From Pseudovirgaria hyperparasitica (taxonomy: Eukaryota; Ascomycota; Dothideomycetes; Acrospermales; Acrospermaceae): a DNA stretch of 64,000 bases. Positions within the stretch are counted from its first letter, which is position 1; each line of letters begins with the position of its first letter. Position numbers and translations under genes: made by a program. Shown piece by piece: positions 1 to 64,000 of this stretch. The stretch covers positions 1,687,074 through 1,751,073 of the forward strand of contig NW_022985550.1 of the NCBI RefSeq assembly GCF_010093815.1, in the 5' to 3' direction. The notes under the pieces were generated by a model. The model was not told the origin of the DNA, made no database searches, and saw only the letters and a program-made list of their open reading frames with translations.

Positions 1-572
1 TACATTTCGACCATAATCCGTCCGCAGCAACAATCATGTCGCAATGGTACTCCGCACCGGATTCAGTGGTCACTCGTGGTGCATCAAAGTCGATATTCGA
101 TACTCTCGTGCCTAGCTTCACAGCTACGCCCAGTTCATTTGCGCGTCTGGCCAGTTCCCGTTGCACATCTACACGATGCAGATCCCAGAACGGCGCGCCA
201 TATCTTTCACGCATGTGCACGTTGAACTGATCGTCCTTTGCCAAGAGCTTTCCGTCGGAGTATCGATGGACTGATAGGACGGTGGGCTCTGCGGCGGACT
301 GTTTGAGGCGATCATACACTCCCCATGCCTGGAATAGCCGGGATGCATTGGGAGTTATTTGTAGGCCAGCTCCAACCTATATCGTTTGGATCAGTTTCTG
401 CGGTCGATATTGCGAGGTTCAATAGTTTTACCTCAGCGAGCTCCTTGGCGCTTTCTAATATGGTCACTTTGTGTCCATGAAGAGCGCATGATATTGCAGC
501 AGCCAGACCTGCAAGTCCAGCTCCGACGACGATGATGTCAAGTTGAGAAGATGAATGTGTCCTGGCAGCCAT
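1..572 (-). CDS. FAD-dependent monooxygenase, salicylate hydroxylase-like (5' part, continues past left edge)
   Basis: Only the N-terminal part is present. Exon 1 runs from 572 to 432 and exon 2 from 376 to the window edge, joined in phase 0 across a 55-base intron (431-377). The protein starts with MAARTHSSSQLD and has a Rossmann GAGLAGL motif near residues 17-23, the ADP-binding loop of group A flavoprotein aromatic hydroxylases. After the junction come the conserved GLQITPNASR and a RVDVQREL-like segment, then a MIVAADG motif (the DG region contacting FAD and NADPH) close to the window edge. Family members hydroxylate phenolic acids, sometimes with decarboxylation, using NAD(P)H and O2. 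It is divergent from the Zn2Cys6 regulator at 1773. Together with the esterase and quercetinase-like dioxygenase nearby, an aromatic-ring hydroxylation role is likely. The exact substrate cannot be read from the sequence. Confidence 0.85.
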
Positions 573-1772
573 TGTCACATTGAACGTTCGTGGGCACTCC
601 AGACAGACTGATTATAGATACATGATGAGTTGATGAGGGTGTTTATGGTTATGAGAAGAGATGCGATCACCTAAATCACAGACATCAAAGTAGTTACGGG
701 CAAGTCGGCACCTTTCTGTGGATCATGTCACGGCGTTGACGGTGAAGCCTCGGAAAAGCCAGATGAGATATTTTGCCAGTTCGGTTAACCGTTACATCGA
801 GATGGAACGGTCGAGGCCGTGAGCCCTGCCTATTTGCCTGGAAAGGGCCAGCCTGTTGCGCCACTGGACTTGCGAGCTGTGATAGATGTGGTCCTGGTTC
901 AAGAGGTAACATGGAAGAGTTATGACGGAGCGCGGGCTTCGAAAGCGGGAGGTAAATTTCGAGATCAAGCATGCCGGAGAGGCGTTGTCCAGACGGGCAA
1001 GAACTCCCGTAGAGGTTGTTGCAACAAGGTGGAGATGTGGAGATGTGGAATGTGGCTTCGGAATTGCCGACTGTTATTGTAACAGTTGTGTAGACCTTAA
1101 TAGATGATAGGAGCATATGTCGGGGTCGGTGTCGGCTTGCTGACATAATACACAGGCGGCAGTACTTCGGTGAGTATCATGAATAGGCCTGAAAATACAG
1201 GCATCAAATAGTGCCCTCGCCGATTGGTCAGACGTTGCTACAGCTGCGCTAAACTTCGTTAGGATGTGCACACTCCGTGTATGTACGAAATGAGAAGTCA
1301 CGTGCTTTGCTGTATCAGTTACCCCCGGTCGAGCGTTTCTCCGCCTCCGCCTCCGCCTCCGCATCCGCATTGGGAAGATGAAGACGCACGTGGTGGATAA
1401 TGCTTCGGGCACGATCTGAGCCTCAATCAGACTGTTTGCAGTCAACTTCACCTACTATCAGACGTTCCTGGTCAGGGACAGTGAGGTGTCTGCATGCTGC
1501 AAAGCGACAGAACACGAGAAATCCGAATCAAAGTTCAAACCTCTGCCGAAGGGGGCATAGCTCGAATTTGGTAGCTTGCAGCAAGGTTCCAACAGACACC
1601 TCACCTTACCGCACCACACCCGCTCTGTCGATCTGCCTGTTGCGAAAACCTAAATCGACCTCGACCATTCCTCGTGTTTCCAAACGCCAACCTCAATTGA
1701 AACGGAGGATTTTCTACCTTCGTCCTCGATGTCTCTTCTTCTCTCAGCACATTCTTCCTCCGTGGCAGCACC
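573..1772. promoter_or_regulatory. Divergent intergenic region between monooxygenase and Zn2Cys6 regulator
   Basis: These 1.2 kb separate two divergently transcribed genes and should carry both promoters. No open frame here has a recognisable family. A short CCGCCT hexamer repeat lies at 1341-1370. Zn2Cys6 proteins usually bind CGG half-sites, but I did not find a clear inverted or everted pair that I would call an operator. Confidence 0.4.
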
Positions 1773-4204
1773 ATGAATCCTCAACAGATGCCGGCTGCCG
1801 CAGCGAGCAGCTCCGCTGCAACAGCCCCCAAGAGAACGAGACGCCCACGCGCTATCCAGGCTTGTAACTTTTGTCGATCCAAAAAGTACAAATGTGATGG
1901 CGCATGGCCGTGTGCGCCATGCCAGAGTAAATCTCGCATGCTGAACTGACATCCACAATCACCACTGACCACCCATCTCAGAGCATCGCGAAGAATGTGT
2001 CTTCAGAGGTCAAAACCCTGCAGCAGGGGGCCCAGTTTACTCCGCAACGTAAGTTGCAATCCTCGGAAGATGCATTATGATGAAAATAGCATGCGTTGCG
2101 ATGGATGCAGGTTCCAGCAGTGACCATATGTGATTATCGTGCGCTTGTGCTGATTTGAAATCGACTCGGGCATTGGCTGAGTCTTTAAACAGTTATGTAC
2201 ATGACCTGGAAAGACGATTACGCCAGGCTGAGAGTGCTCTCTCGTCTCCTCAGGCCACTCACAATGCTTCCGGTCTGGTGAGCTCTGCAAGTCAGCTACA
2301 CACCGAAGCGACACGCAGCACGATGCTGACCCCATCCTCTGGCACTGGCAACGACAAGTCTACCATCCTCAAATCAACAGAGATTCGTCACGAGACTACG
2401 CCGGATACGAGCGATGACGGCGAGACAGAAGTTGTAGATGTCAACCCCATTACGTCATCCATTGAGTTTCATGGTAATTCTTCGTCAATGGCATTTCTTG
2501 GCCGTGTCCGCCAGGAGTATTCTGCATCGCCAGACGAACCAGTTCGAGCTGGATCAGAAAGGCCCTCGCTAGTCAGCGCTTTTCAGAATACCAATTTCGG
2601 TGCTCAAAATGACAGAATCATGAACTGGAACGATGGATTCGATGAACGACTCTTCTCTCCTCAGCTTTACGTCTTTGTGGAGACGTACTTCAGCAATCTC
2701 CACTACATCCATCCTATCATAGATCAAGCCCACTTTCTTCGACGTTGCGATGACCTCTGGCAAGGCCACCCCGAACGCCAACCACGGAGTTTTATTGCCA
2801 TGTATTTTGCAATGCTATCACTAGGCTCTTTGATACGAAATTGGACCGAGGAGAGAATCAATGATATGGGACGTTTTGATTGGAGCCGCATGCTCTTCGA
2901 GAGAGCGGAGCTCGCGCTCGGGAAACCCGGTTATCTGAACGATCTCGAAGCTATCCATACGCTTTTCTTACTGGCCAAAGTCTGCCAAAATGAATTGAAT
3001 CCAAATTTATCATACATGTACCTGGGCGTCGCCATTAGGACCGCACTCTCGATTGGCTTGAACCGGAATGCCTTGCCAGGGAGACATACAGCAGACTCGC
3101 CCGAGGCACACTATCTATCACGGACGTGGTGGGGCCTATACTCTCTCGAAATGGAACTCAGTTTCGCGCTTGGCCGGCCAGACACCCTCGGCATGGAGGA
3201 CTACCACAACAGACCGAAACCACCTGTCGATGACTCCGAGACCGGAATATTGACCAGTATGCTTGGGCTCGCTCGGATCATGCGTTCGACTTCAATTAGC
3301 ATCTACCTGAGTAAAGCTACCATTGCCGAGAAGCTCACAAGAGCTTTTGAGATTGAGGCTGATATTGATGCGTGGGTCCAGACGTTACCAGTCAGAATCA
3401 GACCGAACATGACGCCTGATCATAAGCGGAATGCTCTGACAGATCCAACATGGGCACAGCGTCAGCGAATGGTGTTGCAGATCCGTTACTATAATGTCAA
3501 AATGCTCTTGCTTCGCCCATGCGTGGTACATGCAGCCAAGCTTGCTGCTCAGAGCCGACCTCTACCGACAGGGATGGAGGAGGCGATTGCCAAGTGTACA
3601 GATGCGGCCGCCAGTACTATTGAGATTATCTACGAAACATGTCGTCTTCACGATTTCTTCCGTACATGGTGAGTTCGGATTCATTTTCTGACTTCTTAAT
3701 AGGGCTAACTACCACAGGTGGTACAACACAACATACGTGACATTCGCAGCATCCATTTTACTCTTCATTGCCGCTCAGCCACAGCTCTCGTCGTCATCAT
3801 CATCTTCATCACACCATAAGCCACCTTATTTACCCCTCATCGACCAGTCACTTGAAATCCTCGATGCTATGCATGAATCAGTGGTAGCTCGTAAAACTGC
3901 TGGCATAATGCGGCAAATGGTAGCAAGGTTCCGCGAGAGAAGCACTCCTTCCTCACAGTCCCCACACAGCCAGTCTGGTTCTCTGCCCGTTCACAGAGTG
4001 CCTAGCGCCCCGAGGTATATTGTCCAAGCTGCACCCGGCCAGCAGCAATTCGTTCCAGAACCGCGGTTTGATGCGGTTTTCCCAGAAGCTGTTGGTAATC
4101 CGAGCTTTGGTCTGGGTATGTGGGATCTGGCGGGTCCGCAAGGAGGTTACGGAACCTGGGATTATACTAACTTCTCAAACGATGTCTACTGGCAGGGGGG
4201 ATGA
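1773..4204 (+). CDS. Zn(II)2Cys6 fungal-specific transcription factor
   Basis: Predicted exons are 1773-1926, 1982-2048, 2193-3668 and 3718-4204, giving 727 residues. The DNA-binding zinc cluster is split by the first intron and has perfect spacing: C31-x2-C34-x6-C41-x5-C47-x2-C50-x6-C57, preceded by a basic KRTRRPR stretch. A short coiled coil (TYVHDLERRLRQAE) follows directly, as usual for the dimerisation element. Intron 2 (2049-2192) ends at AAACAG with a TGCTGAT branch sequence; the acceptor was chosen because it restores frame into that coiled coil. The middle region (about residues 240-560) is a fungal_trans domain, with motifs such as RTALSIGLNR and RTWWGLYSLE; the last intron sits inside the conserved FRTWWYNTTY segment. 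The C-terminus is Ser/His-rich low complexity. As the only regulator in the 1-9651 island, it is the likely pathway-specific activator. Confidence 0.88.
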
Positions 4205-4525
4205 AAATCCGGGGTGGAAGAGGTTCGACCACTTGCCGCGACACATTCGGCTTTGCAGCACTAGAAGGAGGAAGCCGAAGGCCCTTCTGGCTTTCATTCC
4301 TCGAAAGTCCCGTACTTCCGAGCTTCAAACATTTGCGAGGAAGACTGTTTTGAGCGCATTATCTCAAGGAGAGCATATCGGCAGCCAAGACTATGGCATA
4401 AGTCTCAAGCACAGAGGCCAGCGACTGCGCATATCTGGGGGTCCTTATTGTCCACGAATCCGATCGAATTGAAGAGCATCGATCGGGTGCCGGCGCATGA
4501 CAAAGGACGTGTTGATCGTCCATTC
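4205..4525. other. Short convergent intergenic region
   Basis: These 321 bases lie between the stop of the Zn2Cys6 regulator and the stop of the esterase. They probably hold both 3' untranslated regions. I see no gene or repeat. Confidence 0.5.
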
Positions 4526-5544
4526 CTAGAAGCCTGGACCCCTTCCGACAATCTTTTCGAGAAAATCGAACCCTTTCCTCTGTTCGTCCCAGACTTTACT
4601 TCCCTTGACCATCTTTCCGGCAAAGGTATGTTTCTCGCCTTCGATCTCGATCATCTCGGCATCGACCCCATAATCCTTCATCCGAGCGTACAGAGCGCGG
4701 CTCAAATGAACCGGGACCATGTCATCGGCAAGCCCATGCACGATGCACACTGGTGGCCATGTGGCAGACACGTTCTCACAGGGGTCAATTGCCGCTAGAT
4801 TCCCGTCTGGTTGAATTGTCTGGATTACCTCACCACGTGATATTTTAGTCAGTGCGAATGCAGTTCGTGGGTCGTCCTTGGGTGAGAGCTGGCCTTGGCC
4901 TTCGAGCGACATTCCACCAACGGTCGGGACCGGGCCGTCAAAAATGCGGTTTATGAATTCTTCTGATACATCGGGTGTGGGCACGTGTGCGAGTGGTGTG
5001 GTCCAGATAGGGTCCTTGAGCGAGGCTGGGCCATAGAAGTCGAGTACAGCAGCAACTGGGCGGGAAACACCGTATGCCTAGTATATGAGCTACGATCTGC
5101 CATGTAGGGGGCCGCAATGTCAATACATACCAATCCCAGAGCCAAGTGACCTCCAGAGCTCGTACCAAAGCCCATGACACGATCTGTATCTACTCCAAAC
5201 TTTTCAAAGCCGTGCGCCCTCAAAGCTTGATAGAGTCCTCCGTCATAAACCCAAGCCAAAGCATCTCTACAGTCTCGTAACGGGCCGTCGAGAATACTGA
5301 CTTGTGGGCAGAGGCGATGATCTAGGGCAAGGACAATCCAGCCACGATCAAGACAGTTTTGGACCTGATCCTTGTTGACCATGCTTGAGGATCCCAGCAT
5401 GAAAGCCCCACCATGGATGTTAAGGATCACGGGATACTTGGTAACTGTTGATGGAGTAGACGACGGGAGGTAGACATCCGTCTCGATCTCCAGGTCGGGT
5501 AGTGTCTTGTAAGGAACGCGGAGGGTAGCATTGAGTGAGGCCAT
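4526..5544 (-). CDS. Alpha/beta hydrolase, HSL/arylesterase-type carboxylesterase
   Basis: Two exons, 5544-5131 and 5077-4526, joined in phase 0, encode 321 residues. The oxyanion-hole motif HGGA is at residues 44-47. The nucleophile elbow is GTSSG at 127-131, with Ser129 as the expected catalytic serine. The acid is in GLADD (about D256/D257) and the histidine in EKHTF (about H288), completing the triad in the usual order and spacing of hormone-sensitive-lipase-type esterases. No signal peptide is evident, so it is probably cytosolic. It is convergent with the regulator and divergent from the quercetinase-like gene, with 593 bases between the two start codons. Inference: in this neighbourhood it could hydrolyse the ester (depside) made when a quercetinase opens a flavonol, but the family also takes many other esters. 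Confidence 0.87.
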
Positions 5545-6137
5545 GGATCACAAACGTGGGTAGAGAGGGTCTAGATGAAAGATAAAAGATACAAACAAGC
5601 AGGTATTAGAACTACGAGGCGCCACCATTTCCAACAAGCGAGCGGTCAGGTGACATAGTAGTTGTACACCGCATTGCACATAACAACTCAGGACAATCAC
5701 AGCCACTCACATTTCAGCTCATGTCCGGAACATCCGTCTTGGACTTTCCCCCAAGCCTGTGATTCTTCATTGCGTGGCTTCCGAACGAACGTCCATTCAC
5801 AGAGGTGGATCTAGTCGGATCTTCCGGATAGCATCGAATTGCTCAGCTTGTCCCCACGCTCTGATCAGGAAAAGCCGTGCCAACAGGAATCCGAGCTGGA
5901 TAATCAAGCAACAGAAGCTTTACTGCAACAGGCCCACTTGTTTTCGCGCAGACTTAAGCTTTCGCAAGGCAGCAAAACCCGGCGGCTTTTGTAGAGGGAG
6001 CGGTTGAGGGGCACGGGAGACGACGGACTCCAACAATCATACACCAACGTAGTTAACGAACTGTTAAAGAGCCTGTACGGGCACAAGTACACAGAACGTC
6101 TCTTCATAAGTCATATCAGCAGCAATACTCTATCACA
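5545..6137. promoter_or_regulatory. Divergent promoter between esterase and quercetinase-like dioxygenase
   Basis: These 593 bases separate the start codons of two divergent enzyme genes and probably co-regulate them. I see no coding sequence here with family features. Confidence 0.45.
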
Positions 6138-7316
6138 ATGTCTACTTCAACATCTTCCAAAGCCATTCCCACCCATGATTCACCTCCCATCCCACCCGCG
6201 TCCACCAGCACATACATCATCCCGCAGCTCTCCGGCGAGCTCGTCTCAATCCCGGGCTCCAAATCCGTTTTCCGCATTCTCGCCTCCGAGAAACAAACCG
6301 GCGACGACTCCATCGGCGTCTTCAGCTCCGGTGGCGCCCTTGCCGACGCCCCTGGCTTCCACCACCATGAGCGTGCACACGACATCTTCATGGTGACAAA
6401 AGGCGAGCTGAAGCTCTGGGTTGGCGACTCATGTCGAATCCTCCAAGCCGGTGATTTTGCGAGTATACCACCGGTATGTCCCTGAAGCCCTCTTTGCTTT
6501 TGCCCAATTACGCTTTTTCTTCGATACGACCATGCCTCAGCTGACAGCAGCAACAAGAAAATAATCCACAACCCGCACCTCCTCGGTCCCATCACCGAAA
6601 CGTACGGCCTGATCCACCCGTCCTCCTGGATCGATTTCTTCCGCTACGTGTCCGAGCCCACCGACATCCCCAGCATCATCTATCCAGAGCAAGACTCGCG
6701 CTCCTTGCCCGCCCTGCTCGTCCCCAAAGTCATCGCCGCCGCAAAAGCCGGCAAGGACTACGATGTGCATTTCCACCGCGAGCATGTCGGCTGCGAGGTC
6801 GCTCCCTGGTCCGATGCAGACACCGTCCTGCCCGACGGCGAGGCGCCCTACTACCTGCGCGCAAACCGCGGCCCGCGCTGGATCCTGGGCGGCGTGGTCA
6901 GTAGGCCGTTCATCACGGGCACGCAGTCGAGCGGCAAGTTTGCGATTACGAGTCTAGAGGGCTCGAGCCACTTGGACGCGGGGCTGAATCCGCTGGCGGC
7001 GCCATTGAGGTATGCGGTGCATCATGTGCTGGTGGTCATGGAGGGCAAGGCGACGATAAACGTGGAGGGATATGCGCCTGCGACACTGACGGAGGGCGAG
7101 ACGGTGTTTGTGCAAGCGGGCGTGGCGTGGGGCGTGGTGTTTGAGAGTCGGTTTGTGAGGATTTGGAGTTTTTCGAGTGGGGATGGGGTGGAGAGGGTGA
7201 TTGAGCGGGCAGGGAGGCAGTATACAGAAGGATATGTGGTGCCTGACAAAGCTGAGTCTTGGGATGCTCAGAAGTTTGAGGAGGTGTGTAAGGAACTACA
7301 GGTTAAGGCTGCTTGA
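6138..7316 (+). CDS. Quercetin 2,3-dioxygenase-like bicupin
   Basis: Exons 6138-6473 and 6558-7316, joined in phase 0, encode 364 residues, the usual size of fungal flavonol 2,4-dioxygenases without a long leader. Two cupin domains are visible. The N-terminal one has a metal-binding cluster at residues 75-82 (HHHERAHD) followed by IFMVTKGELKLWVGD. The second has VHHVLVVMEGKATINVEG and GETVFVQAG. Known quercetinases bind Cu, Mn or Fe through HxH...E...H and cleave the flavonol heterocycle with O2, releasing CO and a phenolic ester. Here the position of the glutamate ligand is Asp82, as I recall for a large uncharacterised fungal subfamily, so activity on quercetin itself is inferred. No signal peptide is seen, unlike secreted Aspergillus quercetinase, which suggests intracellular catabolism. 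Confidence 0.78.
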
Positions 7317-7827
7317 TTGTTGGATAGACACATTACGATATACTACCTACAGCAATGCTTTGGCACTTCGGCAATACTTTGGTACGGTACATAACACAAA
7401 ACTTCACGCTATTTGCATTTCTGTGCCCATGTGTCTGACGAAAGAGGAAACCTATTCGGCGTCCGTCGTTAGATATCGTGGTGTTTTGTAAACCTTTTCA
7501 CGCATTTCCGCGTCAACATTCACACGTCACAGACGGGCTTATTTGGACCATTTAATGAATACTGTATGCGAATCCTCTTGCTTCCCGCACCAATCACACA
7601 ATTGCAAAAACAGGAAGCAATCCAGGACGTCGGAGTGTCCACATCATTGTAAATCTTTTTCTCCCGGTCAAACTATGTGTATAAAATCTCAGCTTGTCAC
7701 GCACAGGACCCCACGATATCTTATGTTATTGACATATTACGTTAAATGCTATATCAAGACTATAAGGCTTTAGGCAGACGAGACAAAGCATTCAGCCTAT
7801 CACACTGGCTCTTCGAACCATCGCAAC
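7317..7827. other. Convergent intergenic region
   Basis: These 511 bases lie between the stops of the dioxygenase and the MFS transporter. The sequence is AT-rich and fits untranslated 3' ends. I see no gene or structured repeat. Confidence 0.5.
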
Positions 7828-9651
7828 TCAGTGCTCCACCTCCCGAGGTAGCCACTTTTCCGTAACAATTCTGAGTCTTTTACCCCAAACCCAGATCGGG
7901 ATGACCATCAACGAAAACAGTCCCATTAGACCGCCAAAAACACCAAAAGGTACCGCCGGACCAGCAGACGTAACCCACTCGCCGACGAAGAATGTCCATG
8001 AGAAAGCGACGATGGCACGCATAGTTGTTACAGCGACGAAGCAGTCCCCAGAAACGGCGTTGTAGGACTCGATCAACTATCATTCAAGTCAGCGAAATCC
8101 ATCCGGAGTGTGTCAAACAGCAAAGTAGACTCACATAATTGAACCCAACGCTTGGTGCCTGCATCAAGCCAAAAGCCAACATTCCAAGTCCGACTTCCAT
8201 TCCGACCCATGCCTTGGGCAGAGAACTCCACGCGCTAAAGCCAAATGTCCACAATCCACAAGTCGCCAGGAACAAACCTGGCAACGTTACCGGGAGTCGG
8301 TCCTCTGCCTCGGATAATCCATGGCTCCCGTGCTTCGCTTTGGATGTAAGAGCATGATCTACGCTGAGATACGTAGCTGCGGCACCAAGAACCGAACCAA
8401 CGAGACCACCGACGTTGATGAGACCAGCGTTTGCGCCCCAGAGGTACGGGGGCGAGGCAACGATCGTGGGGCCGACCGTCGATATGGCGACGATACCACC
8501 AACGAGACCTGCATACCAGAACATGACCAGCCACACGCCAGGCAGGCGGAGAGTTTTATACGGAGCAAAAAAGCGGCGCAATAAGCCTGGGCGGTATGTA
8601 CCGATTTTGAGCGATCGAAGAAAAGAGTAGGAGCCCGTGATCTCATTATGATGGGTTGTAGTCTGCTCAAGGCGGATATCTGGAACCTTCTCGTGTGTGT
8701 CTAAGGATGGTTCTTGTCTGCTGTTGAGACCTAAAACCTTCTGCCGGTCAAACATAGTCTCTGGCGCGAGGAAGAAGCACAGGACAAGTGTGATCGCGGC
8801 TAAAATTACGTTAATCCAATGGATCCATGGAATCCCCATGTTACCCGCAATATAGCCTCCTGATATCCCACCGACTAAAGAGCCGGTCAAAAGGAAAATT
8901 GTGTATACGCCCTAGGGGATGCGTCAGTGAAGGAAATGACATACAAGATTCTCTTTGCTTACCATTGCTCGTCCTGTCTGGTGAGTGAAGAAGATCTCCC
9001 CAACTACGTCAGGGGATACTGGGAGGGAGACATTAGCTCGATCCTATCACACGGTAGGTTTCTTGAACTAACCAGCTTCTGAAGGAGCTTGTCCAATACC
9101 CATGAAGACGCGAGCGGCAAGGAGACTACTGAAGCTTGTTGCTAAGCCCGCCCACATAGATGAGAAAACGAGGAGCACCAGGCTGATCAGGATAACAGGC
9201 CGGCGGCCAAACGTGTTCGCCAATGGGACCCACCAAATGTTCGCAACACCTTGCATGAGAACATTGACAGCGATCAGTTGAGAAAGTCTTGAAAAAGCCA
9301 CAGGCGGATTGAAGGCTAGCGGTGTCGCAAGGAGCGGGAGCGCGCTGGCAATTGACGAAGACGCGAAGTTCCCGATGAAAGCGTCTATGGACATGCAAAG
9401 AAGGATGGCTATCTTACGCCACATGGGCCAATTCAGAGGATCTGCTGCATCGGAAGACGGTTGAGGCACCAAACGCAAATGATGGATATGGCCGGGCTCA
9501 TCGTCAAAGCGCTGGGCTATGTACAATGTCAGTGAAACGAAATAGACTCTATTGGTGGCATGGTAGTACCGATCAATCTGGAAGTCCCAGGGGGTGTTGC
9601 TTCCGCCAACTCCTGCTTCGACAACGAAAAGGCGTATTTGAAGCTCGCCAT
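7828..9651 (-). CDS. Major facilitator superfamily transporter (DHA1-like)
   Basis: Five exons (9651-9570, 9516-9073, 9018-8963, 8911-8135, 8076-7828) keep frame and give 535 residues, normal for a 12-helix fungal DHA1 antiporter. The cytosolic N-terminus contains SSDAADPLNWPMWRK, a hallmark just before the first helix in this family. The motif A region appears as NTFGRRPVILIS between helices 2 and 3, and RVFMGIGQAPSEAG corresponds to helix 4-5. A central loop of about 60 residues separates the two halves. The protein is probably a plasma-membrane proton-coupled exporter or importer of small organic compounds. Its place at the end of the enzyme cluster suggests it moves an aromatic substrate or product. 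It could equally be a detoxification pump. Confidence 0.88.
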
Positions 9652-10790
9652 GATGTGCGGATGTTCAAGATCGAGAGCACATCAGACCATCAATGGCAGA
9701 TTGAGATGTATAAATAAAACTACTGCTGAAGCGTAAACCATAGCCCAGACCATCTCGCATAATTGCTGGCCTGAGTGTCAAGTGTCCCCTGTCACAGGTT
9801 AATCGTGCGGGAGCTAATCCTTTCCGTGTATTCTACCCCATGGGGGTGGCTGGCTTTGCATCGAATGAAGACGTGGACAGTTTCGTGCAGAACGACTCCA
9901 CATGTTCCGGCAACAAGCGACGGTAGATCAGATCACAAAGATCATTCATGCTGCATAACGGGTATGCTCAGGCTATGCGGAAGAGCCGAAGTGGTCGATT
10001 CGGTAAGGATGAAGCATTTCGGAAATGCCGGCCCCACAAGGGAGAACGTACACCCATGCCCTTGCTGAAGCCTGATTCGTACTCCTCCCGTCCGCTACGG
10101 CGTCAAGCCGGAAGCGGTCGAGATCGGCAAACAAGGTTCGAGATGATATGCCTTTCTCGAGACACATCCGCTTGCAATTGTCGCGAGTGTTTGATTGCAT
10201 GCCTCTGATGCGCTATTTTATAGTAGCTAGGGTGACACCCTGGACGAGCCGAGGCTACCGACCGCTAAGATCAAGCGGTTTGATATGATAACAATCATGA
10301 CACGGCGGCGACGCTCATTTGGTATCTGATTATAGCTATCAGGGCCCACAAAACCGGTTTGTGTATTGCCATCGTTCTACTGCATAATCACGCGTGGCAG
10401 TGCTGCTGTATCGGATCAATCAAATGCTGAGTGTGGGTGTGGATGTCTATACTTACAAGCAGGCGGATGTACTGAAACTGTTGTTCAAATCTTCGGCGCA
10501 CATGATAGATGTTGGCTGATGAGATGGTAGACGGAGTTAATCCAGGTATCAATCCAAAGACACGGGGGTGACTTCCGAGGAATAGGCGACGCGACGCGTT
10601 CACATTGACGTTGAACCTTCCGCTTTGTAGGGACAACATTTCCCCAGTATTGTTGTATCACATCCCATTAAACAATGTCGTCCGCCTCGAAACACCCTCC
10701 ATGAAAAGACCACGCAAGCGGAAGACTTCAGAACCCTCATTTCACGGTCATACAATCTACTGACCCACATCACTGCGATCAAGGCTGACG
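9652..10790. promoter_or_regulatory. Divergent intergenic region between MFS gene and PGA2
   Basis: These 1.1 kb mark the edge of the metabolic island. No family-like open frame is present on either strand. The region should include the promoters of the MFS gene and of PGA2. Confidence 0.4.
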
Positions 10791-11240
10791 ATGACGACCA
10801 CTGGCACGCAAAATGCGTCTAATGCACTCAAAATCCTATGGGACCGACTCTCGCTCTGGAGCTATAATTTCAAGACACAATCCCACGACACTTTTTCCCG
10901 CATGCGCTGGGAAGACTACATACGCCTCGTCGCCGTTCTTGGTGCATACATTCTCATTATCCGCCCAGTTCTCGTGAAACTTGGGGCGAGACATCAGATG
11001 CGAGAGCTCGAACGGCAAGAGGCAAGGGACAAGAATCTCGGTAGCAGCAATGTGAACGACCAAGGCTCGCAGCACTCCGCGAACAGTGGGACGACCGGTA
11101 CAGATTCGGCGGTGGATCCGGCGGTGCGTCACAGACAATTAATACGCAAGGCTTTGCTAGAACACGAGGAGAACTTGCGAGCAACAAGGGAGGAAGAAGA
11201 CGACGACGATCAAGACATCGATGAATTTCTTATAGAATAG
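10791..11240 (+). CDS. PGA2: Pga2-like ER protein-trafficking protein
   Basis: A single exon of 149 residues. A conserved stretch (RWEDYIRLVAVLGAYILIIRPVLVKLGAR, about residues 40-68) holds one hydrophobic segment flanked by charged residues and matches the Pga2 family core (YIRL..GAY.L.RP...KL). The middle is Ser/Gly/Asn-rich, and the C-terminus has an acidic run of Asp and Glu after a basic helix (HRQLIRKALLEHEE). In budding yeast Pga2 is a small essential ER and nuclear-envelope protein that affects secretory traffic. The start is the first ATG of the frame and has an A three bases upstream. No intron is needed. Confidence 0.75.
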   Translation: MTTTGTQNASNALKILWDRLSLWSYNFKTQSHDTFSRMRWEDYIRLVAVLGAYILIIRPVLVKLGARHQMRELERQEARDKNLGSSNVNDQGSQHSANSGTTGTDSAVDPAVRHRQLIRKALLEHEENLRATREEEDDDDQDIDEFLIE

Positions 11241-11757
11241 ACTATGGTCTTGGCTGCTAATTGGTGTTGGTCGTACTACAGCCTTATGGTTGCATTATAC
11301 AGTTAGAGATACCGTGGATAGAGATACCTAATCATACCTTATATACAAAGTACGTACGAGACAATGGATATCAGCTTATAATCACTTTGAAAAAGCACTT
11401 GCGCACCGACTTAACCATTATTTTTGCTGTATACTTATAAGCTGTTGATATGGATTATTCAACCCAAAACTGTCTAGCGCCAAATAGCTATCGCGAAACT
11501 TCACTTTCGTGACAATGTATAATAGAAAAAGTCCATCCCAACACACAACCCTCACGACACCTTCGCGTTCGCCTCTACGCCAATTACACTGTTGACCGTC
11601 CGGAATATTCTGATCATCTACTGTTAAGGATCGGACGCACTGCACCGCGATACCCTCCCGCGAACCATTCCACGAACCCATCAACATCAATCCACCCTGT
11701 CTATCCTCAGCCGCGCAACAGCGCAACACAACCACTACCCTACACTTAAACGATACA
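11241..11757. other. Intergenic region between PGA2 and mitochondrial uL30
   Basis: These 517 bases hold the 3' end of PGA2 and the promoter of the tandem ribosomal protein gene. No gene is seen. The last 60 bases before the ATG are C/A-rich, typical of a fungal 5' leader. Confidence 0.45.
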
Positions 11758-12078
11758 ATGCCGCGCCCATCACCCAAAGCCCTCAATCCATTGCGCGCCC
11801 CACAATCATACTTCCGCATCTACCTACGGCGCTCTGCCATCGGGCTGCCCGCCAAACAGGCTGGTGTGCTGGACGCATTGGGTCTGCGCCGACGCACAGC
11901 GACTGTATACCATCCGGTCACACCGGACGTGGCAGGTCAGATCTTTCGTGTGAAGGAATTGGTCGATGTCGAGGAAGTAGATCGTCCTTTGGATAAGAAG
12001 GAGATAAAGGCGCGGAGGACGCCGGCGACAGGGTACTATGTGGAGAGTAGGGCGGGGAGTGCATGGGCTGATGAATGA
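11758..12078 (+). CDS. MRPL33: Mitochondrial large ribosomal subunit protein uL30m
   Basis: An intron-less gene of 106 residues. The core YFRIYLRRSAIGLPAKQ followed by LDALGLRRRTATVYHPV is the uL30 fold signature (bacterial L30: I.L.RS.IG....Q..T...LGL......V). The N-terminus is short and basic with Pro/Ser/Lys (MPRPSPKALNPLR) and could act as a mitochondrial targeting signal. The family usually has 60-110 residues, so the gene is complete. The last 30 residues (after VDVEEVDRPL) are a charged extension common in fungal homologues. Confidence 0.85.
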   Translation: MPRPSPKALNPLRAPQSYFRIYLRRSAIGLPAKQAGVLDALGLRRRTATVYHPVTPDVAGQIFRVKELVDVEEVDRPLDKKEIKARRTPATGYYVESRAGSAWADE

Positions 12079-13073
12079 AGGGTTTGATGGAAAAAGAACG
12101 AACAGGACACCAATGAAAGACATGGGGTCTGCCGGACCGACATTGGAAGAGTGTAGATGTAATATAGTGGCTGTTTGAGAGCGTCCCAGATTTCCCGGAG
12201 ATCTTAAGAGCGTCGTTGCTATGATTTGTAGAGGAACTCGTGCGGTGCAGATCAAATTGTTTGTATGTACTATTTACAATGAATACACCTGAAAACCACG
12301 ATCTCTAATCTTCCCACGGCTTTGGGTATATTCGTAATAGCATCCGCTCGCCTGCGACTTCATTACTGGCTTCTAAAGATGGGACTTCTCAGACAGAGTA
12401 CTGAGGCTCGACAAACACCACCACCTTCGTTGAAAAGTCAGGTATCGGCCCATAGAACCTTGATTTCGTCTTACATATGAAGGAATCCCCTTGCATGTGG
12501 AAGAGTAGTTCTTACGAGGTACAATTGGCAGTGTGCAGAAATTCACCAAAAGTTCTGCATTGGTCTGTACTCGCCGGGATCAGTAGTACTCATAATGAGC
12601 GTCTGTCATGGTTGTCTGAGTTTATGGACAGGGTTTTCGAACAGCTTGACTACTGCGCCTGGAAAGTTGATAGCTAGTTCGATCGTGACCGAACACTTAC
12701 CGTCGAATAAACCTTCTCAAAGGGGTGAAAAGAGCCATATACCTGTCATGATCATTTCATCACCACTCGCAATTATGGAGAGAGACCAGAGAGCAAGGTG
12801 AGATGTAGCGAAGCTGTTCGTCCAAGGTTAGCAAACGATGTGCGTCACCAGGTAGCAGTTGATCGAATGTCTGGCACTGAAAATTCCAGTGAGTATATAT
12901 TATTTTGTTCAGTAGTTGCTTTTAGCCATGTCTTCGTGTCATGCTATCTGGTGATAAGCAAATATATACTTAAAGAATCTCAATTGTACCATCAAGACTG
13001 CTCGCGTGACCACATGTTCCTCAACGGGAATATATGGTCAGCTGCCGGCGGTAATTTACAAGCCCTGGGTGTC
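12079..13073. other. Convergent intergenic region of about 1 kb, no gene found
   Basis: The region lies between the stops of the uL30m gene and SEC31. It has a few short frames without family features and AT-rich stretches. I see no tRNA and no repeat longer than a few units. Confidence 0.45.
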
Positions 13074-16000
13074 TCATAGTGGAGTTGCGCGGCTCATCTT
13101 TAGTAGGCGCTGGACACCGACCTGGGGGTATAATTAGCACGTTATTATGAATGGAGTAGCATGCATCCTACCATCCAATTACTACCTTCATCGTTCTTCA
13201 CCTTGATGATATCGGTAATTATAGCAGTTGCTTGTTCGTAATTGCGGCCTTGGAGAGCCTGCGCCAATTCTCCCATCTGCTGCACAGTGCCAGGTTTGAC
13301 AACGTCCTCATTGTTCAGGTGGTCGAAGAGTATGTTCAACCGTTTTTCTGTATCTAAAACCTGAGGCTTGAATGAGGCTGGCGCTTTGGATTTCACGCGC
13401 TGCATGTCTCCACTTAGGATCTCAAAAATGGGTTGCGCTGGCGGGGGAATATGTGACCGATCTCCGGGAGCTAGGTGTTGTTAGTTAGGATACTGGATCA
13501 TCATCAATATATCATGGGACTTACGATACTTGGCAGCAGCTGGTGGAGGGGTAGGTACGGCTTGGGGTGGTCCGGAAGGTGGCCTCTGAGGTGGTCCAGG
13601 AGGTGGTGCAGCCCGTGGGGGTCCCTGTGGTGGGCCTCGTGGCGGTCCCGATGGGGGTGGTGCCTGAGCAGAAGCCGGTCCAGGTCCTGGCTGAGGTGCA
13701 TACTGTGATGGTGCTGCCCCATAATAGTTCTGGGGTGGGGGTCCTGTAGCTCGAGGCGTTGGAAGACCACCTGGAGGGGGAGTAGGTTGTGATCCCGGGG
13801 CAGGGGCGTAACGATTGGAAGACGGAGCGGCTGTGGATGGCGGAGGGTTGTATGGTGACGGTCCACGGGGCGGCGCTTGAACCGGTGGCGCAAAGCCAGT
13901 CTGGTTCGGCGACTGTGTAGGGGGAGCATACGCATTCGCTGCGGACGATGATGGACGGGGAGGAGGTTGAAACGTCTGAGGAGCCGAAGGTGGTGGTCCT
14001 GCACCACCTAAAGGTCCTTTCGGAGGAGGTGGTGGAGTCGGTCTTGACTGCTGAAAGCCTGTTGGCGACATCATAGGGGGAGGCCCAGTAGTTTGTTGAT
14101 TCCCGAAAGGTCCTTGAACAGTAGGCGTGTTACGACGTGGCGGGGGTATCTTGGGTCCGAAATCGGGTGTGTCATTCCACTGAGCGATGTCTTTGCGCTG
14201 AGCAGCGGGTACCACTGATGGTGAAGATGTAAACCCGCGAGGGGGTGGGGGAATACTCTGTTGCTGGGGTGCTTGATAGCCACCATAACTTGGCTGGGGA
14301 ATGCCAGGCGCTGTAGCAGGAGCGTAAGCATTGGGAGTGTAGCTTCTCGCTCCTGGAGCAGGAGGATAAGGATTTGTCGCCTGCTGAGCTTGAGACGCGT
14401 ATGCTGATACCGTTTGCTGTTGTACTGGTGCATATGGCGATGGTACAGACTGGGTGGGGGCTGGAGCTGGTTGGGTTTGAGCATAGCTTGGTACTACCCG
14501 TTGTCCACGCTGAGCCTGAGTAACAGCAGGCGCTGGCTGGTTCTGGACAGTAGGAGTTGCTTTCGTTGTTGCTTGCTTCACGCGATTGCGAGCAACATCC
14601 GCCGCTGGGTACTTGGCCGGAAGCAAGTCGAGGTACTTTTCAGCAACGTGCAACTGTCCATGCGCTGCAACAACATCAGCATACTCAGTATACTTCGCAT
14701 AAAGAGCCGCCAGTTTCCAGTCCTCGGCCTGATTGAGCTGCTCGTCCCGGAAGCCAGTGACCTTCCTAAAGATGGTGACTTTTTCGATAAAATCCTGGAG
14801 AGATTTGGCGTGGACAAAGAAACTTGTCTCTTGTTCAGCTTCTTCCAATCCTGCATTCTCATTCTCCTGTAGCTCTTGTACCCAGTTCGTGACAACCTTT
14901 TCAAGCTTGGAACCTGCCAAGTAACAGAAAGATGCGTCACGACGAAGAGACTTCCTATCAGCCGCATCGGCGTATGCCTCTTCGAGTCTATCACCAAGCG
15001 CTTCGCACAGATCAGGAAACTCAGACGCATCGGCAAAAGTGCAAACAGTCGCCATCACTTCCTTCCAGTTATCGAGATTGGCGTTATGGACAGTGTCCCA
15101 CAAATTCTTGCCCACAACGGAGGCTAGGAGGCGCAGGTAATTGGGTCCCTGTGCTTTACCTTTAAAATACGCGGCTTGTGCTCTGGCTATACACTCTTGA
15201 CCACCACAAATAGCAATCATGAAGGCATCGGACATGCGGTCTTCTTGTAAGCAGACATCGAGAGCCCGATCGAAGTTTCCCAGAATCAAATATTGTGTAA
15301 TCCTCTTATCGGCTTCAGATTCTTGCCCGCTATACAGATTGAATGGATTGTTCGTCCGCGCTCCTTTAGTAGCTGCAAGATCGGAGAGGAAACTGTCAAC
15401 GTCACCACCATCAAAGAAAGCTGACCCGTCCTTGTCTTCGGCTTTGCCGTTGACCTCCACTTGTGATTCTTCAGGCGCGACAGCAGCATCAGCGAAGCCT
15501 AGATAATCTACGAGCTTTTTACGGGCGTTGCCGGTGATCAGCGTCTCGATGACAGTCCAATCAGCCTTCTCTTCGTCCGTGCGAGCAGTCGATATCTTAT
15601 CTTCGCAAATCTTGGCCAAATCACCTTCTTCCAAGGTCTTTTCAAACCTTTCCGTAGCAATTCCTACCGCTGCATCTGCTGCGAACGTGGATATAGTAAT
15701 CTTGGATTGACTTGAACCGAGCTCCGTTGTAGACAGCTTCACGAGCTTGCCACCGAAGCCGAATGAGACGCCTACAGGTCGCCGCAACCACTTTGGCGCT
15801 TGTGGCAAGGAGAATGTATCTCCCTGTGGTAGCGTCTGGGCGCTGGCAAAAAAGTCTTCTCCGCTGAGAGACTGACTAGTCGTGGTCGTAGCCTTGTCGT
15901 CTTTGCGGGTGCTCTGTATCGTCTGTACTGCGATCCTCCCATCAAATGATGCTGTAGCAATGAGACCTGGATTATGAGGGTTGAACCTGGTTTGGAAAGT

Positions 16001-17018
16001 CCAATTTGTCACAATTGGAAACTCTCCAAGAGCCTGCCCGGTGTGCGGGTTCCAGCAAATCGTCTTGTTATCCTTACCGCATGACAGAAGGAGATCACTA
16101 TCATGTCTACACCAGTCTAAGGATAAGACGCCCTGTTCATGTGCCTTCAGTATTTTCTCCGGCGCGTTCGAATTCCTTAGGTCCCACATGAGAATTAAGG
16201 GGTCCATGTCGTTCGGCACGGCAGTTATTAACCTGGTTGGAACGTTGGGATCCCATGCAACCGCGCTGACGGCTTTTCTTCCATAGTTGTTCAATGTGAG
16301 GTTCTCTTTCTTCTCTTTCACGTTCCAGACCGTGACAAAGCCACCGCTACTACCGGTAGCCAATATGTGGGGGACCTTCTTGTTCCAATCGATTGCTTCA
16401 ATATCATCTGCTCGCGCGGCGGAGGAACCTAGCCGGAAGGAGCTGGATGGATTGGTAACGTCCGTGATGTAGAGCTCGCCTTTGGCTCCGCCAGTTGCGA
16501 GGAGCTCCGGGCGGAACGGGTTGAACTGGAGGGCTTTGATGGGCCCGGTGTGCTTATCAATACGTGTGATATGCGAGTCGCTGCCTCGATTAGTCTACTC
16601 CATCGTCGTCTGTATCCTTAGACTCTCACCTTGCATTCTTAAGCAGCTTCTCGGCATCCCACAAATCGAGTGAACCATTTTCGAGTGCGCCCGCAATTAT
16701 GCCTCGAGGATGGTCGTTAGTTGGTTGGGACCAAGCAATGTCATGAAATCTACACAAGTTAGTGTCAACATCATATCTTGTGGCTTGCCGCAATTGTCAT
16801 TCTACGTACCTCGAATCTGCAGATATGCTTGCGATAGGAGTAATTTCTGCTCCCTGTGCGACGTTGTCCAGAGCCAATTCCCAGAGCTCCAGAACTGTCT
16901 CATTTGAAAAGTCCGCATCTACAGCTCCTGCTCTTGTACCCGTGGCAATCAGCGGGGCCTGCGCACCTGGGGACCACGCAAAGGTGGCCGTGCGTGGGAT
17001 CTCTCGCAAGCGCACCAT
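13074..17018 (-). CDS. SEC31: COPII coat outer-shell protein Sec31
   Basis: Five exons (17018-16810, 16749-16630, 16580-13525, 13470-13172, 13121-13074) give 1,243 residues, the usual fungal length. The N-terminus [18 protein letters not shown] begins a WD40 beta-propeller (about residues 1-330, with [14 protein letters not shown] and similar blades). An alpha-solenoid ACE1 region follows (about 380-760, for example [21 protein letters not shown]). Then comes a long Pro/Gln/Ala-rich disordered segment (about 780-1100) that binds Sec23. The C-terminal SRA1-like helical domain ends [14 protein letters not shown]. Sec31 pairs with Sec13 to form the outer cage of ER-to-Golgi vesicles. The ATG at 17018 was preferred over one three bases upstream because [11 protein letters not shown] is the family start. 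The gene is divergent from the RRM gene, with 307 bases between start codons. Confidence 0.95.
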
Positions 17019-17325
17019 CACGAAAGTGTGGAGGAGGGGTGGAAGTGATCAAGGTGGCCGATCCAGTGTGTGGGTAGGGGATCGTAGGGTAAGCGGACGA
17101 GGTAGAGGTAAGAGATTCAATTGTGGTGGTTGCCTACTGGTTGTGCAGCAAGCGTCTTTGAAATGTAAACTGTGTCTATTGTCAACTGCTCAGGTCGGTT
17201 GGACCCCTTCCACGTGACGTAGGGAAGACCCACGCAGATTGACTTTCTATCAAGATACATCAACACAAGTTTCATCGTAACACCGATGGTCCAAAAAAAA
17301 GTGACAACGACTACAGAATATAAAG
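17019..17325. promoter_or_regulatory. Bidirectional promoter SEC31 / RRM gene with CACGTGACGT element
   Basis: These 307 bases lie between two divergent start codons. A palindromic E-box fused to a CRE-like half (CACGTGACGT) lies at 17211-17220, near the middle of the shorter side. Such a site can be read by Cbf1-like bHLH or bZIP factors. That is a motif match only. Confidence 0.4.
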
Positions 17326-17828
17326 ATGACTGAAAGATCAACTGAGCGAACGGTCTATGTCAGCGGCCTTGACAACAGCGTGACATCGCATACTCTACAT
17401 GCAGCTTTTGTGCCGTTCGGGGAGATAGTCGATATATCTCTGCCAAAACCAGACTTGCCGTCTTCAACGGAACCACATCGAGGATTTGGCTATGTTGAGT
17501 TTGAGCATTCGGATGACGCGAAAGAGGCCATAGACAACATGGATCAAAGCGAGCTATATGGGCGTGTCATTAAGGTCGCACAGGCCAAGCCCCAAAAAGA
17601 TGCGTCGGAGGGACTAGGTAGTAAGACGGCAGTTTGGCAGCAGGTATGTCACAAGGTGCATTTTAATCATGGATAGTGCTAATTGCCACTTAGGAGGGTT
17701 GGCTCGCAAAACACGCCGTCAGTGAAGAAGACCGGCAAGCGACTGAACAGGCGCGAGAGCGGTCACCAGCACCGGACCCAATGCAAGGTCTGGAGGAGTT
17801 GGACGTTGTGGGCCCAAAGCCCGAATGA
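17326..17828 (+). CDS. Small RRM protein related to the cyclophilin E RNA-binding domain
   Basis: Exons 17326-17643 and 17694-17828 (phase 0) encode 150 residues. The RRM spans about residues 8-88, with RNP2 VYVSGL and RNP1 RGFGYVEF. The surrounding segments LHAAFVPFGEIVDISLP and AIDNMDQSELYGRVIKV closely resemble the RRM of cyclophilin E (PPIE/Cyp33). No cyclophilin domain follows; the protein ends in a charged tail with EGWLAKHAVSEEDRQA and a final PKPE. In animals PPIE joins the spliceosome, so a nuclear RNA role is likely. The 3' part was assigned by the intron with GTATGT donor and TTAG acceptor; both exons read in a coding-like frame. Confidence 0.82.
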
Positions 17829-17981
17829 GAAGCCAACCGGCATTTTGTCACTCTGGATTCTTTCGCAGCAATGCTAGGAGTTGTGGCGTATGAGATATGG
17901 TTTGGCCGACTAGTAGCTTCTCCGTCCATCCAAATCTTTACAGTAGCTCTTCCAGAGCTATACAAAAAGTAAAAGTATAAA

Positions 17982-18521
17982 CTAGTGATCACCGCGAGGG
18001 CCTTGTCGGGTAAGTCGAAGGGTCTTATCGGTGACCAAATGACGACCGAGGGAGTAGGCGGCAGCGCCCAATGCAACGCTACTCTCGTGAGAATACGACC
18101 GGGAAACGCAAGCCGTGAAGCGGAGGTTTGATACTTACGCAAGAACAACACCTAGGGGATAGTTAGTTGGGCAGATGAGTGAAGGGACAAGCTTTGATTA
18201 TAGACTCACCAAGGGGGATAAGCTCTGGAGGGATCTTCTTCAAAGTACGGATGCGCTGGGAAATAGTGTGTGCTGTACGGCAGCAATGGTCAGCTCTCCT
18301 TCATTCTTTAATCCGCAGATATCTAAGGTAGTTCGTATGTGATCCAAAGCGCGTGTGACATACCGCTGTGCTCCTCTTTCTGTTTCTTCATTAGCAACCC
18401 TTCGATGATAGTATGAGCGGGACTACAAGAAGTTTACCGGGACGGGGCGCATCATCCGAGGTGAAGCCTGCATGCGCATGATACGCGTAGGCTGCATCCT
18501 GAGTATTCTAGAGGACTGCAT
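17982..18521 (-). CDS. NDUFA4/MLRQ-like (B12D family) mitochondrial inner-membrane subunit
   Basis: Five exons (18521-18438, 18379-18364, 18272-18210, 18151-18139, 18081-17982) give 91 residues with consistent phase. Two exons are only 16 and 13 nt. The N-terminus is Arg/Met-rich (MQSSRILRMQPTRIMRMQ), fitting a mitochondrial presequence. The conserved core IRTLKKIPPELIPLGVVLASVALGAAAYS contains the single membrane helix, and LVTDKTLRLTRQGPR follows, as in fungal MLRQ-subunit homologues. The family was first assigned to complex I, but the mammalian NDUFA4 protein is a cytochrome c oxidase subunit. The gene shares a 228-base promoter with COX12. The 18081 acceptor (GAGAG) is less canonical, but it is the one that restores the family sequence. 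Confidence 0.82.
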
Positions 18522-18749
18522 AGTGTCGATGGGAGTGGAGAGTTGTATGGAAAGCAATTGGTAGAATGAGGTTATGATCCAAGAAGCTCTCGCCGCTCCA
18601 TATCCGCGATATGGACAATCACGTGCTAAGCCGAGCTCCGAAAGAACCCCCAGAGCTCCTTTGACCTCACCACAACCACATCCTCTATACCGGTCTCCCG
18701 TAACGCCCGCCCATTGACCAATCCGCAGTTTTCCTACCATTCTGCAATC
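18522..18749. promoter_or_regulatory. Shared bidirectional promoter of two complex IV-associated genes
   Basis: This 228-base space separates the start codons of the NDUFA4-like gene and COX12. It holds a CCAAT box on each strand: ATTGG at 18557-18561 (CCAAT for the minus-strand gene) and CCAAT at 18718-18722 (for COX12). A palindromic CACGTG lies at 18620-18625, near the centre. CCAAT boxes bound by the HAP/CBC complex are known activators of respiratory genes in fungi. Both CCAAT boxes are within 40 bases of a start codon, so one or both may lie in the leader instead. Confidence 0.55.
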
Positions 18750-19427
18750 ATGTCGGACGACGAGGAGCGTGTGACCAAGCCATTTATGTTCGTTACTGGT
18801 AAGCAGCCCTGGTCTTGAATTGCGGACTGAGCACTAATCGTACCATAGCCGGTATGTTCACGATGCAGGCCTACTTTCTCGACAATACTCTACCACAGTC
18901 CTTATGTTCACCACTACGAACGACTTGATCGATATATCACCAGTGCGCACGCGTATACAAACTAATCCTCCCCCTCGCATAGGTTTCGACGCCCGTTTTC
19001 CGAACCAAAATCAGACCAAGCATTGCTGGCAGAACTACGTTGACTACTTCAAATGCATCAACGCTAAGGGAGAAGATTTCAAGCCTTGCCGCCAGGTACA
19101 TATACCCTTAGTCGTGTGAGACGAAGATTGGTGGACTTCCAGGAGTGTGCAACAACAAAAGTCCGGTCTGCAGTCGACCACGACAGGCGTCGCAGTCGCT
19201 ACTCCGTGATATGATACGACTCGGCGCGAGATGGATAGATGCATGACACATTGGCTAACAACAAGTACAGTTCTTCCATGCCTATCGCTCCTTATGTCCT
19301 CGCTCTTGGCATGAAAGATGGGATGAGCAGCGTGGTGCGTACATCGACTGTTATATGGACTTACCGTCACGACTATACTAATAGACACGCAGAAAATGGC
19401 ACTTTCCCAGCCCGGCTGGACGAGTAA
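18750..19427 (+). CDS. COX12: Cytochrome c oxidase subunit VIb (Cox12), with a predicted 3-nt microexon
   Basis: Predicted exons 18750-18798, 18849-18851, 18983-19095, 19271-19334 and 19393-19427 give 87 residues. The twin cysteine signature is C32-x9-C42 and C53-x10-C64, which forms the two disulfides of this intermembrane-space subunit after Mia40 import. [18 protein letters not shown] and RWDEQRENGTFP are family hallmarks. Exon 2 is only CCG: the intron before it has a GTAAGC donor, CTAAT branch and ATAG acceptor, and the intron after it has GTATGT, CTAAT and ATAG. Including it gives [12 protein letters not shown], the family consensus; skipping both introns as one removes only the alanine. 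The protein complex role (dimer interface of complex IV) is known. The microexon is inference from splice signals. Confidence 0.88.
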
Positions 19428-19638
19428 ACAAATATTTCATTTGTCCAAGTGTGGTTGTAGACACGTGGAAGGCGGACCAGTCAAATCATCCTCTGTATCA
19501 TATGCACACCACCCGAGCAGTATAGAGCTTTCCACAATTCCATGACTACTTTCAGCGGGACAACTTTGAGTGAGACCACCATATCGAACAGTCCTACAGT
19601 ACTGTACCGTACTATATCACTTCTCCAGATCGCTTGAA

Positions 19639-22600
19639 CTACTGATCAACTCTATCCCATTGCAACCTCGAATAGTTGCCCAGTAGAGTCCTAAGCAACC
19701 CGTTTTTCTCTTCGTTTTCATCCCCGGTTCTCGCCAGTGCCATTGCTTTCACGGCCCACAACTGACAAGCTTCGTCATCGCCCGCACAATATGCATCTAC
19801 GCCCCGATTGAATGCTGTGGTCGCCAGCCACTCTAGCTCAACTTTAGGATATACGTTTCCATGCGCCTTCAACCGCTCCGCCGTACGGGTGGCCTGATCG
19901 AGACACTGCAGACTAACCTTTTCGTCAATATTGACTGCAATCTGAAAGAGGCAACGAATCCAGCGTGCGAGTTTCGTTATATCCTCTGTTGAGGGGTCCG
20001 TCGTGGATGATGATGCTTTCCAGGCTGCATTGATGACCTTCTGTAGAGATTTGAGGACGTGCGATTGATGCGTTCTGCCAGCTTCAGAGTGCGAGAGTGC
20101 GAGGTCTGTTACGAGAGTAGAATGTATGAGGAGAATAAGGTCGGCTAAGGTGGCGAGGTGCGATGAGACGTCAAATGTGAAAGCAGAGTCGAGCAGTTCG
20201 TCAATGGAGGACCAGTCGGCGAGCTTTAGAAGGGCTTCAAGTTCATAAGTGAGCACCTGAGTGTGTTTCGCAACAAGGTCGTCGCGGGCTGTCGGTGCAA
20301 GCTCGGACACCGCGGACAGTTGTGTATAGACCAACTCACGGAATATCTTTCCATGTTTGCGAACAGAGAGATAGTTGTTCAGGGACTGTTCTGAATTGTC
20401 ATGACTGCGTGCCACGGTAAGGTATGCTGTGGTAGCAAGGTAATGACAGAAAATTTTGCGGAGTAGCAGCCCCCTTTCTGATTTCTCGGCGCACTTTGCT
20501 TCAAGGAACTCGACAAATTGAACGCATACTAAGAGCAGTTGACCTAGGTGTTCGGGGCTCATTCTGGCGCAATATTTCAAAGCCAGGTTGTAGCTGGACT
20601 TAGAGAACCACTCCAACTCAGTCACTGTGAAGTCGCTTGCGGAGGTCTTGTTCGGTTTTTTGCTTGCTTCCTTTGCCGCCTTCAATGCACCCTCAAATAG
20701 ACTGAGCAGAGCCTTTACCGCTTGCTTATCGAGGTCCTCTTCAGTCTCAAACTGTTTTATAAGCAAGCGAATTGCACATCTTAATAGGATAGCCAGATGT
20801 ACACCTTCTGGAACGTTATAGTTATACCGCTCGACGACTTTCTGGAGAGCCATGGTCGCTTGGCGTTTATCTCCAGCTTTTTGAGCCTCAAGTATACAAG
20901 CATAGAGAATGGTGGCGTCCTTGTTCGACGCCTTGCTAACTGCCTCTAAACATTCGATAGCTTGCTCTTCTTGATTGCTGCGTAATGCGACTTTGTACAT
21001 TAAATATTGCGTGATCCCGGCAAGCTTCCCGGTCTCTGTCATTGTAAAAAAAGTACGACGAGCATCTGCATAGTCTTGAATGGCGAGGGAGCAGAGGATC
21101 ATCTTTCGAGAAATCTTTGCTTTATTCATCTCTCCAGCATTCTCAAAAAGATTATGCAAGGACATATTGCACCAAGTCCGCGAAGACTCATATCGCTGCT
21201 GACTATACGATGTCTCTATCTTTCTCCACAGTAAAGTCTGAGCTGCGTGTGTTGCTATCGCACTGAATGGCTGCTGTAGATTGTTGCGGATGAGATCGAG
21301 AAATACCGAGAATGATGCAAAATGTTCATCGCTGTCAGGCGTTTGGGAGTCAACCCATATTCTTGTAACGCATGCCTTCTCCAGATATTTGTGTCGATCC
21401 GGTTCACAAAGCCTTTGCAGAATCAACTCGTCCAGGACGGTACAAGCGCTTTTCGTATCATCCTTACTCTTCAAGTAGTGTATGTGATGCATAAGAGTTT
21501 TGAAGTTGGTGTCAGTTATCACGAGACTTGGAACCATACGTAAGAGTGCTGCGACAATGTAAGCTGCCCAGACCGGCTATTACGCTGAAATGAACGGACT
21601 GCTGGAGTAGGTGGCAGTGTCAGGGCTTCTTTCCGTTGACATCATCTCAAGTTTCAAGAGCAAGACTACCATTTTGTCCGTGAAGTCCTAGACGTATGGT
21701 CGGTAAGATCATTTGACAGGAGCAGAGACTGAACGTACGGACTCCATCAGACGTAACAAATCCCAAGCTCTGCGACGGGAATCATTCTCATTCAATGTGT
21801 GGAGAGCCTTGACTACGCTCTAAGTTAGCATTCTTAGTCACATATTCCATAGACATCGTACCAAGACTTTGTAGGATACTTAGTCTGAGCTCTACAGAAT
21901 CGGCGCTCAGCTGGTCCACATCTTGCGCAGAGAGCACGTCGTGCGATCTTTCCAGCCACCTCACGGCTAAGTCATATTGTTTCCTACACAAACAGTCTTT
22001 CCCTATCTCCAATAGCAAGTCGGCGAAGCTCTCGGCTGCACCAGGGTCGAGACTCCCGACTGGATGCCCCCCCTTGGAAAACATACTTTCCGCAAGATCA
22101 AGACGTGACTGCTTCCACGCCTAGTCGATTGTTCAGCCTGTCTCACTTATGCCCAATATCAACTTACAAGTGCTATCCTAATAGCATAATACTCGACTCT
22201 CAATTTCGCGGGCACATTTCCTTGCTCACACATCGGGTCGTCTGCCTTCTCTGAAGCATTGACATAGTCCGCCGCTCTTTCCAAAGCTTTTAAGGAGAGC
22301 TCCAATTCCCCTGCTTCGATACAGAACTTGGATGCCTTCAGTGCCACCTTCAATACCCTGACCGCATTATTGCCCATTGAACGCGATTTCGTAGTCTGCT
22401 GCCCATAGTCAAGCAGAAGAAAGGCAAATACACGGAGGAGACACAGTGTTCGCTGTTTGTCCTTTTCTGTGCTCATGCCTTCACGGTGCATGCGAGTGGA
22501 GAGGTTCCATAGCTCAGTCCCCATGGAGTCCAGATCCTGCTGTTGCGTCGCCGAAACCACTGACACGTTCAGAGGGACTGATGTGACGTGTTTGTGCAAG

Positions 22601-22774
22601 TCATTGCGAATGGAGGTGCTGTAAATGTCGTTTTCGAGGCGTGCAGGGAGGCTCCGAGCAAATGCTATGGGAATGTCCGTCAATCGCAGTGAAAGTGAAC
22701 AAAATGGTACACTTACATAGTAGGGCTTTAATCTTTTGGTCCTTTGCGCTTTTGTTTTGAAGCATAGGCGCCAT
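19639..22774 (-). CDS. SPO22: Meiosis protein SPO22/ZIP4-like TPR protein (one junction unresolved)
   Basis: Exons 22774-22717, 22664-22168, 22120-21862, 21812-21739 and one from 21687, then a long open frame ending at 19639, predict about 970 residues. Family features are the N-terminal RSLPARLENDI region, the TPR-like stretch with WLERSHDVL (about residues 185-270), DKMVVLLLKLEMMS, then LLRMVPSLVITDTNFKTLMHHIHYL and many helical repeats. Zip4/Spo22 scaffolds crossover formation on meiotic chromosomes. Between LLLKLEMMS and AALLRM the exon frame meets two adjacent stops (TAA TAG, 21582-21577), while the same frame is open on both sides. Possible explanations are an intron of 36 or about 90 bases with weak signals, or a broken meiotic gene. 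The start ATG at 22774 fits the family length. Confidence 0.78.
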
Positions 22775-23953
22775 GTTGCGAATACGCAGAGATCGTGGTG
22801 CGTTAGGCTGACAAGATAAGCTCTGAAGAATAGACGTTGTCTTGGCATTCTTGATGTCTGCAACCAAAATCTTGCCTGCGACCTACAGATGGACTTTCAT
22901 GAATGTAGCTTCTAAATTCTTTTAGGGGCCAGTAGAGACAAAAGTATGCCCTCTGTTAATGATCTGTTGCAGCCCTAAGCGTAAAGCTGTAGTAAGCCAC
23001 AAATAAGAGAAGTGGAAAAGTGCAAAAGAAATGTACTCATACATGTCCTAGGGAGGAATCGAACTCAAGCCTGGTAGCAGGATCAATGATCCAGTGTTGC
23101 AAGAGCAGGTTTGAGCCCAACATGATACCACCCGACCACGGTAGATGATTAACTATAAGCGGCTGATATTTTTATTGTTTCGGTGCCTTATATGACCATA
23201 AAATGCTGCCTGCTCACAGTGAGCACCATGCAAGAAGAGGACTAGCGTGCACCGAATCGACGACTCTGGAAGCATCGACGGTAGATTGTACGCGGTAATG
23301 CGCTTCCCCTCTTTGTCTCCGTCAAGGGGTTCCACTCGGAGCAAACATTACCTAGCGACTTTACCAAGCCACGCTGAGAAGCATAATCCAAATGATAGAA
23401 TAATTGACGCCACGCATTTCATAGCAACGATCCACCTGCACACCTACTGGAGCTTTAGGCCTTTCGTGGAATACTGACCAAATACGCCATACTCCACAAA
23501 AGTGACAGTAATTATACAGACAGCAGCGAAAGTGTAGAATATCTCTTGTTAACTCTTGAGTAGCAGTCTAAAGGAGATTGTTCATTCCGTTACCTTCTAT
23601 TGGCTTTGTGTGTGTATGTAGTCGGCATAGTCGGGTATGACATGGACGAGAAAAGTTGAAACGAGCTTCGCCCAACAACGCTACGCAAACATGTGCAAGT
23701 TATTGGGGAAAGAATCACCAACATAGACAATTAGGAGATAGAAAGGATGACAGTGACTTTACCATCGGGGAAATCACAGTCGTTGCTTCTGACATCGACC
23801 TCATAGAGAAAATATGACCTACTGGGTGCTCGCTGCGCATGGCTTGAATTTGCGCGATGTGCGCAAAGGATCCGTTATAGTGCACAGTTAAAACAGACAC
23901 TATTACCACAACCAAAGGATGAAGGAATATACTCAATATGTAATATGAGTGAG
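22775..23953. other. Intergenic region of about 1.2 kb between SPO22/ZIP4 and the AcuM-like gene
   Basis: No protein gene is recognisable. A tRNA-like stretch on the minus strand (about 23145-23048) has pol III box A- and box B-like sequences, but its acceptor and T stems do not pair, so I do not call a tRNA. The rest is mixed sequence including the 3' end of the minus-strand regulator. Confidence 0.4.
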
Positions 23954-25873
23954 CTATGAAGAGTCTGGAGCCGCTATAGGAAGAAAGTTACCAACGATCA
24001 GCGATGGTCTAAGAGATCATTAGTAAGGATATTACGAAGGACTCCATGACAGCTCACATTGCATGTTGATCCCGACGTATCGTAAACGAGAAACAACATC
24101 GTATTTCTGGATCATGGGAGTTTGGGTCGGGATTTTTTAAGGAGCACGATGTTAATATGGCCTTTTGGCTCTGGTCGAAGGCTATAGAGCCAAACTTTTC
24201 CCAGTAATTGGCTAGAGAGTCCTCAACGATAATTTCGTGGATTGCAAGCTTGCCCTAGGGCATCGATTAGTCACGGATGTGCTTGGTCGGAAAGCCGGCT
24301 TACATCTCTGAGGCTTTCGATAGGCACATGAATAAGGTCTGCCATCTCTTCGTTTCCTCGGAAAATCTCCCCAGTCCTTCGCCAAGAACAAGCCGGGATG
24401 GCCATACTGGCAAAGACCCTGTCATAATCCATCAGGCTCCGCTCGAACCACATCTCCACTCTTATGAGCTCCAGATCGGTAAGTATCTGCATCCGATCTC
24501 GGAACTGCGGTCGGAACTTGTCAAGCTGTCTTAAGATCCTCTGCCTGTTGTGCGGTTGTAGATGGTGTTTCATATAGTTATTCAGTCTATCGTAGCCCTT
24601 GACATAGTTGAAGGGTTTCAAGAGACCGGCATCGTATTTGGCCTGTAGCAGGTTTTGCATTCGCTTCTCGGGTGCGTCGGTTCCCGACGGGTCGGCAGCT
24701 GTCATGTAATACTTCTCGCGTGCTTTGTCTGGCGACAGCCCACCTTGCTGACGAGAAGGTGAAATGTTCGTGGGCGCCTGGGAAGATGCATATTGTTGCT
24801 GGGCATGGGTTGCATTCGGAGGCGGCATTACGGAACTTGCTGTCATCTGACCCATAGTATTCGTCAAAGACGGATCGGAGAAGATCCCATGGATATCGTC
24901 CCCCCTATAAAGCCCGCCATCGTCCATCAGACTGTTGTTGAGAAAATCACTGAGTAAGTTATACTCGTTGTGGACTTCTGAAGTGTTGAACATGTATGAT
25001 GGATGGAGGCTGTGCATGTCTTGAAAATGAGAACCCAAGTTCCAATCATTATAACCTAGGACTGCGTAACTTCTGTCAGTATCTCGAACAAGAGGCGGAA
25101 GGGTGCAACCAACGCGAGGAGTTGTTGCCGGTCAATGCTGGGCCTTGGGCGGCAGATACGGAGCCAGCCTGGCCGATGGACGATGAGCTGGCAAGAGTAT
25201 CCTGCTGTGATTGCTGTGGAGCTAGGTTCAGACCTGCATGGTGGGTATTTGCACGATGATCAAGCGCAGGGAGTTCTGAGGGGGAGTCGTCTAGCTTTCC
25301 AGCCTCTGCCTCGCCATGAGTACTCTCTTGTTTAGATTTCGGCTTCTTAGTAGGCTCCTCATCATGACATAGATGTCCAATACTTCGCTTAATACAGCGC
25401 GTACATGGTCTTTCCTGCAGTACAGCCAAGAGGGATCACAGTCAGCATATGGCGAGAAATTGGCCAGGAGCATTTCCTTAGGACTCTACGTACGGTATCG
25501 CAAGTCATATGCTAGATATAAATAAAACAATACTAGTCAGCCTGTTGTGTTCCTTGGGGGGCGTCCCGGCAGGCGCCAGGCGCACGTTGCGCTGCGAAGG
25601 GCCGAAGAGATTCAAAAGATATGGAACTCACCGAGCGACGGCAGTATAAACACGCTGTGGGACAGTATTTAGCAAGGATTCAGTGCAGCATCTGAAAGAC
25701 ATGGCGATCCGTGGCTTACCATGATTGACCTTCCTTCGCTTCTTGGGACTCTTGCCAGTGCGTTCAGCGACAGCATGCGGCGGCGACGGCTTCTCTTTTC
25801 CAGTCGCCTCAGGAGGCTGTTCGGGTGGTCTACTGGGGGAAGCCCCTTGCTCTGGTGTCGAGGTGGACGTCAT
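23954..25873 (-). CDS. acuM: Zn(II)2Cys6 activator of gluconeogenesis, AcuM/Rds2-like
   Basis: Seven exons (25873-25720, 25654-25632, 25511-25494, 25414-25114, 25061-24304, 24254-24058, 24008-23954) give 501 residues. The zinc cluster reads ACLYCRRS, HMTCDT and ERPCTRCIKRSIGHLC across exons 1-4, preceded by KKRRKVNH. The second half contains SEVHNEYNLLSDFL, KYDAGLLKPFNYVKGYDRLN and a PAS-like block through MDYDRVFASMAIPACSWRRTGEIF, ending PSLIVGNFLP, all typical of the AcuK/AcuM-Ert1/Rds2 family. These heterodimer-forming factors switch on PEP carboxykinase, fructose-bisphosphatase and malic enzyme genes during growth on two- and three-carbon sources. The donor at 25113 (GTTGGT) is weaker than the others. 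AcuM rather than AcuK is my reading of the NHAC-YCRRSHMTCD cluster. Confidence 0.85.
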
Positions 25874-27027
25874 GGTCGGACTCGTGTAGCTTGAAGATCC
25901 TCTGTGGCGCTTTTTCGTGTCTCCTCGCTCGCTCGCATGCGATGTACGAGCCTGCAGCAGGCTTTGTACGCCTCGCAGGTAATGTCTCTGAATTCGGAAA
26001 GTTGCAGCAGCGAGCAGTATAGCCGCAGGGAGGTGTCGTTGGTGGTTGTTAGATGTCGGCGCGTGTTTTAGAGACGATTTAGCAGCGAAGCATTATAGGA
26101 CATGGACAATCCCCGCCAGCTTCTTTCGCAATCGTCGTGTGGGCGCATCGTGAATGAGGGTTTATGAAAGCACGCGAGCGGGAATCATCAGATGGAAGCG
26201 TCTTCACGCGCGCGGGCTAAAGTGGAGTTGGAGTCAGCAGTCCCAGAGTTCGTCTACGGGAGTTCTGGAGCGGCAGGACACCCTGGTATTAGCGGGAGCC
26301 GCGGCTGGCCTGTGGCTAAAATCTCCGTGGGCAGCTGTCACGGGCACAGCGGGAGAGCTCTAACATATTACTGTACGTACTCTTTTCTAAGTGATTAGTG
26401 GTGCCCTATTGTTCTGTCCGCCCTCCATACCGAGGCTTGTACACGTTGTTTACTAGCGTGATTCGTCCATGTATAAATATCTACATACATCTCATGTGAT
26501 CCCTTGTTCTCGATCTCGACAGACTCATAAAATGATGTCGAAGGGCCAGGTGCATTCAAAAGCTGTGGTAGCTTTTCCAATGTCTGCATCCCTACCCGAG
26601 CAGGGTACATGGTATTATGATGGCCTGATGTGTGATGATGATCACAGTGTGTTTGTCTGTCCAGGGCTTTTGGTACTCAATCTTTGGACAATTTCATGCT
26701 AATATGCACGAAGACAGATAGTGGAATGTCAACAGTCCATAAAAGGTCGTCTACGGACAAAAGACAAAGTGATACCCGGTACTTTGACACTCATGCGAAG
26801 ACCAGGAAAGGTTCGAGACCTCGTTATTCCACATTTGTTAACTGTCGGGTGTGGTAGAGGCCGTGTACATTTCGACCTAGGTACGGGGCATACGGGGTCA
26901 AGGTACCGCCTGGGCGGTTTGATCGACCGTAACAGCCTTGCTCGAATCACAGCCTTTCCATCGTGCGACCCTGCCTGAGGAAAGTCGTCTGTTGTAAGCC
27001 AATCAAGTATGTGATTCACGCAGAGCA
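25874..27027. promoter_or_regulatory. Upstream region of the AcuM-like gene and 3' flank of CENP-Q
   Basis: These 1.15 kb lie between the ATG of the gluconeogenesis regulator and the stop of CENP-Q, both on the minus strand. No gene is evident. The part next to 25874 should hold the regulator's promoter and leader. Confidence 0.4.
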
Positions 27028-28232
27028 TCATCCAGGCAGGGATACGAACTGTTCTGAGTCCATGTGCTCGGAAAGGACGCCTGTCAGTGCACAATGCGCT
27101 TGGGCTATTGTGTTGCGCAAGCCATAGATCGGTGCGACATTGGCCTGCATACTCTCCAGATGATTTCTTAGCTGATCCAGCAATGGCACAAGATCCTGAT
27201 CTGTTTCATCTATCGAAGTGGCGTTGATCCTAGTCGAAAAAGCGACTTTTATGCTCTCCGGGTGGTCGTCGTCCCCAGTGGCTGCCGAGCTACGGAGTAA
27301 GGGGTGTAACTAGATGGCATTTAATCGAATGTTGTGCACTGGCGAAGCTGTTACATACCTTGGCGCCTGTCTGTCTATGTTTTTGTTCGGCTAACTTGGC
27401 CTTTGATTCGAGCTGCTCGCTCACAGCTCGATCGTGACTGAGGGCTCGTTCCTCTTTCTCTATTTCAGCTTCAAGAAGTTTAACGCCATGTAGTGACGCA
27501 GTGAGCTGTCCATCAAGAAGACGCTGGGCGAAGTCAGCAAAAAGTGTAATATTCCTAGGTATCGACCCTCACATTGCGCTCCATCAGTTTTTCCAGATCG
27601 AAATGTAACTCTTTTGTTTTAGGTGGAAAAGGCATATTCGGCAGTCGTGTCTCGAGTCTCTGTACAAGTTGGCCGAGAATCGCTTCTGCCTCCCTTCGAT
27701 GCTTCTCATCCTTTCTCGAGGCTACCACAGGCCATTTCGCAGCTTTAAATATCTCTTTGACCTGGTCTTGTGCTGATACGCTAAGATGTGTCCATTTTGA
27801 TTTCACTACTGACTGAGGAATGTATCGTGTTCGTGGTTTCAAATGTGGGAACTCCCTTCTCAGCTTTGCCGCTGTACGGTTGCGTTGACCTGGGTGCGCT
27901 GCCTTGCGACGCTGCGCATCCACGTTCCGGCTTAAAGATGATTGAGGTAGTTTACGGTGCACGACGGGTGATGGTTGAGCTAGCTCGTCCTCGCCAGGAG
28001 CAGTATCATTCGTTTTCTTCGACATGGCACGTTTGCGTAGAGCTTCGTGGTGCGACAGTGGTGAATGTGCCTTTTTTGCGGCTTCCTTGCTGTCCTTCAC
28101 TGCAGCAGACGATTTATGTGGCACTTTCGTAGGGCGTCCAGGTTTGTTCGAGTGCGATTTTGGAGCCTAGAAGCTGTCAGATGAGGACCGCGAAGGAGCA
28201 GAAGGATCTAGCAGCATTTGGGGACTGACCAT
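27028..28232 (-). CDS. Inner kinetochore protein CENP-Q (Okp1-like), with an ATG-only first coding exon
   Basis: Exons 28232-28230, 28166-27573, 27523-27359 and 27309-27028 give 347 residues. Exon 1 contributes only the start codon; the intron after it has a GTCAGT donor, CTGAC branch and CTAG acceptor, and joins to APKSHSNKPGRPTK, an AT-hook-like motif as found at the start of fungal CENP-Q. The core LKPRTRYIPQSVVKSKW, then RLPNMPFPPKTKELHFDLE, is diagnostic. Coiled coils follow in exon 3 (LLEAEIEKEERALSHD) and the C-terminus has a helical IAQAHCALTGVLSEHMD. CENP-Q pairs with CENP-U in the COMA subcomplex at centromeres. The alternative is a downstream ATG (MSKKTND), which would lose the AT-hook. 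Confidence 0.83.
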
Positions 28233-28526
28233 AATCGTCGTCGGGAGTCATCATTAATCGTCTTCGGTGGTCATGATCTTGACGTGTCGGCCGACACCGC
28301 GACGCGTCCGTTTGGCTTCTGCAAGGCGATATCACGCTAGTCGCATCGGGCTAAGATCTACATTATGGAAGAACATAAATGCATGCGGGTATCTTCGAAC
28401 TTGGCTTTGAGGCACATTGTTTCATGCTTAGTAATATCAAAGAACCCAATATCGAGCATCCATCCGCTTCGAATCATAACGCCGACAAATGCACATGACG
28501 CTAATTCGCTCCACTGAGACCACCTA

Positions 28527-30806
28527 CTACTTGATTTTGCTCATCACAGTCTCCGGACCCCTCTCTGCGTAAACTTCAGCAGCCTTTGCCTTTACGCTGT
28601 TCAGTGTACTTCTGTCAAAGTCGTCCCGAGCTCGCATAACAGCCTCAACCCAGCTCATACTGGTATCCCAATAATCGATTTTGAATTGTTCGTAGACAGC
28701 CGGAAGCTCTGCTTTCTCTGCATTAAGCATTCGGAGGAAGCCGTCAACGACGCGCCATTTCTGCTTTATAACGTCAAAGGCTGGAAATTGCTTGAAGAAG
28801 TCAAAAGCTGTTACAAGATCGTCTCGGATCTTGTCTCCGTATGGGTCACTTCGTCGGAACTTTACGCCTTTATTGCGTACTGAGCTGAGATACCGTACGA
28901 GTAGCTCATCTGCAAGCTCTTCTACCAAGATGTCCCGGAGCGAAGGATGTAGAACCCCTTCGTAGTCCGACAGGTAATCTTGAAAGGTGAGGACGAACTG
29001 CGAGATCCGTTTCTGGCCGTACCACGCTTGTGTAAAGAATTCTCCCAGAAAAGGTTTGAAATCGACAGCGAAAATGAGTGATGCAAAGACTGATATGCAG
29101 TGCGTACCGAGATCTATGTAGCCATCACGAAGACTGTCACTTGTCGCCAGAGCCTGTTGTGCGTATTGGGGAGACACTAATGGTGTGAAGTCGCGTGAGA
29201 ATCGGGAGAGGTATGAGACCGACCCTTCTGTGTTGTCACCATCATCAATGCAGGCGATTTGATCGTTGGCAATAGCAACAATCCAGTCTTGGAGCGGCTG
29301 CAGTCCTTCTATATCTGCAGTGGGCATTGAGTATTTTTGCAGCTCATTGTCGATAAGATTCTGCCAGAGCTGTTGCCGCGCAGTCAGTGCTCGGAACATA
29401 GCTTCAACGACACCCTCTGCGACATCAGTCCGGTCACTGTTTCCTGCGACTGTCAATTGCTCTCGCAACATAAACCACAGATCTGGCAGTGTCTTGGTCC
29501 GGAAACAGCCGTTCTCATCTTGACTGAGAGATCCTTCCTGTCTTGAGAGGAACGTCTGCTTGTCATTGGAAGCCATACGGTCCATCCACTCTTCGACAGA
29601 TTTGATAATCTGCTGCCTATATTCGCGGACAAGCTCGTCACTGCGGTTGTCGATGACGTGGGGAATCAAGTCGTCTTCGGATAAACCAAGTTTCTTCATT
29701 TTCGCATAATATTTCTCGACCCACTGCGCGATGATTAAGAGGTGAGCATTAGTTCGATCCTCTGCGTCAACCCGGGATATGAGCCAATCATGCATAGTAT
29801 TGTGATATATGTTCGCATACGTTTGCATTATTCTCCATTTCTTGGGCATAAGTGTAACCATTCCAATTTTGACTGTATTGAGGTCGTTGAAGTACCACCG
29901 CAACTTCTTGTCCAGCCGGTCAGGCTCGTTCAAGAATGCTTGATTCGCCTGGTCCATCTGTTCTCGACAAACTTTTTCGATTGAATGCAAAAACCTGTCT
30001 TTATACCCTCGTACTTCTTTTGGTCCGGAAGCTATCGATTTGAAACGTGCTGCAAGCTCCTTATATTCTTTCTGTGCGTCCTGGAGGGCTCTGGCCTTCT
30101 TATCGTTCTTCTCCTCCGCATCAATGATGGTAGCAAGTCTTACGACCATACCATGATTGTTCGTCTGGACAAACTCGATGAGTGACATGCAAGCATAATC
30201 TATATGCTTGTCAAACTTCCCAATCAATTCGTCTAGGCGGTTGAAGTAATCTTGCAGAGTGTAGCCGGAGTTCAATTGAAGGTTCTCGAGAAGCTCCATT
30301 GAGGTGTTTGCCGACGATCTAATTTGGTCCATCGCAGAATCCTTGATGTTCCTAAGCTCGGTCAACCCATAATGCACCTGAAGCAGATTAGGTTGTGTGT
30401 CCAAGTCTTGTTCGTTCTCCTGTAGTAGTGCTTCGAGCTCATCCAGCTTTTCTTCGAACCTATCTATATCTCTTTTCATTGTTTCCACTTGCGCAAAGTT
30501 GCGATGCGTTTGTGCGACCAGATTGATATGAGGGAAGTCTCGAATCATCTGGGTGGAGTCTGAACATAGCTTGTCGATTTTCATCATCTCCTCTTTGATC
30601 AAATTTATGGTTCTTTGGCCATCTGTGATGCTGCCCATGCCGGATTGCGTTATTTCCAGCTGCTCCCTCAACCCTAATTTCAATTGTGTGTCTACGGCAG
30701 CCTTCTTGCGAGTGAACTCGGACTTTAGGGCGGATATCTTGTCAAGGTCCTCCGGATGGCGGAGAAGCTCCGCGAGCTTGACAGTAACGGTTTCCACATC
30801 ATTCAT
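28527..30806 (-). CDS. SEC6: Exocyst complex subunit Sec6
   Basis: One long exon of 759 residues starting MNDVETVTVKLAELLRHPEDL. The N-terminal coiled coil (about residues 1-160) carries the family motif LVAQTHRNF followed by the MKRDIDRFEEKLDELEALL helix. The C-terminal helical-bundle domain includes RLDKKLRWYFNDLNTVK, LRDILVEELADELLVRYL and the ending KAKAAEVYAERGPETVMSKI. Sec6 joins the eight-subunit exocyst, which tethers secretory vesicles at hyphal tips and septa, and it contacts the Sec9 SNARE. The length matches fungal orthologues (about 750). The upstream ATG is immediately at the frame opening and no intron is needed. Confidence 0.93.
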   Translation of the reverse strand: MNDVETVTVKLAELLRHPEDLDKISALKSEFTRKKAAVDTQLKLGLREQLEITQSGMGSITDGQRTINLIKEEMMKIDKLCSDSTQMIRDFPHINLVAQTHRNFAQVETMKRDIDRFEEKLDELEALLQENEQDLDTQPNLLQVHYGLTELRNIKDSAMDQIRSSANTSMELLENLQLNSGYTLQDYFNRLDELIGKFDKHIDYACMSLIEFVQTNNHGMVVRLATIIDAEEKNDKKARALQDAQKEYKELAARFKSIASGPKEVRGYKDRFLHSIEKVCREQMDQANQAFLNEPDRLDKKLRWYFNDLNTVKIGMVTLMPKKWRIMQTYANIYHNTMHDWLISRVDAEDRTNAHLLIIAQWVEKYYAKMKKLGLSEDDLIPHVIDNRSDELVREYRQQIIKSVEEWMDRMASNDKQTFLSRQEGSLSQDENGCFRTKTLPDLWFMLREQLTVAGNSDRTDVAEGVVEAMFRALTARQQLWQNLIDNELQKYSMPTADIEGLQPLQDWIVAIANDQIACIDDGDNTEGSVSYLSRFSRDFTPLVSPQYAQQALATSDSLRDGYIDLGTHCISVFASLIFAVDFKPFLGEFFTQAWYGQKRISQFVLTFQDYLSDYEGVLHPSLRDILVEELADELLVRYLSSVRNKGVKFRRSDPYGDKIRDDLVTAFDFFKQFPAFDVIKQKWRVVDGFLRMLNAEKAELPAVYEQFKIDYWDTSMSWVEAVMRARDDFDRSTLNSVKAKAAEVYAERGPETVMSKIK

Positions 30807-31149
30807 GTCGTCAGAACGCCTGGCTAGTCGGAAATCCCAGCCTCGTGGGCACCAGTTGATGTGTCTCCAACTGCCCGGTTTCGCGTTGGAGTGCCGCTGC
30901 GAGTTTGCCGAAGATCTGCCGCATCTACCACAGGTGGGAACTTAACGTCCGGATCTGTACCTTTCCGTAAACAGGTGGGGCGTCCTACGTTGGAGCGTTC
31001 GTGCCATCATCGACTGGAATTATGCGAAAAGTATCTTCTATTGACCGAGCATCCGTCCAGACTGCCAAATCCATCGCCACTGTTCCTGATGCTCCGGTGC
31101 GGTATGTTTCACCCTATCAAAAGGTCCAAGTGACGTCCAAATCGGGAAA
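30807..31149. promoter_or_regulatory. Divergent space between SEC6 and the DUF7730-like gene
   Basis: These 343 bases between divergent start codons are expected to hold both promoters. No coding sequence or repeat is evident. Confidence 0.4.
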
Positions 31150-32217
31150 TTGTGTGTAAAGCAAACCTACGCATCACGAGGCGCAATAATGGGTCTCTCT
31201 GATCTACAGCTTACCCTACGTGGAGTCCGCAGAGGAAGCAAGGCTAGTATATCAAGTATAGCAGCCATAGACGAGAGCTCAATCGTGCACCCGATGCTCA
31301 GATCCCGGAAGAGGACATTGTCAATACCATTGCTGCACCCGGCTAAAGTTGGACTCACGAAGCGGTCTTTACAAAGTACCCTGGATCAGGAACAATGCCT
31401 TCTATTTAAAATGCTCCCATACGAAATACGCTTGATCATTTGGGAGCTCATACTTGGTGGCAAGCATGTTCATATTTTCAATTGGAAAAAGCTTGGACAT
31501 CAAGTTTGTCAAACGCTCGAGGAGTCCTCATACGGTGTTCGCCAAGTTTGTTTATTTCGGATGCCAGTAGATGGCACCACAAAAGCAGTAATACATGGAG
31601 CACCGCAGAAGCTTCTTCCTCTTTTACGAAGTTGCCGGCGAATGTATGTCCTTTCCCCCTGCTTGACCCAGTCAATCCTCATGTTCCGTAGATATTCCGA
31701 AGCCATTGACATTCTCTATGCCAAGAACATATTCGACTTCAATAATCTTCGCTATAAGATTGATGGTCTCTCCGATCGTCTGATGCCTTGCAGATGGAAC
31801 TCGATTCGTCAAGTATCTCTCACGTGGTATTTTCCTTCTTCCAAACTTGATGCAGGACGACCGCTGGTAGAAAATGATTGGGACCGCTCTTGTAGGGCGC
31901 TAGCTTCAATGACAGGTCTACAGAAGCTTACCGTTGGATTGATCACGGAAAGAAGCACAATTGAACGAACGTACATCCGTGAGATCCTCGGTCCCGTGGA
32001 AAGTATTAGCACTACCGGCTTGTATGTTGACATATATGTATCATGGGAGGAAACCGAAGACAGCTCCAGAGCCGAAAGAACACTTTTAGGGCGTGATGTG
32101 CACATCGTGCTACATCATTTACCGACGATTGTCTCGAAGGCGTATAGTGAAAGCATACATGCACCTCGAGACATTGGTTCATTATACAGGCCTAGGCAGA
32201 CTAGCACTATAAATTAA
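31150..32217 (+). CDS. DUF7730 / F-box-like domain protein
   Basis: Exons 31150-31643 and 31692-32217 give 339 residues. The conserved block begins CLLFKMLPYEIRLIIWELILGG, the F-box-like start of many fungal DUF7730 proteins (LP.EIR..I...ll). It continues LLPLLRSCRRIYSEAIDILYAKNIFDFNN; the intron lies inside CRRIYSEA and is placed by a GTATGT donor and GTAG acceptor. These proteins form a large, fast-evolving fungal family with no clear function; some are thought to act as substrate receptors for SCF ubiquitin ligases. The in-frame ATG at 31189 (MGLSDLQLT) is another possible start. The C-terminal 60 residues are basic and lack recognisable features. Confidence 0.72.
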   Translation: MCVKQTYASRGAIMGLSDLQLTLRGVRRGSKASISSIAAIDESSIVHPMLRSRKRTLSIPLLHPAKVGLTKRSLQSTLDQEQCLLFKMLPYEIRLIIWELILGGKHVHIFNWKKLGHQVCQTLEESSYGVRQVCLFRMPVDGTTKAVIHGAPQKLLPLLRSCRRMYVLSPCLTQSILMFRRYSEAIDILYAKNIFDFNNLRYKIDGLSDRLMPCRWNSIRQVSLTWYFPSSKLDAGRPLVENDWDRSCRALASMTGLQKLTVGLITERSTIERTYIREILGPVESISTTGLYVDIYVSWEETEDSSRAERTLLGRDVHIVLHHLPTIVSKAYSESIHAPRDIGSLYRPRQTSTIN

Positions 32218-32503
32218 AATCGTCTTTTCGTGTCAAGCTGCAACAAGGTTGACTTGAGACAATATAAGCACAGGGTTCGTGCATATCGGTAATGGGTATA
32301 TATGGGGTATGCATGATGCATTTTGACGCTTCGGAGCCGGGATCAACGGGGCATAGCGTCGCTTCCGTATCCGCCTCCCGACGTGTTAGCACGAATCGGC
32401 TAGTTGCATGTGACGGCATCTTGCAACTTCTATAATAAAAACGCGGCGGCGTTCATATACTGCGATGATCACCTGTACAATCCCTTACCATCCTTGAATA
32501 ACC

Positions 32504-34311
32504 ATGCCTGGCTCCTCGAGGTTACCGGTCAGCCTACGAGACACCATCAGCGGCCCAAGAGCATCGGCGCGCAAACAACTACTGGCCCTGAATCTTGACT
32601 TGTGAGCTCTCCCGAGGCGCCCCGCGCATTACAACGTGTTAACGGGGATTACTAGATTGAGGAACATCGTATTCGCTCTATTCCTCCTACGATGGTCGCG
32701 TAAAGCCTTCTATCAGCTCAAGGGCCGCGGTATCGCAGGCTCTTCTGTCGACGCGTACATATCGATCCGGCGCACCTTATATGGCATATTTCTCAGGCTG
32801 CCTGGTGTTCGATCCAAGGTTCAGGCCGGCATCGATCAGTCCATCATTGATCTCGAGAAGAAGCTTATCGCAAGCGGACCAGACACAGAGCGCTTCCTTG
32901 CGCTTCCACAGAATGGATGGACTGGAGAAAAGGTTAGACAAGAGCTGGAAAAGCTTTATGAGATGAAGCATACGAGGTGGGAGGATGGAAGGGTCAGTGG
33001 CGCAGTATATCACGGTGGAGATGATCTTATCAAGTTGCAAACGGAAGCTTTTGGAAAGTTCACTGTCAGCAATCCGATTCATCCAGATGTCTTTCCTGGT
33101 GTGAGAAAGATGGAAGCAGAGATCGTGAGCATAGTATGTGTGATTCAGGGTCAATTCAATAGCAACGTTAACCCTAAGAATAGGTTCTCGGAATCTTCAA
33201 TGCGCCACAGGGCTCTGGTGGGGTGACAACGAGCGGTGGCACTGAGTCTATTCTTATGGCTTGCCTCAGTGCCCGACAGAAAGCATATCATGAGCGCGGA
33301 GTCACTTCGCCGGAGATGATTCTTCCTGATACGGCTCACACTGCATTCCGCAAAGCAGGCGAGTATTTCAAGATCAAGATCCATTTAGTGAAATGCCCTG
33401 CCCCGCATTACAAAGTACACATCCCGTCCGTGTCCCGACTCGTCAACCCGAACACAGTCCTGCTCGTTGGGTCGGCACCCAACTTTCCACACGGGATCAT
33501 CGACGATATCTCGGCCCTGTCGAGGCTTGCAGTCCGCAAGTCAATACCTCTGCATGTCGATTGCTGCCTCGGCAGTTTCCTTGTACCTTTTTTGCAAAAG
33601 GCAGGGTACGAATCGGAACCTTTCGATTTCCGCCTGAAGGGTGTCACCAGTATCAGCTGCGATACCCACAAATACGGTTTTGCACCAAAGGGTAACTCTA
33701 CCGTACTGTACCGAACAGAGAAACTGCGAAGCTACCAATACTTCGTCTCTCCAGACTGGTCAGGGGGTGTCTACGCTTCACCCTCGATTGCGGGATCCCG
33801 CCCTGGAGCACTCATAGCTGGTTGCTGGGCGAGCTTGATGACGCAAGGCGAGAACGGGTATATCGATGCGTGTCACAAGATTGTCGGTGCCACTAAACGC
33901 ATTGAGTCTGCGATTCGCGACGACCCTGCGCTCAGCTCTGATCTCAAGGTTATCGGCCGACCCCTCGTCAGCGTCGTTGCGTTCTCGTCATCGACACTAT
34001 ACATATATGATATCGCAGATGGCATGTCAGCCAAAGGCTGGCACCTGAATGCTTTGCAGGATCCACCAGCCATCCACGTGGCTGTGACGCTACCGATCGT
34101 TGCGGCAGCCGACAAGATGTTGAAGGATCTCGCAGATGTGCTCGAGGAGGAGCGAGAGAAGGATCGGAAGCGGATCGCGGAGGGCAAGGGCCGTAAGGGT
34201 GAGGCGCGAGGGAGTGCCAGTGCTCTGTATGGTGTGGCGGGTAGTCTGCCCAACAAGGGCGTTGTCGTAGAGCTCGCAAAGGGCTTCTTGGACACACTGT
34301 ACAAGGCCTGA
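32504..34311 (+). CDS. DPL1: Sphingosine-1-phosphate lyase
   Basis: Exons 32504-32601, 32656-33133 and 33184-34311 give 567 residues, the family length. The N-terminal part has one membrane helix ([15 protein letters not shown], about residues 34-48) that anchors the enzyme in the ER. The PLP decarboxylase fold shows [43 protein letters not shown] and the cofactor lysine in [13 protein letters not shown]. The YVSPDWSGG-like segment reads [14 protein letters not shown]. The enzyme cleaves sphingoid base phosphates to a fatty aldehyde and phosphoethanolamine, the only exit from the sphingolipid pathway. The first exon was found by joining to the ALFLLRW segment through a GTGAGC-CTAG intron. Confidence 0.94.
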
Positions 34312-34490
34312 AGGAGATGCACGGTATGTGTTACCCACAGACGAAGGAGGCGGTCGTGTACTATATTCTAGTAACCAGAAATAGCACCATCGGAAGAAGC
34401 ACAAATCTATGCATATGATCATCAGAGCCACACTGGCTACAACGCCAATCCGTTCCAACATCATCACCCTTCTACCCTCTCCACATACAA

Positions 34491-35438
34491 TCAAGCTTCC
34501 TCCCCAATCTCCACCTCCCCCTCCCCCTCCCCCTGCCTCCGCACCCCCTCCAACACCCTCCCAGGCCTCGCCATAATCCCCACCGCAACCCCAACCATAG
34601 CCCTCACCCGCTCCCTATTCAACTCCTCCTCCCCCATCACCGCCAACCTCCCCTCCCTCTCCCTCCTCCACTCCACAAACACCCCCTTCTCCACCCCATC
34701 CTCCTCCCCACGAATCGCACATCCACACTCCTCCCACACCCGCAACTGCCGCACAAACCCCTCATTCGGCGTAATCACATCTCTGCTCTCCCGTGCCAGG
34801 TCCAGCGCCGCGGCGTATGTCAGTCCGCGCGACCACATCAGATATGCTACTATGACGGCGCCGCTGCGCGATATGCCTGCGCGGCAGTGCACGAGGACGC
34901 CGTGGATGGGGTTGGGGTCGGGGTCTTTAGTTGTGCTGCTGTCATTTGATTCATCGGTGACGGAGTCGGGGCTGCTTTGATGACGTGCCAGGGCAGAGTG
35001 GATAAACGCACAGCAGTCTGCAAAGTGGCTGAGCAGGTCGGCGAAGGGGTCGTCTGCGACTGGGACGTGTTTGAATGTGCATGTAGCGCGGATGGTGGGC
35101 GAGTAGGGCGGGCGTTCGTGGGGCTCGAGGACGGCGAGGATGTGGGAGATGTGGTGGGTTTCGAGGCAGTCGGTTGTGGCGGAGGAGGAGAATGCGAAGC
35201 GGCTGTGCGGGTTAGAGGGTTTTTTATTCGGGGTTGGGTTTGTGGGGGATAATATTGGTGTACAGGGGAGTTGCTGATGGTGGTTCTTGATATGCATGTT
35301 ATGGTGTGTTTGTTAGTCTTTGAGTACTGACCGTCCGGATATGAAGAGGCCTGGGATGGCTTTGATGGGTGTGATATGGGCGGAGGCCGGACCTGGGTTA
35401 TCGACCCAGTCGGCGTTGAGTAGGATTGGGGTTGTCAT
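34491..35438 (-). CDS. Dual-specificity protein phosphatase
   Basis: Exons 35438-35332 and 35202-34491 give 272 residues. The catalytic signature is HCRAGISRSG (HC-x5-R), preceded by HGVLV and followed by AVIVAYLMWSRGLTYAAAL, the AYLM helix of DSPs. The N-terminal half contains CLETHHISHILAVLEP and a general-acid Asp in VPVADDPFADLL. The insertion of Ser/Asp-rich sequence between the acid loop and the P-loop is longer than in most DSPs. The C-terminus is Arg/Glu-rich. The substrate is unknown; similar fungal proteins resemble Yvh1 and DUSP12, but the zinc-binding C-terminal domain of Yvh1 is absent. The gene is convergent with DPL1, with 179 bases between stops. Confidence 0.85.
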
Positions 35439-35879
35439 GGTGCTGACTATAGGTTAATACAATGTTCGACAGAATCCCAATGTTGAATCTAAAAAGTAGT
35501 ATATCAAGATGTTCAAGATCAGATGAACAGGCTACAGGATTCGAGGGTGCCTTGCGGCTGACCCATGCAGCCACGACCACGTGATATATGTACAATCCAT
35601 TGATTGATGAGTGGCATCCTCCTCATTCTAATTCCAAAAAGTGGAAGCCTTGGGGCAAGCGTCATCATTACCCGACTCTTGCCATGAAGATAGAAATGTA
35701 TGTGACTCCAAGCCAATATTCACGCAGTCCAGATACGGAGTTTCAAGGATTGCTGCAAATGAGGACAAGAGGGTATCACATGAGCTGATCTGAAGAAGAT
35801 GAAAAGAAAGGCCTCAGTCCGTAATGCCAACGTGAGATGCATTCGCTAGAATCGCTTCAATCGTTATGTCGTAAATCAT
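35439..35879. other. Short intergenic region between pseudokinase stop and phosphatase start
   Basis: These 441 bases lie between two minus-strand genes. They hold the promoter of the phosphatase and the 3' end of the pseudokinase. No gene is seen. Confidence 0.45.
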
Positions 35880-37694
35880 TCAAGTTACGGAGGCGAAAGT
35901 CCTCCTGGCGGTCCGGTCATACCATGGTGATGTATTCACCTGCATGCTTGAAGTTCGCACAGTAATGTTCCGTGCTTCCAAATCTATACCGTCTAAGCTT
36001 CTTCGTTTGGATACCTGTCTTGAATCATGCCACTCTTGTACGCGAGGCGCAACGTCACGCACTCTCCATCTCTTCTTTGGATCCTCTGCCATGAGGTCTT
36101 CGACAAACTTGAGCGCATGTCTCTCCGCTGTAGTCGAGTCTTTATTCATGCGTAGTCGATTAAAAAAGTCATTCCTGATAAGATCCATATTCGCATGGAA
36201 GCTAAGACCAGAACCATTTTTCCGGCGCCAGTTGTCAAAGGTATCTAAGGAATAGCCCCTAAGGACAGCTAACATGCAGAGAAATACACAACCGAGTGAA
36301 AATGCATCGGCAAGGCGAGTCGATTTTCTCTCTTGATTCCTGATGACTTCTGGTGCAGCGTACACAAAAGACGGGTCTGCTGCATGTGACTTTGCTGGTG
36401 AGTCTTCTAGCTCGTCTCCAACGCCAAAAACCGAAAGCACCACTCTACTTCCATAGATAAGTATCTTTTGGGGTCTGATACTGCGATGAGTGATCTTCCG
36501 AGGGGGCGAATGAATGAAAGCAACGGCTTGTATGATATCGTTGACCCAGCTCAGAAGTTGGCGAGATGTAGTGGCGTCTGGTATTCGTTGGATGGGGCGC
36601 AGAAAATCATCCAAGTTGCATTGTGCTGGCATCGTGATGAACGCTACTGTAGATCTTTCAGCGTAAGAACACAATATCTTGGCCAAATTCGGATGATCAA
36701 ATCGGTTGAAAGACAAGATCTGTTTTACGAGACTTTCTTGTTGAGTAGGTCGAAGTTCACGGTAGCTCTTGCGAACGTAGACTATACTCTCAGATTCACC
36801 CAGCCATGACACCCGATCAACGACTTGACCAGGGCTTTCCGAGTCCTTGACTATGCCCTGGCTCAAGATAGGAGTTCTCTCATTCTTCTTAAACTCAAAG
36901 TGCTGTCCATTACGCGGTAGCTTCCTGGCCATCACCCGCCATTGCGTCTCAACTATCTTCTTTGGCTTTGCTGCAATTCGTTCCAAGTCTTCTTCCTGGA
37001 AAGGAAGTTGGTCGTCTGTCAACATGTAGAATGAAGCCCTCGGAAAAGCTGCAACATCTTCGCACATCAAAAACAGCAATGCAACGAATGGGTTTCGGCA
37101 GGCCCAATTGTAAGCATTATTCTTACTCTCCTGCGATACGCCAACCCGCACAAGCAGCGACGGATAGTGATGCAAGAAAGACTGCGCCATATGCTTCGTA
37201 ATCACTGTGCGCTCCAGTGATTGCAAGTCGAGCAGGTACGCATTCTGGCGATTCTGACTAGGGGTGGACGATGTAGGATATTCGAAAACCCTCTGGATGG
37301 GCTCCGGACTCGAGACGCCATAGTTTGAATTATTGAAGCCAGCTATCGCATTGTTTGGTCGGAGCGGCTGCGGAGCCTGCACAGGAGTTGTCGAACGACT
37401 CGTGTATTGAGGGGTTCGAGATTCAGGAGTGCCGCCCGAAGGCGACCTCTTTGCAGCCGTGTAAGCAAACCACGGGTTAGACGAGTGCGAGGGCTGAGGA
37501 GATTTGACAGTAGGGGTCGACTGCGGCGTCCACGAAGACATGGGCGACTGAGCATATTGAGTAGGAGTTATGCTACGGCTGGTCGAAGACGTTGATGCAC
37601 TAGACGAGGATTGGGGACGTGGACTTTCTTCCCACCCACCAGAAAGGTCTAGCAGCGACGGCGCTGAATGCAGGTTTGGATACCGGTTAGCCAT
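35880..37694 (-). CDS. Kinase-fold protein with lost catalytic residues (pseudokinase)
   Basis: One exon of 604 residues from the first ATG at 37694 (MANRYPNLHSAPSLLDL). The first 170 residues are Ser/Pro/Thr-rich and disordered. The kinase fold covers about residues 255-560. Its lobe-connecting parts are visible: a lysine in VYVRKSYREL, HPNLAKILCSY, then THRSIRPQKILI at 402-413 where HRD should be (Asp replaced by Ser405) and the conserved Asn is Lys, and VFG at about 422 in place of DFG. APEVI and ADAFSLGCVFL are intact. The loss of the catalytic Asp, the Asn and the DFG Asp suggests no phosphotransfer. It is not PAN3: no CCCH finger and no C-terminal knob are seen. Its partner is unknown. 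Confidence 0.8.
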   Translation of the reverse strand: MANRYPNLHSAPSLLDLSGGWEESPRPQSSSSASTSSTSRSITPTQYAQSPMSSWTPQSTPTVKSPQPSHSSNPWFAYTAAKRSPSGGTPESRTPQYTSRSTTPVQAPQPLRPNNAIAGFNNSNYGVSSPEPIQRVFEYPTSSTPSQNRQNAYLLDLQSLERTVITKHMAQSFLHHYPSLLVRVGVSQESKNNAYNWACRNPFVALLFLMCEDVAAFPRASFYMLTDDQLPFQEEDLERIAAKPKKIVETQWRVMARKLPRNGQHFEFKKNERTPILSQGIVKDSESPGQVVDRVSWLGESESIVYVRKSYRELRPTQQESLVKQILSFNRFDHPNLAKILCSYAERSTVAFITMPAQCNLDDFLRPIQRIPDATTSRQLLSWVNDIIQAVAFIHSPPRKITHRSIRPQKILIYGSRVVLSVFGVGDELEDSPAKSHAADPSFVYAAPEVIRNQERKSTRLADAFSLGCVFLCMLAVLRGYSLDTFDNWRRKNGSGLSFHANMDLIRNDFFNRLRMNKDSTTAERHALKFVEDLMAEDPKKRWRVRDVAPRVQEWHDSRQVSKRRSLDGIDLEARNITVRTSSMQVNTSPWYDRTARRTFASVT

Positions 37695-38100
37695 CTGATC
37701 TAAGCGTGACTGGATTTCCAAGCCCAACAGCAGTTCCAAGCAACAGTGGATGCTTGTGAGAAGAATCGACGCCTGTTCTGCATCTGTTGGACAGGGGTAG
37801 AGCAAGTGTCGATATCAAGTCATGGTATGTTAGATCCAGAAGTTGGCGATCACGTGGACAGATATGCCCTATACTCCAGAGAGTCTGGCACAGATAGCAC
37901 AGAGAAGAGACGATCGAGGAAATAAGAATGGTGGAGGAGACAAGACGATCGTTTGTGCGGCGATCGAGGGGGGTATGGTGGAGGAAGAGATGGCTGCGGG
38001 ATGCAGGTCCGGCGACGATGAACACGACGGAGGAATGAACGGCATCTTCAGTGTTCAGTCGAGGAGAGAGATCAAGCGTCTGATGTGTTGGCACCTAAGA

Positions 38101-38130
38101 GCATGAGCATGAGCGTGAGCATGAGCATGC
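38101..38130. repeat. GCATGA-type hexamer repeat
   Basis: About five imperfect copies of a GCATGA/GCGTGA hexamer lie in a gene-free stretch. It is a simple repeat; no function is implied by the sequence. Confidence 0.7.
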
Positions 38131-39381
38131 AGGCGTTGGTGCATGAAGGTGGTCTTTGTCGTCATTAGGGACGGCGAGGGTGAGCGAGTATGGAGGCAGC
38201 ACGAAGCTCGACCCTGGTGAGTTAGCGGCCGAATTGTACACATGGCAGCTCCAGACTCGCGCTCGCCCTCATCGCATTCTGCTCTCGTTCCCCCATCTGT
38301 CCTGCACCACCGCATCACCATCCTCTATTTTGCTTGTGTTCGGTCCGAATGGGAAACGCGTTCCTGAGCGATGCATCCGCCTTCGATTATTACGGCCCAA
38401 AGGCGACCGACACTATCGCCTCTTACGATGACAGATAGCTAGCGCGGGCATGATAGACCGAGTCGGCTGCCTGGCCCATCTCAGATCCACCAGAGGCCGG
38501 TAGACACATAAGAAAAGAGGAGGACGTTGATATTGGCCTCATACCACGTTCCGAGTCGCTCGTTTCCGCCATCAGCAAACAATATTAGCTGTCAAATCTG
38601 ATCTCTAATATCCGAGAAGTTGGCCTTCTGCAGGCGGATCTGTGGGCCTCGTTGTCGGCCAGCAAGCGCCGGCGGCCAACAGAACCACTGGGGGGCTTCC
38701 TGCGAGTCATGCGATGGGCAATGATAATGATTAAGCCACTCAGTAGGCGTCATGTCTGTGATAACAGCAGCAGCCGTGCTGTAGATACGGTAGGTAGGCG
38801 GTGAGGACGTTCAAAGTATCAGGTTGCGCTGCTTGAGGGACGAATGGTAGGAGAATTGGTAGGAGAATGAAGAGTGAGACAAAAGGTGTCGCCAGGGCTG
38901 TTGGGGCTCATCGCCTGGACGCGTCTGATTGGCTGCAACTGGCCGCCCTATACCATTGTCCAAACCTCCTCCACTTGTTGACTACTCTTAGGCGCTTCAA
39001 CTGTCTCACTCTATTCACATCTTTCTGTAGCGCTGAGGTCTTGATGAGCCTCTTTTCTTTTCTTCAAGCAAAGTGGCGCATGTGGATTCTCCACCGTCAG
39101 CAGCGGGAGCCGCCTTCTATCCTGTTCTGGGATAATCACTCGATCATGCATCACGCTCACAGATCCTTCGTCGCAGTCCCCTGTCATCGCCATTTATGCT
39201 TTCACGACTCTGCGCCAGAGATATTGCCTTCTCTGTGTTTGTAAACTCGTCTGGAACTGTTTCTTGTCTCGGTCGCCTGTCAAGTACCCTCTCTTCATCA
39301 TACTGCTCATCGCTAGGCTGGCACTGGCTGATGTGCTTTGTTGCGTCTCGTCTTTCATGCGGGCCGATTCCCTCTATCTCC

Positions 39382-39411
39382 TCACATTCTCATTCTCATT
39401 CTCATTCTCAG
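39382..39411. repeat. CATTCT-type hexamer repeat
   Basis: Four to five copies of a CATTCT hexamer lie about 180 bases upstream of the membrane-protein start codon, possibly within its 5' leader. Confidence 0.7.
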
Positions 39412-39587
39412 CTTTTCATTTTACATTCTAATCACTCGGCATTTTTGCTGAGCGCCGTTCTTTTCGTGCATCACTGCGCTGCTGTGCAGCTTTGCAGTCG
39501 ATTTCGTTAGCTTCGCCTCTAATTTTTTAACTACACTATTAATTGGTCCAACTCCACAAGCACGGCGCGTACCACCAACAAATCACG

Positions 39588-40697
39588 ATGCGGCTCTGGT
39601 CATCTATTCTCCGTGGCTTGCTGCTTACCTCGCAGGCTGCGCAAGTGTCTACCAGCAGTATACATGAGGCAGGATTCCTCTCTTCCAATTTCCTTCGAAC
39701 TAGAGGCGAGGACATCGAAGCACATCTCCGCCAACATGCAAACGATAGAATCAGGAGCATGCAACGAAGACAGACACCTTCAGCAATCGCAGGAGCTCCA
39801 GGACCTTCACTTAGCCCGGCTTCTGGAGATGCATCCAACTTTGACCTGAACGCGTGGCAAGCGCAGACACAAGCCGCTTGCATGAATTCAATAGCCGCAC
39901 TTAACGGGCAGGCCTCAAACCCAAGTGGCATGGCCGTATGCTACAATCTTCCTTTCCTCGACAACAGTACCGGTGTCTTCCAGGCAGAGTTGCGACTGTA
40001 CAACGTGTCTGCTCCGGTCGATACGTGGAAAGGTGTGACGGAGAACGATATCAGCTTGGAGTTGGCATACACTGGAGCTACAGTTCAAGCTACGAATGAT
40101 ACGTTCGCCAAACGTGACACTACATTGTCATGGCCTCCGGTCCGTGCGAGACTCGTATTGAAGCACGTGGCAACGACGAAGCTCGAGGCCAGACAGGACG
40201 CTTCTAGCACAAAGGAGCTGCAGGTGTTGAACTATGTCGGTCGAGTGAATGCTAACTTGTTGGGCAGTGCCATGTCCAAGTAGGTTTTTACAGCCACTCA
40301 TTCAATCGCGCTGTGTCTGACAATCTATAGTCCTCGACTACAACAGTTCCTCGTACCGACGATCCGTCTGACAGCGACCTCACCAAGTACAAACGAACAG
40401 GTCAACACAGTTCTCTCTTCAAGCGAAGCATCCTTTGTCAACGGAGTCTTCTCCCAAGCAGCCGTGAGTAGCCCAGACTCGGCCGCCCAAGCATCCGCAT
40501 CCGCGGCTGCAGCCATACCCTTCGTGTTACCAGGCGTTACCTTTGGAATCTTCCCTGTCGGCTTCATCATCACCATGTCCTGGACAGTCCTTTTCGTCGC
40601 AGTCGTCGGCTATGGAACCTGGGGCAGATATCAGTTTCGAGAGCATTACCGGAGAAGGGTCAAGAGGGATCAGGCCATCGCGCTCAACAACATATGA
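39588..40697 (+). CDS. Secreted/single-pass membrane protein of unknown function
   Basis: Exons 39588-40279 and 40331-40697 (phase 2) give 352 residues. The N-terminus MRLWSSILRGLLLTSQAAQVST is a likely signal peptide. A Ser/Ala-rich luminal or extracellular part follows, with the sequence LNAWQAQTQAACMNSIAALNGQ and a conserved-looking cysteine pair (about residues 104 and 121), plus NxT/NxS sites such as DNSTG and YNVSA. Near the C-terminus is a strong hydrophobic segment (PVGFIITMSWTVLFVAVVGYGTW, about residues 306-330) and a basic cytosolic tail (YRRRVKRDQ). The topology is therefore type I. I do not recognise the family. The dibasic and RRQ residues near position 63 could be a Kex2-type processing site. 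Confidence 0.75.
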
Positions 40698-41862
40698 TCG
40701 ATTTCCCAGACGATCATCATTTTCAGTATTATCATATATCATATCTGTAGCATTTAGCGATCATAAATCAGTCTTTTTTTTCCCCTTTGAAATCCGCTTC
40801 AAAGTCGTCTTACATGCTGCTACGCTTGAGACCCTGATCCTCTCTCATGACACTGTGCCGATACTTTTCTGAAATCTACGGTCAACTCCTGGTCTCATAC
40901 CACTTCGCACAGATACAGCTTTGTTAAGTATGAGCTGCAAAGTGCAGCAGCTCCGTATGGCTCTGCTCTGTCTTGCTCTAGTACTATCTCCAGAGGAGCA
41001 GCATATCATAACAACCCACACACTTCACCTACAACCACAGCCGTGCTCCATGTCGAAACATACTCTCCTAACTAGTAGATATACACCTTTCTATCTAGTG
41101 TGACAGATCGATGTCCGTGACCCTAGACACCTACACATAATGCTATAGTTGTTACCCATTATACTAAAAAAATGCCAATTCACTTTTCCCAACTATAAAG
41201 CTCACGAAGTTCCACGATCGTCATTATCTATTGGAATTACCTATTCCATTAGATAAGAATACAAAGTAATTGGCTCGTAGGGTTATCATTCATCTAATTC
41301 ACTTTTTCCATAACTATAAAGCGCACGAAGTTCTACCATAGTCATTATCTATTAGAACTACCTATTTCATATAATAAGAGCATAAGGTGATTAGCTAGTA
41401 GGGTTCTTGTTATTTCCTGTTACCTTTCACTTATAGGATTCTACTTTGTTCAAGTAGTATAATAGACACAAAGTATTGTTATTATCATTGTTATCACGTC
41501 ATGTTATGTCATGTCATGTCATATCATGACCAGAAGTAATCTAGTTCACTTCTTTTTTAAACACAGAGCCCCACTTTTTCCCCCGCGAGAATTCGACCAC
41601 GAAGTACCACGACCAAGTCAATCTAAGAATTACCTCTTCTGTTAAGAGGGGGCCCGTGAGGCCAATGGTTGTTGTCAGAGTCGTCGTTCACCACCACTAC
41701 CAACCACCACCACTTTGGCACGGCGGGTCGTCTGAAGATTTATTGGCATAGTGTTTACAAGCACGACGTCAACGTCAACGACTATAGTACAGGGAGTATA
41801 CTGCTAGACTACAAAGCAGCTGCGATGAAGCAAAGCACGAGGACCGCTCAAAAAAAAAGGTT
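40698..41862. other. AT-rich intergenic region with tandem repeat
   Basis: These 1.17 kb lie between convergent genes and are AT-rich compared with the flanks. They include a diverged tandem repeat of about 119 bases (described separately) and a GTCAT pentamer run around 41500-41528. No gene is visible. Confidence 0.5.
41177..41650. repeat. Diverged tandem repeat of about 119 bases (two clear copies and a partial third)
   Basis: Copy A at 41177-41295 and copy B at 41296-41410 share the order AATTCACTTTT, ACTATAAAG, CACGAAGTTC, GTCATTATCTATT, ACCTATT and GTAGGGTT. A weaker third copy of the middle part lies at 41599-41650 (CACGAAGTACCACGA, then GAATTACCTCTTCTGTTAAGAGG). Differences between A and B are mostly transitions plus small shifts. 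I see no terminal inverted repeats, coding sequence or target-site duplication, so it may be a small satellite or a worn non-coding element. Confidence 0.6.
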
Positions 41863-43084
41863 CTATAACATCTTCAAAAGCATCTTGATCAGCTTCACCT
41901 TGTCGTCATCATCATCGTCGTCATCATCGTCGTGATCATGGTGTTTGACCGCTGGACTTTTATGTCTGCAAATAACACGTATCAGCGGAGAGAAAGAAAC
42001 TAGGAGAGCAAAAGTAGCGGTTGCCAAAAACTTACGCGAAGAACAGGATCTTGATGGCAATGGCAAGACCGGCATGCAGGGCAATCACGACGATCAGCAG
42101 TATCTTCGATGTCCGCATGTCCGTTGCGCTGAGCATCGGGTAGAGGTTGCGGAAGAGGAAGAGTGCGGAGACGGCAAAGCCGACGCCGACGAAGACGAAG
42201 TTGAGGACTAGGGAGTGGGGGCAACGCATTAGTATCTGATCTTCCATTGAATAATAACGTGGTTTGGGAGTGAGTTCCAATCTTACTGTCGATGTGCGAC
42301 CACGAGATGAACGCGACGGGTATCCAGATGATGTTCGCATATCCATAGAGAGCCCAACACTCCATCAAGTTCGCCGACTCGCTACCAAACCACTTCAGCG
42401 TCCCGAACAGCGCAACAGGTATCACACTCGTGTATCCGTATATCAGCCCGGCAGCACCTATGTTCTAAGTATCAGTACCAAAACTCGTGTTTCCAAGACT
42501 GTCCTTATTGATTGCCCAAATCACATACCACTCAGCAGTTTGAAATCATAATTGAAATGCACCTTGTCATCGTGCGCCATGTACTTGTTGATCGTGCCGG
42601 AGAGGAACAAGATGACCACCACCGTCGTCGCGATCCAGAACGGACCATACAGATCCGGATTCCCCTCGAGCACATCGAGGAAGTTTGCGCGCGGGAATAC
42701 CGCCGTATAGCAGCGCTTCAGGACTTCATTTGTGTCGACGTCGAAGAACTGTTGGTAGAAGGAGATGCTCCACAGGAAGCGCTTGCCGGTGTTGCGTGAC
42801 GATGGGCCTCCAGGCAGGAAGCTGGAGTTGCCGTCCGGCGCGATCTTGTGACGGTTGGAGGAGGTATCGTCGAAGTCTAGAGGGAACGCTGGTAAGCATG
42901 GAGCGGTACAGAATGAGTACGCTCATCATACTGGAGGAGTGGAACTCAAGAGGGTCCTCTTGCAGGTCGGTATGGCCTAGGTCGCCCTGTATGTCTGTTA
43001 ACGGTTTCGCTTATCTGTCATATGAAAGAGCTTTAATACCTCTGCATCAACGTCAACGACCACATCGTATCCTCGATTCGCCAT
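41863..43084 (-). CDS. Yip1-domain family Golgi/endosome membrane protein (YIPF1/2-like)
   Basis: Six exons (43084-43040, 42986-42932, 42876-42529, 42457-42287, 42207-42036, 41965-41863) give 297 residues. After an acidic N-terminus comes the family block RCYTAVFPRANFLDVLEGNPDLYGPFWIATT, then five hydrophobic segments: TTVVVILFLSG, AAGLIYGYTSVIPVALFG, ALYGYANIIWIPVAFISW, ILNFVFVGVGFAVSALFLF and LLIVVIALHAGLAIAIKILF. ELLGYANI-like YGYANI is typical of Yip1 proteins, which bind Rab GTPases in Golgi and endosomal membranes. The C-terminal tail has His residues and ten consecutive Asp encoded by a GAT/GAC repeat, then KVKLIKMLLKML. The start was chosen as the only ATG that joins in frame to GDLGHTDLQ. 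Confidence 0.85.
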
Positions 43085-43438
43085 CGTGGGACTGTGCGTA
43101 GGAAACTTGGTGCTGGAGAGCTTGACTTGATGCTTGAAGACAGATTGGAGCTAACACAGTTCGGACACCCTGGCTGTAATAACGCACGGACCATTCCACT
43201 CCCATGAGCATGGTTTCACGTCTGGCATCATCACATTGCGTATTCTTGGCTAAATCAACGCAGATAAGACTGATGACACTTGTGATCCTTGCTAAAGAAT
43301 CCACATTTATTTCTAAGCTATCAGGTAACGATCTCCAGCTGTCATCTTCATTTAGGACTATCAGAGTCAATCCAATCGTCGTGCCCTCTACCGCCTTCAG
43401 CAGATCTATGTTATCTCCTGATACATCTATTTCGTTCC
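43085..43438. other. Short intergenic region between glycogen phosphorylase stop and YIPF-like start
   Basis: These 354 bases lie between two minus-strand genes and hold the promoter of the YIPF-like gene. No gene or repeat is seen. Confidence 0.45.
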
Positions 43439-46400
43439 TCAAGCACCATTCTCCTTTGGTACGAGAGGCTCAACATTCCAAATCATCTCCGCATATTCAT
43501 CAATGCATCTATCAGAAGAGAAGAAACCCATTCGTGCAACGCTGGTGATGCACTTCGTAAGCCATTCTTCCTGGTTCTTGTACGCCTCATCGATAAGATC
43601 GTGGGTCTGGCAGTAAGAAGCAAAGTCATCAGAGACGAGATAGTAGTCGCCGTGGTCAACGATACCGTTGACGAGAGCCGAGAAGGCGTTGGCGTCTCCA
43701 AACATGCCGCCACGGATGGCTTCAAAGACCTTGTTAAGGCCAGAATCAAGGGTATACTCGCCATAAAGATGAGCGTGACGCAGCTCGTCAACATCTTCAG
43801 CGAGGTTTCCGAATAGGAAGATATTGTTCTCTCCAATCTCACGGGTGATTTCGATCTGACAATGGGTTAGTCTCAAGTCTCGAATAGTGAAATGATGGGA
43901 ACTCACGTTAGCACCGTCACAAGTACCGATGATGAGGCCACCGTTCAGTACAAACTTCATGTTACTCGTACCAGAAGCTTCTGTACCAGCGGTTGAAATG
44001 TGTTCACTAATGTCAGAGGCTGGGCAGATGATCTCAGCCTTGCTGACGTTGTAGTCCTCAAGGAAGATGACCTTGAGAAGATCACCAACATCCTTGTCAT
44101 TATTGACAACCTTACCAACTTGATTAATGAGGTGGATGACTGTCTTAGCCATCCAGTATCCTGGAGCGGCTTTGCCACCGAAGATTGAAACGCGAGGCGC
44201 TAACTTCTTCCGTTCCTCTGGGGACATCTCCTTGATGGCAAGGTAGCGGTGAATGACACCAAAGATGTTCAGCTGTTGTCGCTTATACTCATGTATACGC
44301 TTGACCTGGATATCGAAGAGCGCTGCGGGGTTCACAGTAACACCATTGGCATCCTTGATCAGTTTCGCCAGACGAACTTTGTTGGCGTACTTGATCTCTG
44401 ACCACTCTTTTCGGAAGTCTTTGTCATCAACGAACGACTCGAGCTTGTGAAGACCTGTGAGATCTTTCAGGAAACCGTGGCCTCCAAGTTTCGAGGCGAT
44501 GAGCTCAGAGAGTTTGGGGTTGGCCTGGTGAAGCCATCTGCGAGGAGTAATTCCATTCGTGACGTTGGTGAATTTGTCAGGACCGTAGATCTTTACAAAG
44601 TCCTTGAAAATGGTGGTCTTGATCAGATCGGAATGAAGCTCAGCAACACCGTTGACCTTGTGGGAACCCACAATGGCGATATGCGCCATGCGAACCATCT
44701 TGGGTTGCGACTCCTCGATAATTGAAACACGTCCCAGCATTTCGCGGTCCTTGGGGAAGTTGCGCTCGACATACTGGAGGAAGAAAAGGTTGATCTCGTA
44801 GATGATCTGGAGGTGGCGAGGTAGAAGGTGTTGCATCAGTGGAACTGACCATTTCTCTAGTGCTTCGGGAAGAACAGTGTGGTTAGTGTAGCCGAAGGTG
44901 TTTTGAACGACTATTTGAGTCAGCTTATTCTCACGCATATCAATTATCGACTATACTGACTGTTCCATGCTTCGTCCCACTCGAGACCTTCCTGGTCAAC
45001 AAGGATGCGCTGAAGCTCAACGATAGCGAGAGTTGGGTGAGTATCGTTGAGCTGGATGGCGACCTGGCTGGAGAAATCGGCCCAAGCGCGCTTGGTCTTC
45101 TTGAATCGTCGGACGATGTCGTAGAGCGAGGCCGCGCACCAGAAGTACTGCTGCTTCAGGCGTAATTCCTTTCCGCGGTCGAGGCTGAAAATGTCAGTTT
45201 CCAGCACGTATAATACTCCAGAGAATAGTCGCTCACTTGTCGTTAGGATACAGCACAGCCGAGATGGTCTCGGCACGTTGCTGATCAGCTACAGAGCTCT
45301 CATATTCGCCAGAGTTGAACTTTTGGAAGTCAAACTCGCCACTCGCGGCCTTGCTACCCCACAGTCTCAAGTTGTTACAAGTCGGGGTATCGTATCCGGG
45401 CACTATGGCGTTCAGCAATTGTTGACGCAGAAAGTTCAACACGTACCTGGAACATCGTACGCTACAGCCTGCACGATCTCACCGCCTTCCCATTGAGTAA
45501 TGGTCTTGCCAGTATCGTCCCTGCATAGCAGTAAGTACAGTGATGTCTTAGAATGGTTGGTGTACCTACTGGAACCTGTTTACGTGGCCGTAGAATTGGA
45601 TATCCACGGTGATGTCGTGGCGGGGAAATTCCCATGGGTTGAAGTCAAGCCAGTAGTCTGGAACTTCGACCTGGTAGCCATCCACGATCTCTTGCTTGAA
45701 GATACCATATCTGTATCTTAGTCCGTATCCCCAGGCTGGGTAGTTGAGAGAGGCCATGCTGTCCAAGAAACAGGCCGCAAGACGACCAAGACCACCGTTG
45801 CCAAGAGCTGCATCGTGCTCTTGTTGAATGACATCTTCTATACGGAAGCCGATATCTGCGAGACCCTCTGATACCATTGTCAGTATTGGACCACTACGGG
45901 CGAGGGCTCTCTATCTTACGTCTTGCCGTCTCCTTTTGTCCAACGTTCAACATAGCATTGTCAAGGGCTCGTCCCATCAGAAACTCGAGCGACAGGTCTA
46001 TATGCATGGTCAGAGTTTGTGCTTCTTCGGGAATCCTCAACATACAGTAGACACGCTTCTGGTCCGCGAAGGTCTGGTTCTGCTGAGTCTTGTTCCAGTC
46101 TAGGACTAGACGGTCTCTGAAGGCGAGGGCTGTGCCCGAGTATGCTGCACTGATTCTTTATGAGTGGTTATCCGTAACAGGTAGGGAAGTGAGAGGTACG
46201 TTTCATCGCAGTTGAAGAGGGAGCGAGCGAGGGTAGTCTCGATATGACGAACAGCCTCTTTCTGCGAGCAATCAGTTTTGGTTCATGACAGATTACAAGG
46301 AAGATGTCTCTACTTACACTAAACTCGTCCGGGCTCGTAAACGGCTTGGGTGTCTGTTATGTTGCTCAGCATCGTAGCTCGTTGTCATCATGTCTCTCAA

Positions 46401-46663
46401 ATGCTCACGAATTTCTTCCATCTGTGATTTAGAATAAGCAATTGCATGCGGTATGATATATTCACGACTTACGCTTCACGCTGGGGTTCTGGAATTGAAG
46501 CTTCAACGCTTTTGATATCACTGGGACCAAAGCCAGTGACCGTTCTCTTGTGCTTGGGTCTGGTAAAGCCTGGGCCGACGGGACCAGTGATATTTGAAAT
46601 TGGAGCACTCATGGAGGGCTTCCTCTCGCGAATTGGGCGTGATGTAGTATCGATATCAGCCAT
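43439..46663 (-). CDS. GPH1: Glycogen phosphorylase
   Basis: About eleven exons from ATG 46663 to the stop at 43439 give roughly 880 residues. Early exons are 46663-46473, 46421-46409 (only 13 nt), 46353-46318 and 46261-46200. The N-terminal tail has RKPS and [15 protein letters not shown], the type of site phosphorylated in fungal phosphorylases. The catalytic half shows [64 protein letters not shown] and the pyridoxal-phosphate lysine in [11 protein letters not shown] followed by [13 protein letters not shown]. The enzyme releases glucose-1-phosphate from storage glycogen. Small introns fall in conserved regions, including one just after the CDGAN motif. Exon edges after 45920 were not all checked base by base. 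Confidence 0.93.
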
Positions 46664-47780
46664 GTTGACGGTTGACAGCTGTTCAGAGTAAATGCGATTT
46701 ACAGCTGGCAGGGGAAGCCGACTCAGAGGATTCACACAAAGGTATTGATTGCCAAGCAGAGAGGCGCGCGGCGCAGGCAGTCACACAACGCTGAGAATGG
46801 GAATGTGAAGAAGACAGAAGGTTTAACGGGGTCAAAGCAGGATTATAAGCAAAGAGCTCGAATGTAAGATCGTAGATATTGGAGTGAATCGGGCGTGTCT
46901 ATGGAGTCTTGAAGCTTAGGTGGGGTGAGAGCGAGGCGTTGAGAAGCTATTGGAGCAATTGCTGGAGCTAAACAACCAGCGCAGGGATCTCTGACGCTGT
47001 GCTAATCTGGGGCTTGGGGCACGGAGTGGAGAAGGCCAAGTATCGTTTTGTCTTGCTCCCGGTCGCTCTGGGCCTGTCCTAGTCCGTCGTGAAGGTAATT
47101 CTCCTCTCAACACAATATTGTCTCCATCTGGCTTTTATTGCATGTACTGTGCTGGACATATCGAAATGGCTGTAAATAGCAACATGGAAGGAGAAAGGAG
47201 GAATGTAGACTCATATCGTGACACGAAATCCGACCGTGATTGTGCACGAGAACTGTACTGGCCAGCCGTTTTATGCACGACGCACTGCTTTTCGGCGTTT
47301 AGCAGGTGGGGTACATTGGTGTCTCCTTACCCCTCCATATTAGTGGCCCGTGCACGCAAATCGCGGGGCATCAGACATGAAAATGTTGGAAACCTGTACT
47401 ATAGATATATGGGGTTTTCGAACCTTGACCGTCTTTTCTGTAAAATAGGTTGCAGGCGTGCCACCAGTCAACACATTACTTGTCACCATATATACAGATG
47501 AGCACACAATAGTAGCTTCTCTAGCTTCGTTAATTGCTTCGACTGTCTCCTATGGAGGCCAGAAGTTGGCGGTTCCCCAGTTCGCACTCTGACGTGCATG
47601 CACATCCACGCCAATGAAAACTGCTCGACCGGGTATCATATGCTCCAGGAGAACAAATACGCTATGCAGCGAGAGTACGAGCACGACTCTGACCACAGAT
47701 TAGGGGGACAACTCCAAAGCGCCTTGCTTGATGTAAACAACATCCAAAACATGTAATATCCAAAAATTTTCCATGCAGAC
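46664..47780. promoter_or_regulatory. Upstream region of GPH1 and 3' flank of the cyclin gene
   Basis: These 1.1 kb contain no recognisable gene. A CCCCT stress-element-like pentamer occurs around 47328, a motif that regulates glycogen genes in yeast, but a single pentamer is expected by chance. Confidence 0.35.
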
Positions 47781-48802
47781 TCACGACGATGGTGTAAGTC
47801 CTGGCGTCAGGAGGCCAAACTCCTCCACGGCTCTCTGTGGCGGCGTCGACGGAGTGAACGAGGCCGCCTTCGGTATGGGCAAGTATGTCGAGCCCAGACA
47901 CGTATTGCAGGTTCCTGCCCTGAGCATATCCTCCTTCGTCTCCTCCACCATGTCCGGCGTGAAGCCATGCAGGCCGTAGCCGATGTGCAGCAACAGACAG
48001 CGCGACGTGAGATTGAGTTGCTGTGCTGTGACACTGCTCTGCGCCACCACGCCGGTCCAGTACGATGCCAGGAGGTGGTCGTCGGCAAGGTAAGAGGTGG
48101 CCAGGGCGAGGGACGCCAGGACGAGGATCTCTGGGCTTGACGGCATGGCGATGTGCGCGGCCGCGAAGGCTTCCCGGATCTTGCGACTGAACTTGAGGCT
48201 GAGTGAGTCCAACACACAGCCGGCGAGAGCGATGGTCTCGAGTGGCAGCATGCACCGTTGGAGATAGGATTGGATGGCTGATGGCGAGGGGCGGTGAAGG
48301 CAGACGCCTGACGGAATAAGGTTGGCGAGGTGGAGGGATGGGCCTAAAAAATGAATGTTAGCGAAGAAAGAAGAAGATAATGAACAAAACGAGTGACGTA
48401 TAGACCGCGATACGGGTATGGTATACGCAGTATGCTCCATGCTTCATGGAACAGACATCACTTAGCACACATGGCCTTTACTACGCGATGTATTTGTCAC
48501 GATCGATCACAGCACCAAGAGACTATGAAGTTTGAATAGTCCGATATCCTCCGCTCTAGGAACAAATGGCCGAATCGATGAAAAAAAAGAGCATGTTTCT
48601 TACCATAGTATGAGTCTCTCAGCCTCTCAGAACCATAGCCTTGCCTCGTGTTCCTACAGCCTTCTTCTCCGTCCGACCCAACTGGTTCAGGAGGAGTCGG
48701 TAAACTGGAAAGCGGTACATAATTCGCAAAGTAGTCGTCCAGTCCTTCCATCGAATCCATCGAGGCTCGCCGGCTGGCAGTCGAAGAGGGCGGACTGTCC
48801 AT
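47781..48802 (-). CDS. PHO80/PCL-like cyclin-domain protein
   Basis: Exons 48802-48604 and 48343-47781 give 253 residues. The N-terminal 65 residues are Ser/Pro-rich (MDSPPSSTASRRASMDSMEG), followed by the cyclin fold: PSAIQSYLQRCMLPLETIALAGCVLDSLS, EILVLASLALATSYLADDH and LNLTSRCLLLHIGYGLHGFTPDMVE. This resembles the PCL/PHO80 class that binds the Pho85 kinase, or the related Clg1 group. The 259-base intron is long for this window, and a missed small exon inside it cannot be excluded. The C-terminus carries TPSTPP and TPGLTPSS, possible CDK sites. The preceding upstream region is unusually long (2.75 kb). Confidence 0.7.
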
Positions 48803-51554
48803 TTTATCGGTCGAATATTTCCAGAAATTGTGTGTGCGTGTATAAAATTCGGTGAATCCAAAGGCCTCGTGAGGACATGTAGAATCGGTACTGGCTCCGA
48901 AAGTCGTACAAAAGCAAACGCCCCAGAGATCCCACGGCCACAAAAAACCAGCGATAGACAGGCGAAACCAGATGAATCGTATTAACGCTGCAACAGACGA
49001 GCAGACACAGGTCATTACATATATAGTACTTCCGCCCAGCCCAGGGCCCTCTGCTGCATCATCCATCCATTCTCAATGTCGGTAGCGACCGAACACACAC
49101 GCGCCCCCCTGAGGTTATGGCCTAATCAAAACGCAGCACTCCTCACCGCACCCCCCCGCCAGCATACACGCCAGGGGCCTAAACTTAGCCTAAAGCAGCC
49201 TACGCTCCACCCCCCCGAGGCCCCAAAACTCGCGCTGCTGCGTCTATGTGCGGCTCACACGCACGACCAGCCGCAACGGACCAGTCTCAGTCCACTCCGT
49301 TCAGCGCGGATACCGCAGCGGCGCACCTGAACTGAATAATGAATTATATAGATACGCAGCGAGGTAAGTGGTTCATGTTCACGGGTTCCACATAACACGA
49401 TGTTCCGTGGAGAGTCGCAATACGGCAATACAAGAGCACAAAGAGCACGCTTGACGTGTCTTGCCACACACACACATACACGTCCTGCCGGGCCAGGCAA
49501 GCCGGATGCGAAGCGAAGCCAAAGTGCCACAGCATAATAATGTATGGATGTCCCCATCGAAAGTGCGTATGGCGTCTTCTTTGCATCGCATCCTCTCGTT
49601 TCGCCAGAAAGCCAGACGCCAGACGCAGCAGCATACGACGTCCAAAAGACCGGTTCGGGTTCTGACATATGTGGTGGGACATAGACTTTTTTTCTATGTC
49701 TGTTCTCCATTAATTACCACTGTTGAAAGTTTGTGCGACGAATTTCGCGTGTGTATGTATGTATGTGCGTGTGCGTGTCTTGGACTCTTGGTGGTGGTAG
49801 CGGTGGAGCCAAAAGGGGTCTTCGCTTTCGATAGTGACTTCGCTGCAGAGCCAGCCCCAGCAGCACACCGTACGGTACGGTATAATAACAGCGAGGAGGA
49901 GACGAGACTTTTCAGTGGGAGAATCCATACAATAGTTATCCCACTTCCGTAACGGGTATAGAGGCAGCAAGCTGACATGCATCTCAAGGGTTCGCAACTC
50001 CGTTCGTACAACGTCCAAACGAGGGATCATCTCAGCTTGTACAGTGATGCGTTCGTATCGATGACCTTTCTCCCATACAGCCCAAGGAATCGTCGTCTCT
50101 AAATTGAATAAAATTATTGATTGCATAGCACCAAACGAATATGTTTAGTGCCCTCCTAATTAATAATTGTGACGAGAACTCCCTCCCTGTTTTCACCGCT
50201 GGCTGGTCCGAGACTTTTCCTTCAGGAGAACAGACAGCCGACCAAGCGGAACACATCATCCCTGCCGAGATCCCGCATCACGCCATGATTTAGCTAGGAA
50301 ACACACACAGACACTGACAAGACACACACACCCCGCAGTCTCCATAATAGTACGTACCTACATTATACATATCCAGACTTACCAACAAGTAAGTACATAA
50401 TTCCTGGGCCCGAAACGCTCAAATCGCCAGTTTTCTTTGGGGGGGTCTTTTTTTTCCCCTTTTCATTATCCCGACAATCGGAACGACCGGCCGGCTGGAA
50501 CAGCTAATAATAACAAGAAAGAAAGAAAAAGACTTTCCATAATTACCTTGATTCTTCCAGCCCAGCATCCATCAGTAATTACCTAGGCTATTAGGCTCAC
50601 TGATCTGAATCCCGCGTAAACATAAGCATGCTGTATGTACACATGTAGCATTGTAGATCCCGCGGGGGTTTCGTCAGTTCGCCGCCGCCGCCGGAGAAAA
50701 TTCCTGCGCTGCGTGCAGTGTAATGCAGTGCGTGCAATGCATGGCATATGCAGCATGGAGATTACATTTTATATCCTCACATACAGTGTATATATGCACG
50801 ATACAGTGCAGTGCACACACACACACACTGCAGACTAACACCCCTCGGCCATGGATATGCACTAATTAATTAGAGTCCTCCATCCAGCGTCCCGGATGAT
50901 TATTCCAAAGCAAAGACCCCTCCTCCATGTGCGAACCTCAGCTAGCTGCACGCACGCCCCCTCAAATGAATATATATATATGTATATCCGTGTTTGTTAG
51001 GTTTCAGTCCAGAACATTCCATACTATATGCCGTGAAACATCGAGGAAAAAAAAACAAAACCATGTCAATATGACGCGCGGATGTGGTTTGTTTGGGAGT
51101 GGTTGAGGGCGGGGTGTGGTAGCACAGTACGCCTTGTAAGAAAACAAAAACAAAACACAATAAAGAAAAAAAACATTTCAAGATACACGCAGGCATGATG
51201 GATCTGTAGATTGCGTTCTAATATAAAATCCTTCCGAAGTCGGCAATTGCCCTGCCGAAGCTAGCTGTACTCGTACATATTACTTTGACTCCCGGGTGCA
51301 TGATACATGATTCCTTCCTTTCCAGTTCTTTTATTGTATTTCCAAAAAAACAAAGAGTCCGTAACTCCTGTGCTTACGCTTGCTGCATTGTGGCAGGCAG
51401 GCAAAGCAGTTTCATCGACATCAGCTGGCTTCGTGCTAGATTAGAACTATAGCATATGTGTAAAGAGGTAAAAAAAAAAGTCTGACGCAACGATTGGGTA
51501 TCGAGAGGCGGCAGACAGAGAACGATAAACAAAAAAGGTTACAATGTGATACAA
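48803..51554. other. Gene-poor 2.75 kb region rich in simple repeats
   Basis: This is the longest gap in the window. It lies upstream of the cyclin and downstream of the PH-domain gene, so part may be a long regulatory region. Seen by eye: C-rich runs near 49150 and 49210, a TGTA-type repeat around 49753-49770, CA-rich runs near 50300 and at 50811-50827, an AT run near 50975, and poly-A stretches near 51045 and 51165. No open frame with family features or good coding character is present. Confidence 0.45.
50811..50827. repeat. CA dinucleotide repeat
   Basis: A short run of about eight CA units lies in a gene-free stretch. It is a plain microsatellite. Confidence 0.7.
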
Positions 51555-54356
51555 TCAAACAGCCATCTGTGGAGGTGGTGGCGGTAGAGGCATAGTTGGC
51601 GGTGGTAAAGGTAGTGGCATCGTTGAAGGTGGTTGAGGCAGAGGCATGTTTGGTGGAGGACGAGGTGGTAGAGGCATGTTCGGCGGTTGTGCACGTGGAG
51701 GAAGCCTAGCCATCGATCGAGTCATCAACTGGGGCGCCGAATGTTGCCGCAAAGGCTCCGTGAGGACGTTATCCCGGAAGTAGCCCGACTTAGACTTGGT
51801 AATAGGTCCCGAGAGCAAGTTGCTTATATTTGTCGTAGGTGGGGGACCTGCAACTGACGAAGCTGACGTCGAACGATGCACAGAACGCAGATTAGAAGCG
51901 AATGGCGCGTGATTGGTGTTGATCTGCATGCTGTTCGGTCGGCGTAGTTGGTGGTAGCTTGGGGTTTGGGGTGGTGGCTGCTGGACAGACATTGGTCGAT
52001 TTGGCTTGATTGGAAAAGGCAATGGTCGTCCAGCTGTCTGTCTTCGTCGCGGGATTATGATGGCCTGCAGATCTTTAGATTCACGCTGAGCAGGTGGGAC
52101 ATTAGAAACTGTCGACTGCCGGAAGGGTAGAGGCTGAACAAGCTCTAGAGTAGTGACACAGGTTGTCTGGTTCATTGTAGGTTGGGAACTTTGAGCTTGG
52201 CTGGGCGGAGATCTACTTATGGATTGGTGGGTCGGGAGCGAGAAGTTGAAAGACGGCGAGGGAGTCGTTCGTTCGCGCAAATGCGGTGCTGATTGCTGTC
52301 TAGAAAAGCTCTCGTCTTGAGGAGATGGTAGAGACGAAGCGCTGGATTGTCCGGATCCACGTCGTCCCAAAGACTCCGTATGACGGGTGACACAAGACAT
52401 ATCTGGCATAGCGGACCTACGACGACTAAAGTTGACTGTCTTCGATACTGGAAAGTCCTCGCTGGCTGAAGGAGCCGCTTTTCCTTCGCTGAGCGTATAC
52501 GACGAGATTGGGGAGAATGACTTGCCTCGCGGGGGTGGGCTCAGAGGGGGTGGACTTATACTCCTGGGCGGTAGAGATTCCGAAAGTGGCAGAGGTGGAA
52601 GTGGTATTCTTGGAGCCGGGGCACTTGTGCTCCTCCTGAAAGCAGGTGGCTGTTTTTTCTCTATGGGTATACCAGGTCGGTATCGAGGTGGACGATTGAA
52701 ACCTGCAGATATCGAATCTTGTGATCTGGTGTGCTCTGAAGAATCAGTGGTGTCTTCGTCCGTGGTGGGTAATTTGAATGTCTGAACAGAGCGCCTCCGG
52801 TTGCTGCCCAGGGTTGGGTTCATGGCGAATGATTTCAAGGATGTAGGGTCCCTTGACGGTTCGACCAACTCAGACCTGAAGAAGGTTTCAGCCATTGGCG
52901 ATGCTTCTGGCGTGGATATGCCAGAGGTGGCTTCAGTCAGGGTATCTGAGACCGATGTCGCAACTGACATGATTGACAGCCGTGAACCCTCCCGTAGCTG
53001 ATTGAGCTGAACGCTTCCTGGAGATATTGTCGTCATTGTTTCCGACGAATGTCGAGCTGAAGAAGGCTTTGATGATTTGACAGAGCCTGATTCAGATCCG
53101 TTCAAAGATAGACGACGATTAACGTCATCCCACTCAGAGGCCACGATAGTAGGCGATCCTGACGTTGTCGTTGAAGCATTTGACGGCTGTACCGGGCTAC
53201 CATTTATATTGTACTGGTGGGGATCTCTTTGCACGGAATATCTATGACTCGGGTTTCGCTCCAGATGATGGGCAGAAAAGTCATCATTGGGAGATGGTGC
53301 CTCAGTCCTGTGCTCCTTTCCACCAAGGACATCAATCTCTTTGCGGACCGCATTCAACCAGGAGTCCATATCTTCTGCGCTTTCGAGCACAAGAAGAAAA
53401 TTCGAAGCTTGTCGTCTAGTGTTGGCGTTCTGAAGGCGTAGTCGAGCCATCAATCCCCTTTGATTCGAGGCAACTGTACCATCTTCTTGGGCTGTTTGAG
53501 AGATTTGCAAGACCCAGTGCTTGCCAGAAATGATATCTGAAGCAAATGCAGCAGAATCAGGGCCGAGCTGCAGAACCTTCTCCGGAAGTCTGTCGAAGGC
53601 GCCAGAGCCTGCATACTGAAGGACGTAGCCCGAAGTCACCAGAATGTAGATTTTCGTGGTGAAGTCGGATACATAAAATGGTACTGCGGCTGAGAGCCTT
53701 TTTGACGTCAATTTACTCCTCTCAGGTTTCCCGTCCTCCTGCTGCGATAGATCTTGTCGTCCTTTGGCTATGTTTTCTTTAAGGATACTCTGCTGTCTTC
53801 GATGCTCTTGCTGTGATCTGAGCATTGACTCCGCAGAAGATGTGGAGGAGGTTAATGTCGCGTATTTAATGGCTTGAGGGTAGGCTTGGAACAGCGGTGG
53901 AGGAGTCCAATGTGCGTTATGTCTTGAGCGTCTCGGGACCGAACTCGCAGATTTCGACGATTTGAGCTTCGTGACGTCTTCTCCTGGCTGTCGCGCCAGC
54001 AGTACGTTTGGCGCCGTCGATCCTGGAGAAGCAGCTGGCCGCAATGCAGATTTGGGCGGTATAGGAGGAGCAGCGACAGCCGGAGTGGGTGGCGTCTTTG
54101 GTCGCTCGGGCAATTGTAGCCCTACTTCGTGATGTCCCCGTGCTCGCTGGACGTTTGGCTTGCTGAAAAGATTGAAAAGCGACATTCTTGATCCCTTCGC
54201 TTGTATTTTGGGCGCCTTGGAGTCGATGACCATCGGAGTTGGCTCGTCTTGTTTGGGAGGTGATGGTTGAGCCATGAGTGATTGCCGCCATCGGCTAGGT
54301 GGTCTTCCATTCTTGTTTCCCTTCATGGGTCCCAATATATCCTCGTCGCGCGACAT
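51555..54356 (-). CDS. Large PH-domain-containing protein with proline-rich C-terminus
   Basis: One exon of 933 residues starting MSRDEDILGPMKGNKN. A PH-like domain spans about residues 225-345 (VPFYVSDFTTKIYILVTSGYVLQY to AEDMDSWLNAVRKEIDVLGG, with the C-terminal helix tryptophan W334-like). The flanks are long and disordered, Ser/Pro/Thr-rich, with many RRRS and SPP motifs that could be phosphorylated. The end has four imperfect repeats of the type PPNMPLPPRP, which are SH3- or profilin-binding-like. Proteins with this layout are common in filamentous ascomycetes and are uncharacterised; a role at the membrane or cortex is a guess from the PH domain. No intron is needed. Confidence 0.78.
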   Translation of the reverse strand: MSRDEDILGPMKGNKNGRPPSRWRQSLMAQPSPPKQDEPTPMVIDSKAPKIQAKGSRMSLFNLFSKPNVQRARGHHEVGLQLPERPKTPPTPAVAAPPIPPKSALRPAASPGSTAPNVLLARQPGEDVTKLKSSKSASSVPRRSRHNAHWTPPPLFQAYPQAIKYATLTSSTSSAESMLRSQQEHRRQQSILKENIAKGRQDLSQQEDGKPERSKLTSKRLSAAVPFYVSDFTTKIYILVTSGYVLQYAGSGAFDRLPEKVLQLGPDSAAFASDIISGKHWVLQISQTAQEDGTVASNQRGLMARLRLQNANTRRQASNFLLVLESAEDMDSWLNAVRKEIDVLGGKEHRTEAPSPNDDFSAHHLERNPSHRYSVQRDPHQYNINGSPVQPSNASTTTSGSPTIVASEWDDVNRRLSLNGSESGSVKSSKPSSARHSSETMTTISPGSVQLNQLREGSRLSIMSVATSVSDTLTEATSGISTPEASPMAETFFRSELVEPSRDPTSLKSFAMNPTLGSNRRRSVQTFKLPTTDEDTTDSSEHTRSQDSISAGFNRPPRYRPGIPIEKKQPPAFRRSTSAPAPRIPLPPLPLSESLPPRSISPPPLSPPPRGKSFSPISSYTLSEGKAAPSASEDFPVSKTVNFSRRRSAMPDMSCVTRHTESLGRRGSGQSSASSLPSPQDESFSRQQSAPHLRERTTPSPSFNFSLPTHQSISRSPPSQAQSSQPTMNQTTCVTTLELVQPLPFRQSTVSNVPPAQRESKDLQAIIIPRRRQTAGRPLPFPIKPNRPMSVQQPPPQTPSYHQLRRPNSMQINTNHAPFASNLRSVHRSTSASSVAGPPPTTNISNLLSGPITKSKSGYFRDNVLTEPLRQHSAPQLMTRSMARLPPRAQPPNMPLPPRPPPNMPLPQPPSTMPLPLPPPTMPLPPPPPQMAV

Positions 54357-56431
54357 GGCGATTTTTAAGCAATTATGACCCGGCTATAATAAGGCTACCA
54401 GTGTGTAGTACTCAATAGAGACGTTGACGACAAGACGACAGGAATCGTGATGCGCACAATGGACAATTCAAAGCCAAGAAAGACTGTCGGTGGAGCACAA
54501 GGAACGTCTGGGTGCGCAGGAGTAAATGAAGAAAATGCTATCGTCGAAAGCAGTCCGTCGTGGCGTTAAGTCGTCCGGCTCAGGAAGCATGAGGAGGGAT
54601 ATGGCTTCGAGGATAGGCGACAGAATCCCAGGAGAAATGCGGCGTGGTCAACCCAGTGTATATAGGGAGGTGAGGAAATGGACAGAGTTGTTGTCAGAGA
54701 ACGGCTTTGAGAAGAGATCACATCGGCATGATAGATCAAAGGAGAGGACAGGGCCAGCGGCCCCAACTGAAAGAAATGAAAGCTGTAGAGGAGGAAATGC
54801 AGGAGGTGGGCAGGCAGAAGAGAGAGACGAAGAAGGTTTAGTTGTAGATGTTTCACGTAGGAGAAGACGGGGAATGCTCGAGTCGCGGATGTTGAAGGTT
54901 AGCCGGGTTGGGCATAGCAGTGCGCCGCGAGTCTGGGCCCGGGGTGAGAAGAAGCTCAACGGTCAAAAGTCAGGGGCTCCCGTAACTAGCGCGTATCTAT
55001 CACAGCTTGGCCTTTCTGGTCACACATATCACTATTATTGCTGCGAGCAAAAGCAAAACGTAGGAATGTTGGCCTCGCTGGAATTTGGGCATGGGTCAGG
55101 CTTCCGGAGCTGTTGCGAAACCAGGACTGCGGACATTCGACGTTGCGAGAGGCGCCGGACTTGGACGCGATAGGAAGAGACACATGGCGAAAAAGATGAG
55201 AGACGAGATGAGACGGGAATGGCATACCAGGACAGGGGAGGGCGGGATGCCATGGCCCCCCTCGACGCTTGTCCTGGTTCGCAGTGTCAAGCTAGACATG
55301 TTTATAGTAGCAGGTAACTAATATCGATTGTCAATGTTCATCCACTCCGACTTAGGCAGACGATTGGCATGAGAGTAGGGGAGATTGGGTTTGCAGGCAT
55401 GCTGTTCTCTCACTCGTCTTGTTTCGAGTCGAGTGGAATGTGTTTGAAGACGACGGCAAGAGACAGAAAGGCGATAAAGCGTCCTATTTCGAGGTGGAGG
55501 GGTGCGGGATGATCCTCGTAGCAAATCCGATAATCGGTTCGCATTTCCAGCCATCGCTCATCGACAAAAGAAGCCTCCTTATTATAGTATACATGATCAT
55601 CGATATTAATGACCAAGCGCAGTCAAAAGAGGCACGGCTGACAGCAGCATGGATGCTGCAGGTGGGCGTGGGCGTGGGCTGCAGTAATTAGTTTTGAAGG
55701 CCTAAAGTCATGGATAGGTAGGTATAGGTATTAGGCTGGGAAACCTATTGAAAGCCACCCTCTCTCCCTCTCCTGGGCACATCTCTTGTCATGAAAGATG
55801 TTTACTGGGGGGCAGCGGGCAGGCGGTGCGGCGCGAGAGGGCGGCGAGGGGGGCGCAATGGAGCGTTTGGAGAGGGGGACGAGGGACGAGGGACGAGGGA
55901 CGAGGGGTGAACCTTGGCGCCTTTTTTTACTACGTACAGTCCGCCTTTTGCGGCTTCTCACCCCTCTCCCCGCGCCTTCAAGCCACCAACCACCAAAGAG
56001 CCACGTACTCAAATATACTCCGCAATGCACCACACCTGCGCACCATCTGGGCGCCACCCATTGTCCACCTGTACTGTTGCTTGTTGTCGTAATTCCTGTA
56101 CTGTAGCTTTCACGCCTCGTCCCACCTGCACGTGTAGGCGGGGAAGCTGCGAGAGCGATCCATCCATACTGTAATTAATCAATCCATTGAATCACATTCC
56201 TACCTAACCACCACCTCAGGCCATTCTGGCGTGTTCACCACTCCACCCGTACCTTCATTCTCTACCTGTTGACCTAGATACAGCAGTAACATCTATCAGC
56301 TACTATCTCACACCTCTCAATCTCTCCATCCGCTCTTCTCTGCCAGCTGCTCAACCAGCTCTTCTTTTCTCCCGCAAACCGAGCAATCCATTCTCTGTCA
56401 TCACCTATTTGCCCTTTCTACAAAACCTGAC
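54357..56431. promoter_or_regulatory. Divergent 2.1 kb region between PH-domain gene and coiled-coil gene
   Basis: No supported gene is present; a 215-codon open frame on the plus strand (54526-55173) has no family features. A GGACGAG heptamer repeat lies at about 55876-55907. The 250 bases before 56432 are strongly C/T-rich, typical of a highly used fungal promoter or leader. Confidence 0.4.
55876..55907. repeat. GGACGAG heptamer repeat (about four units)
   Basis: Four near-perfect copies of a 7-base unit lie in the divergent gap. They are not part of a coding frame that I can support. Confidence 0.7.
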
Positions 56432-57571
56432 ATGGCACCCGACCTCAATACTCTGCCTCCATCTCGACCTGTCTCCGGCTCCAATAGTCCTCTACCTCCG
56501 AGAATGGCTCAGCCTGCAGAAGCCCTCACTCAATCTCCTTCGTCGCCTCCGATACCTGTGCCTCACTCTCCGAGCCACTCTCTCGCCGCAACTGCCGCCC
56601 TGAACGCCGGCATACACAACGAAGAGTCTCGCCGCACTTCTGGTGGCTCAATACGTCGCGACGCTGACCGTGCTCGTCGTCGTTCAAGTATTCGCATGAG
56701 CCTGAATCTCAACGATCCAACTGTCCCCGCACCTGGTGAGCTCCAGATAAGCCCTTCGTTGCGTACACGCAATGCGAACTTTCCGAGCCCTCGTCATGAG
56801 CGCACCCCCAGCCTTGGCGAGCTTCATCAGGAACTAGAAAATGAACAGGAGGCCCAAGTGGTATGTTCCAAGTGACTCTATTCCATAGGACTTTCCAGTC
56901 GTGTTTTCAGATGCATGCAACTGACCATCCTTGATAGAATCGCCTTCTCAGCATGATCCGACAACAGCAGGCTCAAATCATAAGCCTGTCCAATACCCAG
57001 ACTACACCTGCTCAAGGAGCTGCGGTTGACGACTCCACACCGACCTCAGAGCGCTCCTTATCTCTACCCCAGTCTGCCACCGTACCAAACGCTGCTGTCA
57101 ACCCGCTACCCCTGTCTCCGCGACCTCGACAACATGGAGATCTCTCCAGACAATCGTCTTACCGTGAGCAGTCTCGTGGAAACAGTCGCTCTCCAGCCCT
57201 ACGACCTGTGCCTCTTAGCTCAGGCTCGCGGAGCGAAAGTAATGAGTGGCTGTCTGGTGGATTGAGCAATAGTCGAGATGAGAGCGCATTCTACCAAGCT
57301 GAGACCCAGATGCTCACGCGAGAGAACCAGATGCTGAAGATGAGGATAAGGGAGCTTGGTAAGACCAGATATCTACTGGAAATAATCAGATTGACTGACA
57401 CGGTTTGAAGAGCGCCAGATTGCAGATTGCAACCCGATTCCCAGTCCGCATGCACCTGCCCTGCCTTCGAATCTCGCGACATCCCCTCCACTTGAGGCTC
57501 AACAGACAGGAGTACCTGAGAACACGCCTTTACCACCTTCTGCAACTGCATCCAGTACTACTGCTTCATGA
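56432..57571 (+). CDS. Coiled-coil protein of unknown function
   Basis: Exons 56432-56860, 56938-57358 and 57411-57571 (phases 0 and 1) give 336 residues. The N-terminal 110 residues are Ser/Pro-rich with basic clusters (RRDADRARRRSSIRMS), followed by SLGELHQELENEQEAQVNRLLSMIRQQQAQI, a helix that continues across intron 1, and a second coiled coil SAFYQAETQMLTRENQMLKMRIRELERQI crossing intron 2. The last 50 residues are Pro/Thr/Ser-rich. The leucine-zipper-like spacing could suggest bZIP ancestry, but no full basic region precedes the zipper. I do not recognise the family. Introns are supported by the coiled coil reading through both junctions. Confidence 0.68.
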
Positions 57572-58558
57572 TCCGGACAGCTATCTACACTACCAGTTTT
57601 AGTATAGCATCGACAGCAGTTGCATCACAGTATCAGAGCAGCATATAATTACACATTGAGGTTCTCGTTCGGGACACGCCATACATATGTTCGCCGCCAC
57701 TCGATCTGCAGCAATCTTGGGTGTGTGTCCGCTCGGACCGAAGTGTACCAAAGACTCCCCGGATAGTTTTAAGAAGACAACGCTGACGTTCCACTGCCGA
57801 ACACATCTAATTGGCCGTAGAACTCCCGATCGACAAGCTCTTTACTAATGTGTCCTAAAAGATCTGAAAGGTCGAAAATCCCAAAAGCTTGTGTACAATT
57901 CCACTTGGAATGGGTGGCCTGTGTGGTGGATGATAACTATTCTTGGAAAGCGTCACGCCGGGAATTAGTGCGTGCATGCGGTGGCTGTCAGTATGTTCCC
58001 ATCCAAGGCACATATCGCGGATAAAGGAACACTGGGCAATGTCAATTGCGTGGCATGTCTTTCGGCGAAGCTTATACAGGTTGGGCCTGGGCCCGATTAG
58101 ATTGAACTAGCACATCCTGATTGCGGATTGTGCAAAGCAAGAAGCAAAGAGCAGATGTGGAAACATTAGAATACTGCAGTCATTCGCACACGTGAGTGAC
58201 TAACAAGGTAACGGTAGAGCAGCAGCATAATCTCTCTCTCTCTCTCTTTCTCTTTCCTAAACACTCCCCCCTGAAAAACATCTTCCAGACCCTTATGAAC
58301 TTTTCCTGCTCCCCACGATCCCAACAATTCCCTCTGGCACACTCTCAAACTCAACTTCCTCCCACGCACACCTCACTCCACTCCCCAACGGCACACTCCG
58401 ACTCCACCGCCTCCCCTCCTGCACACTCTCCTGCACACCCACACCGAAGTGACCGCCTCCACCAGTTCCCCTAACCACCACCTTCTTCTCATCACCGTAA
58501 TCGAAATCTGCATCAGAAAGACATGCCCGCGGTCGCCGCGCCGCAGCAAGCGTCTCAC
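57572..58558. other. Intergenic region, possibly including the C-terminus of the ankyrin gene
   Basis: These 1 kb lie between two convergent genes. From 58558 back to 58293 a second minus-strand frame is open and looks protein-like (see the ankyrin gene). A TC microsatellite lies at about 58231-58247. The remaining part has no gene. Confidence 0.4.
58231..58247. repeat. TC dinucleotide repeat
   Basis: About eight TC units lie downstream of the ankyrin gene, in or near its 3' untranslated region. Confidence 0.7.
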
Positions 58559-60220
58559 TCAGCGTCCGCGAAGCCCCTCGACGGAGAAAACTCGGTCTTG
58601 CCCGACCACCACTGCCACCACTTCCACCACCACTACTACCCGTCGTCGACAAAGGTGTGAAGCGGACAGGCGGGGACGGTGTTTGAAGGGCGATGATGCG
58701 CGCGCGGATGTGTTCCGGGGTGCTGGTTTGGAGGGACGAGAGGAGGGTGGTGAGTTTTGTGCGGTGGGGTTGTTTGGTTGGGGGGAGGAGGGGTTTGTTT
58801 CTGGCTGTGGTGATTGTGGTGGTGTGGAGAGATGTTTCTCGGCTGAGATGCGCCGTGAGAGATGTCTTGGTGATGATGATGGTGTGAGAGGCGGAGTCTT
58901 GATTGTTGCTATTGCGGATGAATGGTGCGATGGGTATAGATGTGCGCGCAGGAGGACAGAGCGGGAAAGATGTTTGCGGTATGCGGAGAGGGGATCCAGC
59001 GGTGCGAGGTCGAGGAGTAGGGCCAGACATGCCATCGAGGCTATGAGGAGGGTCGTGGACGCGTGTAGGTGGGCGGTCGAGTGTTTGGAGGGCGAAAACC
59101 CCGTGGAGTCGGCGATGTGTTGCTCCTCTGTGGCGATGTGTTTCAGCGTGAATGACAGGTGGTCGTCGAGTGTTGACTTGATTGAGGATGCGAGCGAGGG
59201 GTCGTTGAGGAGGACACGGAGGGCGGGGGCGTTGGCGGAGAGGAGAGCTAGGCTGACGGGTGTTTGGCCGTGGAAGTTTCGTGCTGAGGGCAGAGCGCCG
59301 TGGGTAAGGAGGAGTGCTGCGGCGGCGGCGGCGGCAGGGGCTTCGCAGGGAGAGCAAGCGTGGTGTAAAGGGGTGTCACCACGGGCATCTCTGGCGTTGA
59401 CGTCGGCGCCCCAGGAGAGTAAGCTGGCCATCAGGGCAGTGTGTTGAAGATAGGAAGCCTCATGTAAGGGGGTTTCTCCAAGCACGTTTCGGGCCGCGAT
59501 GCTGGCGCCTCTGTGTCGGAGGAAGTCGACGACTTCGAGTTGGCCTTTGGAACAGGCGTATGAGAGTGGGGTTCGTGAGAAGCCGTCGATGGATTCCGAT
59601 TCGATGCCCATGTTCAGGAGCTCGGAGACGGCTTCGAGTTGCGATGTCTCGATTGCTTTCCTCAGTGAGAATGGAAACCACTTTGATGGGATGTCTAGAT
59701 CGACGGCATCTAGCATGGTCTCGGTCAAGCCTGCTATATCGCCAGCCTCGACGTGGTCGGTGAGCGTGCGGTCCAGTTTCAGGAGCAGTCTCTGCGACCT
59801 GGAGTCACTCCAGAAAACATCTGTATTCATTTGCTGTTGCGGGAGTACATCGTCGACTGGTCTCGGGTCTGGGGAAATCTTTTGGACTGCGAGGCTAGAT
59901 GAAAGTTGCTCTTCCGGTCCCGAGACTTTCACGGCCTTGTCTTTCTTCATGAGCGTTCGCATGGTGCGTCGACATGCCTTGGAGTCAAGGACATCTTCGT
60001 CGAAGGAGAAGATCGGGCTAAAGCTGGAGACGTTCGTTTCGTTGCTGCTAATAGTGTGATCGGTGAGACGAGATTCCGTCTCTTTAAGTAGATGCACCAA
60101 TGAGGTATCATCATGGATTTGAAGCCAGACAGGTTCTTTGGTACTTTCCAACATTGCGAATGGTCCTGTTGAGAGGTCCTGCGTTTGGAGTCCAAGAAGT
60201 TGAGAGGGCATAAAAGGCAA
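58559..60220 (-). CDS. Ankyrin-repeat protein
   Basis: One exon of up to 553 residues starting MPFMPSQLLGLQTQDL. Residues 1-145 are a non-repeat N-terminus. Ankyrin repeats run from about 170 to 330: IETSQLEAVSELLNMGIESE, RTPLSYACSKGQLEVVDFLRHRGAS, ETPLHEASYLQHTALMASLLSWGAD, DTPLHHACSPCEAPAAAAAALLLTHGA and QTPVSLALLSANAPALRVLL. A hydrophobic segment (STTLLIASMACLALLLDLAPL, about residue 390) follows. The end is Pro/Ser-rich, and its frame is uncertain: from about 58900 a second frame (to 58293) reads as a more natural sequence with FLRRGASRTLSETLAAARRPRACLSDADFDYGDE. No standard intron connects the two, so a frameshift or an incorrect C-terminus is possible. Confidence 0.75.
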   Translation of the reverse strand: MPFMPSQLLGLQTQDLSTGPFAMLESTKEPVWLQIHDDTSLVHLLKETESRLTDHTISSNETNVSSFSPIFSFDEDVLDSKACRRTMRTLMKKDKAVKVSGPEEQLSSSLAVQKISPDPRPVDDVLPQQQMNTDVFWSDSRSQRLLLKLDRTLTDHVEAGDIAGLTETMLDAVDLDIPSKWFPFSLRKAIETSQLEAVSELLNMGIESESIDGFSRTPLSYACSKGQLEVVDFLRHRGASIAARNVLGETPLHEASYLQHTALMASLLSWGADVNARDARGDTPLHHACSPCEAPAAAAAAALLLTHGALPSARNFHGQTPVSLALLSANAPALRVLLNDPSLASSIKSTLDDHLSFTLKHIATEEQHIADSTGFSPSKHSTAHLHASTTLLIASMACLALLLDLAPLDPLSAYRKHLSRSVLLRAHLYPSHHSSAIATIKTPPLTPSSSPRHLSRRISAEKHLSTPPQSPQPETNPSSPQPNNPTAQNSPPSSRPSKPAPRNTSARASSPFKHRPRLSASHLCRRRVVVVVEVVAVVVGQDRVFSVEGLRGR

Positions 60221-61304
60221 CGCATGCTACACTATATCAATAGGCTGCAATTGTTGATAGAGCTAGAGGACTCGGGTTGGTAACCTACAGGGAAAGCCTC
60301 CGCCACTTCACGGTAGTTGGTACACCGAATGCCTTCTAGAAGTTCATGCCGTACGTAGAGAATTGCCTATACATGGGGATCAAAGCTGCCCGCTAGCATT
60401 GTTGGAAGTCAGGAGGAGTGTCTCGTCTCAGCCGTGGTCCGCAGGGACGCCTCGTTCCGGAAACGAAAATGCGGGCATCCAACATCGATTGTTCAGCGCT
60501 ATCATCATCCATTCTATAGTTATGCAAGCATTCGTGGTCTTAACGAGCCCGACCACCGCTACTCGGGGTCCGACGATCTTAAAATAGGGCGTCTCATTCC
60601 TAGCCAGGAATGGAGAGTGAACAACCATGCTACCTGGATTCTTGTTTGACGTGGTCGGTAATTAGTAGATACTTCTCCATCGCTTTCGGAGGTGTCAAAC
60701 CGGGTCGTCCCGGACAAAGCGCGCATATCATGAAACCACTACTGTGCCGCCTATCTGCTGCTTGAAAAGACATTCCTGATAGTTTGTTGACCGCAGCGAT
60801 CACCCTGTATGATCCGTACGAGCAATGTTGTTTTTTTGATGCAGACGGCTCAATAGGTTCCGAATAACAACGAACAGCTCAATATCAAAAGCAACATGAC
60901 TTGCTGCAGATGCGGAGGGACGACGAGCTGGAAGAAGAGTTTGTCATATTCGGGGCGAATGCCACCATTCATCCTCGTCCTGCCAGTCTAGGCTAGAGTG
61001 TCGGAACGCCAACTACTACATGGACCCAGGTGGTTTCTCGGTTATATTCACTTTCTGGCCTCTTGTGCTTATATTTGCTCTAGCTCGAGAAATCTCCCAA
61101 GGCAATGGCACTAGGCCGCTAAATTCGTTCAAAGCCATAACATTACATAGCGTGGGAATCCTGGTCCAAAAAGACTTTCATTGTTGATGCAATCGTCAGA
61201 ACGAGCCACCATGTATGGTATCTTCACCTTATGCCAATAACGCCAATGAACTGCTCGAGAATTCGGCTCGACAACGAAATAGCCTGTCCAACGATGGCCT
61301 GGAT
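60221..61304. other. Intergenic region between the MBP1-like and ankyrin genes
   Basis: These 1.1 kb hold the 3' end of the APSES gene and the promoter of the ankyrin gene. I see only short frames without family features. Confidence 0.45.
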
Positions 61305-64000
61305 TCATGGGTCCACACCTTCAACTTTCCGCAAAAATTCCTTCACTCTGCTAACATCAATACCATCAGAAGTCTCGCTCTCCACAGCCGCGACCAAGCC
61401 GGATAATGATTCCTCAATACGTGTCTCGTCTGTATTCGTACATATGGAAATAATTTTCCGGTACTGCGCCTCGAGTTCGCCGTTCCTTTCTTTGAGAGAT
61501 TTGCATCGCTCTTGAAGATTGGAATTGTTACTGATATAGGCCGATAGACGAGCCTTCAGCACATGAACCGGAGGTAGCGAATAAAGGAATGCCTGGTGTG
61601 GCCCAGACAATGTGTCAATATCCAGGTTTCCATTAATCGATGAAGTGAATTCAGGGGCGGTCGATGACGGAAGGATCGTCGTGAGAGATAAAACACTGTC
61701 TGGTAAATGGTCTGCCCTTACGGCGACTCCGGTATCCAAATCTGCGTCCCCAATAGAGCAGGCCTTGAGTCTCGTCAATGCTGCGGGCTCTTTGTTGGCA
61801 AGTGCGCGCCTTTGCGACTCGGCCCATCGACGGAGGTTCTGTATACGTTGCAGACGATCAGACCTTACCTGATTACGCTGGCGGAGGACATCAAGTTTTT
61901 GCGATTCAAGTTTCTGGTGTGTAGAAAGCTCCTTAATCATACTGTTTGTTTTATCGATCTGATCCTGCTTTATTCTTGTTTCTGCGCTATATTGCGTTTC
62001 CGCTTGAGAGAGGAACGAATTAAACACTGCTCGATCATTAGCGTCTCAAAGTCTTGTTATCTGCAACTGGTTAAGCACTCACGGGGCATGATCTCTCGGC
62101 TTGTTTCTTCACTTCGGCTCAACGGCGCTTTGCCCTTGGGTGGTGATCCAGCTTGGCTTTGTGAGTATCCAGACTTGTCCACGTCGACACCGACTCCAAA
62201 TTCAATAGGCCGCATCCCTTTGTAATTAGGAATAGTGACATCAGCCTGTACTTCGAGAAGTTGACGAATTATACTGCGATTACCAATCCTTGCAGCCAGA
62301 TTCAAAGCAGTATTTCCGCTCTTGTCTCGGGCATTTACCATTTCACCCATGAAACGCATGAGGCCTATTGGCTTATTACTAGAGCCAACGTCGAAGGAAG
62401 CTTGTTGCCCATTTGCTGAATTGCTGCGTACTAGAAATTCCAATAGGGCTTCCAAGTAGTATTTACTCGAAGAGGCCCTTCCTTTAATTGCACACGTAAC
62501 TGCTATGTGATGCAGAATGGTGCGGCCCTGGTGGTCCCTGAACTCGATTAGAGGAGATAAGATCTCCAGCGTTTCAGGAAAGCAACTATGATCCAAGCTG
62601 TTATTGACCGACACAGCGCTCATTAATGGAGTCTGTCCCGCAGCATTGCCACGGAACATATTGGCACCTTTCGAAACAAGCAGACGCATCAGTGAGACTC
62701 GAGCCAGAGTAGCAGCCCAGTGCATTGCGGTGTTCGCGGCATTATCGATTGGCAAATCGAGTTCAGCACCGGACAGGTGACGAAGCGCTGGATGGTCGGC
62801 AAAGTCGGTCCTAGATGTGTCTGCAAAGAGATCTGTTAAGTATGCCTGCTTCTCGTCTGTCATCTTATTTTTGGGAGGAGGTAGTGGTGGCAAAGCAGTG
62901 GGTGCTTCGCCCTCCACAGGCGGTACTTGTGGCAAAGACATCTGCCCTGTGAACGATTCATTCGGTTCTGTTGGCGAACCATCCCGCATTGCAACATCAC
63001 GTCCACCGTTAGACTGGGCGAATGAATCGCCATGGTCCGATCGCATTCGTTTTCGTGGTGGCTCCTGTGTTTCCATTCCGTCTGCTCCGTAAAGTGCGCT
63101 GGATGTGCCATAAGTAGAATCACCTTGGCCTGTGGCACCGAAGCTTTTTTCGGAGTGTATACTCTGCATACTCTGTTGACTACTGCGAAACGATTCCTGA
63201 CTGGCCATCGGAGGCTGCGACGGTCGTCCCCCTATTGTGCCTGGCCGACGCTGTGAGCTGCCTGGCCGAGGCGTAGGTGAGTTCATTCGTGCGACCTTGT
63301 TCATTGCAGCTAGAGCATTCGATGCCGTGGACGATATGTTTGAGAAGAATGTCCCATCAGAATTTTGGGCTGGCGCGCGTGCTTCCATCGAGGTAGTGTA
63401 GAAACGTTTACGATTCGCCGCCATGGCCTGTTCTTTGGTAGGCGTGTCCATACCTTGGCCGGGAGCGCCGCTCCCGTCTGCACTCACATCATACTCCAGT
63501 AATGGGCGTAATAGCTCTTCGACACCATACTGACGGCAGAATTCTCTCCCCCGCTTGTAATCAATCCACGTCCCTTGGTATTTTCCATAACCGCCCTGGA
63601 CCTTTTCATGGTTTCCGGTCAATATCTCTTTCTCCAAAACTTTGGTTCGCTTTCCCTTGTCTACACCAGCGACTTTGAGGATTTGCGTTGCATTCAGCCA
63701 AGAGTCCGATCGCCTCCTCATAACAGCAATACCGTTGACTTCGAGCTCGTATACTGATACGCCCGAGTAAACAGCCTATTTGCGTCGAAAGTTAGCAAAG
63801 GCTCTAGAATGCGACATCTGCATCGTGTTATGGCGTACTGTGTATATTTGAGCGGGACCACCGTGCTGCGCAGGATTGAAGCCATTCGCTTCCGAGAAGG
63901 AGCGAAATGATCCTGATGGCGCCATCATACCATTGCTCGTGTTCGGATTATTGAACATCAGGTGCTGGGGTGTCTGCTGGCCATTGGAAGTAAAGGACGA
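61305..64000 (-). CDS. MBP1: APSES-domain cell-cycle transcription factor, Mbp1-like (5' end beyond window)
   Basis: Exons: from the window edge to 63839, 63775-62083 and 62026-61305; the N-terminus may continue past 64000. The APSES/KilA-N DNA-binding domain reads AVYSGVSVYELEVNGIAVMRRRSDSWLNATQILKVAGVDKGKRTKVLEKEI and then GTWIDYKRGREFCRQYGVEELLRPLLEY. Its first bases lie right after the intron. Ankyrin repeats follow (NAANTAMHWAATLARVSLMRLLVSKGAN, NAAGQTPLMSAVSVNN, GNTALNLAARIGNRSIIRQLL), then a C-terminal coiled coil (QAETQYSAETRIKQDQ, QKLDVLRQRNQVRSDRLQRIQ). The Mbp1-Swi6 (MBF) complex drives G1/S genes through ACGCGT boxes. An in-frame ATG at 63958 (MFNNPNTS) could be the start, but the frame stays open to the edge. 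Confidence 0.92.

Follow-up and report, generated by a model that had tools for sequence, protein, structure and literature searches.

Introduction

In Drosophila, microexon 8 of homothorax is 3 bp long and is conserved among insects, and exons of 3 bp have also been reported for NCAM and troponin T (PMC7392893). The small conserved microexons of plants include the 1-nt exons of APC11 and VPS55 (PMC8831610). In the filamentous ascomycete Fusarium, the CYP621A gene contains a 1-nt exon which is reported as wrong in all but one of the listed gene-model transcripts (PMC12940212), and the abstract of a Trichoderma study states that functional microexons were previously undescribed in filamentous fungi (PMC11121469).

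The present analysis concerns the COX12 gene of Pseudovirgaria hyperparasitica, situated in a window of 64,000 nucleotides (the whole stretch of DNA that was analysed, to which all positions refer). In our reading, the triplet CCG at 18849-18851 is a genuine, constitutive 3-nt exon of this gene; its flanking introns are probably removed stepwise and the arrangement is apparently common to the leotiomyceta. We estimate the probability of this reading at about 94%. Among the matches listed in a search of literature titles and the beginnings of abstracts, no published report of a COX12/COX6B microexon was found.

Results

Structure of the COX12 gene and its product

The gene (COX6B family, PF02297) consists of five exons on the plus strand across 18750-19427, and their translation gives an intact protein of 87 residues. 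Its parts are as follows.

18750 to 18798, plus strand: COX12 exon 1, from the ATG; the 3' end reads GTT ACT G, phase 1
18799 to 18848, plus strand: intron 1, 50 nt, phase 1; donor GTAAGC, branch motif CTAAT (18834), acceptor ATAG
18849 to 18851, plus strand: COX12 microexon CCG, 3 nt; finishes the Ala17 codon GCC and opens the Gly18 codon GGT
18852 to 18982, plus strand: intron 2, 131 nt, phase 1; donor GTATGT, branch motif CTAAT (18962), acceptor ATAG
18983 to 19095, plus strand: COX12 exon 3, GFDARFPN...KPCRQ; first bases GTTTCGAC at 18983
19096 to 19270, plus strand: intron 3, 175 nt, phase 0
19271 to 19334, plus strand: COX12 exon 4, from the translation
19335 to 19392, plus strand: intron 4, 58 nt, phase 1
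19393 to 19427, plus strand: COX12 exon 5, from the translation; stop codon TAA

The joined protein scored 89.5 bits against PF02297, the curated cut-off being 26. Two cysteine pairs, C32-C42 and C53-C64, were located by eye in the translation, and their CX9C and CX10C spacings are those of the twin cysteine motif of COX12/COX6B. With a query whose C-terminus was wrong, the nearest solved relative was a Cox12 (8c8q_J, E 5.9e-37, residues 4-80 matched); the two best solved relatives shown, 8c8q and 6giq, read T-V-G-F-D at the site of the microexon. A query that was likewise wrong at the C-terminus gave three matches at E <= 0.001 in the 35-Mb genome (59 contigs), all of them at this locus.

Two other reading frames of the window were noted. 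The one adjoining COX12 (19639-21537, minus strand) matched a SPO22/ZIP4-like meiosis protein with 105.7 bits, and an ORF of 554 residues at 62057-63721 (minus strand) contains ankyrin repeats and matches KilA-N weakly (25.3 bits against a cut-off of 23.8).

Splice signals, reading frame and chance occurrence

The preliminary description of this locus had placed a 3-nt CCG exon between two complete introns, and its coordinates proved exact to the base in both the sequence and the translation. The bounds of the microexon are complete, ATAG standing directly before CCG and GTATGT directly after it, and each flanking intron has a branch motif; these two are the only CTRAY motifs in 18780-19010. 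Donors 1, 2 and 3 match the U1 consensus CAGGTAAGT at 7 of 9 positions, and donor 4 at 5 of 9. Across the two phase-1 junctions the codons are formed as G+CC (Ala) and G+GT (Gly). Retention of intron 1, of intron 2 or of both leads to stop codons.

Alternatively, the whole of 18799-18982 could be a single intron of 184 nt, in which the inner acceptor, the CCG and the inner donor would be fortuitous or relict, and the mature protein would read VTGFD. As had been stated earlier for this locus, such a reading deletes just the alanine: the frame is kept when CCG is skipped, Ala17 alone is lost and 86 residues remain. The length would not be unusual either, since intron 3 of the same gene has 175 nt. 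The interior of the 184-nt span was compared with dinucleotide-preserving shuffles, in which the first 6 and the last 20 bases were fixed (n = 200,000). The pattern CTAAY, YAG, 3 nt and GTRNGY was found in 120 of the 200,000 shuffles, and the same signals together with the correct Ala and Gly codons in just 4, which speaks against the single intron.

If introns of about 40 nt or more are allowed, the frame is preserved by only two internal segments bounded by AG and GT, namely CCG and a 57-nt piece at 18849-18905. The latter was rejected as an exon; it is in frame, but its donor (GTTCAC) is poor, it would add 18 residues more than CCG does and the conserved Gly would be replaced. Nothing resembling this piece was noticed in the relatives listed. 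In 264 kb of DNA (the 64-kb window and 200 kb of the 35-Mb genome), scanned on both strands, the CTAAY-YAG-N3-GTRNGY pattern occurred once, at the COX12 microexon, and it was absent from one Markov-shuffled copy. Short-intron-like matches numbered 112 in the 264 kb versus 79 in the shuffled copy; these counts are noisy and no weight was put on them.

The microexon site in the proteins of relatives

Two protein searches, from which the best 120 of 512 and the best 120 of 523 matches were taken, yielded 138 distinct proteins. The query of the first search had a wrong C-terminus, and that of the second was without the residue encoded by the microexon. Sixteen of the proteins, all without organism names, came solely from the jgi, merc or lgn sources, which we take to be environmental assemblies, many of them made from transcripts; the remaining 122 were genome-annotated. 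The best named matches among those listed were Dothideomycetes and other filamentous ascomycetes.

In all 16 environment/transcript-only proteins listed, VT and G are separated by exactly one residue (scored by script in 15 and by eye in P0134), which agrees with the earlier proposal that the CCG triplet restores a conserved residue of Cox12. The residue is Ala in 15 of them and Val in one (P0086). Judged by eye, 12 of the 16 run unbroken across the sites of introns 3 and 4, like spliced mRNA, and one of these (P0001) has an internal repeat. In P0013, P0037 and P0067 either a later intron is retained or the protein stops early; P0116 has a late frame shift. The source contig of P0013 is 42 kb long, and this protein could be of genomic origin, in a species where the introns flanking the microexon have been lost; the source genes of unspliced environmental ORFs in general could have lost both introns.

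Among the matches listed, a single residue was scored in 22 of the 122 genome-annotated proteins and no residue in 35; odd inserts were present in 53, and 12 were unclassed, of which 11 were without the VT motif and one without DARFP. The expectation that annotation pipelines would miss the microexon is in line with the clean single residue being scored in just 22 of these 122 models. Read by eye, the unclassed P0126 has VTGFDLRFP and thus no residue at the site; the residue is present in the unclassed P0025, a basidiomycete (Rhizoctonia). P0038, a COX12 of Pezizomycotina type, is assigned to a tree, Corymbia citriodora, with a source contig of 1057 bases, and looks like fungal contamination.

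For the best-listed matches, the difference between 16/16 environment/transcript-only and 22/122 annotated proteins gives p = 6.6e-11 in Fisher's test, and a stricter set without P0013, P0037 and P0067 and with clean annotations only (13/13 vs 22/57) gives p = 6e-5; both values overstate the independence of the proteins, which are related. When 21 chosen sequences were aligned, T16, G18 and D20 proved invariant, and A17 was conserved at 90% or more.

Fungi outside Pezizomycotina

A control search (best 120 of 316 matches) added 91 proteins. P0221 and P0222, which belong to Pezizomycotina and are both garbled at the microexon site, were dropped, leaving 89 proteins sorted as outside Pezizomycotina by their source names, 9 of which are without an organism name and 1 labelled as a bacterium. 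Among these matches exactly one residue was present in 87 of the 89 and zero in none, P0190 and P0213 being unreadable. Since the single residue is so general outside Pezizomycotina, it probably predates both introns, and its absence from a protein would be exceptional.

Thus, while 35 of the 122 annotated relatives listed read as a single intron would predict, and in some of them the absence could be genuine, the residue is absent in 0 of the 16 environment/transcript-only and in 0 of the 87 readable proteins outside Pezizomycotina among the matches listed. The single-intron reading was rejected on these proteins of relatives, and we regard it as highly improbable.

Two further observations were made in this sample. 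P0139, a COX6B labelled Paucibacter (a bacterium), comes from a contig of 374 bases, is identical over its full length to a Rhizoctonia-type query and looks like fungal contamination. Six basidiomycete models (P0149, P0156, P0173, P0174, P0200 and P0226) are garbled directly after GFD/PFD, which suggests that basidiomycetes have an intron at another position, shortly downstream.

Pattern scans for relatives' DNA in genome_contigs and viral_contigs gave 38 and 29 pattern matches, respectively, of which none was confirmed; both introns in the relatives are deduced from protein translations only.

Inserts resembling intron read-through, and informative pairs

The 53 odd inserts of the annotated proteins start with Ala-Gly in 12 cases, with Gly in 28 and with another residue in 13. 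All 12 Ala-Gly-start inserts continue with T, K or M (background 0.20, p = 5e-9), and 18 of the 28 Gly-start inserts continue with K, T, M or R (p = 5e-7); these p-values, too, overstate the independence of the proteins. A donor of the form GTANG, when it is read after a phase-1 G, gives Gly and then T, K, M or R, so these two signatures are what a pair of donors spaced by one codon would be expected to leave. The Ala-Gly inserts read like intron sequence left unspliced at the second donor, and the Gly inserts like sequence left unspliced at the first. Taken alone, the Ala-Gly-start inserts would equally arise in species with just the second intron.

According to taxonomy look-ups, which covered 10 names in all, the Ala-Gly group includes Leotiomycetes, Lecanoromycetes, Sordariomycetes, Eurotiomycetes and Dothideomycetes, and the Gly group Leotiomycetes, Lecanoromycetes and Eurotiomycetes. 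A clean single residue was found in three Pezizomycetes, namely Choiromyces (P0020), confirmed by look-up, and Tuber (P0015) and Ascobolus (P0028), which we place there by name; in these one or both introns could be absent.

For 13 of the 16 environment/transcript-only proteins, the nearest annotated neighbour downstream of the site has the residue absent or garbled, as judged by eye; in this ranking several top scores were tied, and P0001, P0013, P0037 and P0116 had low scores from their broken tails. The neighbours of P0013, P0056 and P0134 have a single residue (Ala, Gly and Ala, respectively). Some pairs are informative in themselves. The Hortaea werneckii protein P0011 is without the Ala, which is present in the MERC protein P0116 with a nearly identical 5' leader. 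In Verticillium longisporum P0060 is without the residue, and P0100 has Ala-Gly followed by intron-like sequence. Aspergillus flavus P0136 has 21 extra residues after Ala-Gly, and P0067, 97% alike downstream, has none. The Trichoderma atroviride model P0057 reads VT-G-GTD versus VT-A-GTD in the jgi protein P0056, to which it is 98.5% alike; the model has perhaps displaced the first donor by three bases.

Since annotated models of both kinds are present, a genuine but alternatively spliced microexon should also be considered, in which case Cox12 proteins of both 87 and 86 residues would be made by a regulated one-residue switch. The length of the microexon is divisible by three, donor 1 can be joined to acceptor 2 in frame, and a regulated 20-nt microexon has been published in Trichoderma (PMC11121469). 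However, the skipped form was seen in 0 of the 16 environment/transcript-only proteins listed, even though one of the queries was itself without the residue, and RNA structure joining the splice sites was not found beyond that of shuffles (z = +1.35; 185 of 200 shuffles folded equally well or better). We consider such a switch very unlikely.

Discussion

These results argue for a constitutive microexon, and CCG is probably included in the mRNA of P. hyperparasitica. On either side of CCG there would be a spliceosomal intron of the ordinary kind, recognised by intron definition, as is thought to be the case for short fungal introns in general. Since each intron has its own complete signals and would be paired across the intron, an exon of 3 nt does not need exon definition; the earlier view that exon definition, being impossible here, limits the size of such an exon does not hold as a great obstacle in a fungus. 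Introns 1 and 2 are likely removed stepwise rather than at once, because U1, when bound to the second donor, would extend over the entire microexon as far as the first acceptor, leaving hardly any room for both sites to be occupied. The microexon would then supply the Ala, in place of which one listed relative has Val; fungi outside the group, too, have exactly one residue at this position.

The successive removal of two neighbouring introns would give much the same picture as a stwintron, of the kind described in filamentous fungi, or a recursive splice site, with no true exon in either case. In a stwintron an internal intron interrupts a splice signal of the external one, whereas here both introns are complete, with donor, branch motif and acceptor each, and are separated by the three coding bases CCG; the stwintron was rejected on this ground. 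A recursive site leaves no exon in the mRNA, and the proteins of the relatives retain the residue. Introns 1 and 2 show, moreover, no similarity beyond that of shuffles (local score 16 against a shuffled mean of 16.0); an origin by intron duplication was likewise rejected. We hold a stwintron or recursive site to be extremely improbable.

To return to the constitutive microexon, the same arrangement appears, from the protein translations, to extend across the leotiomyceta and to be skipped or misread in most of the listed public gene models. It is likely that the constitutive 3-nt exon predates the split of the leotiomyceta classes, that both introns have been kept since, and that most filamentous ascomycete models are wrong at this point. 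The microexon is thus probably old, constitutive and widely mis-annotated. If this is true, it is among the smallest frame-neutral exons common to a whole fungal radiation, and the protein to which it contributes is a core subunit of cytochrome c oxidase. The way in which a fungal spliceosome copes with a pair of introns separated by three bases could easily be tested on it. It also points to a systematic error among the public sequences of Cox12, one that a microexon-aware pipeline could correct.

The preliminary description had regarded 3 nt as the lower limit of known exons; this is contradicted by the published 1-nt exons of plants (PMC8831610) and Fusarium (PMC12940212). The Fusarium CYP621A exon (PMC12940212) resembles that of COX12 in being tiny, in occurring in a filamentous ascomycete within a conserved motif and in being mis-modelled. 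It differs in that it has 1 nt, belongs to a P450 gene and costs the frame if missed, while the COX12 exon has 3 nt, is frame-neutral, belongs to a core respiratory gene and apparently extends over five classes. The 3-bp exon of homothorax is also in frame and has two flanking introns; it is, however, an animal exon and in flies an alternative short form of a 48-bp exon, whereas the fungal COX12 exon is apparently constitutive (PMC7392893). The plant microexons share with COX12 the deep conservation, the tiny size and the absence from reference annotations, and differ in the kingdom and in the genes concerned (PMC8831610). The 20-nt microexon of Xlr2 in Trichoderma virens is likewise a microexon of a filamentous ascomycete; unlike that of COX12, it is longer, is switched by glucose and decides whether a DNA-binding domain is made (PMC11121469). 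Tiny exons are therefore already known, with 3 nt in animals and 1 nt in plants and Fusarium, and the COX12 case is notable for its breadth and for the frequency of its mis-annotation.
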